Shown one piece after another: positions 1 through 64,000 of a DNA stretch of 64,000 nucleotides (position 1 is the stretch's first letter; each line of letters opens with the position of its first letter). The stretch lies in NCBI GenBank assembly GCA_003868215.1, contig QWDQ01000075.1, positions 39,345 to 103,344 of the forward strand, written 5' to 3'. Source of the stretch: Pseudophaeomoniella oleicola. Its lineage: Eukaryota > Ascomycota > Eurotiomycetes > Phaeomoniellales > Phaeomoniellaceae. The position numbers were made by a program, and so were the translations under genes. The notes under the pieces were generated by a model, which saw nothing but the letters and a program-made list of their open reading frames with translations, did no database searches and was not told the DNA's origin.

Positions 1-262
1 CCTAATCGGGTACTAGTCGGAAATCTTTGTTGCATCTTATTCCTCGCGTCCACCGATGGCCTACAACTAAGCAGGCTGCCAACGCTCCTACCACTGACGC
101 GACAAGACTTAGGAGGTGATGGATTTGAGAGAATCAAAATCATCTCCTCAAGCTCTAGGCATTCGTCATCTTTTTGATCTCGAAAATGATGATCATACAT
201 TGTAACAAGTCACCAGGTAATGTGGACTGCTCGCTTGAGACCAGCCTGATGCTGTGCCCGTC
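1..262. other. Upstream flank of helicase gene
   Basis: I see no independent gene here. The helicase frame is closed by a TGA at 236-238. A possible donor (GTAATG near 217) and acceptor (CAG near 270) could join an upstream coding exon to the helicase, but no clear coding sequence precedes it. Confidence 0.4.
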
Positions 263-3025
263 ATGGGCAGCCTCCCTTACCAGCCGATTCGTATTGCGGG
301 ACACGAGACCAGCGTTGATCTTGTACGAAAGCAGCAACATGCATATAGCCTCACCCATTATGCTGGCCAAAAACGCTCTCATGCAGATTTCCTTGGAGAT
401 GCAATTCCTGATGCCGAAGCAGTGCGCCAAGACTTTGAGAGCCGGGATGATATCCCCAAGAACACATTGACAGCTAGCAAGATTATTGATATTACGACCC
501 CTGCGCCTCAGCAAGCCATCGAAGGGACCGGGCCTGAAAAGGTACAGAGTCTGACGCAAGATCCTTTGCTATCTCTAGCTCATCCAAACTACCGACTACC
601 TGGAAAACTTGTTTCCAATTTTGCCTCCCTCGGTATAAGATTCATATATGACTGGCAAAAACGGTGTTTGACACAACGTGGCCTCCTGGATGGTAGGGAT
701 AGCCTCATTTATACAGCTCCCACTGGCGGCGGCAAGAGTCTTGTCGCGGATGTTCTTCTGCTAAAGAAAGTCATCGAGCAACCAAGGAAAAAGGCCATAG
801 TGGTATTACCATACGTGGCCCTTGTCCAAGAGAAACTGCGCTCGTATCGAAGTCTAGTGGAAGGGGTAGTAAAGCCAACGGAACCGCTTTGCGATATACC
901 CCAACCTTCATGGCAGCAACCTCATACTTCCTCCATTCGGGTCGCCGGTTTCTTTGGTGGTAGTAGATCGTCATCCAAGCTCGCTGATGTCGATATAGCC
1001 GTCTGCACCATAGAGAAAGCCAACGCCTTGGTCAACACTGCAATAGAGGAGGGCAATGTTGGTGACATCGGAGCTGTTGTAGTTGATGAATTCCACATGA
1101 TTGATGATGAGCATCGAGGATATCTCATCGAATTAATGATTACAAAGCTGCTATGTCTGCAATCAGACTTCGATAGAATCCAGCTGATCGGGATGAGCGC
1201 CACTCTTTCAGACGTTCCGCTGATAGCTAGATGGATGCATGCTAAATATTACGTTTCGAAGCACCGACCAGTCCCAGTACACGAGTTCCTTGTCTACGAT
1301 TCTGGCTTATATCCCACTGCTGATTCGAAAGAATTTTTCCGTACAGCAAGCCAACTCGGTTCTCCTTTCAAAACTCAGAAGCCACCGCAACCAACTAGAA
1401 CAGTGCAGAAATCGTCCCATAAAGAACTCGACAATCCGCTTACCAACGCCGTCGTAGCGCTAGCGGTCGAAACCGCTTCCGCCGGCTATGGAGCTCTCGT
1501 CTTCTGTTCGAGTCGCCAGAACACCCAGAACATGGCGCTGTTGATAAGTAAAGCCCTACCTTGTCATACGCATAGTCAAAACATACTAGACAAACGACTA
1601 GAGGTTATTGCCGCTCTGCAAGCTCTTCCTGGAGGTTTCGAACAGAGTCTTAAGGAAACTGTTATTAGAGGAGTGGCGTTTCATAATGCTGGCTTGACAA
1701 CCGAGGAACGGGAAATCGTCACCGAAGCTTACGACCGGAGTATTCTAAAGGTCATGGTAGCCACATGTAGTCTTGCTGCGGGTTGCAATCTACCGGCGCG
1801 GAGGGTGATCCTGAACGGAGCTAGGATGGGCCGAGAACTCATTGGCCCTGCTATGCTTCGACAAATGAGAGGAAGAGCGGGTAGAAAAGGGAAAGACGAG
1901 GTTGGCGAAGCCTATATTTGCTGTCAAAAGGCAGATCTGGAAGCTGTGGCTGAGGTTCTGGAAGCCGACCTTCCGGCATTGACAAGTTGCCTGACTCCGG
2001 AAAAGCGTGGCATGACCAGGGCATTGCTGGAAGTCATTGCAACTCGCCTTGCAATGACATGGCCATCTGTCGAAGACTACGTCCGGAAGTCACTGTTATT
2101 TCAGATCATGGATTCCACTGAAGTCTCGAAGATGTTGAAAGTGACTATTGATGAACTCATCAACACAGGCCTCGTCAAAGTCACAGATGACGTTTCATAT
2201 GAAGCTACGCGCCTAGGGCAAGCGATCGTTGCGTCCTCCCTCGGACCTACAGAAGGTATCTTCGTTCACGATGACCTTCAACGAGCTCTGAAGTCATTGG
2301 TCATGGATGGAGAGCTTCATGTCTTCTATCTCTTCTCACCAATCCAGATAGCGGGTCTAGCAGACATCCCGTGGACCATCTTTCGGGAACAGATGGAGAT
2401 GCTTGACGAGAGCGGCATGCGTACCCTCCATGCAATTGGCGTAAGCCCTGCATTAGTAAATCGGCTGGCACAAGGAGCAATCCTGAAAGAGGAGACACAA
2501 GAGGAGATCAACAGAGCCCGCATTCACCGCAGGATGTTCTCTGCCTTTCAGCTTCGTGACCTCTGCAACGAGGTGCCGATTCACGAGATTAGCTTACGTT
2601 ACCAAGTCCCCCGGGGTTTTGTCCAAAATCTTGCTCAGACTTGTCAGGGTTTCGCAGCAGGAATGATCAAATTTTGTGATCGCATGGGATGGGGTATGTT
2701 GGCTGCGGTATTGGAACATATGGTCGATCGTCTTCGTGCAGGCGCGAAGGCCGATCTCCTTGAAATGGCTACAGTGCCATTTGTGAAGAGTCGCATGGCA
2801 CGTGTCTTGTATGATAACGGCCTAAAAAGCCTTCGGGCATTATCTGAAGCAGACCCTAGTGACCTGGTTCCCATCATGATAGAGGCCCAAGGTCGTAGTA
2901 GAGGGCGTTTGCAAGGAGAAGCGGCTGAGAAACTGAGAGCGAAACTGTTGTCCAAAGCCGAGATCATTGTCTCTAGCGCCAATCGAATTTGGGAAAAGCA
3001 ACAACTAATAGAACTTGAGGAATAA
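263..3025 (+). CDS. HELQ/Pol-theta-type superfamily 2 DNA helicase
   Basis: A 920-residue single-exon protein of the Ski2-like HELQ/Mus308 helicase family. These nuclear, ATP-driven 3'-5' DNA helicases act in crosslink and replication-fork repair. Motifs visible: Walker A TAPTGGGKS at residues 151-159, Walker B box DEFH at 275-278, SAT motif GMSATL about 40 residues on, and motif VI QMRGRAGRKG starting at 534. A winged-helix and ratchet region follows, and the C-terminus carries a helix-hairpin-helix-like stretch (SLRALSEADPSDLV). No polymerase domain follows, so it resembles stand-alone HELQ rather than full Pol theta. The frame opens with a GTG at 254, but the first ATG is at 263 and I chose that; an upstream coding exon is possible because the N-terminal 110 residues are poorly conserved. 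The DEFH box in place of DECH/DEAH is unusual but keeps the two acidic residues. Confidence 0.85.
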   Translation: MGSLPYQPIRIAGHETSVDLVRKQQHAYSLTHYAGQKRSHADFLGDAIPDAEAVRQDFESRDDIPKNTLTASKIIDITTPAPQQAIEGTGPEKVQSLTQDPLLSLAHPNYRLPGKLVSNFASLGIRFIYDWQKRCLTQRGLLDGRDSLIYTAPTGGGKSLVADVLLLKKVIEQPRKKAIVVLPYVALVQEKLRSYRSLVEGVVKPTEPLCDIPQPSWQQPHTSSIRVAGFFGGSRSSSKLADVDIAVCTIEKANALVNTAIEEGNVGDIGAVVVDEFHMIDDEHRGYLIELMITKLLCLQSDFDRIQLIGMSATLSDVPLIARWMHAKYYVSKHRPVPVHEFLVYDSGLYPTADSKEFFRTASQLGSPFKTQKPPQPTRTVQKSSHKELDNPLTNAVVALAVETASAGYGALVFCSSRQNTQNMALLISKALPCHTHSQNILDKRLEVIAALQALPGGFEQSLKETVIRGVAFHNAGLTTEEREIVTEAYDRSILKVMVATCSLAAGCNLPARRVILNGARMGRELIGPAMLRQMRGRAGRKGKDEVGEAYICCQKADLEAVAEVLEADLPALTSCLTPEKRGMTRALLEVIATRLAMTWPSVEDYVRKSLLFQIMDSTEVSKMLKVTIDELINTGLVKVTDDVSYEATRLGQAIVASSLGPTEGIFVHDDLQRALKSLVMDGELHVFYLFSPIQIAGLADIPWTIFREQMEMLDESGMRTLHAIGVSPALVNRLAQGAILKEETQEEINRARIHRRMFSAFQLRDLCNEVPIHEISLRYQVPRGFVQNLAQTCQGFAAGMIKFCDRMGWGMLAAVLEHMVDRLRAGAKADLLEMATVPFVKSRMARVLYDNGLKSLRALSEADPSDLVPIMIEAQGRSRGRLQGEAAEKLRAKLLSKAEIIVSSANRIWEKQQLIELEE

Positions 3026-4609
3026 ATTAGTCTCAGCCATGAAATAGTATGGCTCAGAAGCATACACTGCTATCAATGACCGTATGCGAAGTCAATATGT
3101 GGAGGCACACCGTCCGTCAGCCGTGCAGCCTTCAGGTCCCTACAGGGTACAGCAAGCAGTGCCCTGTAGACGTTCAGCTCTCGGCCGATATTCGAGGTTG
3201 CCCCTCAGTGGATCAAGCAAGCGAACTTCTTTGTATCGTGGCAGATTGGGTGCCTGACTAAGCGTAGATGCTGTACCGCCGTGACCAATTCCGCGTTTGC
3301 CCTCGAATTTCTACTTCGATGACGAACGATCAGCGAACCCATTTGTTTCCTTTACTGGGAGAAGGTGCCCAAAACGACAACTAACTAACAGCCGAACTGC
3401 TGATGCGCTTAGTGCTTTGGCCAGTAGATCTCAGGACATCAAGAAAATGTGAAAATCAATTGAAGGCAGGTCAACATATTTCGGAGCTCTGTATTGATAG
3501 GTGGATTGTAGTGTAGCTATGGAAACCAAGTTTGGGGGAGGGGTTGCCCAGGGGCGCAGGGTCTGCCAGGGGGCCCAGTGGGACGATTTCCAGGCTTATC
3601 AAGATCCTTATGCATGCTTCCATAAGCAAAAGTATCGAAAGTCTAGGAAGCTCTTCTTTGACCATGTCTACCTTACATAGTACAGTAAACGGGATGGAAT
3701 CAATGATGGGAGGCCAAATTGTAGATCGAGATAGATTATCTGCCGTAGTATCTACCCTAACTATCAACTTGACATTAATTACTACTACGTAGTACGTAGC
3801 GAGGGTAGTAGAGATGGCGAAGGAATCGTGGCGAAGATGAATGAAGACCTTGCCAAGCCGACTCGTCCATGTTAACTTACTGGTTGGGGTGAGAAATCCT
3901 TACCCGGCCGAGAACCACAACCATGAGATACGAAGTTGGTTTCCGTACTGTAAGGTTACAATAGGTGCCGACAGAGTACCTAATGGGAACGCTCGAGACA
4001 CTTCACACCTGTACCTGAGATAGTGATACTACTACTAGATACGTAGTACAACTAATACCAAGTTACCGGTTGTCGTTATATAACACACTCTAAACGTACC
4101 TTTGCTGATCAGTCAGCGCCTCATTACTGGAGCGATTCAGCGATCCAAGGCATTTGTAAGACATCCGTCATCAAAGCTGCAGTGGGGAAAGATCCTATAA
4201 GCGGAAAAGAAAGTTCGTATCGTATCGTTGTGACAAGAACTACTACGTACCTAATCTAGTAGAAGGAGAATGCGACGAGGGGGGGTCTGCCCTGTGCTGA
4301 AACTTACCCGAAGCCATACCATTCCATTTATCCATGAACTTGCCGCATGCAAGATGGATGAAAAATGCTTAATCATGTTGTGATGAGCGATGCCAATGCG
4401 ACCTACCGACCTACTCCGTTACCATTCTGTTCTATGGATCATGGATCGCTTGTCCACTTACTTCCTAGTACCACCAAGGGCAAGGCAGCTGGTATATATA
4501 GCTTCCGTGATCCTCCCCCCATATTGTAACTTTCCTTCACTTCACATCCGTCTCTCTCATCGCATTCATACTTGACTCTTTTGCTCTTGTCTTATCACAC
4601 ATCTTCATC
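3026..4609. other. Intergenic region with palindromic motif and TATA box
   Basis: No coding exon is convincing. The region holds a perfect 12-bp palindrome TACTACGTAGTA at 3783-3794, related CTACGTA/ACGTAGTA fragments near 4030-4050 and 4240-4250, and a TATATATA box at 4493-4500, about 110 bases before the quinone reductase ATG. It probably contains the promoter of that gene. Confidence 0.5.
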
Positions 4610-5347
4610 ATGGCTCCCAAGATCGCTATCGTCTTTTACTCCATGTATGGTCACATCAAGGCCATGGCAGAAGCCGAGAAGAAGGGTATTGAGGCTGCCG
4701 GCGGTTCCGTTGACATCTACCAGTAAGTCTCCCACGTACATGAGCAGCGAGATATATCACTTTGTGAATGTTCCTTACATTACCCCTCCGTCGATTGTTC
4801 CCTTTACCCGTTGGTGTTGCTATGGCTGGTGCTGATCAACTATCTTCACAGAGTCGCTGAGACCCTTCCCAAAGAGGTCCTCGAGAAGATGTACGCCCCA
4901 CCAAAGTCCGAGTACCCCGTCATCACACCCGCCGAACTCACCCAATACGATGGTGTCCTCTTCGGTATCCCAACCAGATACGGCAACTTCCCAGCCCAAC
5001 TGAAGGCCTTCTTCGACGCAGCTGGTCAGGTCTGGGCCAGTGGTGCCTGGTACGGCAAGTTCGTCGGTTGCTTCGTCTCCACTGCCAGTCCCGGTGGTGG
5101 TCAGGAATCCACCTTCATGTCGGCCATGTCCAGTTTCGTCCACCAGGGCATGATGTTCGTGCCACTGGGCTACGCCAAGAGCTTCGGTCAGCTCACCAAC
5201 CTCAGCGAGGTCCACGGTGGATCTCCGTGGGGTGCTGGTACATTTGCCGGTGGTGATGGCAGCCGCCAGCCATCTGCTTTGGAACTCGAGGTTGCCGAAA
5301 TCCAGGGCAAGAGTTTCTACGAGCATGTCGCCAAGTACCACTCTTGA
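4610..5347 (+). CDS. Flavodoxin-like NAD(P)H:quinone oxidoreductase (WrbA/Pst2/Ycp4 family)
   Basis: Two exons, 4610-4722 and 4852-5347, joined across a 129-nt intron (GTAAGT...CACAG) that splits a Gln codon to read IYQVAETLP. The 202-residue product has the WrbA-type flavodoxin fold: FMN phosphate loop YSMYGH near residue 10, then the conserved [22 protein letters not shown] segment and the [10 protein letters not shown] flavin loop. Family members perform two-electron reduction of quinones and protect against oxidative stress, usually as tetramers; yeast Pst2, Rfs1 and Ycp4 are relatives. The upstream TATA box and short pyrimidine-rich leader suit a well-expressed gene. The unusual point is the stop codon at 5345-5347, described in the next entry: an open tail continues in the same frame. 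Confidence 0.93.
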
Positions 5348-5545
5348 CTACACTCGGGCCCCGAGGAAAATAAAGAACAGGAACCGGTCACCGCAGCGGC
5401 CAATGGGAATACTGCGACAGAAGCCACGCCTGGCGTGAAGGAGTCGAAAGATACAAAGAAGGAAACTAGCTCTGCTCCTGCTGCTACAAGTGATGAACCC
5501 AGTAGCGGGCCTTGCGGATTGCCGAAGAAATGTGTCATTTTATAG
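5345..5545 (+). other. Candidate stop-codon readthrough extension ending in a CaaX box
   Basis: The quinone reductase stop is TGA followed directly by CTA, the hexanucleotide known to promote translational readthrough in fungi and animals. The same frame then stays open for 65 sense codons to a TAG at 5543-5545. The tail is rich in Ala, Thr, Glu, Lys and Ser, as expected of a flexible linker, and ends PCGLPKKCVIL: a CaaX prenylation box (CVIL; Leu at the end favours geranylgeranylation) preceded by a Lys pair and a further Cys that could be palmitoylated. An alternative is an in-frame 54-nt intron (donor GTCGCC at 5327, acceptor ACAG ending 5380) that would remove the stop; its donor is poor. 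Either route would yield a soluble and a membrane-anchored isoform. Confidence 0.65.
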
Positions 5546-6949
5546 CGCTGCGTATGAGACGGTCGACGTGGAGGCCAGTTTCTTGCGTTTCACAGACTAG
5601 ATACACACCCCTACAGTTTTAATGAAAACAGTCAAATCTGATTTTGAAGTTGTGAGTTACCGAGGAATCATAATTGCATAATGCCCAGTGAAGCCCACTA
5701 TAATTATATCACTGTTGTACGCATCCAATGTTCCCAGAGGATTCTATCCTCCGATTGCCTGCGCACCATACCGGCCATGCAGTATACCCAAGTGGCGATA
5801 GACATGGAAGATCTTTGAGTTCGCTGGAAAGAAATGTCAGGGTAGAGAGCATGCCCTTCAAGATCCTACATATTATTCGCAATTCTGCAATGTCTCTTTC
5901 TGGGCTGAATGGTATCGGGTGCCGAGTCCACGTCGAGAGCCCATCCAAGGTGCCGACTCAGGCTGCCGGCTCATATTAGAGATCGTCATGGAACAGTGGC
6001 GGCCTCCCATCATTGAGGTAGAGAGTCTTAAACTTGGTATTTTCATTAGTATGACAGTCCCAAGGACAATTATGTTTCTTTTTGGAGTATGTTTGTGTTT
6101 CTTGAACCCAGTCGCAGGAAACTGCGGCAGTCACCTTAACAGAGACAGCGACGAACAGTTGACCTAGAGGAACACTGTCGAGAGAATATCCATCCTGGCC
6201 GCTCCTTTTGAACACTGCATAAAGCAGTGTACTCGACGTTGTTGGCTTCAACGAAGTGTCTAACGTCTGCAGTGCAGTGAACCTGCATTATATGTTAAAG
6301 TGAATTAGTCTGCACAATTGCGAGCCAACGACGGGTGCTACAGGCAGATACCGCATCTCGGCGGCGCAGCTGAGATATAGACCGCTAACGTAAAGTCTTC
6401 GTCAATGCAGATACATCAAGAGCGCCTAGATGCGTGAGAAAGCTTGTATATTGAAGAGCAAACGTGATCACATATGAATACATGTGTATCGCCGACGCTG
6501 GTAGCTGGTGATATTTGGACGGGTCGTCGTAGATGAATGGCGGCGCAGGGCAAAATATGGTTTAGTGGAGAAAGAACATCACGCAGCATCAGAGCCCACG
6601 TCTGATCATACGTCGAGACTCGACATATCGGTCGATATCAACGAAACGTCCCATCTTGCCATCTTGACAAAACCGTGTCTTGCACAAGTCTCTATCGCTC
6701 AATGGAGCGATAACAATTCTAGATCGAGACGTGCAATTGAAGATAGCGCTTATTGGAAGTACCACAAAGAGGGGATGGACTGAGCAGAAGGTACCTATCT
6801 CGAGGCTATATACACACCTTCTTCCAATACTGACGCTCGATCCTAGACCAAATACAGATTTATCATTCTCGTCCATGCCCTCTAACCATACATTCGCCAT
6901 CCGGACCCGTTGCTGAAGGATAGAGAAGTCATATACTAAAAAGGTGGCC
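5546..6949. other. Intergenic region before the LSD1-like gene
   Basis: It contains the 3' flank of the quinone reductase and the 5' flank of the LSD1-like gene. Several short open frames occur on both strands, but none has splice-consistent neighbours or recognisable protein sequence. Confidence 0.4.
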
Positions 6950-9900
6950 ATGGCTCCGATGGCCCAAACCGTATATACCCAAGAGTCTGAAGTGATGAGC
7001 AAAGACCATTATCCAAATATACTAAAATCAATACCAGCCTTCGCCCTCTCCGCTTCTATGGGTGGTACTGACACTATTTCGATGGAAAGTGCAGCGTTGG
7101 CGTCCAACAAGAATCAGGATGTCGAAATGCAGGACTCCATCACTGTGGACTCAATGGTCAAAGCAGAAGAGGATGATGATACATCAAGTCGTGCAAGCCT
7201 CCTGCATAGCTTGAGAACCGATGAAGAGAATCGAGATTCACCAAACAGCTCAACCACGTCACTGTCGTTGATGACCCCTGTGAACGGTATAAAATCGACG
7301 TCCATATCAGCCTCTCCTGCAAAGCCCAGCCTATTCCACGAGACATCCTCTCCATATTCCAGACCCGGAGCCTTCGTCAGATTTCATGCCAAATCATCAA
7401 TACCTGCACGCCTCCCCCCGGCCGAGTATGCCCGACAATGTGCAGCCGCAGCCGAAGCCTCCCGATTGAATCCGTATGCTTTACATCCAGATGAGCACAG
7501 GCTGTTGAAAGATAAGCTCTGTCATCTTCATGTCACTGTGTATTTGAACATAAGAAACGGAATACTACGGCTATGGGTTCGCAACCCGAACGTCAGCGTC
7601 TCCATTGAAGAAGCCATTGGGTGTGCTAAAGATGACCGATGGACACAGTTGGCATGCTTCGCGTATGAGTGGCTTGTCCGCAAGGGGTATATCAATTTTG
7701 GCTGCGTCGACATTCCGGCCGCCGTCAAGTCTGCCAAAAATCGTCGTAAAGACGTTGGGCCTACAATTGTTGTCATAGGTGCTGGCATGGCCGGCTTGAG
7801 TTGTGGAAGGCAATTGACAAGCATATTCAAACACTATCCCGATACGGCGCCTCCAAAGGTCATCGTACTTGAAGGTCGCAACAGGATAGGAGGGAGGATC
7901 TATTCTCATCCACTTTCCTCTTTGAAATCGAAAACGCTCGACCGCCATCAGAGGCCGATAGCCGAAATGGGCGCTCATATAATTGTTGGATTTGAACACG
8001 GAAACCCGCTTGACTCTATTATTAGAGGCCAATTAGCTCTGAAGTATCATTCTTTGCGGGACCTGTCGACTCTTTATGACATCGATGGATCGGCGGTTAA
8101 CGAGCAACAGGATCTGATGTGCGAAAGGCTCTATAACGACATACTCGATCGTACAGGGGACTATAGATGGAAATCAGAAGTACAAAAGACTGCCGAGGGA
8201 GAGAAGGACATGATGGAAATGGGGCGCGATCCGCCATATAGTGATGATGGCTTCACCATCAATCAGGTTGAGTTGGCGGCAGCCATGGGGACAATCGATC
8301 GCTTGCTGCCCACCAAGTCGAGACGGAAAGGCGCAGGTCATAAAGCACCCAAATCCGACAAGCCTACCGAAAGTATTGCCGGCAATACGGACAGTCAGAT
8401 ACACCTTCCTGCCGTTCAAGCTGCGAAGAAGATCGGCTTTGCGGTCAAGGATGGCGTCAGGTCAGACGCGTCATTAGAGCTCGATGCGCTGGCTGCGAAT
8501 CCCCATCAGACTCTCGGCGCGACATTGGATGCAGGCGTAAAACAGTATCACGACATGCTTGACTTCAAAACAAAGGCATTCAGATTGCTCAATTGGCATT
8601 ATGCAAATCTGGAGTATGCCAACGCAACAAACGTTGAGAGATTGAGCTTAGCTGGATGGGATCAAGACATGGGCAACGAGTTCGAGGGGGAACACTCCCA
8701 GGTCGTTGGAGGATATCAACAGCTTCCGCGTGGCTTGTGGCGATACCCAGAGAAACTCGACGTCCGCACGGACAAAGCTGTCGCCAACATCAAGTACGAT
8801 GCAGCAAATCCCGAGTCCGGAAAGGCATATGTAACGTGCAAAGATGGCGAAGTCATCGAAGCCGACAGGATTGTTTTGAGCGCTCCGCTTGGTGTCTTGA
8901 AGCAGCAATCAATAACTTTTGACCCACCTTTGCCAGACTGGAAGCAGGGAGCAATCTCCCGGCTTGGCTTCGGCTTGCTTAACAAATTGATTCTCGTCTT
9001 TGATAAACCTTTTTGGGATGCAAGTCGAGACATGTTTGGATTATTACGCGAGCCTTTGCGCGGAACTGATGGTATGCGACAAGAACATTATCGGGCCAAT
9101 CGAGGCAAGTTCTACCTCTTTTGGAATTGTTTAGATACAAGTGGACTGCCTGTGTTGATCGCCCTTATTGCTGGGGATGCTGCGCACGAGGCAGAACAAA
9201 CACCAGATCAAGTTCTTATTCAGGAATGCGTCGGTCAACTGCGTCGAGTCTTCGGGCATCACAAGGTACCCGACCCGCTAGAGACCATTGTTACACGCTG
9301 GAAGTCTGATGAATTTGCCCGAGGGAGCTACTCATACGTCGCCGCGGGGTCTGAACCTGAGGACTACGACTTGATGGCCAAGAACTTGGGTAACCTGTAC
9401 TTTGCTGGAGAGGCGACCTGCGGTACTCATCCTGCTACCGTGCATGGAGCTTACCTCTCTGGAATCCGTGCGGCTTCTGAGGTGGTGGATTCCATAATTG
9501 GTCCTGTTGAGCTTACCGGTCCTATAATCTCTCCGCCGTCAGGCATGACAACGTCTCGTAAGATCATGGAAGAGACAGCAGTAGTCCCACAAAAGCGCCG
9601 TGGAGATGAGGTCTTGCCTACGGGAACGCTTACACGTCCAGCTAAAGAGACGCAGTCTGGAGTACAACAAGCTTACGATACAGCCATGTGGGATTACATC
9701 TACTCCGTCATCGGATTTGCTCCTGCTAAGCCTGCCAAGTCTGGCATCAATCCTTTCTTGCTATACCAGAAAGATCACTGGGCAGATGTCAAAGAGCGAT
9801 GTGACAAACAAAAACAAGCAACTTCTAAGAGCAAGAATCCTGCGACAGCAAGGGCGTCGCGAGATGAGATCCGAATCGCCCTGGGCGCAATGTGGCGCGA

Positions 9901-10123
9901 TCTTAATGAAGAGGGCAGGCAGCCGTATGTTGAGGAGACTAAGAGAAACAAAGAAGACAACGAAAAGGCTATCAAAGAGTGGGAGACTCAGGCCAAGGAA
10001 TGGGACAAGAAAACATGGGAGGTTAAAGAGGAGTGGGAGCAAAAGGTTGGAGGTTTCGAGCAGTGGAAAGCAGAGTGGGAACGAAGTGGAAAGAAGATGA
10101 AGCCGATGATATTCCATCCGTGA
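6950..10123 (+). CDS. lsd1: LSD1-like histone demethylase (SWIRM, FAD amine oxidase, HMG box)
   Basis: Single-exon protein of 1057 residues. Domains in order: a disordered acidic N-terminus (1-145), a SWIRM domain (about 150-250, containing the ARQCAAAAEASRLNPYALHP helix), a flavin-dependent amine oxidase domain starting with the dinucleotide motif VIGAGMAGLSCGRQL (about 272) and ending with YFAGEATCGTHPATVHGAYL, then an HMG box (about 930-1010, starting GINPFLLYQKDHW) and a Lys/Glu/Trp-rich coiled tail. The conserved active-site Lys is visible in GLLNKLILVF. By family it demethylates mono- and dimethyl histone H3 in chromatin. The C-terminal HMG box is the usual fungal arrangement and probably supplies DNA binding in place of a CoREST partner. 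The frame opens with GTG at 6944; the first ATG is 6950. Confidence 0.93.
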   Translation: MAPMAQTVYTQESEVMSKDHYPNILKSIPAFALSASMGGTDTISMESAALASNKNQDVEMQDSITVDSMVKAEEDDDTSSRASLLHSLRTDEENRDSPNSSTTSLSLMTPVNGIKSTSISASPAKPSLFHETSSPYSRPGAFVRFHAKSSIPARLPPAEYARQCAAAAEASRLNPYALHPDEHRLLKDKLCHLHVTVYLNIRNGILRLWVRNPNVSVSIEEAIGCAKDDRWTQLACFAYEWLVRKGYINFGCVDIPAAVKSAKNRRKDVGPTIVVIGAGMAGLSCGRQLTSIFKHYPDTAPPKVIVLEGRNRIGGRIYSHPLSSLKSKTLDRHQRPIAEMGAHIIVGFEHGNPLDSIIRGQLALKYHSLRDLSTLYDIDGSAVNEQQDLMCERLYNDILDRTGDYRWKSEVQKTAEGEKDMMEMGRDPPYSDDGFTINQVELAAAMGTIDRLLPTKSRRKGAGHKAPKSDKPTESIAGNTDSQIHLPAVQAAKKIGFAVKDGVRSDASLELDALAANPHQTLGATLDAGVKQYHDMLDFKTKAFRLLNWHYANLEYANATNVERLSLAGWDQDMGNEFEGEHSQVVGGYQQLPRGLWRYPEKLDVRTDKAVANIKYDAANPESGKAYVTCKDGEVIEADRIVLSAPLGVLKQQSITFDPPLPDWKQGAISRLGFGLLNKLILVFDKPFWDASRDMFGLLREPLRGTDGMRQEHYRANRGKFYLFWNCLDTSGLPVLIALIAGDAAHEAEQTPDQVLIQECVGQLRRVFGHHKVPDPLETIVTRWKSDEFARGSYSYVAAGSEPEDYDLMAKNLGNLYFAGEATCGTHPATVHGAYLSGIRAASEVVDSIIGPVELTGPIISPPSGMTTSRKIMEETAVVPQKRRGDEVLPTGTLTRPAKETQSGVQQAYDTAMWDYIYSVIGFAPAKPAKSGINPFLLYQKDHWADVKERCDKQKQATSKSKNPATARASRDEIRIALGAMWRDLNEEGRQPYVEETKRNKEDNEKAIKEWETQAKEWDKKTWEVKEEWEQKVGGFEQWKAEWERSGKKMKPMIFHP

Positions 10124-11020
10124 ATCATCTCCTCTAAGTCCTTTACTTTCGGCATTCGGCGTTGGGAATCCTAAGATGTTCTAGATTTACCTGTATCACC
10201 CGGCGGTGTTCGGAACGTGATGAGGGCTTTTGGTCACTTTGAGAGCTTCGGTACAGGTGTCACGGGGGGGGGTCAAATGGGTATAGTCCACTGTCCGTGA
10301 TGTGTCGTGGATCTCTGTCATCGCTTAGTGCTTAGTAGGTACCTTACAGGTGCAGCAAACGCAGGTCAATTTCGGTAATACTACTTGTGGAATACGAAGC
10401 ATGTGATGTACTATCGTGCTATTCCGTCTACTACGGTAATCACCAATTGATGGCTTTGGAGCTGATTCACTCATAATAAAACGAAGCCAAATGAAGATTC
10501 AGTCGATCACTCCTCAACATCGGGCCGTTTATAAATGGTACTACGTAGTATGTGGAGGTCAGTATCCTCAGTTGAGAACCGAGGAACTCCAGATTGCGGG
10601 GAATTGAAACCTCTGGGTGCTTAGGACGCCAGATTCGGCCGTCGTGGGCGCTGCTTTTGGGCTGCTTCGCACCCGCGCTAGTCCCGCCGCCAAGCTGTTC
10701 GTCAGTGTCATGTTGTACAGTAGGCAATGCCCTCCCCCCAACCAGACTCGATCGCAACGTTCCTGCGTATCCAAAATCACCCTATAAACCTCTGTTTAAT
10801 GCCTCCTCACAATCTAATTAGGTTCCCTCAGAAATGCGGAAAGATATAAAAGTAGACACATCGCCTACATTTTATCATGACTATTTCACGTATCTCATCG
10901 CCTTCTTCCTTTCTCCCTCACGCTCATTCTTTATACTATGGCCATCTTGCGCTCTAGCCGTTTAAGCTGACTTAAAGAAAGCCGCCTACCGATCGTTTAA
11001 AGACCTTATTAGCTTAATTA
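10124..11020. other. Intergenic region after the LSD1-like gene
   Basis: No gene is apparent. One TACTACGTAGTA palindrome lies at 10539-10550, and a GTGTCACGGGGGGGGTC G-run lies near 10257-10273. Composition becomes steadily more AT-rich after about 10960. Confidence 0.4.
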
Positions 11021-11430
11021 ATTATGATGCCGAGATAATAAAGCCGCGGTACGTCCCTAGTATTAAGAAAAAATATTATAATAAAATAATAATAATTAAA
11101 TAAATCGAGTTTTTTAATAATTTTACTTAAAAAATTATATAACAAATTTAATTATATAACAAATTTAAACTTTATTATTATTTATAAAATATAATTTAAT
11201 TACGCGTTAATACGAATATTTTTTATATTAAAATTATATTAAAATTAATTTTAAATTGTTAAATTTTTTTATTTTTTTATACGAAGGTGTGGAGAATAAT
11301 CATTATTAAGAATATACGTTAAAATGTTTATTTTAATATTATAAAATCGTATTTATTTAATAAGGAAAATACATCAAAAAATTATATAAAATATAAAATA
11401 ATAAAAATATTTAATTAAATCCTTTAGGAG
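11021..11430. mobile_element. AT-rich island, probably a RIP-degraded repeat remnant
   Basis: About 400 bases made almost wholly of A and T, dense in TA and TTAA, with hardly any C or G except isolated clusters at the left edge. Boundaries with normal-GC sequence are sharp on both sides. This is the usual appearance of DNA altered by repeat-induced point mutation in Pezizomycotina. No terminal repeats or transposase are readable. A short frame at the left edge (near 10979-11090) reads as a Lys/Tyr-rich peptide but matches nothing I recognise. Confidence 0.55.
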
Positions 11431-11586
11431 GCTGGTTTCCAGCTGCAAACATTACACGGTCAATCTGATTGAATCTTTCGTTTGATTTGGGGAGCAAGAC
11501 GTTCGCAGAGACACTATCTGATCACCTCAAAGCTATATAAGGAAGCGAAGCACCGCAGGAAGCTCGTTGTTCTGTCACGCTTTCTC

Positions 11587-12162
11587 CTAACCGAGATCAT
11601 GCAGGCCCAAAAGGTTGGCGGAACCCATTACAGCATCCGGCATTCCTCGTGGTATGCCCTCATACATGTGCACAGCAGGTACCTGAACCTTGCCAGCCTC
11701 GTCAAGAGAGCAATCTACTTTCTGTCCGTATTGCTTAATGTAATCTTCTGCGAGGTATGCTGGGTATGGATTGAATGGTTTGCTGGAGCGCTGCTTCCTA
11801 GATTCGTCACGTTTAATCGTCGCTGTATCGTTGGGCACTTGTATGTCAGCGTCAAAACCGTCTCCTGGGTATTCAGGAACATTGACGTTCTTGTTAATTG
11901 AAGATCGTAATCCTCTATAATAGCGTTCTAAGAAAGGAAACGACTCCCACGGTGCTGGCTTGTTCACCACTGGGCCACCTTTCTGTAATTCAACTTCCAC
12001 ATTCTTCGCCGAAGACCAGCTCGCACGAAAAAGACTGTATATGAAGATGAACATGAGAGCAGTGAGCGCTAAGCAGAACCATTTTGATATTAAGGTGGGT
12101 AGTCGTGACAGGAAAAGCGGTCTCGGTCGTTTTGAATATGCGCTCGTCGCATGGCTGAGCAT
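11587..12162 (-). pseudogene. Truncated DUF3405-like type II membrane protein (5' part only)
   Basis: The frame starts at an ATG at 12162 (MLSHATSAYSKRP...). It encodes a short basic cytosolic tail, one membrane segment (WFCLALTALMFIFIYSLF), and a lumenal stem ending in FNPYPAYLAEDYIKQYG, a Cys-containing stretch and GMPDAVMGSANLLGL. That end resembles the conserved start of the fungal DUF3405 family, where the next residues are normally a conserved Cys/Asp/Arg stretch and several hundred further residues follow. Here the frame stops almost immediately (LHDLG, stop at 11587-11589), and no continuation is found in the 150 bases before the AT-rich island. I read it as a gene cut off by insertion or deletion at the island edge. 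DUF3405 function is unknown; a Golgi glycosyltransferase-like role is only suspected from topology. The family match is from memory of the motif. Confidence 0.5.
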
Positions 12163-12279
12163 CGGTTGTGAAGATGCGGACGTATATTTGAGGCATTTCA
12201 CTGTTCCATCATTACCATCATATAACGAGGCGCTATCCCCCAATTCCTGAAAATTGAACCGAGTTCAGTGATTTGACGC

Positions 12280-13935
12280 TCACATACTGCGAGTGACGAC
12301 CAATCCAAGGTTTATGACGGTAGTTCCGGCCATAATCGTTGAGTAATTGAGACCGTGCTCGTCTTCAAGTTGTGCCTACAACAAGGTCAGCTCAATCATA
12401 GTAAGCATGGTCAACAGGAAATGTCTACCAATTCCATAGCTTTTGGGATATGGCACGCCTCACCAATCTGGAAAAGTATGTTTTTGATGTGGTGGCGACG
12501 CGTGCCTGACAGAAATGGTGTTTTGGAGGCTGCCTCCAGAGGCCACATCAAAAGCAGACCATCGCTTGTTCTGAGTTTGGGAATTGATGTGCCTGTGGGA
12601 TCTAGTAGCTTTGGGAGGGCACTACCAAGCCAACATACAGCGACAGTACAGATGTCATTGACCGCTTCCTCTAGCGTTTTCGTGAGTGTTTGGATTTCCC
12701 GTTTTGAAGTATGATAAGCCGCCGAGTATAGATACTCTCCACTTTCGAGCAGAAATCTCGCAGACACGATCAACAATACTGACAGATTATTCACGGTGTT
12801 TGCAGCATGTGCTGTGAGGTAGGATCAGCATCAATTTCACCACTAAGCTGGCAATATATCTGCTCACGATCAATGTGCATATCTGCAAAATGCCCGGGGA
12901 TATCTATTCCTGGATCCAGATAACCATGGATTGGTCTACCATGGAGCATCTGGCCAGTCTTCCCAGACATATATGATTGGCTTTGGCTGAGGACCTGGCG
13001 AGCCAGACGGAGTTCTTTGTGAATATCCCGAACCATGTTGCGTACTTTCTGGACATCGATCTTCCTGGGAGTCTCTGAACGAAAGGAAAACCGGTCGAGC
13101 TGAGGAGCAATGTGGAACAAGCTCCAATGCAGGTCATCCACCTGGGTCGTAGCTTTGAGAAGTGTACTGTCTGCCCTGTGGAGAGAGCCTTTGCTCAATT
13201 CGACCCCAGCCAGATAGTCACCCGTCACCACAGAGTGATTTTGATCTAATAGTGAGAGAAGACCATTGAGATGGACTTGCCATGTCTTGTCACCCATCGA
13301 GGAGCTGACAATCATCTGACGATCGGGGTCAGTGGTGCTTCAAGTTACTTTGGATGTTGGGAGAAGCGCACCTCGTACAGCGTAAGAAGATACACAGCGA
13401 CCGTGAGAGGGGTTTCTTTCCTAGGGACAGACAGCGACTGTCGTATTGAATGGACTGCCGATGAGTATTCGAGATGCTGATTTCTACGTTCATTGGTGGT
13501 CTGGGAGCCCTGACCGAGACCCTTCAATCCAGATGTAAAACAGTTCAACACATTTCGCAAGGCAATAGTGTCCATTCCTTGGGAAAGGATTGCATCCAGA
13601 CCATCAAGGAAGCCAGGTGACCCCTTTGGTTGTCTTGAGAACAGGATGAGGTTTTCGGCAAACACCTCAGCCATATGCACCATGTGAGGTCCACATATGG
13701 GTGCCGGGTTCATGTGGATGGCCCTCGACACATGCAATAAGCTCGGTACGAATGACTTCCCTTTGCTTCTGTGATCTTGCGATCGGTGTTTCGAGACTTG
13801 GGATGGTGATTGATAACCCAGACAAGTCCTATTGGACTTGATGCATCGAAGACAACAGGGACGAGTCTCGTCACACTTGATCCGCCTTGCTTTGCAAACC
13901 ACACAAGCACCGCTCGGTTCTCTAGAACGGACCAT
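12280..13935 (-). CDS. Zn2Cys6 fungal transcription factor
   Basis: Four exons on the minus strand: 13935-13372, 13315-12868, 12811-12429 and 12375-12280, totalling 496 residues. Introns are 53-56 nt with GTGCGC, GTGAGC and GTAGAC donors. The N-terminal zinc cluster is CVVCKARRIKCDETRPCCLRC, a complete six-cysteine binuclear cluster, followed by a basic linker. The rest fits the fungal-specific regulator fold: a LYEMIVSSS...WQVHLNGLLSLLD segment near 190-215, and C-terminal helices around NNLSVLLIVSARFLLESG and LNYSTIMAGTTVINLGLVV. The target genes are unknown; such regulators often act on neighbours, and the glutathione transferase lies divergently 670 bases away. The last two junctions rest on splice signals and protein-likeness only. 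Confidence 0.8.
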
Positions 13936-14601
13936 GATTCGTAATGTCCGACGTCACAGCTTTGACAGTCGGCGAGACGGCGGAGTGCATACTAGAACGG
14001 GTATCTCGGAAGTGCCTGGTCGTACGACAACCAACTTTGCGAATTCTTTAGCTCGTAGTAGGTACGATGACTCAGGCAAAATTATACAAGGTTCAGAAGA
14101 AAAAGGGTGAAGCTATTCACAGGTTGAGGGCCGGCCGAAATACCATAACTCCGCCCCCGGGGTGGGGGGTGGGGGGTGGGGGCTTGAAGCTCCCACCAAT
14201 AGGAACGTGGCGTGCACAGTAGATAGGCACGAGCAAAGACGCTAGTGATATCGCAAAACCAGTGCGGAACTGATTTCCTTTCCAAAGTGAATAAGGAAGG
14301 TCACCGACGAGCCGACAAACTGAGACGCAGCACCGATTCACCGGAATGCATCACCGACTCATCGAGATGCCATCGCACGGCGGTGGAGGCACGCAAATCT
14401 CTACCAGAAGTAGACACTTCCAAAGGTCATGCCTACAGGGTGTGCATTTCAGAATGGGATGCATGTGCTGAACCGAGTTGAAGCAACCTCGATGTTCAAG
14501 TATAAATGTATCCAGATGCATCGCTCTGAAAAGAAAAAATGTAAAGCCTTCACTGTCACAAATAGCTATATACTCAGTCAGCCTCTCAATCACTCCTCCA
14601 C
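13936..14601. promoter_or_regulatory. Divergent promoter region with a perfect G-quadruplex motif
   Basis: This stretch separates the Zn2Cys6 regulator (minus) from the glutathione transferase (plus) and must carry both promoters. At about 14158-14181 the plus strand has four runs of five to six G separated by single T loops, a textbook G-quadruplex sequence. No ORF here is convincing. Confidence 0.5.
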
Positions 14602-15464
14602 ATGCAACCAATCACTGTCTGGGGCCATTGGGGCGGACCCAACCCATGGTATGTAACTTTCTGCCTATCTGTACATCCAGCCACAACACAAGTTGCTAAC
14701 GAGTTGTCTTGCGACATAGGAAAGTGTGCATGGTGCTGAAAGAGCTCAAGCTTCCGTACGATTATCACATCGTCGAATTCAACGAGACGAAGCAAGAGCC
14801 CTATACTAAACTCAACCCGAATGGTCGTCTCCCAACGATCGAGGACGGGAACACTGGAGTGACTTTATGGGAGGTAGGTGCCTCAGAAGAAATCGCTTCC
14901 CATTTCAGATTCTGACTGGGATCCAGACAGCAGCCATAATCCTCTACCTTATTGAGACTTATGATACCGAAGGGAAGATCTCATATCCAAAGTCACCAGA
15001 GAAATTCCAATGCATGAAGTGGCTGATGTTTCAAGTCAGCGGTAAGAGACGACCGTCACAAAATGAACTCGTTCGAGAGGATGTATGGACTAATTCGAGG
15101 ACCTCCATTAGGCCAAGGACCATACTTCGGTCAACTTGCCTGGTTTGCTAGATTTCACCAGCCCAAAGTGCAGTCGGCAATTGATAGATACGCCAACGAA
15201 ATGGAACGAATTTTCGGTGTGCTGGACAAGTCGCTCGAGAATAGCGAATGGCTAGTGGGCGATAAGTGTACATATGCGGACCTGAGTTTCGTCACTTGGT
15301 CCCATGTTGCGAAAGGCCTGGTCAAAGAGCTGAGTTTGCCAAACACTGATGAGAAGTTCCCTCATTATTCTCGTTGGCTCAAGGCCATGGAATCACGAGA
15401 CGCGGTTCGAGAATGCTTGGACGAGATTGTCGCTGCGAGGGCTGCTCACAGTTTGCCACCCTAA
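14602..15464 (+). CDS. URE2-like glutathione S-transferase
   Basis: Four exons, 14602-14648, 14720-14873, 14927-15041 and 15112-15464, give 222 residues. The N-terminal thioredoxin-like domain opens MQPITVWGHWGGPNPWKVCM, the fungal URE2p-like GST signature (GPNPWKV), and continues with LNPNGRLPTIED and the glutathione-binding TAAIILYLIETYD. The alpha-helical C-terminal domain contains GQGPYFGQLAWF and WLVGDKCTYADLSFVTW, the N-capping/hydrophobic staple region. These cytosolic enzymes conjugate or reduce substrates with glutathione in detoxification. Introns are 71, 53 and 70 nt. Several local frames overlap them, but only this splicing restores the family sequence without stops. Confidence 0.92.
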
Positions 15465-15546
15465 TCGTCTTCCAGTATTCTAGAACCTCATTGCTTAGAA
15501 GGAGAGATGAAAAGCTTTGACAAGCTGAACATCACTTCCATAGAAT

Positions 15547-16490
15547 TCAATCTTTACTTTGCCTCGTTCGTCTTTTGGTGATTGAAACTGTCTCATTCGC
15601 GGCACCAAGCTTGCGCTTCTTCACAGCCCCACTGACTTCGACTTTGTCGTTGTCAATCTCCTTGTCGGGGTCTTCTTGAATCACTTTACTTGCCACCGTA
15701 TCTTTCTTTGGTCGTTGTTGTTGGACACTGCCATGAGCCGCCACTGTCTTGATGCCCATCTCTTTGCGATGTTGCTTTCGGTGCTGAATAACGTAGGCTG
15801 CCTGTTCTAATATCCAAGCTGGGATAGGGTCTTCTCCCGTCTTCTGCAGGCGTTGGTTGATCTTTCCGAAGGCATTCCATAGCTCTTCGTACTTTTTTAC
15901 AGTGGACTTGAGTTTTACATCGATCTCGTCCGAATCCTTGCAAAGCCAGACATATGATTCATCCTCAAAGAAAGGGATCAAGTCAAGCATGTAGACACTT
16001 AGGACAAGTGACCCAGTTGCAGGTCTAACTCCTTTGATCGCGTTTAAGGCTTTGAGGGCTGCCGTGACATCTGAAAGTGAAGGAGTCCTGGGCAGCTTGG
16101 CAAATGTGGCTCGAGTGACAGCTTTGACCGTTGCAGCATCGTTCTTTTTGATGAGCCCGATGAGAAAAGGTCGATTCTTTCCATGTTTGCTGTTCGGCTT
16201 TTAGTCCAAATCCGGTGGCACAGCAATTGATAGGTATGAGGTATAGATCAAGGATGTCCGAATGGAAGAGAAGAAAATGGCAGCTTCTTTCTGGAAAGGG
16301 AGTTTTCCTGAACCTACATTTTCCACTGTACCAGCCTTTCGAGCTCTGCGAGTTCAAGGAATGCTTCCTGGACATTCCTGCCCATCAGTATACCTGGGAA
16401 ATGTCCATACCGCCAAGTATCATCGTCGAGAGCTTTCTTTGACTTCACATCCTTGATGTTGGATTTTAGAATCCGTGGGTAAAGATCAGC
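15547..16490 (-). CDS. Uncharacterised fungal protein with HhH-like motif; 5' end unresolved
   Basis: Two exons are clear: about 16490-16318 and 16189-15547, with a 128-nt intron (GTAGGT...AACAG) splitting an Ile codon to read QWKIKHGKNRPFLIGLI. The sequence follows an uncharacterised fungal family whose members share the pattern W+hGKnRPfLi, then IKGVGPATgSLvLSvy...PFFeDe...WL. The IKGVRPATGSL stretch looks like a helix-hairpin-helix, with Arg where Gly is usual. The C-terminus is Lys/Arg-rich (VKKRKLG, TKRRTRQSK) and could be a nuclear signal. No ATG or convincing first exon is found upstream: the frame is closed by a stop at the left edge of the first exon, and the family's N-terminal residues are missing. 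It may be a 5'-truncated gene or have a short distant first exon. It converges on the GST gene with 82 bases between stops. Confidence 0.6.
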
Positions 16491-17294
16491 ATGAGCTATT
16501 TATCTGTAAAATTGTTTTGGTATCATCTCTTTATAATATATCACTTAATGGAGGGTGGTATAAATCTATTAAATGTTAAAGAGAGAGGACGCTGCAATAC
16601 ATAATATAGAAACGCTGTCGCATCGAGATCGCAGGGAATTTCCAGACCTAGTGTTTGCGGCTCATGCTTAGTTAAAGAAAAGGCATTAGAATTAATCGAA
16701 AGTCCCGTTCACCCCTAGGGCGGGTGAGAGACTTACTAGTAGTCTCGTCCACAGAATTATAGGTTGAGGATTTCAATTACTTCGCCACAAGCATTACGTA
16801 AGCGGCGGATGTGCGGCATTTTCGCTATTAGCTATATCTACTACGTAGTAGAATCTCATCAGTGGGCTGTGTACTACGGCATAGCTTACTTCTAAGACGC
16901 GAACGAGAAGGTAGTATGTGATTGTTCAAGACTTGATCAAACACAAGGGCGAGGAGAGCTGTTTATATTCGTGAAAGCGGCAAGTTGCGCTTAACTCAAT
17001 CAGGCTACGCTACGCTGGAGCTGGAATCGGCGTCCTCAGCACCCAGAGGATTATTGCGGGGAATCTCGCTCTCCAGACACTTACCTCCCTGTCACCTGTT
17101 CCTGTATTGTTCTACTACGGTATGTACTACGTAGTAATGCCAATGACGATCACCGTCTAGAAACTCTCCCCAAGCTTGACGTGTAAACCAGCTTTGACAA
17201 TGGGCTATACCCCCTCACAGGTACAAAACCGGCCTATACCCTCACAAAAGGCCTGATGACTTCCTGAAGAGAAGAGTAAGTACCCGTTGCGAAC
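16491..17294. promoter_or_regulatory. Upstream region of the invertase gene
   Basis: No coding sequence is seen. Two perfect TACTACGTAGTA palindromes occur at 16839-16850 and 17125-17136, 286 bases apart. A GCGGGG at 17056-17061 matches the CreA/Cre1 carbon-repressor consensus (SYGGRG), which would be in character for an invertase promoter but is a short match. CCTATACCCCCTCACA and CCTATACCCTCACA form an imperfect direct repeat at about 17205-17250, just upstream of the ATG. Confidence 0.45.
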
Positions 17295-19051
17295 ATGCGG
17301 ATCATCACACTCGTCACCACCGTAAGTCTCTTTGTAGCTGCCACCTATTCACAGTCGTCGGGCACGACGACGACTCCATACGTGCCCACAGGAACACCTG
17401 TTTCAGGAAACTACAATGGCCGTCTTCGACCTCAAGTCCATTTCAGCCCACCCCAAGGGTTCATGAATGATCCGAATGGTATGTTCCGTGACGAGGATGG
17501 ATTGTGGCATCTCTACTACCAATGTATGTCTGCTGGCTGCCGAGCTGGCATATCCGCCACTGATCATGTCCAGACAACCCCACGGCTACTGTTGCTGGAA
17601 ATCAGCATTGGGGCCATGCTACTTCTACCGACCTCTATCACTGGGAGAACCAACCTATCGCCCTCTTTCCACCAAATCCAACGACCTATGTCTTCTCTGG
17701 TTCCGCTGTTGTCGATTCGAACAATACATCTGGCTTCTTCCCGAATCAGACCAATGGAGTCGTGGCTGTATACACGCTATCCGGGACCGTCCAAGATCAG
17801 AATATCGCCTATTCATTCGATGGCGGCTACACGTTTACCCCATACCTTTCCAACCCTGTCATTGATATTAATTCCACACAGTTTCGCGATCCCAAGGTTA
17901 TATGGCATGCGCCGACCTCAAAATGGGTAATGGTCATCTCTTACGCCAGCGAGTTCACCATCGGCGTGTATACTTCACCCAATCTACGTGAATGGACCCA
18001 TGCTTCCAATTTCTCTCATGCTGGACTGCTCGGCTTACAATATGAATGTCCCAATCTTGTCGAGATGCCCATGTATGCTTCTCAGGACGATCCAAAGCCA
18101 TCCACAACGATGCATGTGCTGGCGATATCCATTAACCCTGGTGCGCCTCTTGGAGGTTCCATCACTCAATACTTCCCTGGACACTTCAACGGCACACACT
18201 TTACGGCGGTGGATGGTGCTACACGCTTGACAGACTTCGCTAAAGACAACTATGCCGGGCAATTCTTCTATGGCATTCCTGGTCACGAGCCACAGGTCTT
18301 CATAGGCTGGGCGAGCAATTGGCAATATTCCGAAGTGGTTCCTACTGGATATCTTGAAGGATGGCGCTCATCCATGAGTCTTCCCCGGATCACATATCTT
18401 GCAAATACAACGCGAACAGGGTATGACTTGATCACGAAGCCGTATCCTATGGATTCGATCTTGATTGATCCGCCACTCGCACACAACCCCTCCCTGGGAA
18501 ACGGCACCGTTCTCGTGGATCTTTCGTCGGATATCCTTCATTCCAACGCCTTCTACTTCGATATCAACATTACATCCATCAACACCTCAGCTCCAGCAGG
18601 CGTCATCAACGTTACTCTCGTCTCCTCTGCATCAGGAGAAACGATCTCTCTGGGTCAGCTTCCGCTTGGCTCTGACCTCTTCTTTAACCGTGGAAACACC
18701 TATGGCTTCGACAACGTCTTCTATACAGACAAGTTTTCTGTCACCAATCTCATAGACCCATCTCAAGGTCCGACCACTGATTACAGGCTCGAAGGCGTGT
18801 TCGATCGATCTCTGTTCGAAGTCTTTTGTAACGGTGGGAAACAGGCAGGTACAATCAGCGTGTTCCCGGAGCAGACAATGGACACTTTGATCATCAAGAC
18901 AAGTGATATGAATGACGCTGTAGGGGTCAGTGTAGAAGTACGTGGTTTGATGAGTGCTTGGAAGCAGTTTGAAAATGCAGACGGCGTGGTGAGTGGGAAC
19001 GCAACGACGCAGGCTGTAAGGAGGGATAGAATTGGGCACTTAGGACCATGA
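17295..19051 (+). CDS. Secreted GH32 beta-fructofuranosidase (invertase type)
   Basis: Two exons, 17295-17523 and 17574-19051, joined over a 50-nt intron (GTATGT...TCCAG), give 568 residues. A signal peptide covers roughly residues 1-19. Catalytic motifs are intact: FMNDPNG with nucleophile Asp59, the FSGS motif, FRDPK with the transition-state Asp, and YECPNL with the acid/base Glu. A typical C-terminal beta-sandwich follows ([19 protein letters not shown]). The [15 protein letters not shown] stretch is characteristic of fungal and yeast invertases. It should hydrolyse sucrose and related fructosides outside the cell; inulinase activity cannot be excluded by sequence alone. The protein carries many N-glycosylation sequons. 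Unspliced, the first frame runs on as a misleading 211-residue ORF. Confidence 0.93.
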
Positions 19052-19768
19052 ATCTCAAGACCTTATCCCACGAAGGGTCGGTGCTCTCGCCGAGATGGTC
19101 TTCTATCTTGATAGCTTATAAGATGCTCGCTTCAACGATTCCAGAAATAGGTCACGCTCTTCACGGTGGTAGTGCTTCAGAGACACGCATCGCACTCAGA
19201 ATTCTGTCACGTCGAGATCGGGAAGGTGAGACGATACTTGTTATATTGCAGAAGAGAGATGGACCACTGAATAGCTCAGACCATTGATTGACACTAATGA
19301 AGATGAAGGTGAAGATGAAGGTGAAGATGAAGGTGAAGATGATGATGAAGATGATGATGATGGAGATGAAAAACGAATCCCCACTGTACAGCTGAGTTGC
19401 ACGGTTCCCACAAGAAATGCCTAACGCAACCTCCAAGTTCCGCTTGCTAACAAATTTATTACGACCATCATCATTTTTTCACCGATTGGTCCCCCTGTTC
19501 CTGCTCTTTCGATCCGTTGCGTGCCGTTCCCAGTTGGCATTCGACACGAACCCCAGCAGCTTCATATCGATGTTATCTTGTACTTTACTTCGTCTCATCT
19601 AGTCTGTCCACGTCTTTCTCTGTCTATATCTTTTCAGACTTATGGCAGAGTAATTGGGCGTATGCCCTGATTTTTCTTTTTCTTTTGGTGGTTCATTGGG
19701 TCGAACGAAATCTACGTTGATATAGACCGTGGGAAGTCATATAGTCCGATTTCTATCCGACCTTCACG
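19052..19768. other. Intergenic region with acidic-codon tandem repeat
   Basis: This is the 3' flank of the invertase and the pyrimidine-rich leader of the MATE gene. It holds a degenerate GAAGRTGAAGRT repeat at about 19297-19370 (see separate entry). No independent gene is convincing. Confidence 0.4.
19297..19370. repeat. Tandem repeat, 12-bp unit of the GAAGGTGAAGAT type
   Basis: About four imperfect copies of a purine-only-plus-T unit (GATGAAGGTGAA), decaying into GATGATGATGAA. It is strongly strand-asymmetric (almost no C on the plus strand). It lies about 250 bases after the invertase stop and is in no supported gene. Confidence 0.7.
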
Positions 19769-21331
19769 ATGGCAACGGCTGCTTCTCAGATATCAGAGAC
19801 GACTGCCCTCCTTCCTGGCCGAAGGGCTAGTCTTTCACGCTTCAGCACGCGGTCAGAGAGTGGAGTCGCTGGTCTCGAAGCAGCCCTGAGGGCTCCAGAC
19901 CGAGACGCAACAACATGGCGACGGGAGGCTACCCTGTTGACGAGATACTCGTGGCCCCTGATTCTGACGTACGCTCTGCAGTATTCTTTCAGTCTGACTG
20001 CGGTCCTGGTGATTGGACATTTGGGCACTAAGGAGCTGGGCGCTATTTCTCTTACTACGTAAGTCGACAAACCCCCTCATGTTTGACCACAGTGTGGAAA
20101 GACAGGGACAGACCATGTGCTGACGAGATCTAGTATGACGGCCAATATCACCGGTCTGAGCGTGTACGAAGGCCTAGCTACGAGTCTCGATACGCTCTGT
20201 GCTCAAGCCTATGGTTCCGGACGAAAGGAAGTCGTCGGTCTTCATCTTCAGCGCATGGTACTCTTTCTCTGGCTCGTTTCCGTCCTCATCATGGCACTCT
20301 GGTTCTCGGCCCACTGGTTCCTGCCATACATCGTCCCCGAACGGGAGGTGGCTCTGCTCGCTGCACGCGGTCTTCGGTACTGGATGATCGGAGCTCCCGG
20401 TTTCGCCACCTTCGAGGCCGGGAAACGGTTCACCCAGGCCCAGGGCCTATTCAACGCGAGCTTCTACGTCCTCCTCATCGTCGCGCCGTTCAACGCCCTT
20501 CTCTGCTACATCCTCGTCTTCCGCCTCCACCTCGGCTTCGAGGGCGCCATCCTCGGGCTCTCCATCTCTAACAACCTCCTTCCGGTCCTGCTCCTCTTCT
20601 ACGTGCTCGTCATCAACCGTTCCTCGCTCCAATGCTGGCCCGGATTCACCCGCGCAGCCTTCCACCACTGGGGCCCCATGCTCAAGCTCTCTCTCCCGGG
20701 CGTCCTGATGGTGGAATCTGAATGGCTCGCGTTCGACATCCTGACCTTTGCCAGCTCGTTCATCAGCGCCGACGCTCTCGCCGCCCAATCCGTGCTCATG
20801 ACGACCTCAAACCTGATCTACAACATCCCCTTCCCCGTCTCCGTCGCCGTCAGCACACGCATCGGCAACCTAATCGGCCGCTCCGCCCTCTCCGCCACCC
20901 GCACCGCCTTATTCACCCACCTCACCATCTTCACGCTCCTCGGCCTCCTCGACCTCATCCTCCTCCTCTTACTCCGCCACACTCTCCCCCTCGCCTTCAC
21001 CTCCGACCCGGCCGTAATCACACTCGTCGCCTCCGTCATGCCCATCGTCGCCGCCTTCCAACTCTTCGACTCAACCACCTCGCTCGCCAACGGCGTGCTG
21101 CGCGGCCTCGGTCGCCAATCCGTCGGCGGCGCCGCCAACCTCGCCGTCTACTACGTCTTCTGTCTCCCCTGCGCTCTTTTCCTCGCGTTCGGGTCCCCCC
21201 GCCTCGGTCTCTGGGGTCTTTGGATCGGTCCCGCGTGCGGGCTCGCGCTGTTGAGTTTGTTCGAGGGGTTGTATATTTTACGGTGTGATTGGAAAAAATG
21301 CGTCGATGATGCGAAGGGGAGGGAGGAGTGA
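19769..21331 (+). CDS. MATE-family multidrug/toxin efflux transporter
   Basis: Two exons, 19769-20058 and 20134-21331, with a 75-nt intron (GTAAGT, branch GCTGAC, TAG) give 495 residues. The family start is visible as LLTRYSWPLILTYALQYSF and VIGHLGTKELGAISLTTMTANITG, followed by the hallmark GLATSLDTLCAQAYGSGR. The protein shows about 12 hydrophobic segments in two six-helix halves, the second starting near LKLSLPGVLMVESEWLAF. MATE proteins export drugs and metabolites by proton or sodium antiport, in fungi mostly at the vacuolar or plasma membrane. The second exon is strongly C-rich at third positions (about 20440-21250) compared with its neighbours, which produces long spurious Arg/His/Pro-rich reading frames in other frames. 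Confidence 0.93.
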
Positions 21332-21995
21332 AGTGAGTGAAGTGAGTGAGTAATGTGGATGGATGGAAGGAAGGAAGGAAGAACACCATGTATCATCATT
21401 GATGTGATTCGAGTCCCAATCAAACGGGCTGTAAATAGGATAACTTAGATAGATTAAAATCAAGGTAGATAGATAGATTTTTTGTACAAACAATTTAAAA
21501 AATTCAAAATAGAATATGAATATGAATCTTACAACAGACGGGGTTTAATACTTACCTTTTCTTACTTACACCAAGTATTACCTGACTTAAGTACTTCTCT
21601 CTCTCTCTCTCTGATCTCTGATCTCTCTCTTGACTTACAATATATATACTCAATCCCTTACTTAATTATTTCCAATTCAGGGAATCAAATATAATTACAT
21701 ACCATAATCAGGTATTCATTCACCATAATCTGAAATATATATTCAGCTCTAAAGAAAAAATTCTTACTTCTTTCTTCTTCATCATCATCATCTTTATATT
21801 GACCAATCAACTTTTTTTCCTTCATTTCTACTAATTTAAAATGTTATGTATATATGTATCAATATATGGTTCATTTTTTCCCCCCCTCCAATTTTTTTCC
21901 CTTCACGTGTTGGGATGGAAATCGCTTCGAGTATTCATCATCATCATCGTCATGGTTCGCCACCCATCGCCATGGCTGTTGCCGTCGCGTGTTCC
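21332..21995. other. Convergent 3' flanks with simple repeats
   Basis: This lies between the MATE and vps53 stops. It contains GTGAGTGAA repeats (21332-21353), GGAAGGAAGGAA (21364-21382), a CT dinucleotide run near 21597-21612 followed by GATCTCTGATCTCTC, and AT-rich sequence. No gene is seen. Confidence 0.6.
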
Positions 21996-24686
21996 TCACC
22001 TCGCTTCATCTGCTCCTCCGCCTTTTCCAAACCGGCCGCTGAGACTACCTAGATCCCTCCTGAAGAATTTGCCAATGTTTTTCAGATTCTCGTTTAGCTT
22101 CGCTCCGGCGTCGACTCCGGAACCGGGGTGGCCGTCGATACCACCGGTTGAAGACAAGGGGGGTGGTGGGCTCAGGGCGCCGTCTCTTGGTATACCGATA
22201 CCGCCGAGATGGGGACTGGAGAAACGGTCCATAATGGCGTTGCCTAGACCGGAGGGATCGAATTTCCCCATGGTTCCGGGTAGATTGGCCGTGCTAAGAC
22301 TGGCGGCTGCAGTCGTGCTGAGGACACCCAGGTTTTGCATCGCGGACGTAGCGGCTGCGCTGCCGGCTGTGGGACCGGAGGTAGAGGACGTAGTGGAGAT
22401 GGAAGTAGACAGGGGTGTAAGTAGAGAAGACCTATCGACTAGACTATTTTTGTATCGGTCGCTTAATTTGTGCATTTGGAAGAGTTCGAGCAGGTGGGAT
22501 TGTTCCTGTTTGGCTCGAATTCCTTTTATATCGAGGATTTTCCGGAAGTTGATATCTGAAAGATCGGCAATGTGTATCAAATAAGCCTGTATAAGGGCCT
22601 CTGGGGGTGACGGCCGCACTTGAAGTGTCTTTAACAAGGGCTCGATTTTGCCAAATGCCGAAGTCACACGCTTGGTATACGTGGAAGGAGGCTCGGTGGA
22701 CAGAATGCGAAGAAGTGTTTGTCGGATCGAATGCAGATCAAGAAGCATCTAGACATCGTCAGCTGTTGAATAGGGGTACAAGATGGGCGAAAACCTACCT
22801 GTTCAGCTCCAACTTCGGACACCGGCCGGCATTGGATGACATTCGTGAGATACGCACTTGCTAGCAGTTCAACAAGATTATCAGCGAACGCTCTGGCGTA
22901 CTGGGGCTTGTGAAGCATTTCCAGAATTTCACTCGAGCGATCCTTCAACCGCCTCTGCATATCGCTAACAAATGAGCTTTGGTCGAGCACATTTTCCATC
23001 TTAGACCAATTGAGATTACGCATTTCACGCCAGCATGGTTCCAGGTCGACTTCAAAACGTCGGACGAGACCTCGAACTGCAGCACTAGCAATGCCCATGA
23101 ATGCGTCTGCTTGGCTTTGCAGATCGATAGAGGGCTTCAGATGTTCTTCAATCCGACTGCGAATCTTGTCTTCCAGTGCAATGCAGGTATTGTAACAATA
23201 GTCCGCCGTGTTCAAAACAAGAACAATATCCTCTATGGACGGCACACGTGAAGGTGTAGCACCAGTAGGCCTCTCCGAGACGTAGAATAGGAGCACCTGT
23301 TGAGCATACTGATCGAGATATTTGCCAAAAACCCGGCATAAATCGGACAAGGGCTGTCCTGTAGACAACTTAGAGCATTGCGCCAAAGCATGCCGATAGA
23401 AGTTAAATAGCTCGCTGGCTGAGGATATGACACCCTGCGAATTGAATTCCTCTTCTGGAGGTTTTGGAGGTTGCTGTCGATATTTCGGTATCATGCCGCT
23501 CAACTGTCGGTCTTGAGATTCCACCCACACGCTCAGATATGGCTCAAATGCATCTGAAATAGTAAGAGAGAATGGGGAAGCTTCACTGGAAGCTACAGTG
23601 TCAATAGATGCTCGTGAAGTATTGGCAAATCGCCTTTCCAAGCTGTGTTCGAAATCCAATGTTTCCTGCAGGCACGATAACAAAAGGTTCACGTCCAAAG
23701 TCTGTCCACTTCTCATCGTCCTTGACAGTATACCCTTGTAATCCTCTTTCGTGCCTTCGCAAAAGATGTTTGCCAGCACCTCGTTGACACGCCAGTGGGA
23801 TGGAAACAGCGCAGCATGTTCTTCTTCGTATGTTTTAAGCATCCGCTTAAACCATGAATATCGCCGGGAGATGTTGTCAAGTGATCCGGCTTCCTCATTC
23901 CCCCTAAAAACTTGCCTGTATTCACGCAACTGAGTGTTGCAATACCAAGTAACCAGTCGAGACCGGGCATTGTCTCCTAGAGCGTCCATGACAAGGCACC
24001 CCTCTGCAAGCACTGCTCGTCTCTGACCGATCTCGCCTTTCGCAAATGTTATTTCAAAATCCTCGCAAACCTGTTCCAGGAGCTCGCGCTGTAAATCTGC
24101 GACATTCTTTCCGAGTGTCGCGATCTGATCAATGGAGCGATATGATTTAAAGTGCGCCATAAGCTGTATAACAGCTTGCAACAGGTGTGCGCAATCTCGG
24201 TATTGTCTCGTCTTACTCAGGGCGCGTAGTTGCTCATAAGCAGTAGTGAGCATTTGTAACCGCTTTAATGCCGTCATGGATAGGGTGAGATTCTTCTTAG
24301 TATTGTCCAGCTGTTTGATGTCGGCAGTCATCTCTGTAATATTTCGCTCGGTCTGCAGAGCTCGCTCGCGGATGCCATCGATGCGCTTGAAGAGACCTTC
24401 CAGCTCAGCTTTGGAGGATTGTATCCTCTCGACAGCTTCAAGGTCGGACGCAGCTTGTTCGTCCTCCAACGCATCGATCTCGTCATCGAGGTCATCTTGA
24501 TATGCTTGCAAAGCTTCAAACGTTCGACCCACAGAAGAAAGGGTGGAAGGGTGGGAAAATACAGAATTCAGGTGTGTAACTGGATCATAGTCGGCTAAGA
24601 ATTGTCAACGAGGTTCCTAGGGGCGTCGCTGTGAGAACAGTACCTGCATCAAGAGAGTGCACGGCAAGAGTGCCGTTGGGCGGCAT
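21996..24686 (-). CDS. vps53: Vps53, GARP tethering complex subunit
   Basis: Three exons on the minus strand, 24686-24644, 24594-22799 and 22748-21996, give 863 residues. The short first exon reads MPPNGTLAVHSLDA and splices to ADYDPVTHLNSVF. The Vps53 N-terminal domain follows, with coiled coil about 40-130 and the family segment KKNLTLSMTALKRLQMLTTAYEQLR. Vps53 with Vps51, Vps52 and Vps54 tethers endosome-derived vesicles to the trans-Golgi. The C-terminal 120 residues, after ELFQMHKLSDRYKNSLVDRSS, are Ser/Thr/Gly/Pro-rich and probably disordered, ending in a basic-hydrophobic patch (LKNIGKFFRRDLGSL). Introns are 49 and 50 nt. Confidence 0.95.
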
Positions 24687-25614
24687 CAGTGTTATCTGCT
24701 CAGCATAGGACACCACTTTTTAGCATAGCAAACAGCAAGAGTTCCAAGGAGACCAGATAGATGTTGCCCCTGGCAATCAACGTGTCGGCTGGTATTGTGC
24801 TATGAAGGGTCTCGCAGCTATGACCAAAGGCACATGCTTTATTGTATGTACTACGTAGTATCAATTGGCGAAGCTCCTAGCGACGCGATCCCCAGAAGAT
24901 GAATGAGGTTTAGTTCAAGGGTCCTGCTCAGATGAATCTCCAAAATTTCTCGACTTTCGGATTTGATATTTAAGTTAGAAAATATTATGTCTACACAGCT
25001 TGCGATGTATATGACATGTTTGGTACTCGACAGCCCAGACGCCTAACGAAACTCATGGCGATACTTTTCTTCCATGTCTAAGCTCGATGCTTCGAAGAGA
25101 GTCCATAGGAGCTTAAACCGGGAGATAAGGGTAAGTCAATTCTTTTCACAACTTTTGTTACAAATGCCACCCTTCAATGATGAGTAAACTTGAACCTTTC
25201 AGCTTTAGGAAGAGCCGGAAGAGGTATGGCAACCCAGAGCATGTGCCAAATATCGTCATATGTTTGTGCTATTAATCATGCGGGTTGCTGTCGCTGCTTA
25301 AAAATGGTTCCCCTGATATAATCTACCCCGACGCATTTCTTGATATACCGTACCAACTACTGGTTTCGTTGGGATTTTCACTGACTCTGGATCAGGTTAT
25401 AGGCACACCGACCGTACAAAAGTAATGAGAGGGCAATCAGAGCCTGCCGTGCGCTTAGAGGAGTATCACGCATTGTAGTTCTATTGACACAATTATTGTC
25501 TACATCTCTAGGTAGTAGTAGCCTACAGAACATAGAATTCTTATTGAGATCGATTTTGTCCAATGTCATGTATAATAGCGCCTTGCATGCTATCCGGGAA
25601 ATCATACAACGTTC
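24687..25614. other. Intergenic, promoter of vps53 and 3' flank of erv46
   Basis: A TACTACGTAGTA palindrome lies at 24849-24860, about 165 bases upstream of the vps53 ATG. Nothing else stands out and no coding sequence is convincing. Confidence 0.45.
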
Positions 25615-26916
25615 TCATCCTTGGTGTAGCTTCTTTAACCGGTTGTTCCCCTCGTAAAGGCCTCTGTCAATCGCTGCTGCAACGGTGAGCGTTCCTCCAA
25701 TTACCGCACAGACTCCTGTTAGGAAGCCGGTAAAACTCTTCGGCCGCACCTCACGATTGATGACCTTCATAGGGCTGATGTCGTACGAGAAAAAAACCCC
25801 TGGAATACCACCATGAGCGTGGAGCCGTTCCTTGTGTCCTTCTGCAGCGTCACTGCCTCCCCCAAGTGAACGTCTGTGAGAAGTTACAGAGTATTGGTGG
25901 GTTTCAATCGACCCCTTTGCGCCTAAGGAGCTCCCGTGACTCCCGAGAGGGGTGGCGTCGTTATTAGAATGCGCCTTCTCAGAGCTTTGGAGATCCCAGC
26001 CGAGCGGCAAATAAGACGTGCTCACAACCTTAACAAAGTACATGAAGTTGTGGGCCGCCTCATCGGTCGACTGAGACGTATCGTCAAGGGGACTTTTGTG
26101 ATGATGGTCTGTCCATTTCGCGACCGCGTCATCGGGTAGCTGTGGTCCGAATCGCAGATGATGTATTTCGTGGGTGAAAGTGTGACCAACCTGAACCGGA
26201 GTTTCGAAATAGTTGTTCAGATCATGGACGTGCATGTTTCCATTACTGAAACTCCTTCCAGGGGCAATGTGAAAGTTGCCAATAACTTTGTTGACACGCA
26301 GTCCACCTTCGATGCGGCAGCCCTCTTTCCTCTGGCTGTCTAGTCGTTCTCCGTATCCTTCTCTTTCACATTGTTCAACGCCTTCGCCTCTCCCGAATGC
26401 CCAACTATTCGCAGCGTACGCTTCTCGAACATCGTCGCAAGTGTTGCAGCAGCCTGGCTTTTTTGCATTTGGAGGTGCAGGAGCAGAGTAACAGGAACCG
26501 CAGTAATCGGGACCAAGGTGGTTTGCAGGATCATCTGGATGGAGCTCCAATGCTGTCGTTTCGATCTCATGTCCTCCTTCTTCCTTCGGAGCCAGGCGCA
26601 CTTTGCTTACACCATGTACTACGCCAGCTTGTACCTCACCGGAAACGTCCATCACGTCTAGGGTGAGCAGTTCACAAGGAATCCGAGGAAATGTTATATT
26701 CAGATGTATTTCCATCTTTTCTCCCCTCCCCTTGTCAACTATCAGCTCTGGCTGTACCACAATCCTCCTGTAATCCGCCCATTCCCCTAGTATCAAATAT
26801 AGTATGACCAGTAGAGAGGTGATGGTGACAATACCACCGGATGTCGTTCGCACTCTTGCATCCTCTACGGTCTTCGTGAAGGCATCTAGCCTCGTAAATC
26901 GTGATTTGGCTGGCAT
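25615..26916 (-). CDS. erv46: Erv46, COPII vesicle/ERGIC cargo receptor subunit
   Basis: Uninterrupted 433-residue frame. The N-terminus (RLDAFTKTVEDARVRTTSGG) and first membrane segment (IVTITSLLVILYLIL) match the ERGIC_N domain. The lumenal domain carries the family's Cys cluster (CGSCYSAPAPPNAKKPGCC and NTCDDVREAY) and the GNFHIAPGRSF motif. A second membrane segment (FLTGVCAVIGGTLTVAAAI) lies near the C-terminus. Erv46 pairs with Erv41 to cycle between ER and Golgi and retrieve ER proteins. A His/Ser/Gly-rich insertion (about residues 300-365) separates the last lumenal strands and varies between species. The tail RLKKLHQG is close to the usual KKLHQN, leaving the dilysine-type retrieval signal recognisable. 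Confidence 0.95.
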   Translation of the reverse strand: MPAKSRFTRLDAFTKTVEDARVRTTSGGIVTITSLLVILYLILGEWADYRRIVVQPELIVDKGRGEKMEIHLNITFPRIPCELLTLDVMDVSGEVQAGVVHGVSKVRLAPKEEGGHEIETTALELHPDDPANHLGPDYCGSCYSAPAPPNAKKPGCCNTCDDVREAYAANSWAFGRGEGVEQCEREGYGERLDSQRKEGCRIEGGLRVNKVIGNFHIAPGRSFSNGNMHVHDLNNYFETPVQVGHTFTHEIHHLRFGPQLPDDAVAKWTDHHHKSPLDDTSQSTDEAAHNFMYFVKVVSTSYLPLGWDLQSSEKAHSNNDATPLGSHGSSLGAKGSIETHQYSVTSHRRSLGGGSDAAEGHKERLHAHGGIPGVFFSYDISPMKVINREVRPKSFTGFLTGVCAVIGGTLTVAAAIDRGLYEGNNRLKKLHQG

Positions 26917-27683
26917 CGTAGATGTTGAGAAACGTGGTTCAATTGGGATCGGAAAGGAAGAGCTTCGCGGCAGGAGGCCGTTACTATATATGCGCCGGCG
27001 CCAGGAATGTTAAATGAATGTACGTGTTCACACAAGAGGCATTATCTGCAAGGTATTTTTCAAGGAGTCAAAGTCTTCATAATGAACATAGTCGAGACTT
27101 CACAGCTAATGAGCTGTCGAGAGGTAACATTGGAGTGTCTGCTAATTACCTATTGAACTAAGCGGAGAGGCCACTCTGGAGCTTCCCCCCATGCCCTGAA
27201 GCTTGGTCCTACTTGACGCGGCCGCTGGTCTCTAAGCTCAAGGAACAAGGCACGCTAGGCTTTAATAAGCATTTCCTGCCTACCTAGGTTAGGTATTCTT
27301 CATGGTAGTTAAAGCAGCCTATTGTGCCTGCTCTGCCTGGCGAGCTAAATTTACATATGTTTTTTGAACCGCGACATTTTGACTGGTTCTCCGCATCGTC
27401 ATTCAGAAATTCATTCACTTCTGTAACAAAGCAGAGTACATCTTTGTCTCCTCCCACAAATCAGCGAGTACAGTGAAGCCGCAAACTTGAACACCTTGAA
27501 TTGTACCCTTTGAAGTGCATACTGCATCCTTTGTTTCAGACTCACCAGCATTCGAAAGGCGACCATACTATTTCCCGCATGCGGTAGCAAGTCATTCGCG
27601 GCTGAGTAGTAGCCATCTGATAACTGCTCGAGCCTTCTCTCATACAACCGTTATCGCCTACCAGTGGACGATCTTCAGCGGCA
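26917..27683. promoter_or_regulatory. Divergent promoter region between erv46 and mex67
   Basis: About 770 bases between two genes transcribed away from each other. A CTACCTAGGTTAGGTA element lies near 27281. No supported ORF is present. Confidence 0.5.
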
Positions 27684-29901
27684 ATGAGTTCTTCAAGAAC
27701 TATCAAAGGTCCTCGAGGACCGAGCCGCGGTGGGATTGTCAAGTCACGATCATCAACACCACGAGTAGACAAGGATGGCGACCTCGACATCATGGGCAGT
27801 TCTGCGACAGGTGCAAAGGGCCGAGGAAGGGGTCGGGGAGTCAGTGGTCCGTCGAGAAGCACTGGAAAGCATCAACCGACACCTGGGTCACGCAGCCGCC
27901 CACAACGCAACCCGCTCGCCGCAGAGAGATTACAACGAGCAATCCTGAATAATGACAAGCATCACGCGCGAATCACCACTGGTCCCAGAGTCTCTGGCCT
28001 CAAACACATCACCATCACTGGGTGGAGAGACAGCAAGGCAGGAAACAACCCTGACGGTGGCATTGACTCTTTGACTCAATGGCTTGAACGAAAAGCGTCA
28101 TCGGCCACTGAAAAAGTCAAGATAACAAAGGTATGTCTACGATCAACACCTTGAAGAGCGCGCCATTACTTCCGCAATGATTTCGACCTCTTTCGCTATG
28201 CTTCGTCTCTTGCCAATCTACCAGATAATGATCGAGATGCCGAAGTCAGCCGTTGAATGTGTGGGATGACGGTGGCTTGGATTTAGCAAAATATCAATAA
28301 CCGACTAACATCTCATAGTCGCGGATCAAGGGAAATGATTTTATTATCTCAGTCCGGCCGGAATGGGAGGACAGGTTTCTACATCTTGACGGATTTGAAT
28401 TCGCAGGTGCCCCGTTGAAGATGGAGGGTGCATACGACTCAGGAGAAATAGTCATGCAAGGAGCAAGAGCCGATGGTGAAAGTGCAAGGAACACAGATGA
28501 TGTGAAACTACTCCTCACCAACATTCTCAAACGACGATACGATGCTACCATCAAGGTACTGGACTTGTCCGGGCTCGGCCAGGATCCGGATCTGCAGCAG
28601 ATGGGAATCCTTGGTTCTGAAACAACAGTCAAGAAGTTCTTTCCCGCTCTGATGAAGATGGCAGATTCGATGTTCGAAACATCTTCAAAGAAGAGAGAAA
28701 TGGTACCAGGTGTCACACTCGCTGGAAACAGCCTCCAGGATCTCGAGCTTGTAACGACGCTAGCTACCACGTTCCCGGACCTCAAAAATCTCGATTTGTC
28801 AAACAACAATTTCCAGAATATGGACGCGCTTGAGCGTTGGAAATTGAAATTTCGTGATCTCGAACATCTCATAATTACTGGCAATCCGATTGATCAGCTG
28901 CCAGAAACCCGACCAACGCTTCTTAAATGGTATCCTAAGCTAGCAAAGATTAATCTCGACATTGTCAGGAGCCCCGAAGAAGTTGCTCAGAAACTCAACC
29001 CGATACCGATACAACCGCCGAGCTTCCGCGACGAGCAGGATATTGCCGCAACTTTCTTGACGGCCTTTTTTCCGCTGTTTGACGATAATCGTGATGGCGC
29101 AATCCAGACCTTCTATGATGCACAATCGAATTTCTCCATCAGCGTAAATACATCCGCTCCGAGAGTGCACACTGTGGATACGCCATCATGGGACGCATAT
29201 ATCAAAAAGAGCAGGAATCTCACCAAAGTCACTCACCTTCCTGCAAGGACCTCGCGACTTATCACGGGTGCTGACGCCATTAGGCAGGAGTGGTCGCTGC
29301 TTCCAAAGACAAGGCATCCTTCGCTTCAGACCCAGGGTGACAAATGGCTTATTGAATGTCATCCAATACCAGGCTTGCCTGATCCTACTGGGCAAGTGGC
29401 AGGGGGGCTTGGCGGTCTTCTTATCATGACGCACTCATCGTGGGAAGAAGTTGACGTTTCGACGAATCTTCCGAAGCAGAGTGTGTCATTTGACAGGACG
29501 TTTGTGCTCGGACCCGGAGGCAATGGTGGAATTAGGGTCATCAGCGATATCATGTGTCTTCGCGCTTTTGGTGGCTTCGACGCCTTTAAGCCTGCAAGTG
29601 CCATCACGGGCTCGCAACAGCCTCCTGATCTACCAGAGGGATTTGGTCAGCCAGTTCCAGGAAAGTCTGAAGAGCAGGTGAAGCAGGAGGCTATGGTCCT
29701 GGAATGCAGCCTCAAGACTAGATTGACACTAGAGCTAGCAGCTCAGTGTCTAACAGGAAACGCATGGGATATGGAAAAGGCTGTGGCAAATTTTCAAGAT
29801 CTCAAGGTAAGTCGTCTTCAGGTATGGTTCGTATACCTCGCGGGTTATTAACAATCACTGTTTAGGCACAGGGGGCAATCCCCGCGGAGTCATTGTGGTG
29901 A
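27684..29901 (+). CDS. mex67: Mex67 (TAP/NXF family) mRNA export receptor
   Basis: Three exons, 27684-28130, 28319-29806 and 29866-29901, give 656 residues. In order: a basic Arg/Gly-rich N-terminus, an RNA-binding-like segment (TTGPRVSGLKHITITGW to FAGAPLKM), a leucine-rich repeat block (IKVLDLSGLGQ, NLDLSNNNFQN, LEHLIITGNPI), the NTF2-like domain (FLTAFFPLFDDNRDGAIQTFYDAQSNFSI to RVISDIMCLRAF), and a UBA-like FG-binding domain (LELAAQCLTGNAWDMEKAVANFQDLKAQGAIP). The last twelve codons come from a tiny third exon. Mex67 with Mtr2 carries mature mRNPs through nuclear pores by binding FG nucleoporins. The first intron is 188 nt, long for this window. Confidence 0.95.
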
Positions 29902-30254
29902 ACGCTACGTCTGTGACAGCGCACGACAGGAGGAAGCACATTTTGGACATGTTTTCTAAGACTGTAGACATACAAAATTGGGCGTCGCATATTAGCCATG
30001 GTGCATTTTACATGGATTGGGACCATGGATGGATTATTGTTTCCTTTTTGGGGATAAGGAACTCAAAGTTGATACCACTTTTTAGCTAGAATATTTGTTC
30101 AATGTCTACCACCAGCGCTCGCATGAGAAGAGCTTTAAAACCACTGAAGCGCCTTGTCTACCTATGATACAATGAAGCAGGCCAGAACCCAAGACGCCAC
30201 TCGCTAAGACAATAAAAGTAGAAAATTCTGTAAAAATGCACGACATTCGTATAT
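29902..30254. other. Convergent 3' flanks of mex67 and yth1
   Basis: These are 3' untranslated flanks; no gene and no strong element is seen. Confidence 0.5.
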
Positions 30255-31004
30255 TCACCTTTTATTCCTCCATCGTCCTCTGCCACTGTACTTGCCCTTC
30301 TGTCTCCAATCGCCACCAGCTCTGTCAAACCCTGCGCCATCGTCCATCCTCCTATCCCCATCCGCGTCTCTTTCTTCGCCGTCCTCGAGCGTTGATACCC
30401 CTTGCATCTGTGCCCTCAAATGTACGCCTCTCTTGCAGTCTGGTCCGTCGGGACAGAAGCCGGCCATGTAGAATTCGCAAAGGTTCCTCCTGACGTGTCG
30501 TTTACCGCATCGCGGTCCGCGCTCGCAGAAGCCTTTCTCGTAGTCCTCGCAGAGCGGTAGCCGCGATTCCTCTTTGACATGGAGATACAAACACTCGTCG
30601 CCGTTTTGGCAGTAGCCGTTTTGGTTGAAGAATTGGCATTCGCTCATTTTGTGCATGTTGTACTCGTGTAGGTACTCGCAGCTCTCGCCCTTTTTACAGA
30701 GACCTTTCAGCCAGTGTTTGCAGACATACGAGTCGTTGGTTTTCCGACTGAAACCTGACTTGTCGTTTGAAGGCGTGGGGTGGCGGTTGGGACACTTTCG
30801 GCCTAGGGGACAGTGCCCTGCAAGGTACTGTGGACATGGTGGAACGGTGGTTATGAGGTGGTGGCCTGCAGTATTCTGGAGGAATGGGGTGAAACCGAAG
30901 GTAGGTAGTTGGGATGGGGGTGCGGTCGAGAGGAGAGAGCGCGCAGCCGATGAGGAGGGAGTTGCTGAGGGGAGGTCGGTGGTAGTCTCCGTAACCGTTG
31001 TCAT
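30255..31004 (-). CDS. yth1: Yth1/CPSF30 mRNA 3'-end processing zinc-finger protein
   Basis: A 249-residue protein starting at the ATG at 31004 ([13 protein letters not shown]); the frame continues upstream to another ATG at 31103, but family alignment favours the internal one. Five CCCH zinc fingers follow one another: [77 protein letters not shown], and [20 protein letters not shown], whose last spacing is one residue longer. This is the exact layout of Yth1, the cleavage and polyadenylation factor subunit that helps recognise the poly(A) signal. The tail is Arg/Gly/Asp-rich ([11 protein letters not shown]). Confidence 0.95.
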
Positions 31005-31506
31005 GATGAAGGTCCTATATACCCGTAGTGCTGCTACTTTGCTGGATAGATCGTTGGCTCTCAGACACTTCTGCTTCCTTGCGATGCGTTCGCACAAAGC
31101 CACTGCTCGTTCTTGAATCCCAGCTTATGAAATGGGTTCAATTGTCTTTTGTGACTATGCGCTCGATCTGAATGGTGAAGGAGTGATGAGGCCGAAGACT
31201 TTATCGTGCTGCCTCTGAGCCTGTTTGCGCAGTTCTCATCAGGATTTATAATCCTGAAAGCGATGTCGCATCGAGAATGATGAAACCTGAGTTCCATTGC
31301 TCTTCTCCGAAAATCTGGGGAAGCTTGCGAGGGTGGGTGCCTACTACGTACTAAAACTGCACTGGGGCCAATCAACTTTGACTTGTGAACTTCCTCACCT
31401 TGGCTTTTATTACTATGATTGACCGAACAGACGTATATCAATATTTCAAGAGACAAGAATTGAGGAAGTCATTTAACAGCTGATTGCGAGAAGGCGTGTG
31501 TCAACT
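31005..31506. promoter_or_regulatory. Divergent promoter region between yth1 and the DUF3807 gene
   Basis: It contains the possible longer yth1 leader (to 31103) and a TACTACGTACTA near 31341, one base off the recurrent palindrome. No independent ORF is supported. Confidence 0.45.
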
Positions 31507-31995
31507 ATGTCTTTACCTGTAGTCACTTCCCAAGACTTAGAGTCATTCCACTTGAGGCACTTCGGCACCCAAATCTCGAATCCCATGGCCCTTCAAAGCT
31601 CAAATCTGCAGCACAACGACGACGATGATGATGGATTGGGTTATTATGCAGATGGTGTCAAACGGACTCTGACTGATGAGCAGGTGAAGATGTTCAGGCA
31701 CAGTGAGGTCCAGGAACATCTCAAGCAGCAGAGGAACCAGAAAAGGAAGAAGATGAAAACGTCAGCTTCTCATCGTGACAACCATAGCGACCTTCATTCC
31801 TCTCAAACTAGTCCAAAAACACGTTCTGGTGAGGTTGGACCTGATCCCACAGCCACAACTTTGCGGTATGAAGATAAGACATCGCCATCACCTGTATCGA
31901 ATCCTGCTATCATCAAACGGTCGCTCCTCTCATATTCAGAAGATGTTACTACTACTACGACGCCAAACTTCCTTTGGCCTACATTGGGATCCTGA
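31507..31995 (+). CDS. DUF3807-family protein of unknown function
   Basis: A 162-residue frame from the ATG at 31507 (an upstream GTG at 31498 is in frame). The stretch GLGYYADGVKRTLTDEQVKM followed by FRHSEVQEHLK is the core of the fungal DUF3807 family. After it come a basic segment (RNQKRKKMK) that could serve as a nuclear signal and a Ser/Thr/Pro-rich disordered tail ending TPNFLWPTLGS, which matches the tryptophan-containing tail common in this family. No biochemical role is known. The family call is from memory of the core motif. Confidence 0.75.
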   Translation: MSLPVVTSQDLESFHLRHFGTQISNPMALQSSNLQHNDDDDDGLGYYADGVKRTLTDEQVKMFRHSEVQEHLKQQRNQKRKKMKTSASHRDNHSDLHSSQTSPKTRSGEVGPDPTATTLRYEDKTSPSPVSNPAIIKRSLLSYSEDVTTTTTPNFLWPTLGS

Positions 31996-32321
31996 AGTTA
32001 TTGTTGCTGTTGCGATCGGACTTTGACTATCAATGTCTGGCTGTCAAAGAAGAACGGCACAGATGAGAAGAATAAAAGAAAAAGGTAAGCTAACTTTCAG
32101 TCTGATATTGTTTTCGTATGAACCAATGATGAAAATATATTTATCGTCATCCTTAGTCTGAAGACTTCGGGAAAGCGAGGGCGGCTGAGCAGCCATCTGC
32201 TTACAGATTGATTGTTCTTCCTCTCCCTCGCCAACCTGCTTTTTGTGGACTTAATCTTCTCTCTGACAAGCGTATACTCTATCCTTTTGAACCGTCGAAA
32301 CTGATTCCGAAATATTGCTGA
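31996..32321. other. Short intergenic stretch
   Basis: These are convergent 3' flanks of the DUF3807 gene and the minus-strand gene beyond; nothing else is seen. Confidence 0.4.
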
Positions 32322-33234
32322 CTACGTTCTAGTACAAACCACACCAACGATAGTTGTCAGGCCGATGGAAACATCTTGTATCTCCTTTCAGCAATCGCAA
32401 ACAATGGGACGGTTTCTTCAACTTACGGCACCCGTATAGCTCACGAGGGTCTCTGGGCCCGGTTGTGGCCCATTCCCAAGTGGAACAGTGCATGCGGTCT
32501 CTAGCATGACAAAGCTGTTCTTGGTAGTATCTGTGAATGGCAGACGAGCCATCACGCTGTCATCTCGACACTGCAGATATGCCTTTACAGATGGCTTGCT
32601 TGCTGCCTTGTCGACAGATGAAGGAGGCCGTGTTGCAGGCTGGGCTGACTCAACTGGACTAGTTAGCACAAGAACACCTTGTCATTAAAAGCGTACCTCC
32701 ACTGAGATGTACATCGTGCGGTATAACGCTGGTCTTGCTCTGTCCCGGCCCTCCTCGAGGGCTGGAAGCATTGGTATCATTGACCGTCTGCCGGTGTCCT
32801 TCCATTTCGATACGCAGGTCTTGATGCCTGAATATGGTGGGTATGTGCTTTCGACGTTTGGTATGTCGATGATGAGGTGTAAAATGTCGTGTATATTATG
32901 AGATTCCGTGTATTCGACTAACGGATGTTCTGCCAGGGCTCTATGATATCTCAGAGAAAAATGGCTCTGTTGTGACCCGAAATCTGAGGACCACCTGCGG
33001 GAAAAGCTCTTGCTTTATAGACCGATCGCCCGTCGTGACAATGTCCATCCCGCACTATCTCTCGACCCGAGGAGATCATTTCCCGCATTTCAATAGTCGG
33101 CCACCATCGGGAGACTGTAGTGAGGATGGAGGGAGCACGAATGTCACCAGTACAGCCATTACAGCCAGTACAGCCAGTACAGCCAGTACAGCCAGTACAG
33201 CTCGTGCATACGCTTTGTTGGCCCTGAAAGTCAT
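32322..33234 (-). CDS. Unknown multi-exon protein with repeat-encoded hydrophobic N-terminus (model tentative)
   Basis: Three minus-strand exons form a consistent chain: 32994-32697, 32639-32427 and 32384-32322. Introns are 57 nt (GTACGC, branch GCTAAC) and 42 nt (GTAAGT, branch TGCTGA). Protein-like stretches include LIIDIPNVESTYPPYSGIKT, RARPALYRTMYISVE, DDSVMARLPFTDTTKNSFVM and a hydrophobic end DVSIGLTTIVGVVCTRT. Further upstream, a frame starting at 33234 (MTFRANKAYARA) encodes a membrane-like VLAVLAVLAV stretch built by a 9-bp tandem repeat, then LPPSSLQSPDGG. How it joins the later exons is unclear because two competing frames (one containing TTGDRSIKQELFPQVVLRF) both look coding at 32940-33060. 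I recognise no family; the antisense strand is also open but has no matching splice sites. Confidence 0.4.
33145..33205. repeat. 9-bp tandem repeat (ACAGCCAGT)
   Basis: Five to six copies of a 9-bp unit (plus strand ACAGCCAGT, first copy with ATT). Because nine is a multiple of three the reading frame is kept; on the minus strand it reads Val-Leu-Ala repeated. Confidence 0.85.
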
Positions 33235-34796
33235 TATTTCAGTCCTGCATACGGGCGATCTCAAGGATCTTGCGCAAGTTAGATGCTGTAAGTCAATCAC
33301 AGAGTTTAAACGCACCAGTCAGGTTCAATTACGAGAGCCGGTCGATAATGCGTGACAACAAGCAATTGGGATGGTTGTCTATACTGCACTATACAGGTGA
33401 CAGGTCTTCTATTTACCTCTCTACCGCGCGATCGTGGTATCCTTGTACTTCTCAGAGATATACAGGGATAAATCCTTCGAGACTCGGGTCGTGCATTGAT
33501 TGGAAATTTGCGTAATTCCGGTGGAAAACGCAAGGCGCCGGCATGTCATCCCTGTTGTCCTACAATCCAATCGGGGCTGTACCCGCTGCCTCTCACCCTC
33601 CAAAGTAGTGGTGACAATCTGTAAACTATAACGTTGCATGGGGGAACACTTTCCTGCCGAGTCGAGATTGGCCGTCCGACAAAGGTAGGGGCATGGGGTA
33701 TATCACTCACAGTCTCATTGATTAAACGAGTACTTTGGGTTTTGGAATAGAGTCGAGTCATGATGCTGCAGAACCCATACTGTCTGGCTAGATGTTCCTG
33801 ATTCTACTGTGCGTCACGATCGCCAGTCGATGGTCCACAAACGACACTTGGGCCGGGTCGATCCTCGGTCCTGCCGCTCGGTAGAGATCCGTTCTCTGAT
33901 GGACCAAACTCAAGGCCATCGGATTCAGCCATCCGCCCTTCCGCGGCTCACCTACCATACACCACGCGTGATGATCTTGTCGGAAAGGAAGGACGTGACA
34001 CCACGGCGGTCCTGGGGTTTACATTCTACTCGGTGATCATACCCCGCCAAATCCACCAGTGACTACCATCGGAGGACATACTAATACATGCTTGCATAGT
34101 TGCCTTTTCTGGATCCCATGCATCTGCTATCCGGCAAGCCTTGCCCTGGCATATGTAGGGATCAACGACTGCCGCCATTGGTGGTTCGGTTGATTCGTAA
34201 CTTCATATTGTGGTGGTGACAACGTCCAACCGTTTCTTTAGATCTGCAGAATTGTCGGAGATGCCATCAATCCCGGCACTGTTTCGAGGATAAAGATCTG
34301 CTCGGCGTGTGCACCCACACCATCTCTGCTGCCTCGGAATTTCCGTCGTCGACGTTCATTTCACAAACCTAGAGCATATAGCCTTGATCACATAAAGTTC
34401 AGCGGGAACTCTGGAAAGCCTCCCCGGAGGCAGCGGATTGGGACCGACGTGATTGAGTTGGCCATATACCCATGTACCTGATGACCGACATCAAAGTGCA
34501 CCATCGTGCTGGTATTAAGTTATGTGACAGGCAAGAAGTATTTGCCGAAGTGCTCTGACATCTAATTGTAGCTCACCACTCCCTCAGTCGGTAGCCACGC
34601 ACAGATACTAAACATTGCCATGGGACGAATAAGGCCGGTCTAGCCTCCTCCCCGGTGCCAATCCTACCACAGAGACCCCCCTGTGATCCAAGTTACATAC
34701 CATGATCGTTCCCCGGGTCAGAAAGTTGCGGCATTACAAGATCTAATCTTGCTTTACGACCGGAGTATACCCATCAGGCAGCCATTTTCTTCCCAT
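33235..34796. other. Gene-poor region
   Basis: About 1.5 kb at ordinary GC with no frame longer than about 80 codons and no splice-consistent chain. It may be long regulatory DNA or a thoroughly decayed gene. Confidence 0.35.
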
Positions 34797-36396
34797 TCAA
34801 TCCAGCGCTTCTAACAGCCGATAGAGGTTTTTGAAAATCGGCCCCCCTTCACTTGATCTAGCCTTATCGCTTAGCGGGCCATACCGCCGACAAGACAAGA
34901 GGAACATGGTCACAAAGATGAACATGGTCACAAAGATGCACCCCTGCCTAAAAGTCTGCATTGCATGTAAGTATGTCCGACGCTCCCCTTCTATGCTTCG
35001 CCTCTCATCACCCGCCCTATCCGACAACTTTTCTATCACATCTTCATCTTCATTCCACACTCCGCTATGACTCATTCTCTCTTCACTAATCCCTGACCAC
35101 TTTTCCTGTCCTTGCCTTTCCCTGGAACCCTGTTCTCCTGATGTCTGGTCATCCAAGTCTCTACGAGTGTGTAAGGATCTGACAACATTTACATATCAAT
35201 AAGGTTTTCGTGATACAAAACACCGGGTATTGCCTTGCGAGGATGCTAGTGCAGATAGACGAACAGACAGGTATAGGCGCCGGTCAAGCGATACTATACT
35301 CGACTGGCATTCGAGGTCTTTTCTCGGGAGGCATATTCATCCTCCTCACCCTTGCCCTTAGGCTGGAACTTCGCACTTTGTCGGTAGGTAAGTGACTAGA
35401 TATGTACGTAAATAATCACTGCTCCTAGTGGACCGTGACGCAAGACAAGCAAGCAAGCATCGGCTTGATTCTGGCTAGGGACCGCTAAGTACCCCATATC
35501 GAATACCTAAGTAAACATTGATGAATTATGTATATTGACATCTATGGGAAAGATCACTAAATGCTCAGCACCGTCTCAAGCAATCATCCCATCAATTCAT
35601 GATCAACCAGGAAATTCCCTCAATGGATGTCCCCCATTTACTTGGATTGGTCCATACGATCGATCTATCTATACATATTACTACAAACTATTCTTGAACA
35701 TCTTCTTCCCCCCTCACCCTTTCCGTCAAACTTTCTGTCTAGGCTCTTTGTGTCCTCATCCATCCATCTACCTAACACCCTTAGTTATTTTACTTTCTGA
35801 ACCAAACGCATGCATCATCCACAGCAGCAGAAACAAATCAGACTAAGTTAAGTATCTAGATGGAGAAAAATTTTTGAACGGAATGGAACGGAACGGAACG
35901 TCCTCTTTTGGTGGTGGTGGTGGTTGGGAAATGGTGTCGTATAAGAAACTGTGATATCTGTCAGTCAGTCATTCCATTCCATTCGATTTGTCTGTTTCCC
36001 CCCTTTTTCACTCAACTCACTCACTACGTACCTACCTAGGTACCTAGGTAAGGTCCCTAAGAAGCATGTGGTGGATGATTTTCACATCAATGGTAAGAAT
36101 GGGTTCAGGGTGGTGAGAGAGAAAAGGGTTACTTTGATTTTCTTGATAGTATGTATGTATGTAGATAGATACGTACGTACGTAGTAATGAAAGAAGAGAG
36201 ATATAAAGTCCTTTTTTTGTGGAGTGTATTGGGGGTTGGGTTTTGAAAGAGAGAGGGAGAGCAAAAATGCTTGAAGCATATGTAACGAAAGGAAATGTGA
36301 ATGGCAAATGCTATATTATTCACATTTTGACGTTAGGTAGACTAGAGAGTAAAACGTAGGAAACCTGTCCGAAAAACATCTTGCTATTAATCTTGC
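34797..36396. other. Gene-poor region with a small ORF and PEX5 3' flank
   Basis: A minus-strand frame of 119 codons (34797-35156) holds a duplicated hydrophobic FVTMF segment made by an 18-bp tandem duplication (AACATGGTCACAAAGATG, twice from about 34904). It has no recognisable homology and I do not call it a gene. Between 35880 and 36190 the sequence has GGAACGGAAT repeats, a TACCTAGGTACCTAGGTA stretch near 36032, and TACGTACGTACGTAGTA near 36171. Confidence 0.35.
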
Positions 36397-38405
36397 TCAG
36401 AAATCAAATTCGCTTCTAAACGAATTGAGATTCATGTCGGGACCGACTTTCTCGCTCAAGTCTCTTCTTCCCATGCTCGCCAGGGCCCTTCTGAGCGTCT
36501 CGTGTAGATTCGTACTCTCGTTCTGTTCGAGCATTTTGTCTATCGTGGGGTTCATGTTCACTTCGTGTAGCCTGTCGCCGACGATCTGTTGGACATGTTC
36601 TCTGCCTTTGTCCTCAAAGACGCGGTGCAGGGATAGGGCGCCTAGGAGGTGCTGTGCTGCTTCTGGATAGCAGCCTATGTTTATGCATGAGACACCGAGG
36701 TTATAGCGGGCTCGGACGAAGTTGGGATTCAGCGTAAGGGCTTTCTCGTAGGCGGCAATGGCATCTTCCGACCGGCCGGAGTTGGCTAGCGTAGCGCCTA
36801 ATCGGTTCCAGAGGAGATGGACCTGTCCCTTTGAATTTGAAGTGCCTTCCTCTGTAGAGGCCAAGGCGGCGCTGAAGCAATCTACTGCTTTGTCGAATTC
36901 TTCGTCGCCGTAGAACAGCACGCCGAGACCGACCTGGACATCGGGATCCATGGATGCGCCAGACGGCGATAATTGAGCGGCTTGGATGAACAGATCTGTT
37001 ATGCGTTTGTGGAGCATGTGGCGATCGGTGAAGCCTAACTCAGCGGGTTGTGAAACTGCAGATGGAGATATTATTTGTGGGTATTTCACGGAAAGCCACC
37101 TCTCTAGGGTGCGATAAGCTGTGCTCTCGTAACCTTCATTGACATAGGAAACCGAAAGAGACATGAGAGCGTCGAGGTTATTAGGATCAAGGCGAAGGGC
37201 TTCTTCCAGAGCTCGAATGGCTGGCGTCTCCTTTTCATTTTGGGCTTGAGTGTTACCCAGGTAAAGCCAAGCCTGGATATGGTCAGACTTGTGTTGCACT
37301 GCAGCTTCAAAGGCTAGTGAAGCAAGAGTGAGGTTGCCGTTCGTTTCGAGTATGTGGATGCCTTCGGAGAACGGGTCGGGAAACAGGAGGAAAGCGTTGT
37401 CTCCATCGAAGTAGTATTCTTCGGGTTCCCCATAAGCAGGCATGTCGGAGCCAAGATCGTGGGTGTTCAGTCCCAAGTCGTTATAATTGGAAAAATCGTC
37501 GAATTCTTCATTCCAGTTCGTAATATGTTCCGTATCACCCAGTTGTCTGTCAGATCTTTCAGCTTGTATGCCACGCCAGATGGACTCAAAATCGCCATGA
37601 ATTGTTTCAGAGGCTATTTTAGGAGACACTGACCTATCAAGCTCATCAAGCTCCGCCTCAATTGCAGCATTGGCATCACCACTCAAAGAGGTCTGGTCTA
37701 CCGTCTCCATTTCGGCAAATTGGGCCTCCCAATGAGTGTCATCCAATTCGACCATGCGGTTCTTGCCTTTGTCTGATGCTAGATCTTGGGGCTGTTGCGT
37801 GCTCATCGGACTGTATGTAGGCCGCATCATCATTCCTGGGGCCATTCCGCTGTAACCCAACCCTAACGGCCTCTGAAAGCCGCTCATCGGCTGCTGTGTC
37901 TGCGTGATGGGACTACTTGTGCGTTGGGGACCGGGCTGTTTCGTGTGCTGAAACCTGGTGAACTCTGCTGGGCTCAACCCTCCGCTTCTAACTCCCCCCA
38001 TCTTTGATCCCTGAAAAGCGGCCTCCATCCGTGCCTGCTCTGCTGCATCGAACTCTCCGGCCCAACCTGGAGAATCAGCACGCTGAGGTACTTGACGTAT
38101 TGCGGGTAAATCTCTCCGAAGTTGTTCCATCGCAAAAGGTTGAGGTTGCAAATGCGCAGGCTGTTGCATGAAGTCATTCATCATCTGCTATATCGTCAGC
38201 TTCTAGCAACGCGAACGTTGTGTGGTGGAAGGACCTGATCGGAACCGTTCGGACTCATCACTGATCGAAATCCCTGCTCAGAACCTCCAACGCCCCTTCC
38301 GACGAGTCGATCCCTCTGTAAAGAATTATCATTTTGAAGTTGTTTCGAAAACTGGGTTAGCGGATTGCCTGCGGTAGAGCACTCAGCGCCACCTAGAAAA
38401 GACAT
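36397..38405 (-). CDS. pex5: PEX5, peroxisomal PTS1 import receptor
   Basis: Two exons, 38405-38235 and 38187-36397, separated by a 47-nt intron (branch GCTGAC), give 653 residues. The N-terminus MSFLGGAECSTAGNPLTQF carries the conserved Cys9, the monoubiquitination site used for receptor recycling. WxxxF/Y-type Pex14/Pex13-binding pentapeptides include WAGEF, WEAQF and WNEEF. The C-terminal half is a TPR domain (LYLGNTQAQNEKETPAIRAL, NRLGATLANSGRSEDAIAAY, ARYNLGVSCINIGCYPEAAQ) that binds C-terminal SKL-type signals of matrix proteins. The first exon supplies the only Cys-containing N-terminus, so the ATG at 38184 alone would be a wrong start. Confidence 0.96.
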
Positions 38406-38982
38406 CTTGAGAACGAAGTCGTTATAACAGAGCGAGCGGTGGTATCTCAGTATGTGGCTCCCGGTCTAGTGATACTACATAAGGGGACTTGAAGTATCGC
38501 AGAACGCCCTGTCCTGATGATGCTTGCTTGAGAAAATAGTGGCGAGCGTCGTTATCTTAAAGTGTAGACTGATGTACGCCGTCATGCCTCGGTTAAGCGG
38601 GGATCCCAGTCCGAAGACAAAAAGGCATCCCCACAACTGTATTAGCAGACATGCTTCAATGTGTACAAGGCGTATAGCGTGCGATAATTACCAATATTGT
38701 AGCATAAAGTAGAAGTGTTTGGAAGTTGAGATTGTAATGTATTAACATATGTATTAATCTATTCCACAGAAGAGAATCAAAGAATGACACCAGCCTTTGA
38801 CTCCCATCGAGCATACCTCCTTCCACATCCCACGGTGAGCTCAGTTTAAAAGTATCATCCAACTTGTATGATCGATCACAAGTCTTACTTATAATACAGA
38901 GAGAGAAGCTCTCAGAATAAACCAGGTAGCATCGCATAGAAACTAGAAACATGCGGCCCGCTTGCTCGTCACATGCTCAACC
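38406..38982. other. Intergenic, PEX5 promoter and 3' flank of the RRM gene
   Basis: No supported gene or strong element is seen. Confidence 0.4.
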
Positions 38983-40076
38983 CTATGAAGGAGACGAATA
39001 AGACTCCCCTCCTGCAGCCTGGGAACCACCAGATCCAGGTAGACTCTTCCTCTCATTAGGTGTTTGGCTGTAGTCAATCCGAAGTGTCCTACCGTGGACC
39101 GACTTGCCAACTAAGAGCTTTTGAGCTTCAATGGCGCTATTAACATCAATGAAATCTGCGTGGGCGAAGCCTCTAGGTTGACCAGTACGGCGGTCAATCG
39201 CCACCCTAACGTCAACGAGATTCTTGATACCCTTGAAGAGATCGTTGAGATCCCTGTCCGTCATCTCAAAGGACATGTTGCCAATGAACAGCGTCTTTGT
39301 CGGCGGGTTCAGAGTGCGACTTGGGCTGGCGTTGAATTTGCCCATGTCTCGCTGCGCGAACTGAACAATAACACGACGTCCTTCATAGACCTGCATATGC
39401 ATGGCATCTTTAGTCTTTGCTGCATCCTCTGGATTTGTAAATGCGACATAGCCGTATCTGTTTGATTGAATCAGCACGTTCTGTCTGAACTTTTGGAGAC
39501 ACCACTGACCCTTTGCTAAGCCCACGGCTATCACGAATAATCTTCACGTATCTGATATCACCGAAGCGGGAAAATTCTGATTTGAGGTCTGCTTCGTTGA
39601 CGTCAAAGAAGAGATTACCAATGTAGATTGTATCCTTGTTTGGAGCTGCGGTAGCATCGTCACCCTCGGCTAAAGTTTTGGCGCCATCGACGGCTTGAGA
39701 GATAGTCTTAGTAACAGTGTCCTTGGCGGCTTCTATTGTGCTTTTTGGCTCCTCAGCAGGCTTCTGGGGTTCGAAAGCAGGCTCGCCCTGCTGTTCAGAG
39801 ATGGCATTCTCAACTTCGTCTTCTGGGGCGGGTTCACTTTTTTCAAGTGGGATATCTTCCTTCTTTTCGACCTCGTCTGATGCCCATCTCCTCTGAGAAA
39901 ATGCCACTGATGAATGACGTGGAGCTCTTAAAGTCGGATAGGTGATGTTGCTGATCGGGCGCGACCTTGAGATGGTTGAGGGTGAACGGTTCGTAAGTAG
40001 GCGGAAAGCCACTCTACGTAATTGAAACCTGCAAAACAGTAAGCAAAATCCAGCCCAAAGTAACAATCACATACAT
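38983..40076 (-). CDS. Two-RRM RNA-binding protein with mitochondrial presequence; start codon split by an intron
   Basis: Three coding exons: the bases AT at 40076-40075, then 40028-39510, then 39457-38983. The total is 331 residues. The 46-nt first intron (GTATGT...TTTTGCAG) interrupts the initiation codon between T and G, giving MFQLRRVAFRLLTNRSPS, an Arg-rich amphipathic mitochondrial presequence. After an acidic linker come RRM1 (IYIGNLFFDVNEADLKSEF; RNP1 GYGYVAF formed across the second intron) and RRM2 (LFIGNMSFEMTDRDLNDLF; RNP1-like RGFAHADF). Such proteins bind mitochondrial or nucleolar RNA; the presequence favours mitochondria. The frame continuing upstream without splicing has no ATG, which supports the split-start model. 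Confidence 0.85.
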
Positions 40077-41476
40077 ATTGTCTGTATCGTCAAAAGATCT
40101 TCACAAGTTCACGATTAAAGAGGGACAACGTCAAGGCAAAATCTCAGTTGAATATAAATGAAGTAAAAGCAAGTACTGATATCAAATGTCGCTCCAAAAT
40201 TTCGAAGCTCCAATCTCTAATCGAGGTCGGATTCTCTCCCGCAAACGAAGCTAGTCCTTCTTTGGAAATCTTACCACATAGCACCTCCTGAATCGTCCAA
40301 TCCGTATTGCAAAACTTCTCGTTCACTTTGGTCCCTCGTCAAGTTGTCAATGCCATTGTGTACAGAGTCTTGTACAGAGTCTTGAGAGATGCTGGTGCTG
40401 TGGAAGACCGCTGAAACTATGGTCAGACTCTATGCTCTGGAGCTTACCGCAAGAACGATTTGACAGTAGACGGGGAATTCTGCCGGATATGCACCCTTGG
40501 CTTCGTAGGGTCCGTCCCATTCCGTGTCTTCTGGCAGCTGAAAATGTTATCTCAAGAAGACCTCAATTGGCACCATGAATCCTGACCTTGGATTCCTTGG
40601 ATTGATGCTCATGAAAGTCGCTTCTGAAAATGTCCCAGGCTTGTGACTGTACTTGCCTTCTTGAGGCAAATCGTGTCCTACTCTGCTGGAGCCGGTCTAC
40701 TGCAACATACGCAAAACATCTTGGGACAGCAGAGGCACAGAAAGGATTTTACACTATCCATAAGGGACTACCTAGCACTAGTACACGGGATATAAGAGAA
40801 GGTGCCATGCTCAAAATCAGTCATCTCTTTGCTAACTTACCTCTGTACACCACATCATTCCGATACTGGAAAGGATTTCTCTACTATGGCCTTCAAAGTT
40901 CACAGGCACTTGTAAACTAGGTGTACGTAGCACTACGGCGTAAGCCCACCATGTCACAAGTAACTCAGTCATCGGGACTTGCCAATAAGATCTGCGAGCG
41001 ATTTGACTCCTTTCAACATAGTACAAAGTAGTAGTACTACGTAGTAAACAAGTCCACCGGCAGAAAATTTTCAAGCAGACGTAATCTAATCAGATGAGGA
41101 TCTAATCTCTCGGCATCAATCATCAATTCCCCATATTCTGAAATCACCCGCTGGACGAGAAAAAAACTCTCCACCCTCGACTCACCGCAAAGTCGCCCAA
41201 TTTTCACAACATTGCGGGTTCTTCGAATGTAACAATGAACATTGCCTATGTGTCTACACCTTAAGGCGCAATCCAAGGCAAAACAAAGCGAGATCGCTAC
41301 ACTAAGGGTCTGCAGTGTGGGCTAGCAGGACTGGCCGCTTTTCATCTTTACAACTCCCCTTACCTTCCTTGACAACAAAAATAACGAAGATCGAAACCAT
41401 GCTCCCTCGGTAACACAACTTTTCTCATTCTTCCTTTCCTTCAATATTACCTCCCTTGACGGGTCTACGTATCCGC
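40077..41476. other. Intergenic region with a possible small spliced ORF and a palindrome
   Basis: On the minus strand, segments ending at 40587, 40537-40448 and 40410-40339 read as LPEDTEWDGPYEAKGAYPAE and KTLYKTLYTMALTT across introns of 49 and 37 nt; the second is very short, the start is not found and I know no homologue. A 12-bp direct duplication (TACAGAGTCTTG) lies near 40362-40385, and TACTACGTAGTA at 41035-41046. The remainder is promoter of the ornithine carrier. Confidence 0.3.
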
Positions 41477-42553
41477 ATGGCAGCAACCGATCTAGAACAT
41501 ATCTACCCAAAGCCATCCCTTCACAACCATGCACCAAGACTAGGCGGGGAAATGTCAACCAGACCCGAACCAACTCTTCCGACCACCATAACGATAGCTT
41601 CTTCTCAATCCCTTGAGGCTGCCAAGGACATCCTTTTCGGATCTATAGCTGGCATGTGTGGGAAATTCATTGAATATCCCTTTGACACAGTTAAAGTCCG
41701 CCTCCAATCACACGTTCCGACACCCACATCTCCCGCATACCGGGGACCGCTCGAGTGTTTCGTCCGATCCTATCGCTATGATGGCGGACTCGCAAGTCTA
41801 TACCGTGGAATATCGGCGCCGTTGGTGGGAGCAGCAATAGAAAACAGTAGCTTATTCTTCAGCTACAGAATAGCGCAGGAAGCCATGGTCTGGGCGCTCC
41901 CAGAGTTTGCGCATGATGCGAACGAACACACAAAGAACAGTTTGCCACTCTCAGCCCTCTTGGCTTGTGGCGCGGCGTCTGGAGCTTTCACATCACTCTT
42001 GCTCACACCAATCGAGCTGATCAAATGTCGCATGCAAGCGCCAACAGGAGTATCGACGCTGGCACATAGCCGTCCTGGCCCGCTCTCACATGTAGTGAGT
42101 ATCTTTCGTAATGAAGGTCTGTTGGGATTCTGGCATGGCCAACTAGGGACCCTCATAAGGGAGACCGGAGGTTCGGCGGCCTGGTTTGGAAGCTACGAGG
42201 GTGTCTGCAATGCTTTCAGAAAATATAGCAAAGTAGATGGCGGGGAGAGTGGGCAATTACCTGTCTATCAGCAAATGTGTGCTGGTGCAACTGCTGGGAT
42301 GTCGTACAATTTCATTTTCTATCCCGCGGATACCATAAAGTCAAGAATGCAGACAGAGGATGTCTCGGCCACCGTCAAGCCCGGCAGGACTATGGCACGT
42401 CGACAGACCTTTGGGTCTACCGGAAGAGCCATCTGGAGAGAGCATGGACTGAGAGGCTTCTATCGAGGTTGTGGCATTACCGTTGCGCGATCCGCTCCTA
42501 GTTCTGCATTCATATTCTCCATATACGAAGGTCTGCGGGCGTATGTTGATTAG
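41477..42553 (+). CDS. ort1: Mitochondrial ornithine/arginine carrier (Ort1/ARG-13 type)
   Basis: A 358-residue mitochondrial carrier with three repeats, each with the P-x-D/E-x-x-K/R signature: YPFDTVKVRLQ, TPIELIKCRMQ and YPADTIKSRMQ. The RETGGSAAWFGSYE stretch and the ECFVRSYRYDGGLASLYRG loop are typical of ornithine carriers, which exchange matrix ornithine for cytosolic ornithine/arginine or protons, linking arginine biosynthesis and catabolism. I start at the ATG at 41477; another ATG at 41552 (MSTRPEPTLP) would give a shorter N-terminus and cannot be excluded. No intron is needed. Confidence 0.88.
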   Translation: MAATDLEHIYPKPSLHNHAPRLGGEMSTRPEPTLPTTITIASSQSLEAAKDILFGSIAGMCGKFIEYPFDTVKVRLQSHVPTPTSPAYRGPLECFVRSYRYDGGLASLYRGISAPLVGAAIENSSLFFSYRIAQEAMVWALPEFAHDANEHTKNSLPLSALLACGAASGAFTSLLLTPIELIKCRMQAPTGVSTLAHSRPGPLSHVVSIFRNEGLLGFWHGQLGTLIRETGGSAAWFGSYEGVCNAFRKYSKVDGGESGQLPVYQQMCAGATAGMSYNFIFYPADTIKSRMQTEDVSATVKPGRTMARRQTFGSTGRAIWREHGLRGFYRGCGITVARSAPSSAFIFSIYEGLRAYVD

Positions 42554-43055
42554 CGTGGAGTTCTCTCGTGCAAATCTTATGACTGACGAAGTAATGAAGG
42601 CGTGCATCGAATTACCTTACATGGCGTCAGTAGAGTCTGGGAGTGGCAGATAGCAATGACATTCATGACGTAGCTCCGAAGTCTTTCGGCTCGAGGATTT
42701 CAATATCTCCATATCTAGTAAATGTGACCAAGGTGCTCCAGGACTCTTGCGCCGTGTCTGCTCTAGGATAGGCACCCTATTGTCCGTGGGCTAGATTGCA
42801 ATTGCAGTTCTTCGGTGCAAAGGCTAAGAATGCTTCAACTCCCCAATGATGACAGTGGGGAGAGGCTCTTCGAACAAGCACCAAAGGGACCTAGCGTGGT
42901 ATATGATAAGATAAGGAAATTTAGTGGTACGCCTCCGAAATTTTGATCTTAGACTGCCGGATTTTGTTTCTAATATTCATCTTCCACTGCCTGTGATCAT
43001 TTTCATCCCCCAGATCGCTTGCTTTTTTAGACATTTGCCATTTGCCATTGGAAAT
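42554..43055. other. Intergenic, promoter of cgr1
   Basis: No supported gene. The frame of cgr1 is open for 44 codons upstream of its ATG, but the sequence there is not protein-like. Confidence 0.4.
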
Positions 43056-43546
43056 ATGTCTAAGGATGCTACGGAGACAGCACTCCATCCGGGTGTAGTT
43101 GGACATGATGGCAACACTACGTCCTCTGCTAAAACTGCCACTGAAATACAACCCAAGAAACCGCAAGGACTACGAAAAAATGGTACGTACAATGGCAACT
43201 TACGCCCAATATAGCGTTCTGACATACTCCTGTAGGAAAGCAATGGCACGACCCTTCCACTCGTCGGCCCTTTCGTCCTGGCTCTTCGACGAATCCAAGT
43301 CTGCGTGCAAATGCTTTCGCCAGACGCCAAGTACAACGGACTGCCACTGAAGCGGCAAAAGCCATCGAAAGTGAAATGAAAGCGGAGAAGGAGGCGGAAA
43401 GAAAAGAACATGTTGACAGGATACTGAACCGAAGAAAGGAGAAAGAGGAAAAGGAACGCCAAGCCATCATAGAGGCGAAAATGAGCGTTAAGCGGAGAGA
43501 GAGATTGAAGAGAAAGCAGAAGAGGAACAAGTTACTCAACTCCTAA
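43056..43546 (+). CDS. cgr1: Cgr1, 60S ribosome biogenesis protein
   Basis: Two exons, 43056-43182 and 43236-43546, joined across a 53-nt intron to give 145 residues. The junction creates the Cgr1 signature GLRKNGKQWHD, followed by RRPFRPGSSTNPSLRANAF and a long Lys/Glu/Arg-rich coiled coil ending KRRERLKRKQKRNKLLNS. Cgr1 is a nucleolar protein needed for pre-rRNA processing of the large subunit. The unspliced first frame ends early and the second exon's other frame gives a misleading product, so splicing is essential to see this gene. Confidence 0.92.
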
Positions 43547-43797
43547 CGGATATGGGAGAACATTTGCGTCCCTGTCACGGCAGCATATTGGTTGAAGGCA
43601 CTGCACTGGGTTGCTTGTCTCTGGCAGGGCCATGCACTCGTCTGTGTATACAAGTCGACCTGGCCAATTAAACACCGACTCATAGTATGCATGTCCTGAA
43701 TTCGGGTTATCGAGCTTCCTGTAATTGTCCGGATATTGCTCGTTGTCCTCCGGAGAAAGTTGCATGGCTTGGGTTCACCACCGACACCACATGGAAG

Positions 43798-44930
43798 TCA
43801 ATTGCATGTACGACCAGCGAGTTCGGTTACAGTTCGACTGAGATCGAGAACTAGCCAACAAGAAAGACCAATCGCTGCATTTACTGGAGAAGTTGTTACG
43901 GCTTGCGATTCCGCCTCGTCGGGACTTAATGAGCATATCTGGGCAAGAATGGGAAATTTGGGTTCCAAGAACTGTACAGCGAGGTCGAACCCACATGGCT
44001 TCGGGTTGAAGAATACACTCCGGACTCTCCCAGTAACCATAACGTCACCCAAAGGTGTCCTTCGAGGACATTTCTCACCACCAGTAATTACCTGACGATC
44101 TCCGTGCAGTCCGGACAGCGCGGCTGCGGCTTTCCTTTCGACCGAATCGGATTCTCATTAGTGAAACTGGAATTGTGGTTGAAAACGCTCTGAGTCGTTC
44201 GAAAATAGCACCAGAGCCGCTTGTGCAAAACGGCTTCTTCGTCATAGCAGCAAGCATGCTTAACATCACAAGATGCAGCCACATCTATTGATAAAGGCAG
44301 TTACTACTACTAGATCCATTGGTTCATCGCCAGTTCCTATCGCATAATCTGAGCCTGAGATCGCGACAATAATACCTTGTTTGTCGACCTTTTTGTCACT
44401 CTGGTCCTATGTTCTGGCGGACTTCGTAATGAATTTACAAATACCTGCCTGTGGATGAGCATAGTCATAGCATGGATACTCGTGTCGGCAATTGCATTAC
44501 TGTCTCACCGAACTGACAGCAGAGCTCCTTGATCAATACACGCAACTGTTCACGTATCTCTTCTTTTGTAGCTATGGATTTGCATCTATCTATCACTCTT
44601 TCTCGACCCTAGGACTGCACCCGTAGCAACGAGAAGCGCATGCTTTATGAATACACATTATTCATCATATGTGTGTCAGCTTTTCCCTCGCATCGGTGCC
44701 TTGCATCAGTGCCTCGCTTCACACACCATCTTATGCCCAGCTCTGGCCGTCAAAGCATTGATATGCAGGTACCCCCAATATGACCGATTGAGTCCTCCGA
44801 GGCTTTCAGGTGTTGGCTTCCCCGGGTCCTTAAGCGCTGCCTTGACTTCTAAAACCTGAACGTACCATAATAGTCAATGTTGCTGTAATCCTCACCTCTC
44901 GGTTAATATCAATATGTCTTTCTCAGGTAA
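43798..44930 (-). pseudogene. Decayed or frameshifted multi-exon gene of unknown function
   Basis: Several minus-strand segments look coding but cannot be joined cleanly: 44855-44727 (VLEVKAALKDPGKPTPESLG and RSYWGYLHINALTARAGHKM), 44608-44509 (RERVIDRCKSIATKEEIREQ then LRVLIKELCCQF), about 44406-44285 (KKVDKQGIIVAISGSDYAIG then TGDEPMDLVVVTAFINR), 44282-44095 (DVKHACCYDEEAVLHKRLWC) and 44030-43798 (VRSVFFNPKPCGFDLAVQFL). Between the third and fourth segments the frame shifts around 44285-44270 with no room for an intron. The last junction (GTAATT...GGGAG) is plausible. The Cys-rich part has CPDC and HACC motifs that might bind zinc. I do not recognise the family. Confidence 0.4.
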
Positions 44931-46548
44931 GCCTTTCTCCACGTCAGATCTAACATGGGGATGCCATTCCTACTAAATGATTGGGCAATGTGTTATTAAC
45001 CGAAATGAAGCTTCTTATTGTCATTTCTGGGAAAACGTCTTTCTGCTCAACCCCGCTCGCTCTAGTGTCGGGAATCGCGGTAACATGGTTTTCTGGGGGC
45101 ACAGATCTCTCTAGGGAAATACCCGCGTTTTCAGATCTTCGTGTGTTGACTTCATGTGTCCCTCCGTCGATTCCTCAGGTACAAGACATGGCACATTCAA
45201 GGTACTTGAGAGAACGGGTCAAAATGCTACTTTATCTCTCTAATCGTGCTGTCCGAGTATGCGAGCACCCGGTAAGACTAATACAGTTCATTGACGAGGT
45301 CGAGTCGTCATGCTGAGATTCATTCCCATGTGACCGCTTGTCCATCTGAGTCTACTGACACCGTCAATCTAAGGAGTCCTCCCTACCTAGATCCAAAGGT
45401 TCTTCTACTACGGCCTTTGCGTCTGATTTCAAGCTTCTTGTACAATGTCTCTTTTGCACCTTCATCTGCAGGTCCCATGATACAACTCTCGGCGAATTTA
45501 CACCTCTCGGCGAGTTAACAGCTTGAACAAGGGTTCGCACGAAGACAAGACCTCGGCTGTGGCCATTGGTATTGTATCTTCACCTAGTGTACACAACTAG
45601 GTATAGAAAGCGTCACGACCGTCTGAACTCTGATGGTCGAATTTCAAGGACGGAGACATTCTTTCACTTTTCCAAGACCTTACACACAGATGACTTCTAG
45701 TTGTTCTGCACCCGCGGAGTGGTTCGAGATCCCTATAAAAGGCATATTTTACCACCCAACTGAGGCAGTACGTACATCCTTGATCAATTCCACCTCGCCT
45801 GTGGTAGCACGTCGGCAGGGGAAAGCCACTAAGCCACTGCCGCTAAACACACCCGGTCTTCAGCATGTGGTGTTTTCGATGTGTCCCTCATCGAAGACTC
45901 GACGATGTTTACTACTACGGTATCTTTCTGAAATACATGCACATCATTACCCCATATAGCTAAGTCAGACTGACCCCCTCTCTCGGGACCCCAGAACCGT
46001 TTCCCTCCCTCTAAAAGATCACCTGCCAGGCTGCCTATTTCCTCCAATGACAGAACAATATGCGTTACGCCGGAAACTCTACCGTCATCGATCAAGGTCA
46101 GTGTGGAGAGCATGGAAAGAAACAAGGATTTGGGCCTCCTAGTACAGTACAGTACAGCAACCACTCTGACATTGAAGTGTTTGGCCGAGTCTCCAGAGTC
46201 TTTCGTTACCATTCCCTCTTTCTCATTCCCGAAATAGGCGGAATGCAAATGGATTGGCTAGTGACCAGATCGGATAGACAGACAGCCAGGCGGATGGGCG
46301 AGCGGGGGAACGCAACGGATATAGTCGTTGGTAGAAAGAAGGGATCGGGTATATATGTATAGCATATATATACTACGCCCGCAGCGCCTGCATAGGTAAG
46401 TGAGGCACATCGGAGGCGCACCGTCATAGAGACAGGCATATCTCCATTGGGTCTGTTTGTATTCCATTGGCAACGTCGCCATCCTTGTCGCCCTTACGCG
46501 ACCTCTTACACCCCCAAACGGACCCGTGAAAAGCAACAGACACTCAGA
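44931..46548. other. Region with fragmentary coding-like pieces and GH93 promoter
   Basis: Minus-strand pieces near 45050-45230 (for example VPEESTEGHMKSTHEDLKTR, then an in-frame stop) resemble decayed coding sequence, possibly the 5' part of the damaged gene beyond. A 139-codon minus-strand frame at 45829-46248 contains VSGVTHIVLSLEEIGSLAGD but has no supported start or homologue. GTACAGTACAGTACAG lies near 46142, and a TATATA-rich stretch near 46350-46370 precedes the GH93 gene by about 180 bases. Confidence 0.35.
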
Positions 46549-48166
46549 ATGCCGTCCTTCACCTACTTACTCAACACCATATTCACAGCCACCGGTCTCT
46601 ACGCATCCCTCGCAACATGTCTCCCCCAACCCGTCGCCCACGAGGCTAGTTTCCTGCCGACTCGCAATGGTGAGCTCTGGACCACCCTCCACAATGTCAC
46701 GGTTTTTAGGCCCGGAGCAAACTACACGAGTCCGAGGACGTTGTATGCTAGGACGGAAAGAATTGGGGATACGCTTTTGGCCACATGGGAGAATTGTATG
46801 TTTTTCTTGTGCGCTCTTGGTCTCTCCTATGAGACTCTTCAGATATCTGCCTCTCTTGTACTATCCTGCATTGCATTACCGGATGTCCCTACATTCCTGA
46901 TGTCGTTCACCAGTTGGTCTCCTGGTGCGAGATGGTCTTACATGCCTCTCCAACGCCATGCCCTATATTGCAGCTGCCCACCTCCCCTTTGTGGATCTAT
47001 GAAACCATCCAATTCTCTCTGAAAACCAGACGCCCTCAAACTAAAAAGAGAAGAGGAACATCATTCTAACATCTCATGCCCTCCTTCACAGACTCTCCCG
47101 AACCACCTCCCGTCTCCTTTCCCATTTACCAATCCCGCGACGGAGGCAAACACTGGACGCACCTCTCCTCCGTCCTCGACACCAAAAACCACTATGGCAA
47201 CCGTTACCAGCCCTTCCTCTATCTGCTGCCGGAGCCGGTCGGTGACTACCCGGCGGGTACGCTGCTGTTGGCCGGGAACAGCATTCCGACAGATCTATCG
47301 AGTACGCAGATCAATGTCTACGCGAGTCGGGATCAGGGGGTGAGCTGGGAGTTTGTGAGCACCGTGGCAAGCGGAGGGGCGGCAGAACCAGATAATGGGT
47401 AAGTGAAGTTGTGGTCCATATTGCCCCCCCGCCCACCCCCCAAGATCCATTTTCTTCCTCCTTCCAACAACAACGACAAGATCACCACTAACTCTTTTTT
47501 CTTCCCTTCCCCTCCACCAGAATCCCCGCAGTCTGGGAACCATTCCTCCTGTACCACAACTCCCACCTAATAATCTACTACTCCGACCAACGCGACCCCC
47601 TCTACGGCCAGAAACTCGTCCACCAAACCACCTCCGACCTCCTCACCTGGACCCCTCTCGTCGACGACGTCCACTACCCCGTCTACACCGCCCGCCCCGG
47701 TATGACGACCGTCGCCCGCCTACCCACGGGGTCCTTCATCATGACATACGAATACGGCGGCGGCCCCACAGTCGCGAACAGCAGCTCCTACGAGTTCCCC
47801 GTCTACTACCGCATCAGCGCCGACCCGCTCTCCTTCCTCAACAGCACAGCCCACCCCCTCGTCGCCACCGACGGCACCCAACCCACCAGCTCCCCTTACA
47901 TCGTCTGGTCCCCCTTCACCGCCGCCGGAACCAACAACACGTCCAACGGAACCCTCGTCGTCAGCAGCGGCTCCCGCACCGAGCTCTTCACGAACACCCA
48001 ACTCGGTGACGTGAACAGTTGGATCCGCGTCGAGACGGGCATCAGATCGTCGTATTCGAGATCGTTGCGCGTGTTGCCGGATCCGAGTAAATTGTTGGTC
48101 GCCGGGGCGGGACTGTTGCCGCCGGCGAATAATACTTTTGTCGGCGTTGATGTTATTGAGATATAG
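46549..48166 (+). CDS. Secreted GH93-type exo-arabinanase (BNR/Asp-box fold)
   Basis: Three exons, 46549-46795, 47092-47398 and 47521-48166, with introns of 296 and 122 nt, give 399 residues. A signal peptide covers about residues 1-24. Sialidase-like beta-propeller features include Asp-boxes (YQSRDGGKHWTHL, YASRDQGVSWEF), EPDNGIPAVWEPFLLYH and SDQRDPLYGQKLVHQ...VDDVHYPVYTARPGM, a pattern I associate with GH93 exo-1,5-alpha-L-arabinanases, which release arabinobiose from pectin side chains. Some databases would call it only a BNR/sialidase-like protein. The first intron is unusually long for this genome. The gene converges on an XlnR/AraR-type regulator with 222 bases between stops, which supports a role in arabinan use. 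Confidence 0.8.
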
Positions 48167-48388
48167 GTCCCTAACCAAGTAACCAAGTAAGTACCTAGGT
48201 AGTTGCAATTGAGAAGATTACTAGTTCACTCTTTCTTTTGGGAAGGGGAGGCCCCGGCTGAAGATAGAGATGGAAGAGCAAATGATGGGAACAAAAATAG
48301 GCTGAACGGCTCTCTGTACATAGCTGCAATATACCTACCGAGTATCTATACGATTTGATATCTACATATCTTTCAGTCTACTATATAT

Positions 48389-51101
48389 TTACAGTGCAAG
48401 ACCCGTCCCACTCCTTGTCCAGCGGTACAGCGCCAGCACAGCCTTCCTCCGGAACGTCGACTCCTTTTGCGGCACGTACCGCCCTCGCGCCTGCGTAATC
48501 GCCGACCGCAGGATCTGCCTGTAATTCCTCTGGTACTCGGTGTCGAGCGTGCTCACACACGCTTCCGTAGCTCGTACGATGATCTCGCATGCATCAATGA
48601 TTTTTCGGTCGGCCTTAGTCGACAGGCGGTCGAGTATCAGGAGGAGCGGGAAACTGCCCTGCAGGAGCTGGATGCCGAGGAAAAAAGGCATGAAGCTGAG
48701 GTCCGGATCGAGGTCGAGGATGAGCTCGACTGCTGACGCGGCAGAGAGCGCATGGGCCATTGTTGAGGAGTATGCGGGGGAAGATAAGACGTAGTCAGCG
48801 TCATCGAAGAGGGTGCTGGGATCCCATTTGCCGACAAGGAGTATATGCAGGACCTGGGCCACATGGGTAGCATACGCCACGACTATCTTGGTGTGTAGTG
48901 TTGCCTGGTCTGCATCTTGCTCGATCGCATATCCTTGCGTATTTGCCTGTTCAAAGTACTTCAAACTGCTCTCGTACTGGTGCAAATGAGTCGTAATCTC
49001 TGCTTCAATCTTACGAGATTGCATAGGCTCATAGAAGAACTTCCCCATCAGAGGGTCATTTTTAAGATGATTGAGGTTGAGAATCTCGCCAGCGATCGTC
49101 ATAAGTGGCAAGAAAAAGCCATAAAAGCTGTGACCAGTGCACTGGAACGACGGATAGGTAGGCCGTTGGGTGTTCGCTGGGTCCATAAGGAAGCTCCCTG
49201 ACTGCCACGCAGCTTCATCCATTGGCAGAAGTAGATCCTCACATTCGGCGTCAAGCAAAGCCACAGCTCTATTGTAGCAAAGTGCAAGGTGTCGATCCTG
49301 TATGTAGAGAAGCCACCACGTTCGTCGTCTTTCTTCGTGATGCTCCTGATCCGTGGCCCCCTGTTGGGCGGGTGATCGAACGTTGTCAGATTGCTCAGAT
49401 CTAGTCTCCATGAATTCCATCAGACCCCGATCAAAATCAAAAGTCCCCAAACCAAAGAAAGGATCGGCGTCAAAATCGGGCATGGCATGCTTCATCGCGG
49501 CTGGCGATTGCACATCATCAGCGCTGGGAACTTTGGCGATCTCCTGGTTCAATCTCAATTCACGAGCCAGCGAAAATGCCGCGTGCCACCAGCGCATACT
49601 CGATGCTTTCTGTTCCGAAGCGCTCGTGATTGTGCCAATGTGAATGTAAGTCATCACATCATCTAAGGAGCCCTGGTTTTCTGTTGGGAGCAGCCTTTCC
49701 GGAACCGGACCGGCAGGGTTTTCACGCAATGCATCGGGAATCGAGTTGCACTGCTTTGAAGCCTCAGGCTTTCCATCAACTATCCGAGGCGCACAGCCTA
49801 GCTCAAAGTGAACTAAAGGCCGCAGGAGTTGTATGCACAAAGTACGGAGACGCTCGCACACATTACGGCGCTTCGAAGGAGACCAGGCAAGCAACTCAGG
49901 ATCTCCTCCTGTCTCGGCAGCCACCCACAACATGCTAGCCAGTAAAGCTGGCGTGCAAGGGCGGGGGTTGCTTGCGCTTAAGATCGAGCTTTTGCGAAAG
50001 AGATACACATGCAAATGGTGACACCTCGGATGCAACCTCACATTGAATGAGCTTGTGAAATACAGCTCAAGTAAGCTACACGCTTGTGAGGGTGTGATGA
50101 ACGTGCGGATGTACGGGAAGAGGGGTTTGAGCACGGGATATCGCTCCGTCGCTGGTAGTGTCCAATCCGTGGGAAACCGAAGAGCAGCTTGATCGGGAGG
50201 CAAGCCAGCTGACTGTGGTTCTGTCCCGGCAAAAGCTTCGGCATAGCCCTGTTGACTTGGTGAAAAGGCCTGCGATGGAGCTTGATTTATGATTGACGGG
50301 TGCATAGGTTGGCTTGGGATGCCATTGGGAGCTTGAATTGTCGCACTTGAATCTAAAATAGATAGGTCAGTCCAATTGTGCCGTGCTCGTTATGTCTCGG
50401 TGCCTCGGGACGTACCGAGCATATTTGAGCCATGGCTACCCCATCGCTTCACTTCATTTGGAGGGTAAGAGGTGTCAACTGAATTGCGCCAGTCGGCCCC
50501 ATTCATGCTTTCGTTGGTTTGAAACTCGATTGTAGATGGTCGCCGAACGCTAGTCTCGCTGATGCTGTGAGTTCTCACATGCTGAATTGAGTTCTCGACT
50601 TCCGCGGACTCTGTCGACGGGGTCCAGGTTGTAGTTTCGCTACTCGTAGCCGTCGTCGCTTCTTTCGGCGCCGCAAAACGGACAGTAAATGGAACCGATG
50701 TCTGCGTGCTCATCGATGACGGAGGTTTCCCTACTGCCTGTGAGCCGCTGAACATTCCCCTCAGAAGTACAGCCATAGGTACCTCTTTTCTTCACCTCTC
50801 TATCATACCGACATGCCGCAGGGTCCTGGCATCGTTGACAAGGCTGCTCACCTAGAAGATGTCAAATAGGTATACATCCTAGTATATACGTGCTCAACCC
50901 GGATAAAAACATACCATTGCATTTCATCCGGCGGTTATTACAGGCATCGCAAGCCCGCAAGATACGCTTCCTCTTCAACCGACCGCCGTTCTGTCCATTC
51001 TCTTCGTTCGACAGCAGTTGCGGATCCTGGGATTTGGTATCCCAACTGTGATTGGTAGGCTGTATAGTCTGCGCTGCCTGCTCCATCGCGGTGAAAGACA
51101 T
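48389..51101 (-). CDS. XlnR/AraR-family Zn2Cys6 transcriptional activator
   Basis: Four exons, 51101-50915, 50851-50783, 50733-50416 and 50352-48389, totalling 845 residues. The zinc cluster spans the first intron: RACDACNNRRMKCNG then EQPCQRCQDPAACRYDREVKKR. The regulatory middle domain contains RWWHAAFSLARELRLN and ERRRTWWLLYIQDRHLALCYNR. The C-terminus AHALSAASAVELILDLDPDL, then SFMPFFLGIQLLQGSF and, at the very end, LYRWTRSGTGLAL, is the hallmark of XlnR/Xyr1 and its arabinose-responding paralogue AraR. These activate xylanase, arabinanase and pentose-catabolism genes. The zinc cluster differs from canonical XlnR (CDQCNQLRTKC), and the GH93 neighbour makes an AraR-like role attractive, but I cannot separate the two. 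Exon 2 is only 69 nt. Confidence 0.88.
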
Positions 51102-52469
51102 GATCACACAGGAAACCTTGACAGACTCGCGGCGCACTCTGGATAGTAACGGTGATATGATCTACCCATGGGACGGGACGATCAATTCAGCCGTTCCTGC
51201 CGGGGGTAGAGTCGTTAATAAGATCAATGCGGATCTTCGCAAGTAGGGTAGATTCGATAAATTCCACTTGACGTGTACGGCGCATTATTCAGTAGAACTG
51301 TATGGAAAGAGGGAGGTAGTAGTAATAGGTAGTAATGGTAGTCTCGTGAACTCATCAGAATAGAAAACCGCCACAAGAGAAAGTGAATGGGTTAGAATAT
51401 GCAACTAGTACCGTCACATCGTGACCACGAGGACGCTCCGTGCGACAAAGTCCGTGCCATTGACTGCGGGGTAGGGTTCAACAGTAAGTTTACGAGGCCC
51501 CCCGGGGGATGTGGGATAGAAACGTTCTCCGTCTGTTACCTACCGAAGTAATTACCTAAGGTACTAACTCTAAGCGACTTACTAAATTACTGGCAGTACC
51601 AAGCCTGTAAGGTGCGTGTTAAGGAACCCAAGGTAATTTAATTACCTAGTACCTTACCTAGGAACTACATAGTAAAGGGCTCAATCAGTATCAGATACAC
51701 TAACACATCGTTCTACTGTAATATTGTGTACGATACCGTTTTATTCATACGGAGCATGACCTAGTGCTTTCCTACTACTAGTATCTACCTACCTACCTTT
51801 AGGTATCTACTTAGGCACTTACTACTATCTTAGGTAACTATCTACCTAAGGTCACAGTAAGTAAATACTCCGTAATCCACGAAAAGAAAAACACCCGCAG
51901 AACTGCCGGACAAATCTCTTCTTCAGGATAGTAGTAGTGAAAAGACAACCTGTAAGCGAGCAAGAATAGATAGACAAAGCTGATAGTGTATATCCAATTA
52001 CAGAACTGACGTACCACCGATCACCGGCATGGAGGGAGAGACTTTCACCGAGGCGCGTCCGGGGACGTAGTGTTATCAAGTAGCACCTCATTACTGTAAG
52101 AAGTAGGTACTCATTTACTCTGTTGATGTTGTGATCTATTTCGAAAATCCCCCAATGAGTGTATATAAGTATGCAGGGTGGGATAACGCAAGGTACAGAT
52201 ATGTATAATCAGTAGGTTCTCACCGGCGAAATAGAATAAGTAATTACATAGTACGAAGAAGAGTTGTCCCATGTACCTATGGAGGTATTTCTACATGTAC
52301 TAGGAAGATGCTACATAGAAGGAACAGCTCATGTAGAATTGCGGTCGCCGGCTAGGAAGAAATGTTCCCAGCCATGACCACCGTGGGATCTTCTGCTGGG
52401 CGTCTCTCCGAAGAACTTCAGTAATGTTTCGCAAAAGAAATGCCTGCTGTAAGGAACTCGAAGGGCTCT
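51102..52469. promoter_or_regulatory. Long upstream region of the XlnR/AraR-type gene
   Basis: No gene is seen in 1.37 kb. From 51530 to 51860 the sequence is densely packed with short elements of the TACCTAAGGTA/CTTAGGTA/TACCTAGGTA type in both orientations. Long 5' regions are common for such regulators. Confidence 0.45.
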
Positions 52470-54132
52470 TCAATGGCCAGGCATACCGCGAGCGGTAGCG
52501 GCTTCGAGATGCTTGCTTCCTCCTACTTTTTCGCTCTCGATCGTTCCCACACGTTGCTCCAAATCGTGAGGTGTATAGATGCTCTTGGATTTGCCTGCTA
52601 CAAAAACAGGGGCGGTGCGGAAGAGCTCGTTCATCTCCTCTAGAGGACTGTATCGTTGGTCAGCTTCCATACTTCATAAAATTCAAGGAACTGGCAGGGG
52701 ACAGATTGTGCTTACATCCTCTTCGTCTCCGGCAAGAAAACCCAGAAGAACAACGCATTCGTAAAGTTGCAGATGACAAAGGTATAGTAGTACTGGTATC
52801 CGACAGAGCTCATTGCAATGGGCGTCACTTGGCCGATCATGGTGTTGAAGGCGAAGCTCGTCATTGTGGCTATACTTACACCCTTTGAACGCGTATGAGT
52901 GTCGAAGATTTCCGCGGGAATGATCCAAGACAAGGGGCCACATGTAGCCGAGAAGCTGAAGTTATAGACCCAGGTCATGATGATGAATCCCCAATGGGCA
53001 CCTGTATTTTTCGATGTGGGTGGGAACTTTGCCAACAAGATGGTCGCTACGATAAAGGTGACGCAGTTACCAAGGTTGCCCCAAATGAGCGTCCATCTAC
53101 GTCCAAATCGATCAATGAACGCCATGCAAAGCGCCTGTGCGATCAGGGCAATGATGGAGTTGATGGCCTGATACTTCAACGTGTCGTTGGCTGAGATACC
53201 GATTTGACCGTAGATAGTGACCGAGTAGTACTGGATGGCCGATACACCAGTCATTTGCACCGACGCTTGAAGGGCCATGGCAAGGAAGAGTCGCCGGAAA
53301 GTAGACTTGTTATTGACCAACTCAACATAGGACTTGGCCTCATGTTCGTGTTCATATGAGATACTTTCCTGAATTTGCTCGAACTCTGCGAGAACCCATG
53401 GATCATGCTGGTCGCCATGCGCATGTAACTTCGCCAAGGTGAAGAGACCCTCGTCTGCCTTGCCATGGTCGATGAGCCAACGTGGGGACTCCGGGAACAG
53501 GAAGATAAGAGAGCCAAGTACGACGGCTGGGAGCATCTGAAGACCCAGTGGAATCCTCCATTGAGCGTTATCATCGGCAGAAAAGTGGATGTATGTTCCA
53601 TAGCTGACCCAGCTGGCTACGAGGGAGCCGACTCCCAACATGAATTGCTGGAGCGCTGTCACTGTGCCTCGGATTGATGGATGAGCCAATTCGGCCTGAT
53701 AGAGCGGGATCACCATCGTGAGCATGCCAACACCGATTCCGGCGAAGAATCGTCCAGCGTGAAGATACGCGAGGGTCGGAGCACCGGTTTGCAGACCCCC
53801 TCCAAGTAGAAAGACGATACATCCGCACAAGATGGTCACCCGTCTTCCAAGAAAGTCCCCGGAAGGACCGCCAAATAGGGCACCGAAGAAGGCGCCAGCT
53901 GTAAACAAAGATACCACAACACCGCTGTGGATTACGTTAGTGACTAAATCATCAGGATTATCATTTGAGTGACATACGTCTGCGTCGAGGTAGGATTGTG
54001 GAATTGTTTCATGAAGCTTCCACTAGCAATGACCTCGGCGATGACACCGAGATCATATCCATAGAGGAAAGAGCCAAAACTGGCGAAGACTCCGATGAGG
54101 AACTGGTAGACCTTTGGCTTTAACAACCCCAT
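52470..54132 (-). CDS. MFS sugar transporter (SP family)
   Basis: Three exons, 54132-53978, 53924-52716 and 52647-52470, give 513 residues. Introns of 53 and 68 nt restore the family sequence at STQTGVVVSLFTAGAF and at LPETKRIPLEEMNELF. Sugar-porter motifs are all present: YGYDLGVIAEV in helix 1, GDFLGRR after helix 2, GRFFAGIGVGMLTMVIPLYQ, PESPRWL at the end of the first half, QxxGVSAIQYY in helix 7, and PETK at the end of helix 12. About 12 membrane helices are expected at the plasma membrane. The sugar is not predictable from sequence; pentoses, galacturonate, quinate and disaccharides are all possible within this family. Confidence 0.93.
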
Positions 54133-55330
54133 GTTGATTGCGATGGTGTCTGAGAGCCGCCCAAAGCTGAAGATAAACAGATGTAAAGAGAGATTGAAGA
54201 GGTATTGACGAAAAGAGAAACGACGTTGAAGGATATCAGAGATATAAGATACCAGCAGACGGGTCGATCGGCAAAACAACCACGAGGGCCAGGATCAGAT
54301 TGGGCAATGCTATGTCGGCTGCATGAGGTTTCCATATCAATGTGTCACATGCACGAACTCGGAATGGGACGATCTGACTGGCGGGAAAATACTAAGGATC
54401 GAGGAACCGGGGGACTGATGGAGCAAATGGAGGAGGATGGACTAGGTACGACGTAGTACAACTTAGACGAGATTGGGGAAATGGGGATACGCCATTGATA
54501 TCGCCGCCTCCATGGAGAAAGGCCTGGCTCGCTGGGTTAAGTGAGAGCAGACCAAGTCAGGTCAAGTGCAAAGTGCAGCATGGGTATGAGTATGGGGTCA
54601 GCCGTCCTCGCCGCCACGATGAATGGTGTCCTAATAAACGAGGTGCGGGGGGAGAGGGAGAAGGGAGTCGTGGAATGGTTGGGGTTTACTGGAGTGTCGG
54701 GGAACAAGACCCTCCTAAACTGGATGAAGCATAGTTGTATATCCATAAAAACAATTCAGACGAGCAGGTCTGAGCAGGTCTGAGCAGGTCTAACTACTGC
54801 CGTCAATGAACGGCGTCATCGCCTCGGCTTCTCCCTTCAAAATACCCGCACATATCAAACACTTTTCCTTTTCGAGACTTTTATTACCCGCGTTGCTTTC
54901 GACTCAATTCCACTCTCTGTGTAAACAATCAGTCATATGCTTACCTACCTATACCTTACCTATGCGACTTAGTACTGTCGCGTACACGTCAATGTAATGG
55001 ACAGTGTCTGGAGGATTCTGGTCTGAATGTTAGCAGGAGAGGAGAATCGGATTATGGTGTCAATTTTGATATATTCAGCAGCGTAGAACCTATCTTCGCA
55101 TATTGGAAACAAAGTCTATCATATGAGAGAGAGTGCCAACAAAAAGGAGCGTAAGAATCATGATCATGTCCCATTTCCATATTGCATGCACCCGTGTCCC
55201 GTACCCTCATGTATACACAAAATCCATTAAATGTTGACTCCCGCTCAGAGAACGCCTACCCAGATGATCCTCTGATCCTAGACCAATAATTTGCAAAATA
55301 TACCACTCTGGCTTTTTCCAATCCTGACGA
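54133..55330. other. Intergenic, sugar transporter promoter and CFEM-like gene 3' flank
   Basis: A perfect 10-bp direct repeat GAGCAGGTCT occurs three times at about 54763-54791. GTACGACGTAGTAC lies near 54447. No gene is supported. Confidence 0.45.
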
Positions 55331-56038
55331 TTATATCATCATGGCAATGGCTCCCGCACCCACACCAATAAGAACAGCAAACACTTGGGGATTTCTTGAG
55401 ACAGCGGCGCCGGTGTACGTAGCTGCCGTCGTCGTTGACGCTGCCGTGGAACTTGACGCTGCTGCGGAGCTCGAAAAATACGATGTCGCAGCTGCTGAGT
55501 AGCTCTCTACGCTTGTGCTAGATGAGGCAGCCGCTTCGGTGGTCTGACTGCTCAGCGTCGGCCTAACATATGTGTATGTGCCTGCGATGATAGGGCTTAT
55601 GGTTGGCGCACCAGTGCCAGTGGGGTAGACGGTGGTGGCGTTGCCCGCGAGGAGGGTACTATATTGCGCTGAAGGGGCCCCGATTGGTTGGAATGTGAAT
55701 GGAGCACTGGAAGTTGAAGAAGTGGACATGCAGGCAAACTGAGTGGTCGTGACCGTCACTGCTGCCGAGGTGCCGTTGGTGGAATTGCCGCTGGTGGTGC
55801 CGTTAAGGTAGGTACACAATGTCGAGAAGGGAATGGTGACAGCCTCTGTAGAAGTGTTGCTGGTTGAGCACGCTTCGGAAATGCACGCTAGAGTTGAGGG
55901 AGTACAGAGAGATTGGTAGGTAGCGGCAGGAGCAAAATCGAGGCAGGACTGCACGCAGATAGGGATCTGAGCCGTCGCACAGGATATCAAGGATATGATG
56001 GTCAATGAGCGAGTAATGAAGGAAGCTTTCGAAACCAT
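55331..56038 (-). CDS. Secreted GPI-anchored CFEM-like cell-wall protein
   Basis: A 235-residue single-exon protein. It has an N-terminal signal peptide (about residues 1-23, ending ATA), then a short Cys-rich domain (IPICVQSCLDFAPAATYQSL, then C-x6-C-x4-C and a later C) that resembles a CFEM fold but shows fewer of the eight cysteines than a classical one. A Ser/Thr/Ala-rich stalk follows, then a C-terminal hydrophobic tail (VFAVLIGVGAGAIAMMI) preceded by small residues, as required for GPI anchoring. Such proteins act at the cell surface in haem binding, adhesion or wall structure; the exact role here is unknown. Confidence 0.75.
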   Translation of the reverse strand: MVSKASFITRSLTIISLISCATAQIPICVQSCLDFAPAATYQSLCTPSTLACISEACSTSNTSTEAVTIPFSTLCTYLNGTTSGNSTNGTSAAVTVTTTQFACMSTSSTSSAPFTFQPIGAPSAQYSTLLAGNATTVYPTGTGAPTISPIIAGTYTYVRPTLSSQTTEAAASSSTSVESYSAAATSYFSSSAAASSSTAASTTTAATYTGAAVSRNPQVFAVLIGVGAGAIAMMI

Positions 56039-56781
56039 GTTGATTGCCGGTGGTCAATGGCTAGAGGAGATTGCAAGTTCTGGGGAGAGACCTTCGGGAC
56101 GATGTGCGGTAAAATAGCAAGGTACGGAGATACCAAAATGTTGGGAATTGGTAACTGGTAGTAGAGTTGGTGGCATACAAGCTCAGTGGCCATAGCAAGA
56201 AGGGGGCCTATATAGTAGTCGTTCGGACAGACGATAGACAATCTAAGTATATGGGCTGGTACAGCGGATCTCCCCCACCACCTTGAGAAACGAGCACGAA
56301 CCAGCCCATGCCGCACGAGGATCGCGGGATGGTTGGCACTTTCCACCTGCCTAGACTCGCATATGAACCATGAAGCAATCCATCTGTCGACTTTCCCTAG
56401 ATATGAAAAATATGCCGCCATCTCCAGGAATGTGGAGTCAAGGTTAGAGCCGCTGTCCCTTTGCCTGATTGGGAGTGAAGTACCCTTACTAAGCGTCATG
56501 GAGACCTAGTGACCGTTAGGAATGTTGCTAGAAGATCGACCGACCATGTCATTTTGGCTGCGCCATTGAAAAGAAGTAGGTAATACATCATGGTGGCTGG
56601 ATAATATATCTTAATATTTCAAAAAATAACTCTGACCTTTTCATCGCGGCAACGCCAGCCACTCGATCATGACCACATTGAATCAGCGCCTCGAACTCCA
56701 TGCTGACATGCTCGTCGGAGTGGTTCAATTGTTAACCGCAGTAATGACACCATTGGCTTGCCATAGAATGATGTCGTCAAC
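56039..56781. other. Intergenic, promoter of the CFEM-like gene
   Basis: The minus strand is open for 165 codons (56002-56499), overlapping the CFEM-like start; the sequence shows no domain and the stretch probably contains the 5' untranslated region and promoter. Confidence 0.4.
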
Positions 56782-58237
56782 CTAAGAATAGAATGCGGAT
56801 TTTTGAAAGCTCTCCCCCGAGATGTCTCCAACCTTCCCTGAAGCCGCTGGTTTCCCGGAGACGCTGTCAAGGCTTCGTGCCCTTGTCTGATCATCAAGGG
56901 TTGCACTGCCATTCAACGTTGCCGTCCTGCTTCCTGGAGCACTTCCAGTCATAATCGCAGCTTGTTGTGGTCGTCTCTGGATGGTCTCAAGATATGGATT
57001 GGGAAGATATCCAACTTGTCCATTTCGCGCCCTGCACCGCCACCAATCTGATGAGTTTCCCATAGGATCCGTTTTGCTCAGAACTGCAACGAGGTCACCC
57101 TTCTTGACAGCAAGGTCAATGCCTTGCGCTTGACCGGCTGGCGTGTAATCGTATAGTACACGGCAGAAGTCAAGCTTCGACGGGTCAATTGGTCCTGACT
57201 GCTGGCCATTGGGGCCTTCCACTAGATTTTGTTGCCTTTTCATTTCTTCCTCCTGAGAACGGGCAAGTGCCCGTATCATTTTACCCATTAAATAGGGCAG
57301 ACCGAAGACCGCTACCAGAAACATTATGAAGGGCTTTTTGGAAGGCCGTGGAGGTACCGGAGATCCATCAGGAAGCCGGGATTGCGTACTAGGTGATGAT
57401 CCAGACATGAAAGATGCAAAAGCTGACGGCGTCAATGACGTCGCATCAGCCGGTGGAGGCCGACCCGTCAGCTTTGCAAACAATGTCCGAAGCCATCGCA
57501 TCAATGTAAATATACCGAGAACAGATCCCAACGTGTTCCTCAGATTACCGAATTGCTCTGCAACAGACACCATCGCTAACAAACTTAGTACAAACAAAGT
57601 CAATGGGGTCACCAGCGTAGACTTACCGAAAAATGACGAATGTGTTGCCATATACGTGCTTTCTAACATTTGCGCAAATCCACCGAATGCACCAACAATG
57701 CTTTCGATAATTTGAAAGGTCGCTTGAGTGCTTTGGTTGAATGAATTCGTCAGACTGTTGGGATCATTCGGAGGTTGACCCATCATGCCACCATATCCAC
57801 CGCCGCCGTACATGCCACCTCCATACATTCCCCCATATCCGCCGCCATACATGGAATTCATGCCGCTCATGCCGCTCATGCCGAACCGTGAGTAAGGGGA
57901 ATTGTAAGATGAATATCCGCCATATCCCCCATAGCTGCCTGTTCCCATACGATTGGCACCATATGGAGAATAATTGGACGCTGTTTGATTGACTACCGAT
58001 GAGAGACTATTAGGTCTATCCGGAAGCGCTGGAGGATCTGACGGCGATGGGCCCGTCGCAGAGAGTGAGGAGGCCGTCAGTGAAGACGACGGCGCCGACG
58101 ACGAGATATTGTTGATGTCGTTGAGACCTAATACGGCATCAGCATACCCATAAATGAGAATAGACGGCACTGCCATTCTTACTATTCGTTGATGTGCCGC
58201 TTCTCTCCCAGGGTTTCGGCGGCGACACGGTCGCCAT
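56782..58237 (-). CDS. pex13: PEX13, peroxisomal docking-complex membrane protein
   Basis: Three exons, 58237-58183, 58127-57627 and 57575-56782, give 449 residues. The first exon supplies the family start MATVSPPKPWERSG. A Gly/Tyr/Met-rich low-complexity region follows (about 75-125, many YGG and MYGG units), then the conserved membrane region (ESTYMATHSSFFAMVSVAEQ, LMRWLRTLFAKLTGRPPPADA, PFIMFLVAVFGLPYLMGKMI) and a C-terminal SH3 domain (CRVLYDYTPAGQAQGIDLAV, DWWRCRARNGQVGYLPNPYL) that binds Pex14 and Pex5. The second intron (57626-57576) is 51 nt and has no in-frame stop, so its retention would add 17 mainly hydrophobic residues without breaking the frame; the conserved sequence is restored only when it is spliced. 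Confidence 0.93.
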
Positions 58238-58704
58238 TGTAGAAGATATCACCGTCCCATCAACCCATACAACGCTGCGTCGTGATTGCAGATGGAATCA
58301 AGAAGACTTTCATCTGCGTTCAGCAGAGTTGTAATCAAGTGCGATTGAAGGTTAGAAATGGAAAATGAACGAAGCAATTGCGACAATGGATGATTGACAG
58401 GATGGCTGGTGCGGAGCCTCGGCACATGCGCATTTTATTCCGCACTTGCATGAGGAAATCGAAGACATTATATTTCCACGGTACTTTTTGAACTAACATT
58501 ACACATCAATGTAGATGCTATCAATGTCAATACTTGCGTTCAACTTCAAAGGTCTATGATACCCTATATGTAAAATGGAATTGGTTATAGGCAAGGTTCG
58601 TTGACTCAAACATGATGTGTGAACAAAATGCTTAACGCTGAGAATCTGCAATGCCTCACTCATCCAACCGTTCGCTGACAGATTCTACCGATCGCTCTGG
58701 CTGG
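58238..58704. other. Intergenic, PEX13 promoter and aldolase 3' flank
   Basis: No supported gene or distinct element is seen. Confidence 0.4.
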
Positions 58705-59927
58705 CTAAGGGTTCAATTCGTCCTCAAATGCCATTATATTCCTGATATGGTCGTTCTGGAATATCGCACTGCCCTGATCCTCAGAGAATGGCCTCAAAGG
58801 CCGCCGTGGTCTCCATCCATAACCAAACTTCCTGCTTAAGAGCATTTTCATGCCGGCAACCTGAAGACCCGACAATCAGCGGCTGGTCCGAATATGCGTA
58901 TTTATACTTACACCGATTTTTATAGCATATCCGTCCGTTTGCGAGATCAAAGCTTGTAGCTTCTTGGCTTCGGCATATTTCCTCGGATCGGATTCTGACT
59001 TCTCACAGAGCTCCCAGAGCCGGACGCACGTGTAGGGAACGAAATTGGGAAGGCCAGATATAGCCCCGGAAGCACCACTCGCCATCGAGGGAAGAAGTAT
59101 GTCGATGAAGCCGTCAATGACCAGAAAGGGCATTCTTTGGTCTTTGCGTGGATATTTTGCTTGGAAGTCGGGGTCATCCACGACCGCAGTGATCCTTGTC
59201 AATTTGCCGACAGACGCACAAGTCAGCTTGATACCGCAGACATTTGGAGCAGCCTTGACGACATCAATGACCAAATCACTGTCGATATCGATGCTTCCGG
59301 AGACGGCTGGAAAATTATACATCATGAGCGGCACGGGCGAACCAGCTGCGATGTCCACGAAGAAACTCTTGAGGGCTTCCGTGTCCCCTTTCAGGGCTCC
59401 TGCGTAATATCCAGGCGGAATCACCATGACACAGTCGGCACCACTTTCTGCGCACTTCTTGGCTAGTTCGATGCTTTCTTTGGTGCTGGATGTCCCAGCA
59501 CCGGCGACAATTGGCATCTTTGTAAGACCGACTTCGTCAAGGGCCGCTCGGGCAGCTTTGATGAGGGTGCATCGTTCATCATGGCTCTGGACGATCCGTT
59601 AGAAAATCCAGACGGGTTCGGCAATTGAGGGAAGATATTATCTGCCAATTACCAGATGTGGTGCTTCACCCATTGAGCCTGCAATGACAGGTACCGTACC
59701 CGCGGACGCAGTGACTGTTGGAGACTTAGCTCCTCAATGATCAAGGCAATCATGGGGATCTCGCATACACTTCACATGGCTTTTGAACGATGGCAAATCT
59801 GGGATTTAAGGTAAGCCATAGACGAACTGTCAAGTCTCGAGGTAAACGCACCTAGCTCTTCTTCATCATCGAAGAAAGTTGGTAAAGGTGTATATATACC
59901 CTTGATCAGCGGTCTTGTGCTATGCAT
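58705..59927 (-). CDS. DHDPS/NAL-family keto-acid aldolase
   Basis: Five exons, 59927-59852, 59798-59769, 59714-59653, 59586-58912 and 58860-58705, total 332 residues. Exon 2 is only 30 nt. Splicing gives the family start KGIYTPLPTFFDDEEELDLP, then HVKFTASAGTVPVIAGSMGEAPHLSHDER, the MMYNFP stretch with the catalytic Tyr, CGIKLTC with the Schiff-base Lys, and a C-terminal GVAGMKMLL. These TIM-barrel class I aldolases cleave or form pyruvate-linked keto acids; fungal relatives include the 2-keto-3-deoxy aldolases of galacturonate (GaaC) and rhamnose (LRA4) catabolism and 4-hydroxy-2-oxoglutarate aldolase. Which substrate applies here is not decided by sequence. It is transcribed divergently from a CTF1-type regulator. 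Confidence 0.88.
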
Positions 59928-60638
59928 TCTGTCACTATCGAATGTCTGCTGTTTGAATGTCCTGAGTAAGCACTACAACGATCACTGCGAGGGCCACGGG
60001 CTATCCTGAAGGTGCCCGGTATTCAACACTGATGCTTAAGACGATTCCGGGTGTCTCGAGCCAACCAACATCGTGGATTTAAACCAGGACATCTCAAGTT
60101 GTAGAAGACGACATCTCTTTTAGTCATAGTACATTGAAGACTGCGAGTCCAGCATGACCTTGAGTTCGACAACTAGATACATAGTACCTGTTCTGTAAAA
60201 TGGACCGATAATGCATGGGACCCACCATATCGCCGAGAGTGAGCCAGACGTCGCTCAATCGCCGAAGAGATCTTCATATCAGTGCTACTTTCCACGCTCA
60301 CTGGCCGCCAGCAGCAGGCCCACTAAAGACACACTGACATCCATTGTTGGTATAATTGGCAAGCTTTCTCTCCACGTAGAGAAGACCGACCTCTGACATC
60401 TTACCTGAGTATACAACTGCTTGGCGTGAGGGGATTGGTAATGCGTAGTAGAGCACTAGGATAAAGTCTGGACGTGAACCTTGGGGACCAGGAAGCTATC
60501 GAGACAACCCCACTTTGGCACTTCATCAGAGCCGTCTGGTTCATGGGATATTTGACCTCAGTCCTGTGGGATGGAACTTGATGTCTTCTCTCAGTTCACC
60601 CCCTCCAGAAGAGACCCGTCCGTGAACGGGTCACTACC
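59928..60638. promoter_or_regulatory. Divergent promoter between aldolase and CTF1-type regulator
   Basis: A 711-base shared upstream region. No ORF is supported. An inverted pair of ACGGGTC/GACCCGT halves lies near 60613-60632 (GACCCGTCCGTGAACGGGTC), immediately before the regulator ATG; its spaced inverted-repeat form resembles a zinc-cluster regulator site and could be self-regulatory. Confidence 0.45.
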
Positions 60639-63070
60639 ATGGAGACAACTGCTGTGAAGACTACGTTGGAAGAAACGGTGGCGCCCAAAACAAGTATGGA
60701 AAGTTGATATGCACATATTGCATTGTACTGATCAGAACCAAGGTCGCTCTGCGTGTACCCATTGCCATCAACGTAAGATACGGTGCGATGCTCAGATCAA
60801 GGGTCTGCCGTGTACCAATTGCATGAACTACGCGCGATCTGATTGTCGCTTACATCAAAAGAAGAGAAAGCGCGCATGCGACCGACTAATTTATCACTCT
60901 TCGCATGGACCGGCTGTCAATCTACCTCCTCTAGCCCCTACTGCTGTACCCGTTGTACCCGTCTCTAGAGAAATCGAGAGCGGAAGCTCGCCAAGTCAAC
61001 ATGAGACAACCTCTGCGCACACCCCATCCGCTGGTTCGGCGCGGTCTAGTAGACAGTTAGGAGGGGATTCAAGTCTAGGCGAAGACAAAACTCATCTGGT
61101 TGAATTCATAGATCACGAAGACATGTGGAAGCGACCAATAGATAAGCAGACAAGAATGACTTATGTTGGTTAGTGAGATGCTCCGGCAGTCTTCCTCTAT
61201 ATGAGCTAACATAGGCCAACAGGATCCGATGTGTCCAATCTCAATTTCCTTGTAAGGCAACAAGGCGGTGGCACAAGTGTCTATCATTATCCGTCGAACC
61301 GTATATCTCGCCGTTACTTAGCTCACGAGCCGGATCGCCGTCCCGTGGAAGCCTTCGAGCTCCCCGACAAGGCTCTTGTGAACGAATTGCTCCACGCGTA
61401 TTTCGAAAAGGTCAATCCCGGCTTTCCAGTCGTTGATGAGGACATCTTCATGGCTCAGTATCGTGCCCGCGATCCTGATAACCCACCCTCTCTTCTACTT
61501 CTACACGCCGTCTTGCTCGTTGGTGCCCATGTTGCTAAACCCTCTCTCGAGCGGGACAAGCTCAAAGCGATGTTCTTCCGACGAGCTAAAATCCTCTTCG
61601 ATACGAGGTTCGAAAAGAATCGAGACACCATCGTGCAAGCCGCCTTGCTCCTCACCTGGCAATCCGACGGTCCGGAGGATATTGCCACCAATGCTTGGTT
61701 CTGGATCGGTGTAGCCTCACGTACGGCTTTAGGGCTTGGTATGCATCGAGACGCCTCTCCTAGTACCTTGATCTCACACAATAAACGTATGTGGCGGAGA
61801 GTGTGGTGGCTGCTGTTTCAATGCGACATGCTTTTGGCTATGCAGTATGGCCGTCCCCAAGCCATGTAAGCCTCCCCCAGAGCGAGTAGCATCGTCATGC
61901 GGCAATTGCATCTACTCTCGTCCATCATGTGATCTCATTAACTGAATCGAATACAGAAATCTTGAAGACTGCGATGTCCAGAAGCTTCAGCCATCGGATT
62001 TCGAAGGATGTGGGTCGAGTCCTGCCATCGACTATAACATTCAGTCTGTTGAGCTGTGCATAATCCTGTCTCGTGCTCTCCGCAAAGTATTTGGACCTAG
62101 TGTTACACCCAGCCAGAGCAAAGACGCGCTCCGGGAAGTTGATGCTGCACTCGCGGGCTGGATGCTATTACTTCCTGACCATCTCCGTCTTCGCCCAACA
62201 CTGACTCTTTCATTTTGGCCTTCAGTCCTTCATCTGACCTACAACAACGCTCTCATTCTGCTCCATCGTCCCAGGCCTCATGCGACTTCAGTCGGAGAGA
62301 CAGCGCCCCATGACGCGGACATTTGCAGCGCAGCAGCAGGCGTGGTCCAGTCGATTTTCGAAAGCCTGCACGCACGGGACCAGATAAAATATCTCTGGAC
62401 CTCTGGTGTCAGTGCATTATTCACAGCAATGATCCAGCTAAGCGTTGAAATCCGCATTTCAAACCCGATCCTTGCAATTTCCGCGTTGAGAAGATACGAT
62501 TCCACCCTCCTCTCGCTCAAAGGACTAGCGGCTTGCTGGCCCAACGCCGAAAGCGTTCTGCACTTCTTCGAGAATTCGACCAAGTTGCAACGGCCGGATC
62601 TGCGCAATATCAGCGATGCCACCAGCAGCCGCAGCACACAGCTTGCGACCACTCCTACTGCTGCCGCCGCTATCAATTCACAATGTAACAAGCAGATCAA
62701 CTCATCACGCACCACCACCACGGTACCAACAGACGAGGACCATCCATGTGTCGTCAACCCCGATAACGAACTTCAGCAGCATGAGCAGCAGCAGACGGGA
62801 GCAACAACACTCGACCCAACGTCAGACCACCAATCCAGCATCCCAGACCCTCCCAGTTTCCCGGACTGGAAACTACTCTTCCCTTCAGTCGTGGTCACCG
62901 GTAACGATGCTGCTGGGCACAACCACGGCGGCGGCGACGATGACCAAGAATGTGGCGACAGTCTTGTTGCTGACGGACTGGATTTCCACGCTTCACGCGA
63001 CGAGTGGCGTGAGATATACTGGCAGCAGACGCCGAAATCGTTTGATGAGATACAGTTGTGGGATGGTTGA
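60639..63070 (+). CDS. CTF1-type (cutinase factor-like) Zn2Cys6 transcription factor
   Basis: Four exons, 60639-60693, 60743-61168, 61223-61865 and 61957-63070, give 745 residues. The first exon reads METTAVKTTLEETVAPKT and splices to the zinc cluster CTHCHQRKIRCDAQIKGLPC then TNCMNYARSDC, followed by basic KKRKRA; the wide CDxxxxGLPCxNC spacing is that of cutinase transcription factor 1 beta. The regulatory domain contains FEKVNPGFPVVDEDIF, LLTWQSDGPEDIATNAWFWI and RRVWWLLFQCDMLLAMQYGRP. The tail is Gln/Thr/Asp-rich. CTF1/FarA-related proteins govern lipid, cutin or other carbon use; the divergent aldolase is the natural candidate target. The ATG at 60709 used by the unspliced frame lies inside the first intron. 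Confidence 0.9.
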
Positions 63071-63321
63071 AAAGGGTTGGAAAATTTAAATGGAATGAAT
63101 TGACTTGATTATGATGTGAGATATGTAATGTAGGTAGGGTAGTTACGTATTAACTAGATGTTCTTTTTATAGAGTGATTCGATACTTAACGCCTTTGTTC
63201 CTATCCTATCCTATCCTATCCTATGCAATTGTTTTTTTTTTTGATTGATGCATGATTACACCACCCCACAAAGATGTCAGTAGGAATGTATAACACCCCA
63301 ACCCCCCATAAACACGATTCC
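63071..63321. repeat. 3' flank with pentanucleotide repeat
   Basis: It contains five tandem CCTAT units near 63202-63224 and a T10-T12 run near 63231. Otherwise it is the convergent 3' flank of the CTF1-type gene and the dioxygenase. Confidence 0.6.
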
Positions 63322-63856
63322 TCACCACTCCTCCTCCTCCCCATCCTCCACCCCCTCCTCAACCATCGCCGCAACCGGCCTCCCCGCCAACGGCGTCAAC
63401 CGAAACGCATGCCTCCTCTCCCCGGCGGGATAATCGAGCGTCTGCGAATGACAAGTCACGCGCTGGTCCCAGACGAGCACGGTTCCCGGTTCGTAGCGCA
63501 CGCGGCACTGGAAGTCGGCGCGTTTGGCGATGTGGTCGAACAGGAAGGTGAGGATGCAGGAGGATTCTTCGGCGGAGTAGCCGACGATGCGTTTGGTGTA
63601 GACGGGGTTTACGTCTGGTGCAGAAAAAGGGGGGAGGGTTAGTTTGGGTTTGAGCCTTTTTGGGGTGGGGGGGTAAGGGGGTCTGGTATGGGTGGAAGGA
63701 AAAGGGGGAGGAGGGGGGGGGGGGGGGGGGGTTTGGGGGGGTTTTTTTGGACTTACAGAGGGCTTTCTTTTTGGGGGGGGGGGGGAGGGTGGGGAGGGGG
63801 TGGTTCGGTGTGGGCCTTGCACGGGGCACCAAAGCACCGTCCCCGTTTTTCCCCCC
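63322..63856 (-). CDS. TauD/TfdA-type dioxygenase, 3' part, disrupted by homopolymer runs
   Basis: The last exon (63614-63322) encodes NPVYTKRIVGYSAEESSCIL and FQCRVRYEPGTVLVWDQRVT then CHSQTLDYPAGERRHAFRLTP: the C-terminal part of an Fe(II)/2-oxoglutarate dioxygenase, with the second iron-binding His and the 2-oxoglutarate-binding Arg. Upstream, a 142-nt intron (63756-63615) splices KKKALY to VNPVY, matching the family's HPVTGxKALYVNPVYTKRI. The residues before KKKALY should read roughly HPVVRTHP but are replaced by Pro codons inside C/G homopolymers. The N-terminal half, with the HxD iron ligands, is not found before the window ends. These enzymes oxidise taurine, sulfonates or related small acids; the substrate is unknown. 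Confidence 0.7.
63700..63792. repeat. Poly-G tracts
   Basis: The plus strand has G runs of more than 20, seven, and about 14 bases separated by short T runs. They occupy the dioxygenase intron and its preceding exon. They may be genuine or a sequencing artefact. Confidence 0.8.
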
Positions 63857-64000
63857 TTGACATGACTCATCATGTTTGCCTTTCCATTTGCCATGTCAAT
63901 GGCTTCACCTGGAACATATAAAGGTTCTCCATCTTGATCATCATGTCTGTCCTTCTCACAGGAGAGGTGAGATTCATCAAATATCACATGTATACTATCC
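63857..64000. other. CpG-free terminal segment of unknown origin
   Basis: The last 144 bases contain no CG dinucleotide, have lower GC than the flanking coding DNA and begin directly after a C/T homopolymer stretch. The minus strand is open (for example DDQDGEPLYVPGEAIDMANG) but does not continue the dioxygenase. It may be foreign or chimeric sequence. Confidence 0.4.

Follow-up and report, generated by a model that had tools for sequence, protein, structure and literature searches.

We identified a gene in the fungus Pseudophaeomoniella oleicola whose single mRNA probably yields both a free and a membrane-bound form of a quinone reductase. The gene lies in a 64,000-nucleotide stretch of contig QWDQ01000075.1 (hereafter the window) and encodes a WrbA/Pst2-type NAD(P)H:quinone oxidoreductase. 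Behind its stop codon, the same reading frame continues into a tail. The evidence that this tail is coding, conserved and closed by a CaaX box is strong and, at the level of sequence, settles the point. Readthrough of the stop codon is the likely route by which this fungus reaches it.

The enzyme gene has two exons, and its product has 202 residues and ends in ...AKYHS directly before TGA CTA (Table 1). The initial annotation had recognised a WrbA/Pst2-like protein, and this identity is borne out by two NCBIfam models and a structure. The protein scores 212.1 bits against the model for WrbA/NAD(P)H:quinone oxidoreductase type IV, the Pst2 family (TIGR01755, cut-off 132.5), and 221 bits against NF002999 (cut-off 141). 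The yeast Pst2 structure 5mp4 aligns with residues 3-200 (E 2.5e-84). Among the best candidates scored in the fungus's own 26.1 Mb assembly, the enzyme gene is present as a single copy, and no paralogue was found at E 0.001. The tail DNA likewise has one match in that assembly.

The end of the gene has the coordinates and frame first described for it: the enzyme's frame stays open beyond the TGA for 65 codons, runs to GPCGLPKKCVIL and closes with a TAG. The UGA is followed by CUA, the arrangement that defines UGA CU(A) readthrough genes. The CaaX box CVIL stands in the frame of the enzyme, as in Ycp4-type proteins, here behind a TGA. The tail contains no Met codon and thus cannot start its own translation, which rules out a separate small gene.

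Table 1. Features of the enzyme gene, its stop codon and its tail (positions are those of the window).
Feature	Position	Strand	Evidence
Exon 1, WrbA/Pst2-type NAD(P)H:quinone oxidoreductase	4610..4722	+	Translation MAPKIAIV...; NCBIfam TIGR01755 and NF002999 above cut-off
Intron 1, GTAAGT...CACAG	4723..4851	+	Excision gives a 202-aa protein
Exon 2, closing with the regular TGA stop (5345-5347)	4852..5347	+	Short homologues stop at about the corresponding place
Rival intron, in-frame GTCGCC...AACAG pair of 54 nt that would remove the stop	5327..5380	+	Sequence
TGA CTA (TGA 5345-5347, CTA 5348-5350), described efficient readthrough context	5345..5350	+	Sequence; context measured in U. maydis (available text of PMC4207609)
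In-frame extension of 65 codons, without Met, linker-like	5348..5542	+	Own frame +3.6, other five frames -5.2 to -11.0
GPCGLPKKCVIL, with second conserved Cys (5513-5515) and CaaX box CVIL (5531-5542)	5507..5542	+	GPCGLP in homologue tails; profile E 1.2e-9
Second stop, TAG	5543..5545	+	Sequence

Conservation of the tail was assessed in 180 homologous proteins pooled from two best-first lists. One list held the best 120 of 7186 matches to the enzyme with its tail, and the other held the best 120 of 3924 matches to 16 aligned long forms, among them that of the window. Most of the pooled proteins (145/180) are shorter than 330 aa. Among the matches listed, 59 of the 180 proteins have CGLP within their last 60 residues, a fraction that is not a prevalence because it comes from the best 120 of each list, ranked by similarity. 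All but one of these 59 listed proteins (58/59) terminate in C-x-x-x, and their tails read GPCGLP in 58 cases and GSCGLP in one. The final residue of the 58 listed termini is Leu (26), Gln (21), Met (7), Val (2) or Ser (2). The sources of the tailed proteins include Penicillium, Aspergillus, Paecilomyces, Sclerotinia, Botrytis, Rhynchosporium, Lachnellula, Colletotrichum, Fusarium, Podospora, Pyrenophora, Alternaria, Phyllosticta and Wetmoreana, genera that span five classes of Pezizomycotina.

A profile built from the 59 homologue tails ranks the tail in the window first (E 1.2e-9) among 12,883 ORF segments from 295 kb of the fungus's own genome; the runner-up segment has an E value of 0.074. 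The profile match and the near-constant GPCGLP give the gene the hallmark of known readthrough genes, an in-frame extension that carries a conserved peptide. The linker between the enzyme and the CGLP motif varies in sequence and length across homologues, as expected for a tether. This variability is probably also why a protein search with the tail alone returned 22 candidates, all with E values above 10. The initial annotation had named a lack of conservation of the frame or CaaX box in close relatives as one observation that would refute its proposal; at the protein level, both are conserved in the homologues. DNA of fungal homologues was also sought in viral, genome and plasmid sequence collections, where searches of the viral and genome contigs gave pattern matches but no relative and one search of the genome contigs had no match at all. 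The plasmid collection contributed 279 matching records, each below 60% identity, and one further pattern match fell in viral contigs (L004, 60% GC).

We placed the tail against ORF statistics from 68 coding-like ORFs of 150 codons or more, this gene being counted in each figure. Extensions of 65 codons or more follow six of the 68, so the length of the tail alone is unremarkable. Two of the 68 end in TGA CT, and one, the gene described here, has a Cys at position -4 of its extension. The codon score of the tail is 3.6 in its own frame and -5.2 to -11.0 in the other five. Such scores do not settle the matter by themselves, because 28% of 12,885 open windows of 66 codons reach a value as high as that of the tail. 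GC3 is 0.48 in the tail, compared with 0.69 in the main frame; a lower value is expected for a part of the protein that is made less often. One stretch of the assembly (L021, G000:C5:1-10000) has 29% GC, compared with about 47-51% in other stretches, and is perhaps mitochondrial. It was excluded from the splice and codon statistics.

Related fungi also seem to make this protein with two ends. Tailless proteins of at most 206 aa number 72 among the matches listed. In Paecilomyces lecythidis, the short form (P0166, 203 aa) and the long form (P0123, 245 aa) are identical at 203 of 203 residues, and the long form continues without a residue at the place where a recoded stop would stand. The corresponding pair in P. 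variotii (P0162 and P0108) shares 202 of 203 residues. Since each of these two species has both forms on record, the two ends seem not to be peculiar to the genome studied here. Among Penicillium proteins, a short form from P. steckii (P0174) ends in VNHQ-stop, and a long form from P. citrinum (P0044) reads VNH-H-TESK. A CA codon split by a GTRA donor would account for both ends, giving Gln-stop if the intron is kept and His if it is removed. Of two long forms from Fusarium, one (P0146, VAN-SQAK) has a residue that the other (P0160, VAN-QAK) lacks, the kind of difference that neighbouring acceptors would produce. These protein ends suggest that Penicillium, Fusarium and Paecilomyces reach the tail by alternative splicing. 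Readthrough is thus not the rule for the whole group.

In three pairs (P0044/P0174, P0037/P0150 and P0146/P0160), the stop of the short form may coincide with the 5' splice site of a retained intron or fall within it, which would make a compact isoform switch. Gene models deposited for near relatives get past the stop in differing ways (Penicillium P0041, P0121 and P0131; Aspergillus P0125 and P0157; Sclerotinia P0132 and P0100), a pattern that gene-finding software may produce where a coding tail follows a stop codon. Models that bridge the stop at different places (P0125, P0157, P0132, P0141, P0156 and P0159) are likely annotation artefacts, and some bridging models omit the conserved final stretch of the enzyme (FYETVAK-like).

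The 59th CGLP-tailed protein, P0152, is a JGI protein of 281 aa from a contig of 1349 bases. It reads ...NKVNFA-W-LDGSSSE...GPCGLPSKCAVL-W-DINDF..., with Trp at two places: where short homologues stop, and directly after the CaaX box. Among the matches listed, 22 of the 72 short homologues end in FA. Trp at both places is what a gene caller using TGA as a Trp codon would give. P0152 is therefore best explained by a gene in which a TGA and a Leu codon would precede the tail, all in one frame. On visual comparison, the end of P0152 is most like those of Halenospora and Lachnellula, a likeness that points to a second lineage.

The tail could in principle be plain 3' untranslated sequence in which an open frame and a final CaaX-like tetrapeptide arose by chance. 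In favour of this reading, extensions of 65 codons or more follow six of the 68 ORFs, this gene's own among them. The profile test separates the tail from the next segment of its own genome (E 1.2e-9 vs 0.074), and with the conservation of the tail this leads us to reject chance as having practically no probability. The original judgement that a CaaX-ended, in-frame tail is hard to explain by chance is upheld by the same test. It is also very improbable that the tail is a relic, formerly reached by splicing or through a sense codon and now silent behind the stop. A silent tail could have the reduced GC3 seen here, but the frame, the CaaX box and the GPCGLP motif are all intact. The deposition of both ends for P. 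lecythidis further argues against a relic, since the pair is not peculiar to this fungus.

Alternative splicing offers another route to an expressed tail: removal of a short intron carrying the stop would give the long isoform, and its retention would give the short form. The 54-nt alternative intron pointed out in the initial annotation is present as an in-frame GT-AG pair, and an in-frame GC-AG pair starts at position 5307. Splicing is also the apparent route in Penicillium (Gln-stop/His), Fusarium (one-residue shift) and Paecilomyces (direct join), and it is documented for fungal PGK and GAPDH in the available text of PMC4973966. A self-trained splice model picks the 54-nt intron, with its donor scoring above 65% and its acceptor above 58% of the training set. 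We give this model little weight because its 26 training junctions include the site itself, which makes the result circular here, and because it ranks the GTAAGT donor of intron 1 lowest. A canonical donor for a spliced long form is missing from exon 2: none of its 40 GTs belongs to a GTRNGT. We compared donor classes by counting them upstream of branch/acceptor-like sites and in a downstream control over 285 kb of the fungus's own genome. In this coarse measure, GTRNGT has the largest excess (63 vs 24 in the control), and the YNHT class has a smaller one (148 vs 120). The two GTs nearest the stop, GTCGCC and GTACCA, lack a G at +5 and belong to classes that are flat (377 vs 386 and 340 vs 348, respectively); the hexamers themselves are too few to weigh (8 vs 8 and 6 vs 2). 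No CTRAC was found upstream of the 15 AGs examined from 5349 to 5520, an absence that says little because intron 1 also lacks a CTRAC near its acceptor. Splicing would moreover leave both the TGA CTA and the stop-free zero-frame tail unexplained, and we consider it an unlikely route in this fungus. Readthrough better explains the combination of a UGA CUA context, an exon 2 without a canonical donor and a tail without Met, and UGA CUA alone sufficed for readthrough in Ustilago maydis (available text of PMC4207609). The readthrough proposed in the initial annotation thus gains inferential support in this fungus from the stop context, the missing donor and P0152; some relatives appear to splice instead.

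In the mechanism that we propose, most ribosomes would terminate at the UGA, giving the soluble enzyme of 202 aa. A smaller share would read through the leaky UGA CUA by means of a near-cognate tRNA and extend the protein by 66 residues, 65 of them behind the recoded position, as a flexible linker that ends in GPCGLPKKCVIL. The CVIL box would then be prenylated. CaaX boxes with Leu at the X position direct geranylgeranylation, which is thus the probable modification here. The conserved upstream Cys of GPCGLP may be acylated as well. In this way, a small pool of the enzyme would become membrane-bound, probably at the plasma membrane, and could reduce ubiquinone there. The CaaX motif, together with the yeast and Candida Ycp4 proteins, makes a lipid anchor and a membrane role a reasonable inference by analogy.

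Ycp4 of Candida albicans and Saccharomyces cerevisiae likewise belongs to the WrbA/Pst2 family. In C. albicans, it carries a C-terminal extension of about 90 aa that closes with a CAAX box, and GFP-Ycp4 gives a plasma membrane signal; the four C. albicans family members are found at the plasma membrane, where they are proposed to reduce ubiquinone (available text of PMC4556627). Yeast Ycp4 is listed among Erf2 acyltransferase substrates (available text of PMC5364179), and position 243 of the yeast protein appears, asterisk-marked, as a UniProt annotation in the accessible part of a table of palmitoylation sites (PMC3929663). In these yeasts, Ycp4 is a separate gene beside Pst2, whereas one gene carries both ends here. 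The accessible portions of the literature examined make no mention of a recoded stop in Ycp4.

The stop context is shared with UGA CU(A) readthrough in fungi and animals, including Ustilago Tpi1, Rpe1 and Art1 and human LDHB and MDH1. These systems also resemble the present one, as proposed here, in dual localisation from one mRNA and in a mosaic of readthrough and splicing over fungi. Peroxisomal PGK and GAPDH are described as arising by readthrough or by splicing, in a mosaic across fungi, and yeast PDE2 provides a case in which readthrough gives a functional C-terminal extension that leads to degradation (available text of PMC4973966). The cargo proposed here differs from that of the UGA CU(A) enzymes in being a CaaX box on a 65-residue tail rather than a PTS1. 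PDE2 resembles the proposed system as a fungal enzyme with a functional readthrough extension, but its outcome is degradation, and a lipid signal is not mentioned. A prenylation box behind a leaky stop has a counterpart in Drosophila Syx17, a syntaxin. That protein is from an animal and is no enzyme, and its farnesyltransferase signal in the readthrough extension is a prediction (available text of PMC3840789). Human readthrough extensions have also been screened for prenylation sites (available text of PMC4359377).

Targeting signals added by readthrough are already known. The initial annotation knew of no prenylation signal delivered in this way in fungi, and this agrees with the accessible portions of the open-access literature searched, which contain no such case; the Syx17 prediction exists for Drosophila. 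The same portions of that literature contain no report of a GPCGLP-type tail in filamentous fungi. If the proposed mechanism is correct, programmed readthrough in fungi would extend from peroxisomal import to lipid anchoring. It would allow a filamentous fungus with a single Pst2 to gain a membrane form for which yeasts use a second gene. It would also add a further mosaic of readthrough and splicing resembling that of PGK and GAPDH, with other cargo. The analysis meanwhile reveals a conserved protein end that deposited gene models omit or bridge in various ways.

A broader proposal is tentative, and we hold it with more doubt than confidence: one old gene in Pezizomycotina may do the work of the yeast Pst2/Ycp4 pair, with its GPCGLPxKCaaX tail reached by readthrough or splicing according to lineage and its use raised by stress. 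The leaky UGA CU lineages would be the fungus studied here and a Helotiales-like one. The splicing lineages would be Penicillium, Fusarium and Paecilomyces, where the stop would coincide with the 5' splice site or lie in it, and the shared tail would perhaps be doubly lipidated. Oxidation of ribosomal proteins has been connected with the fidelity of termination (available text of PMC4207609), so oxidative stress itself could shift more of this antioxidant ubiquinone reductase into its membrane-bound form.

A different extension is seen at the other end of some homologues. Among the matches listed, 13 of the 180 proteins carry roughly 40 or more additional N-terminal residues, starting with MCFP[GS]K, ahead of the usual start (P0054, P0061, P0065, P0073, P0077, P0078, P0080, P0083, P0086, P0095, P0099, P0102 and P0107), and those with named sources are from basidiomycetes. 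This extension is a possible N-terminal acylation anchor, by which the enzyme may be tied to a membrane from its other end.
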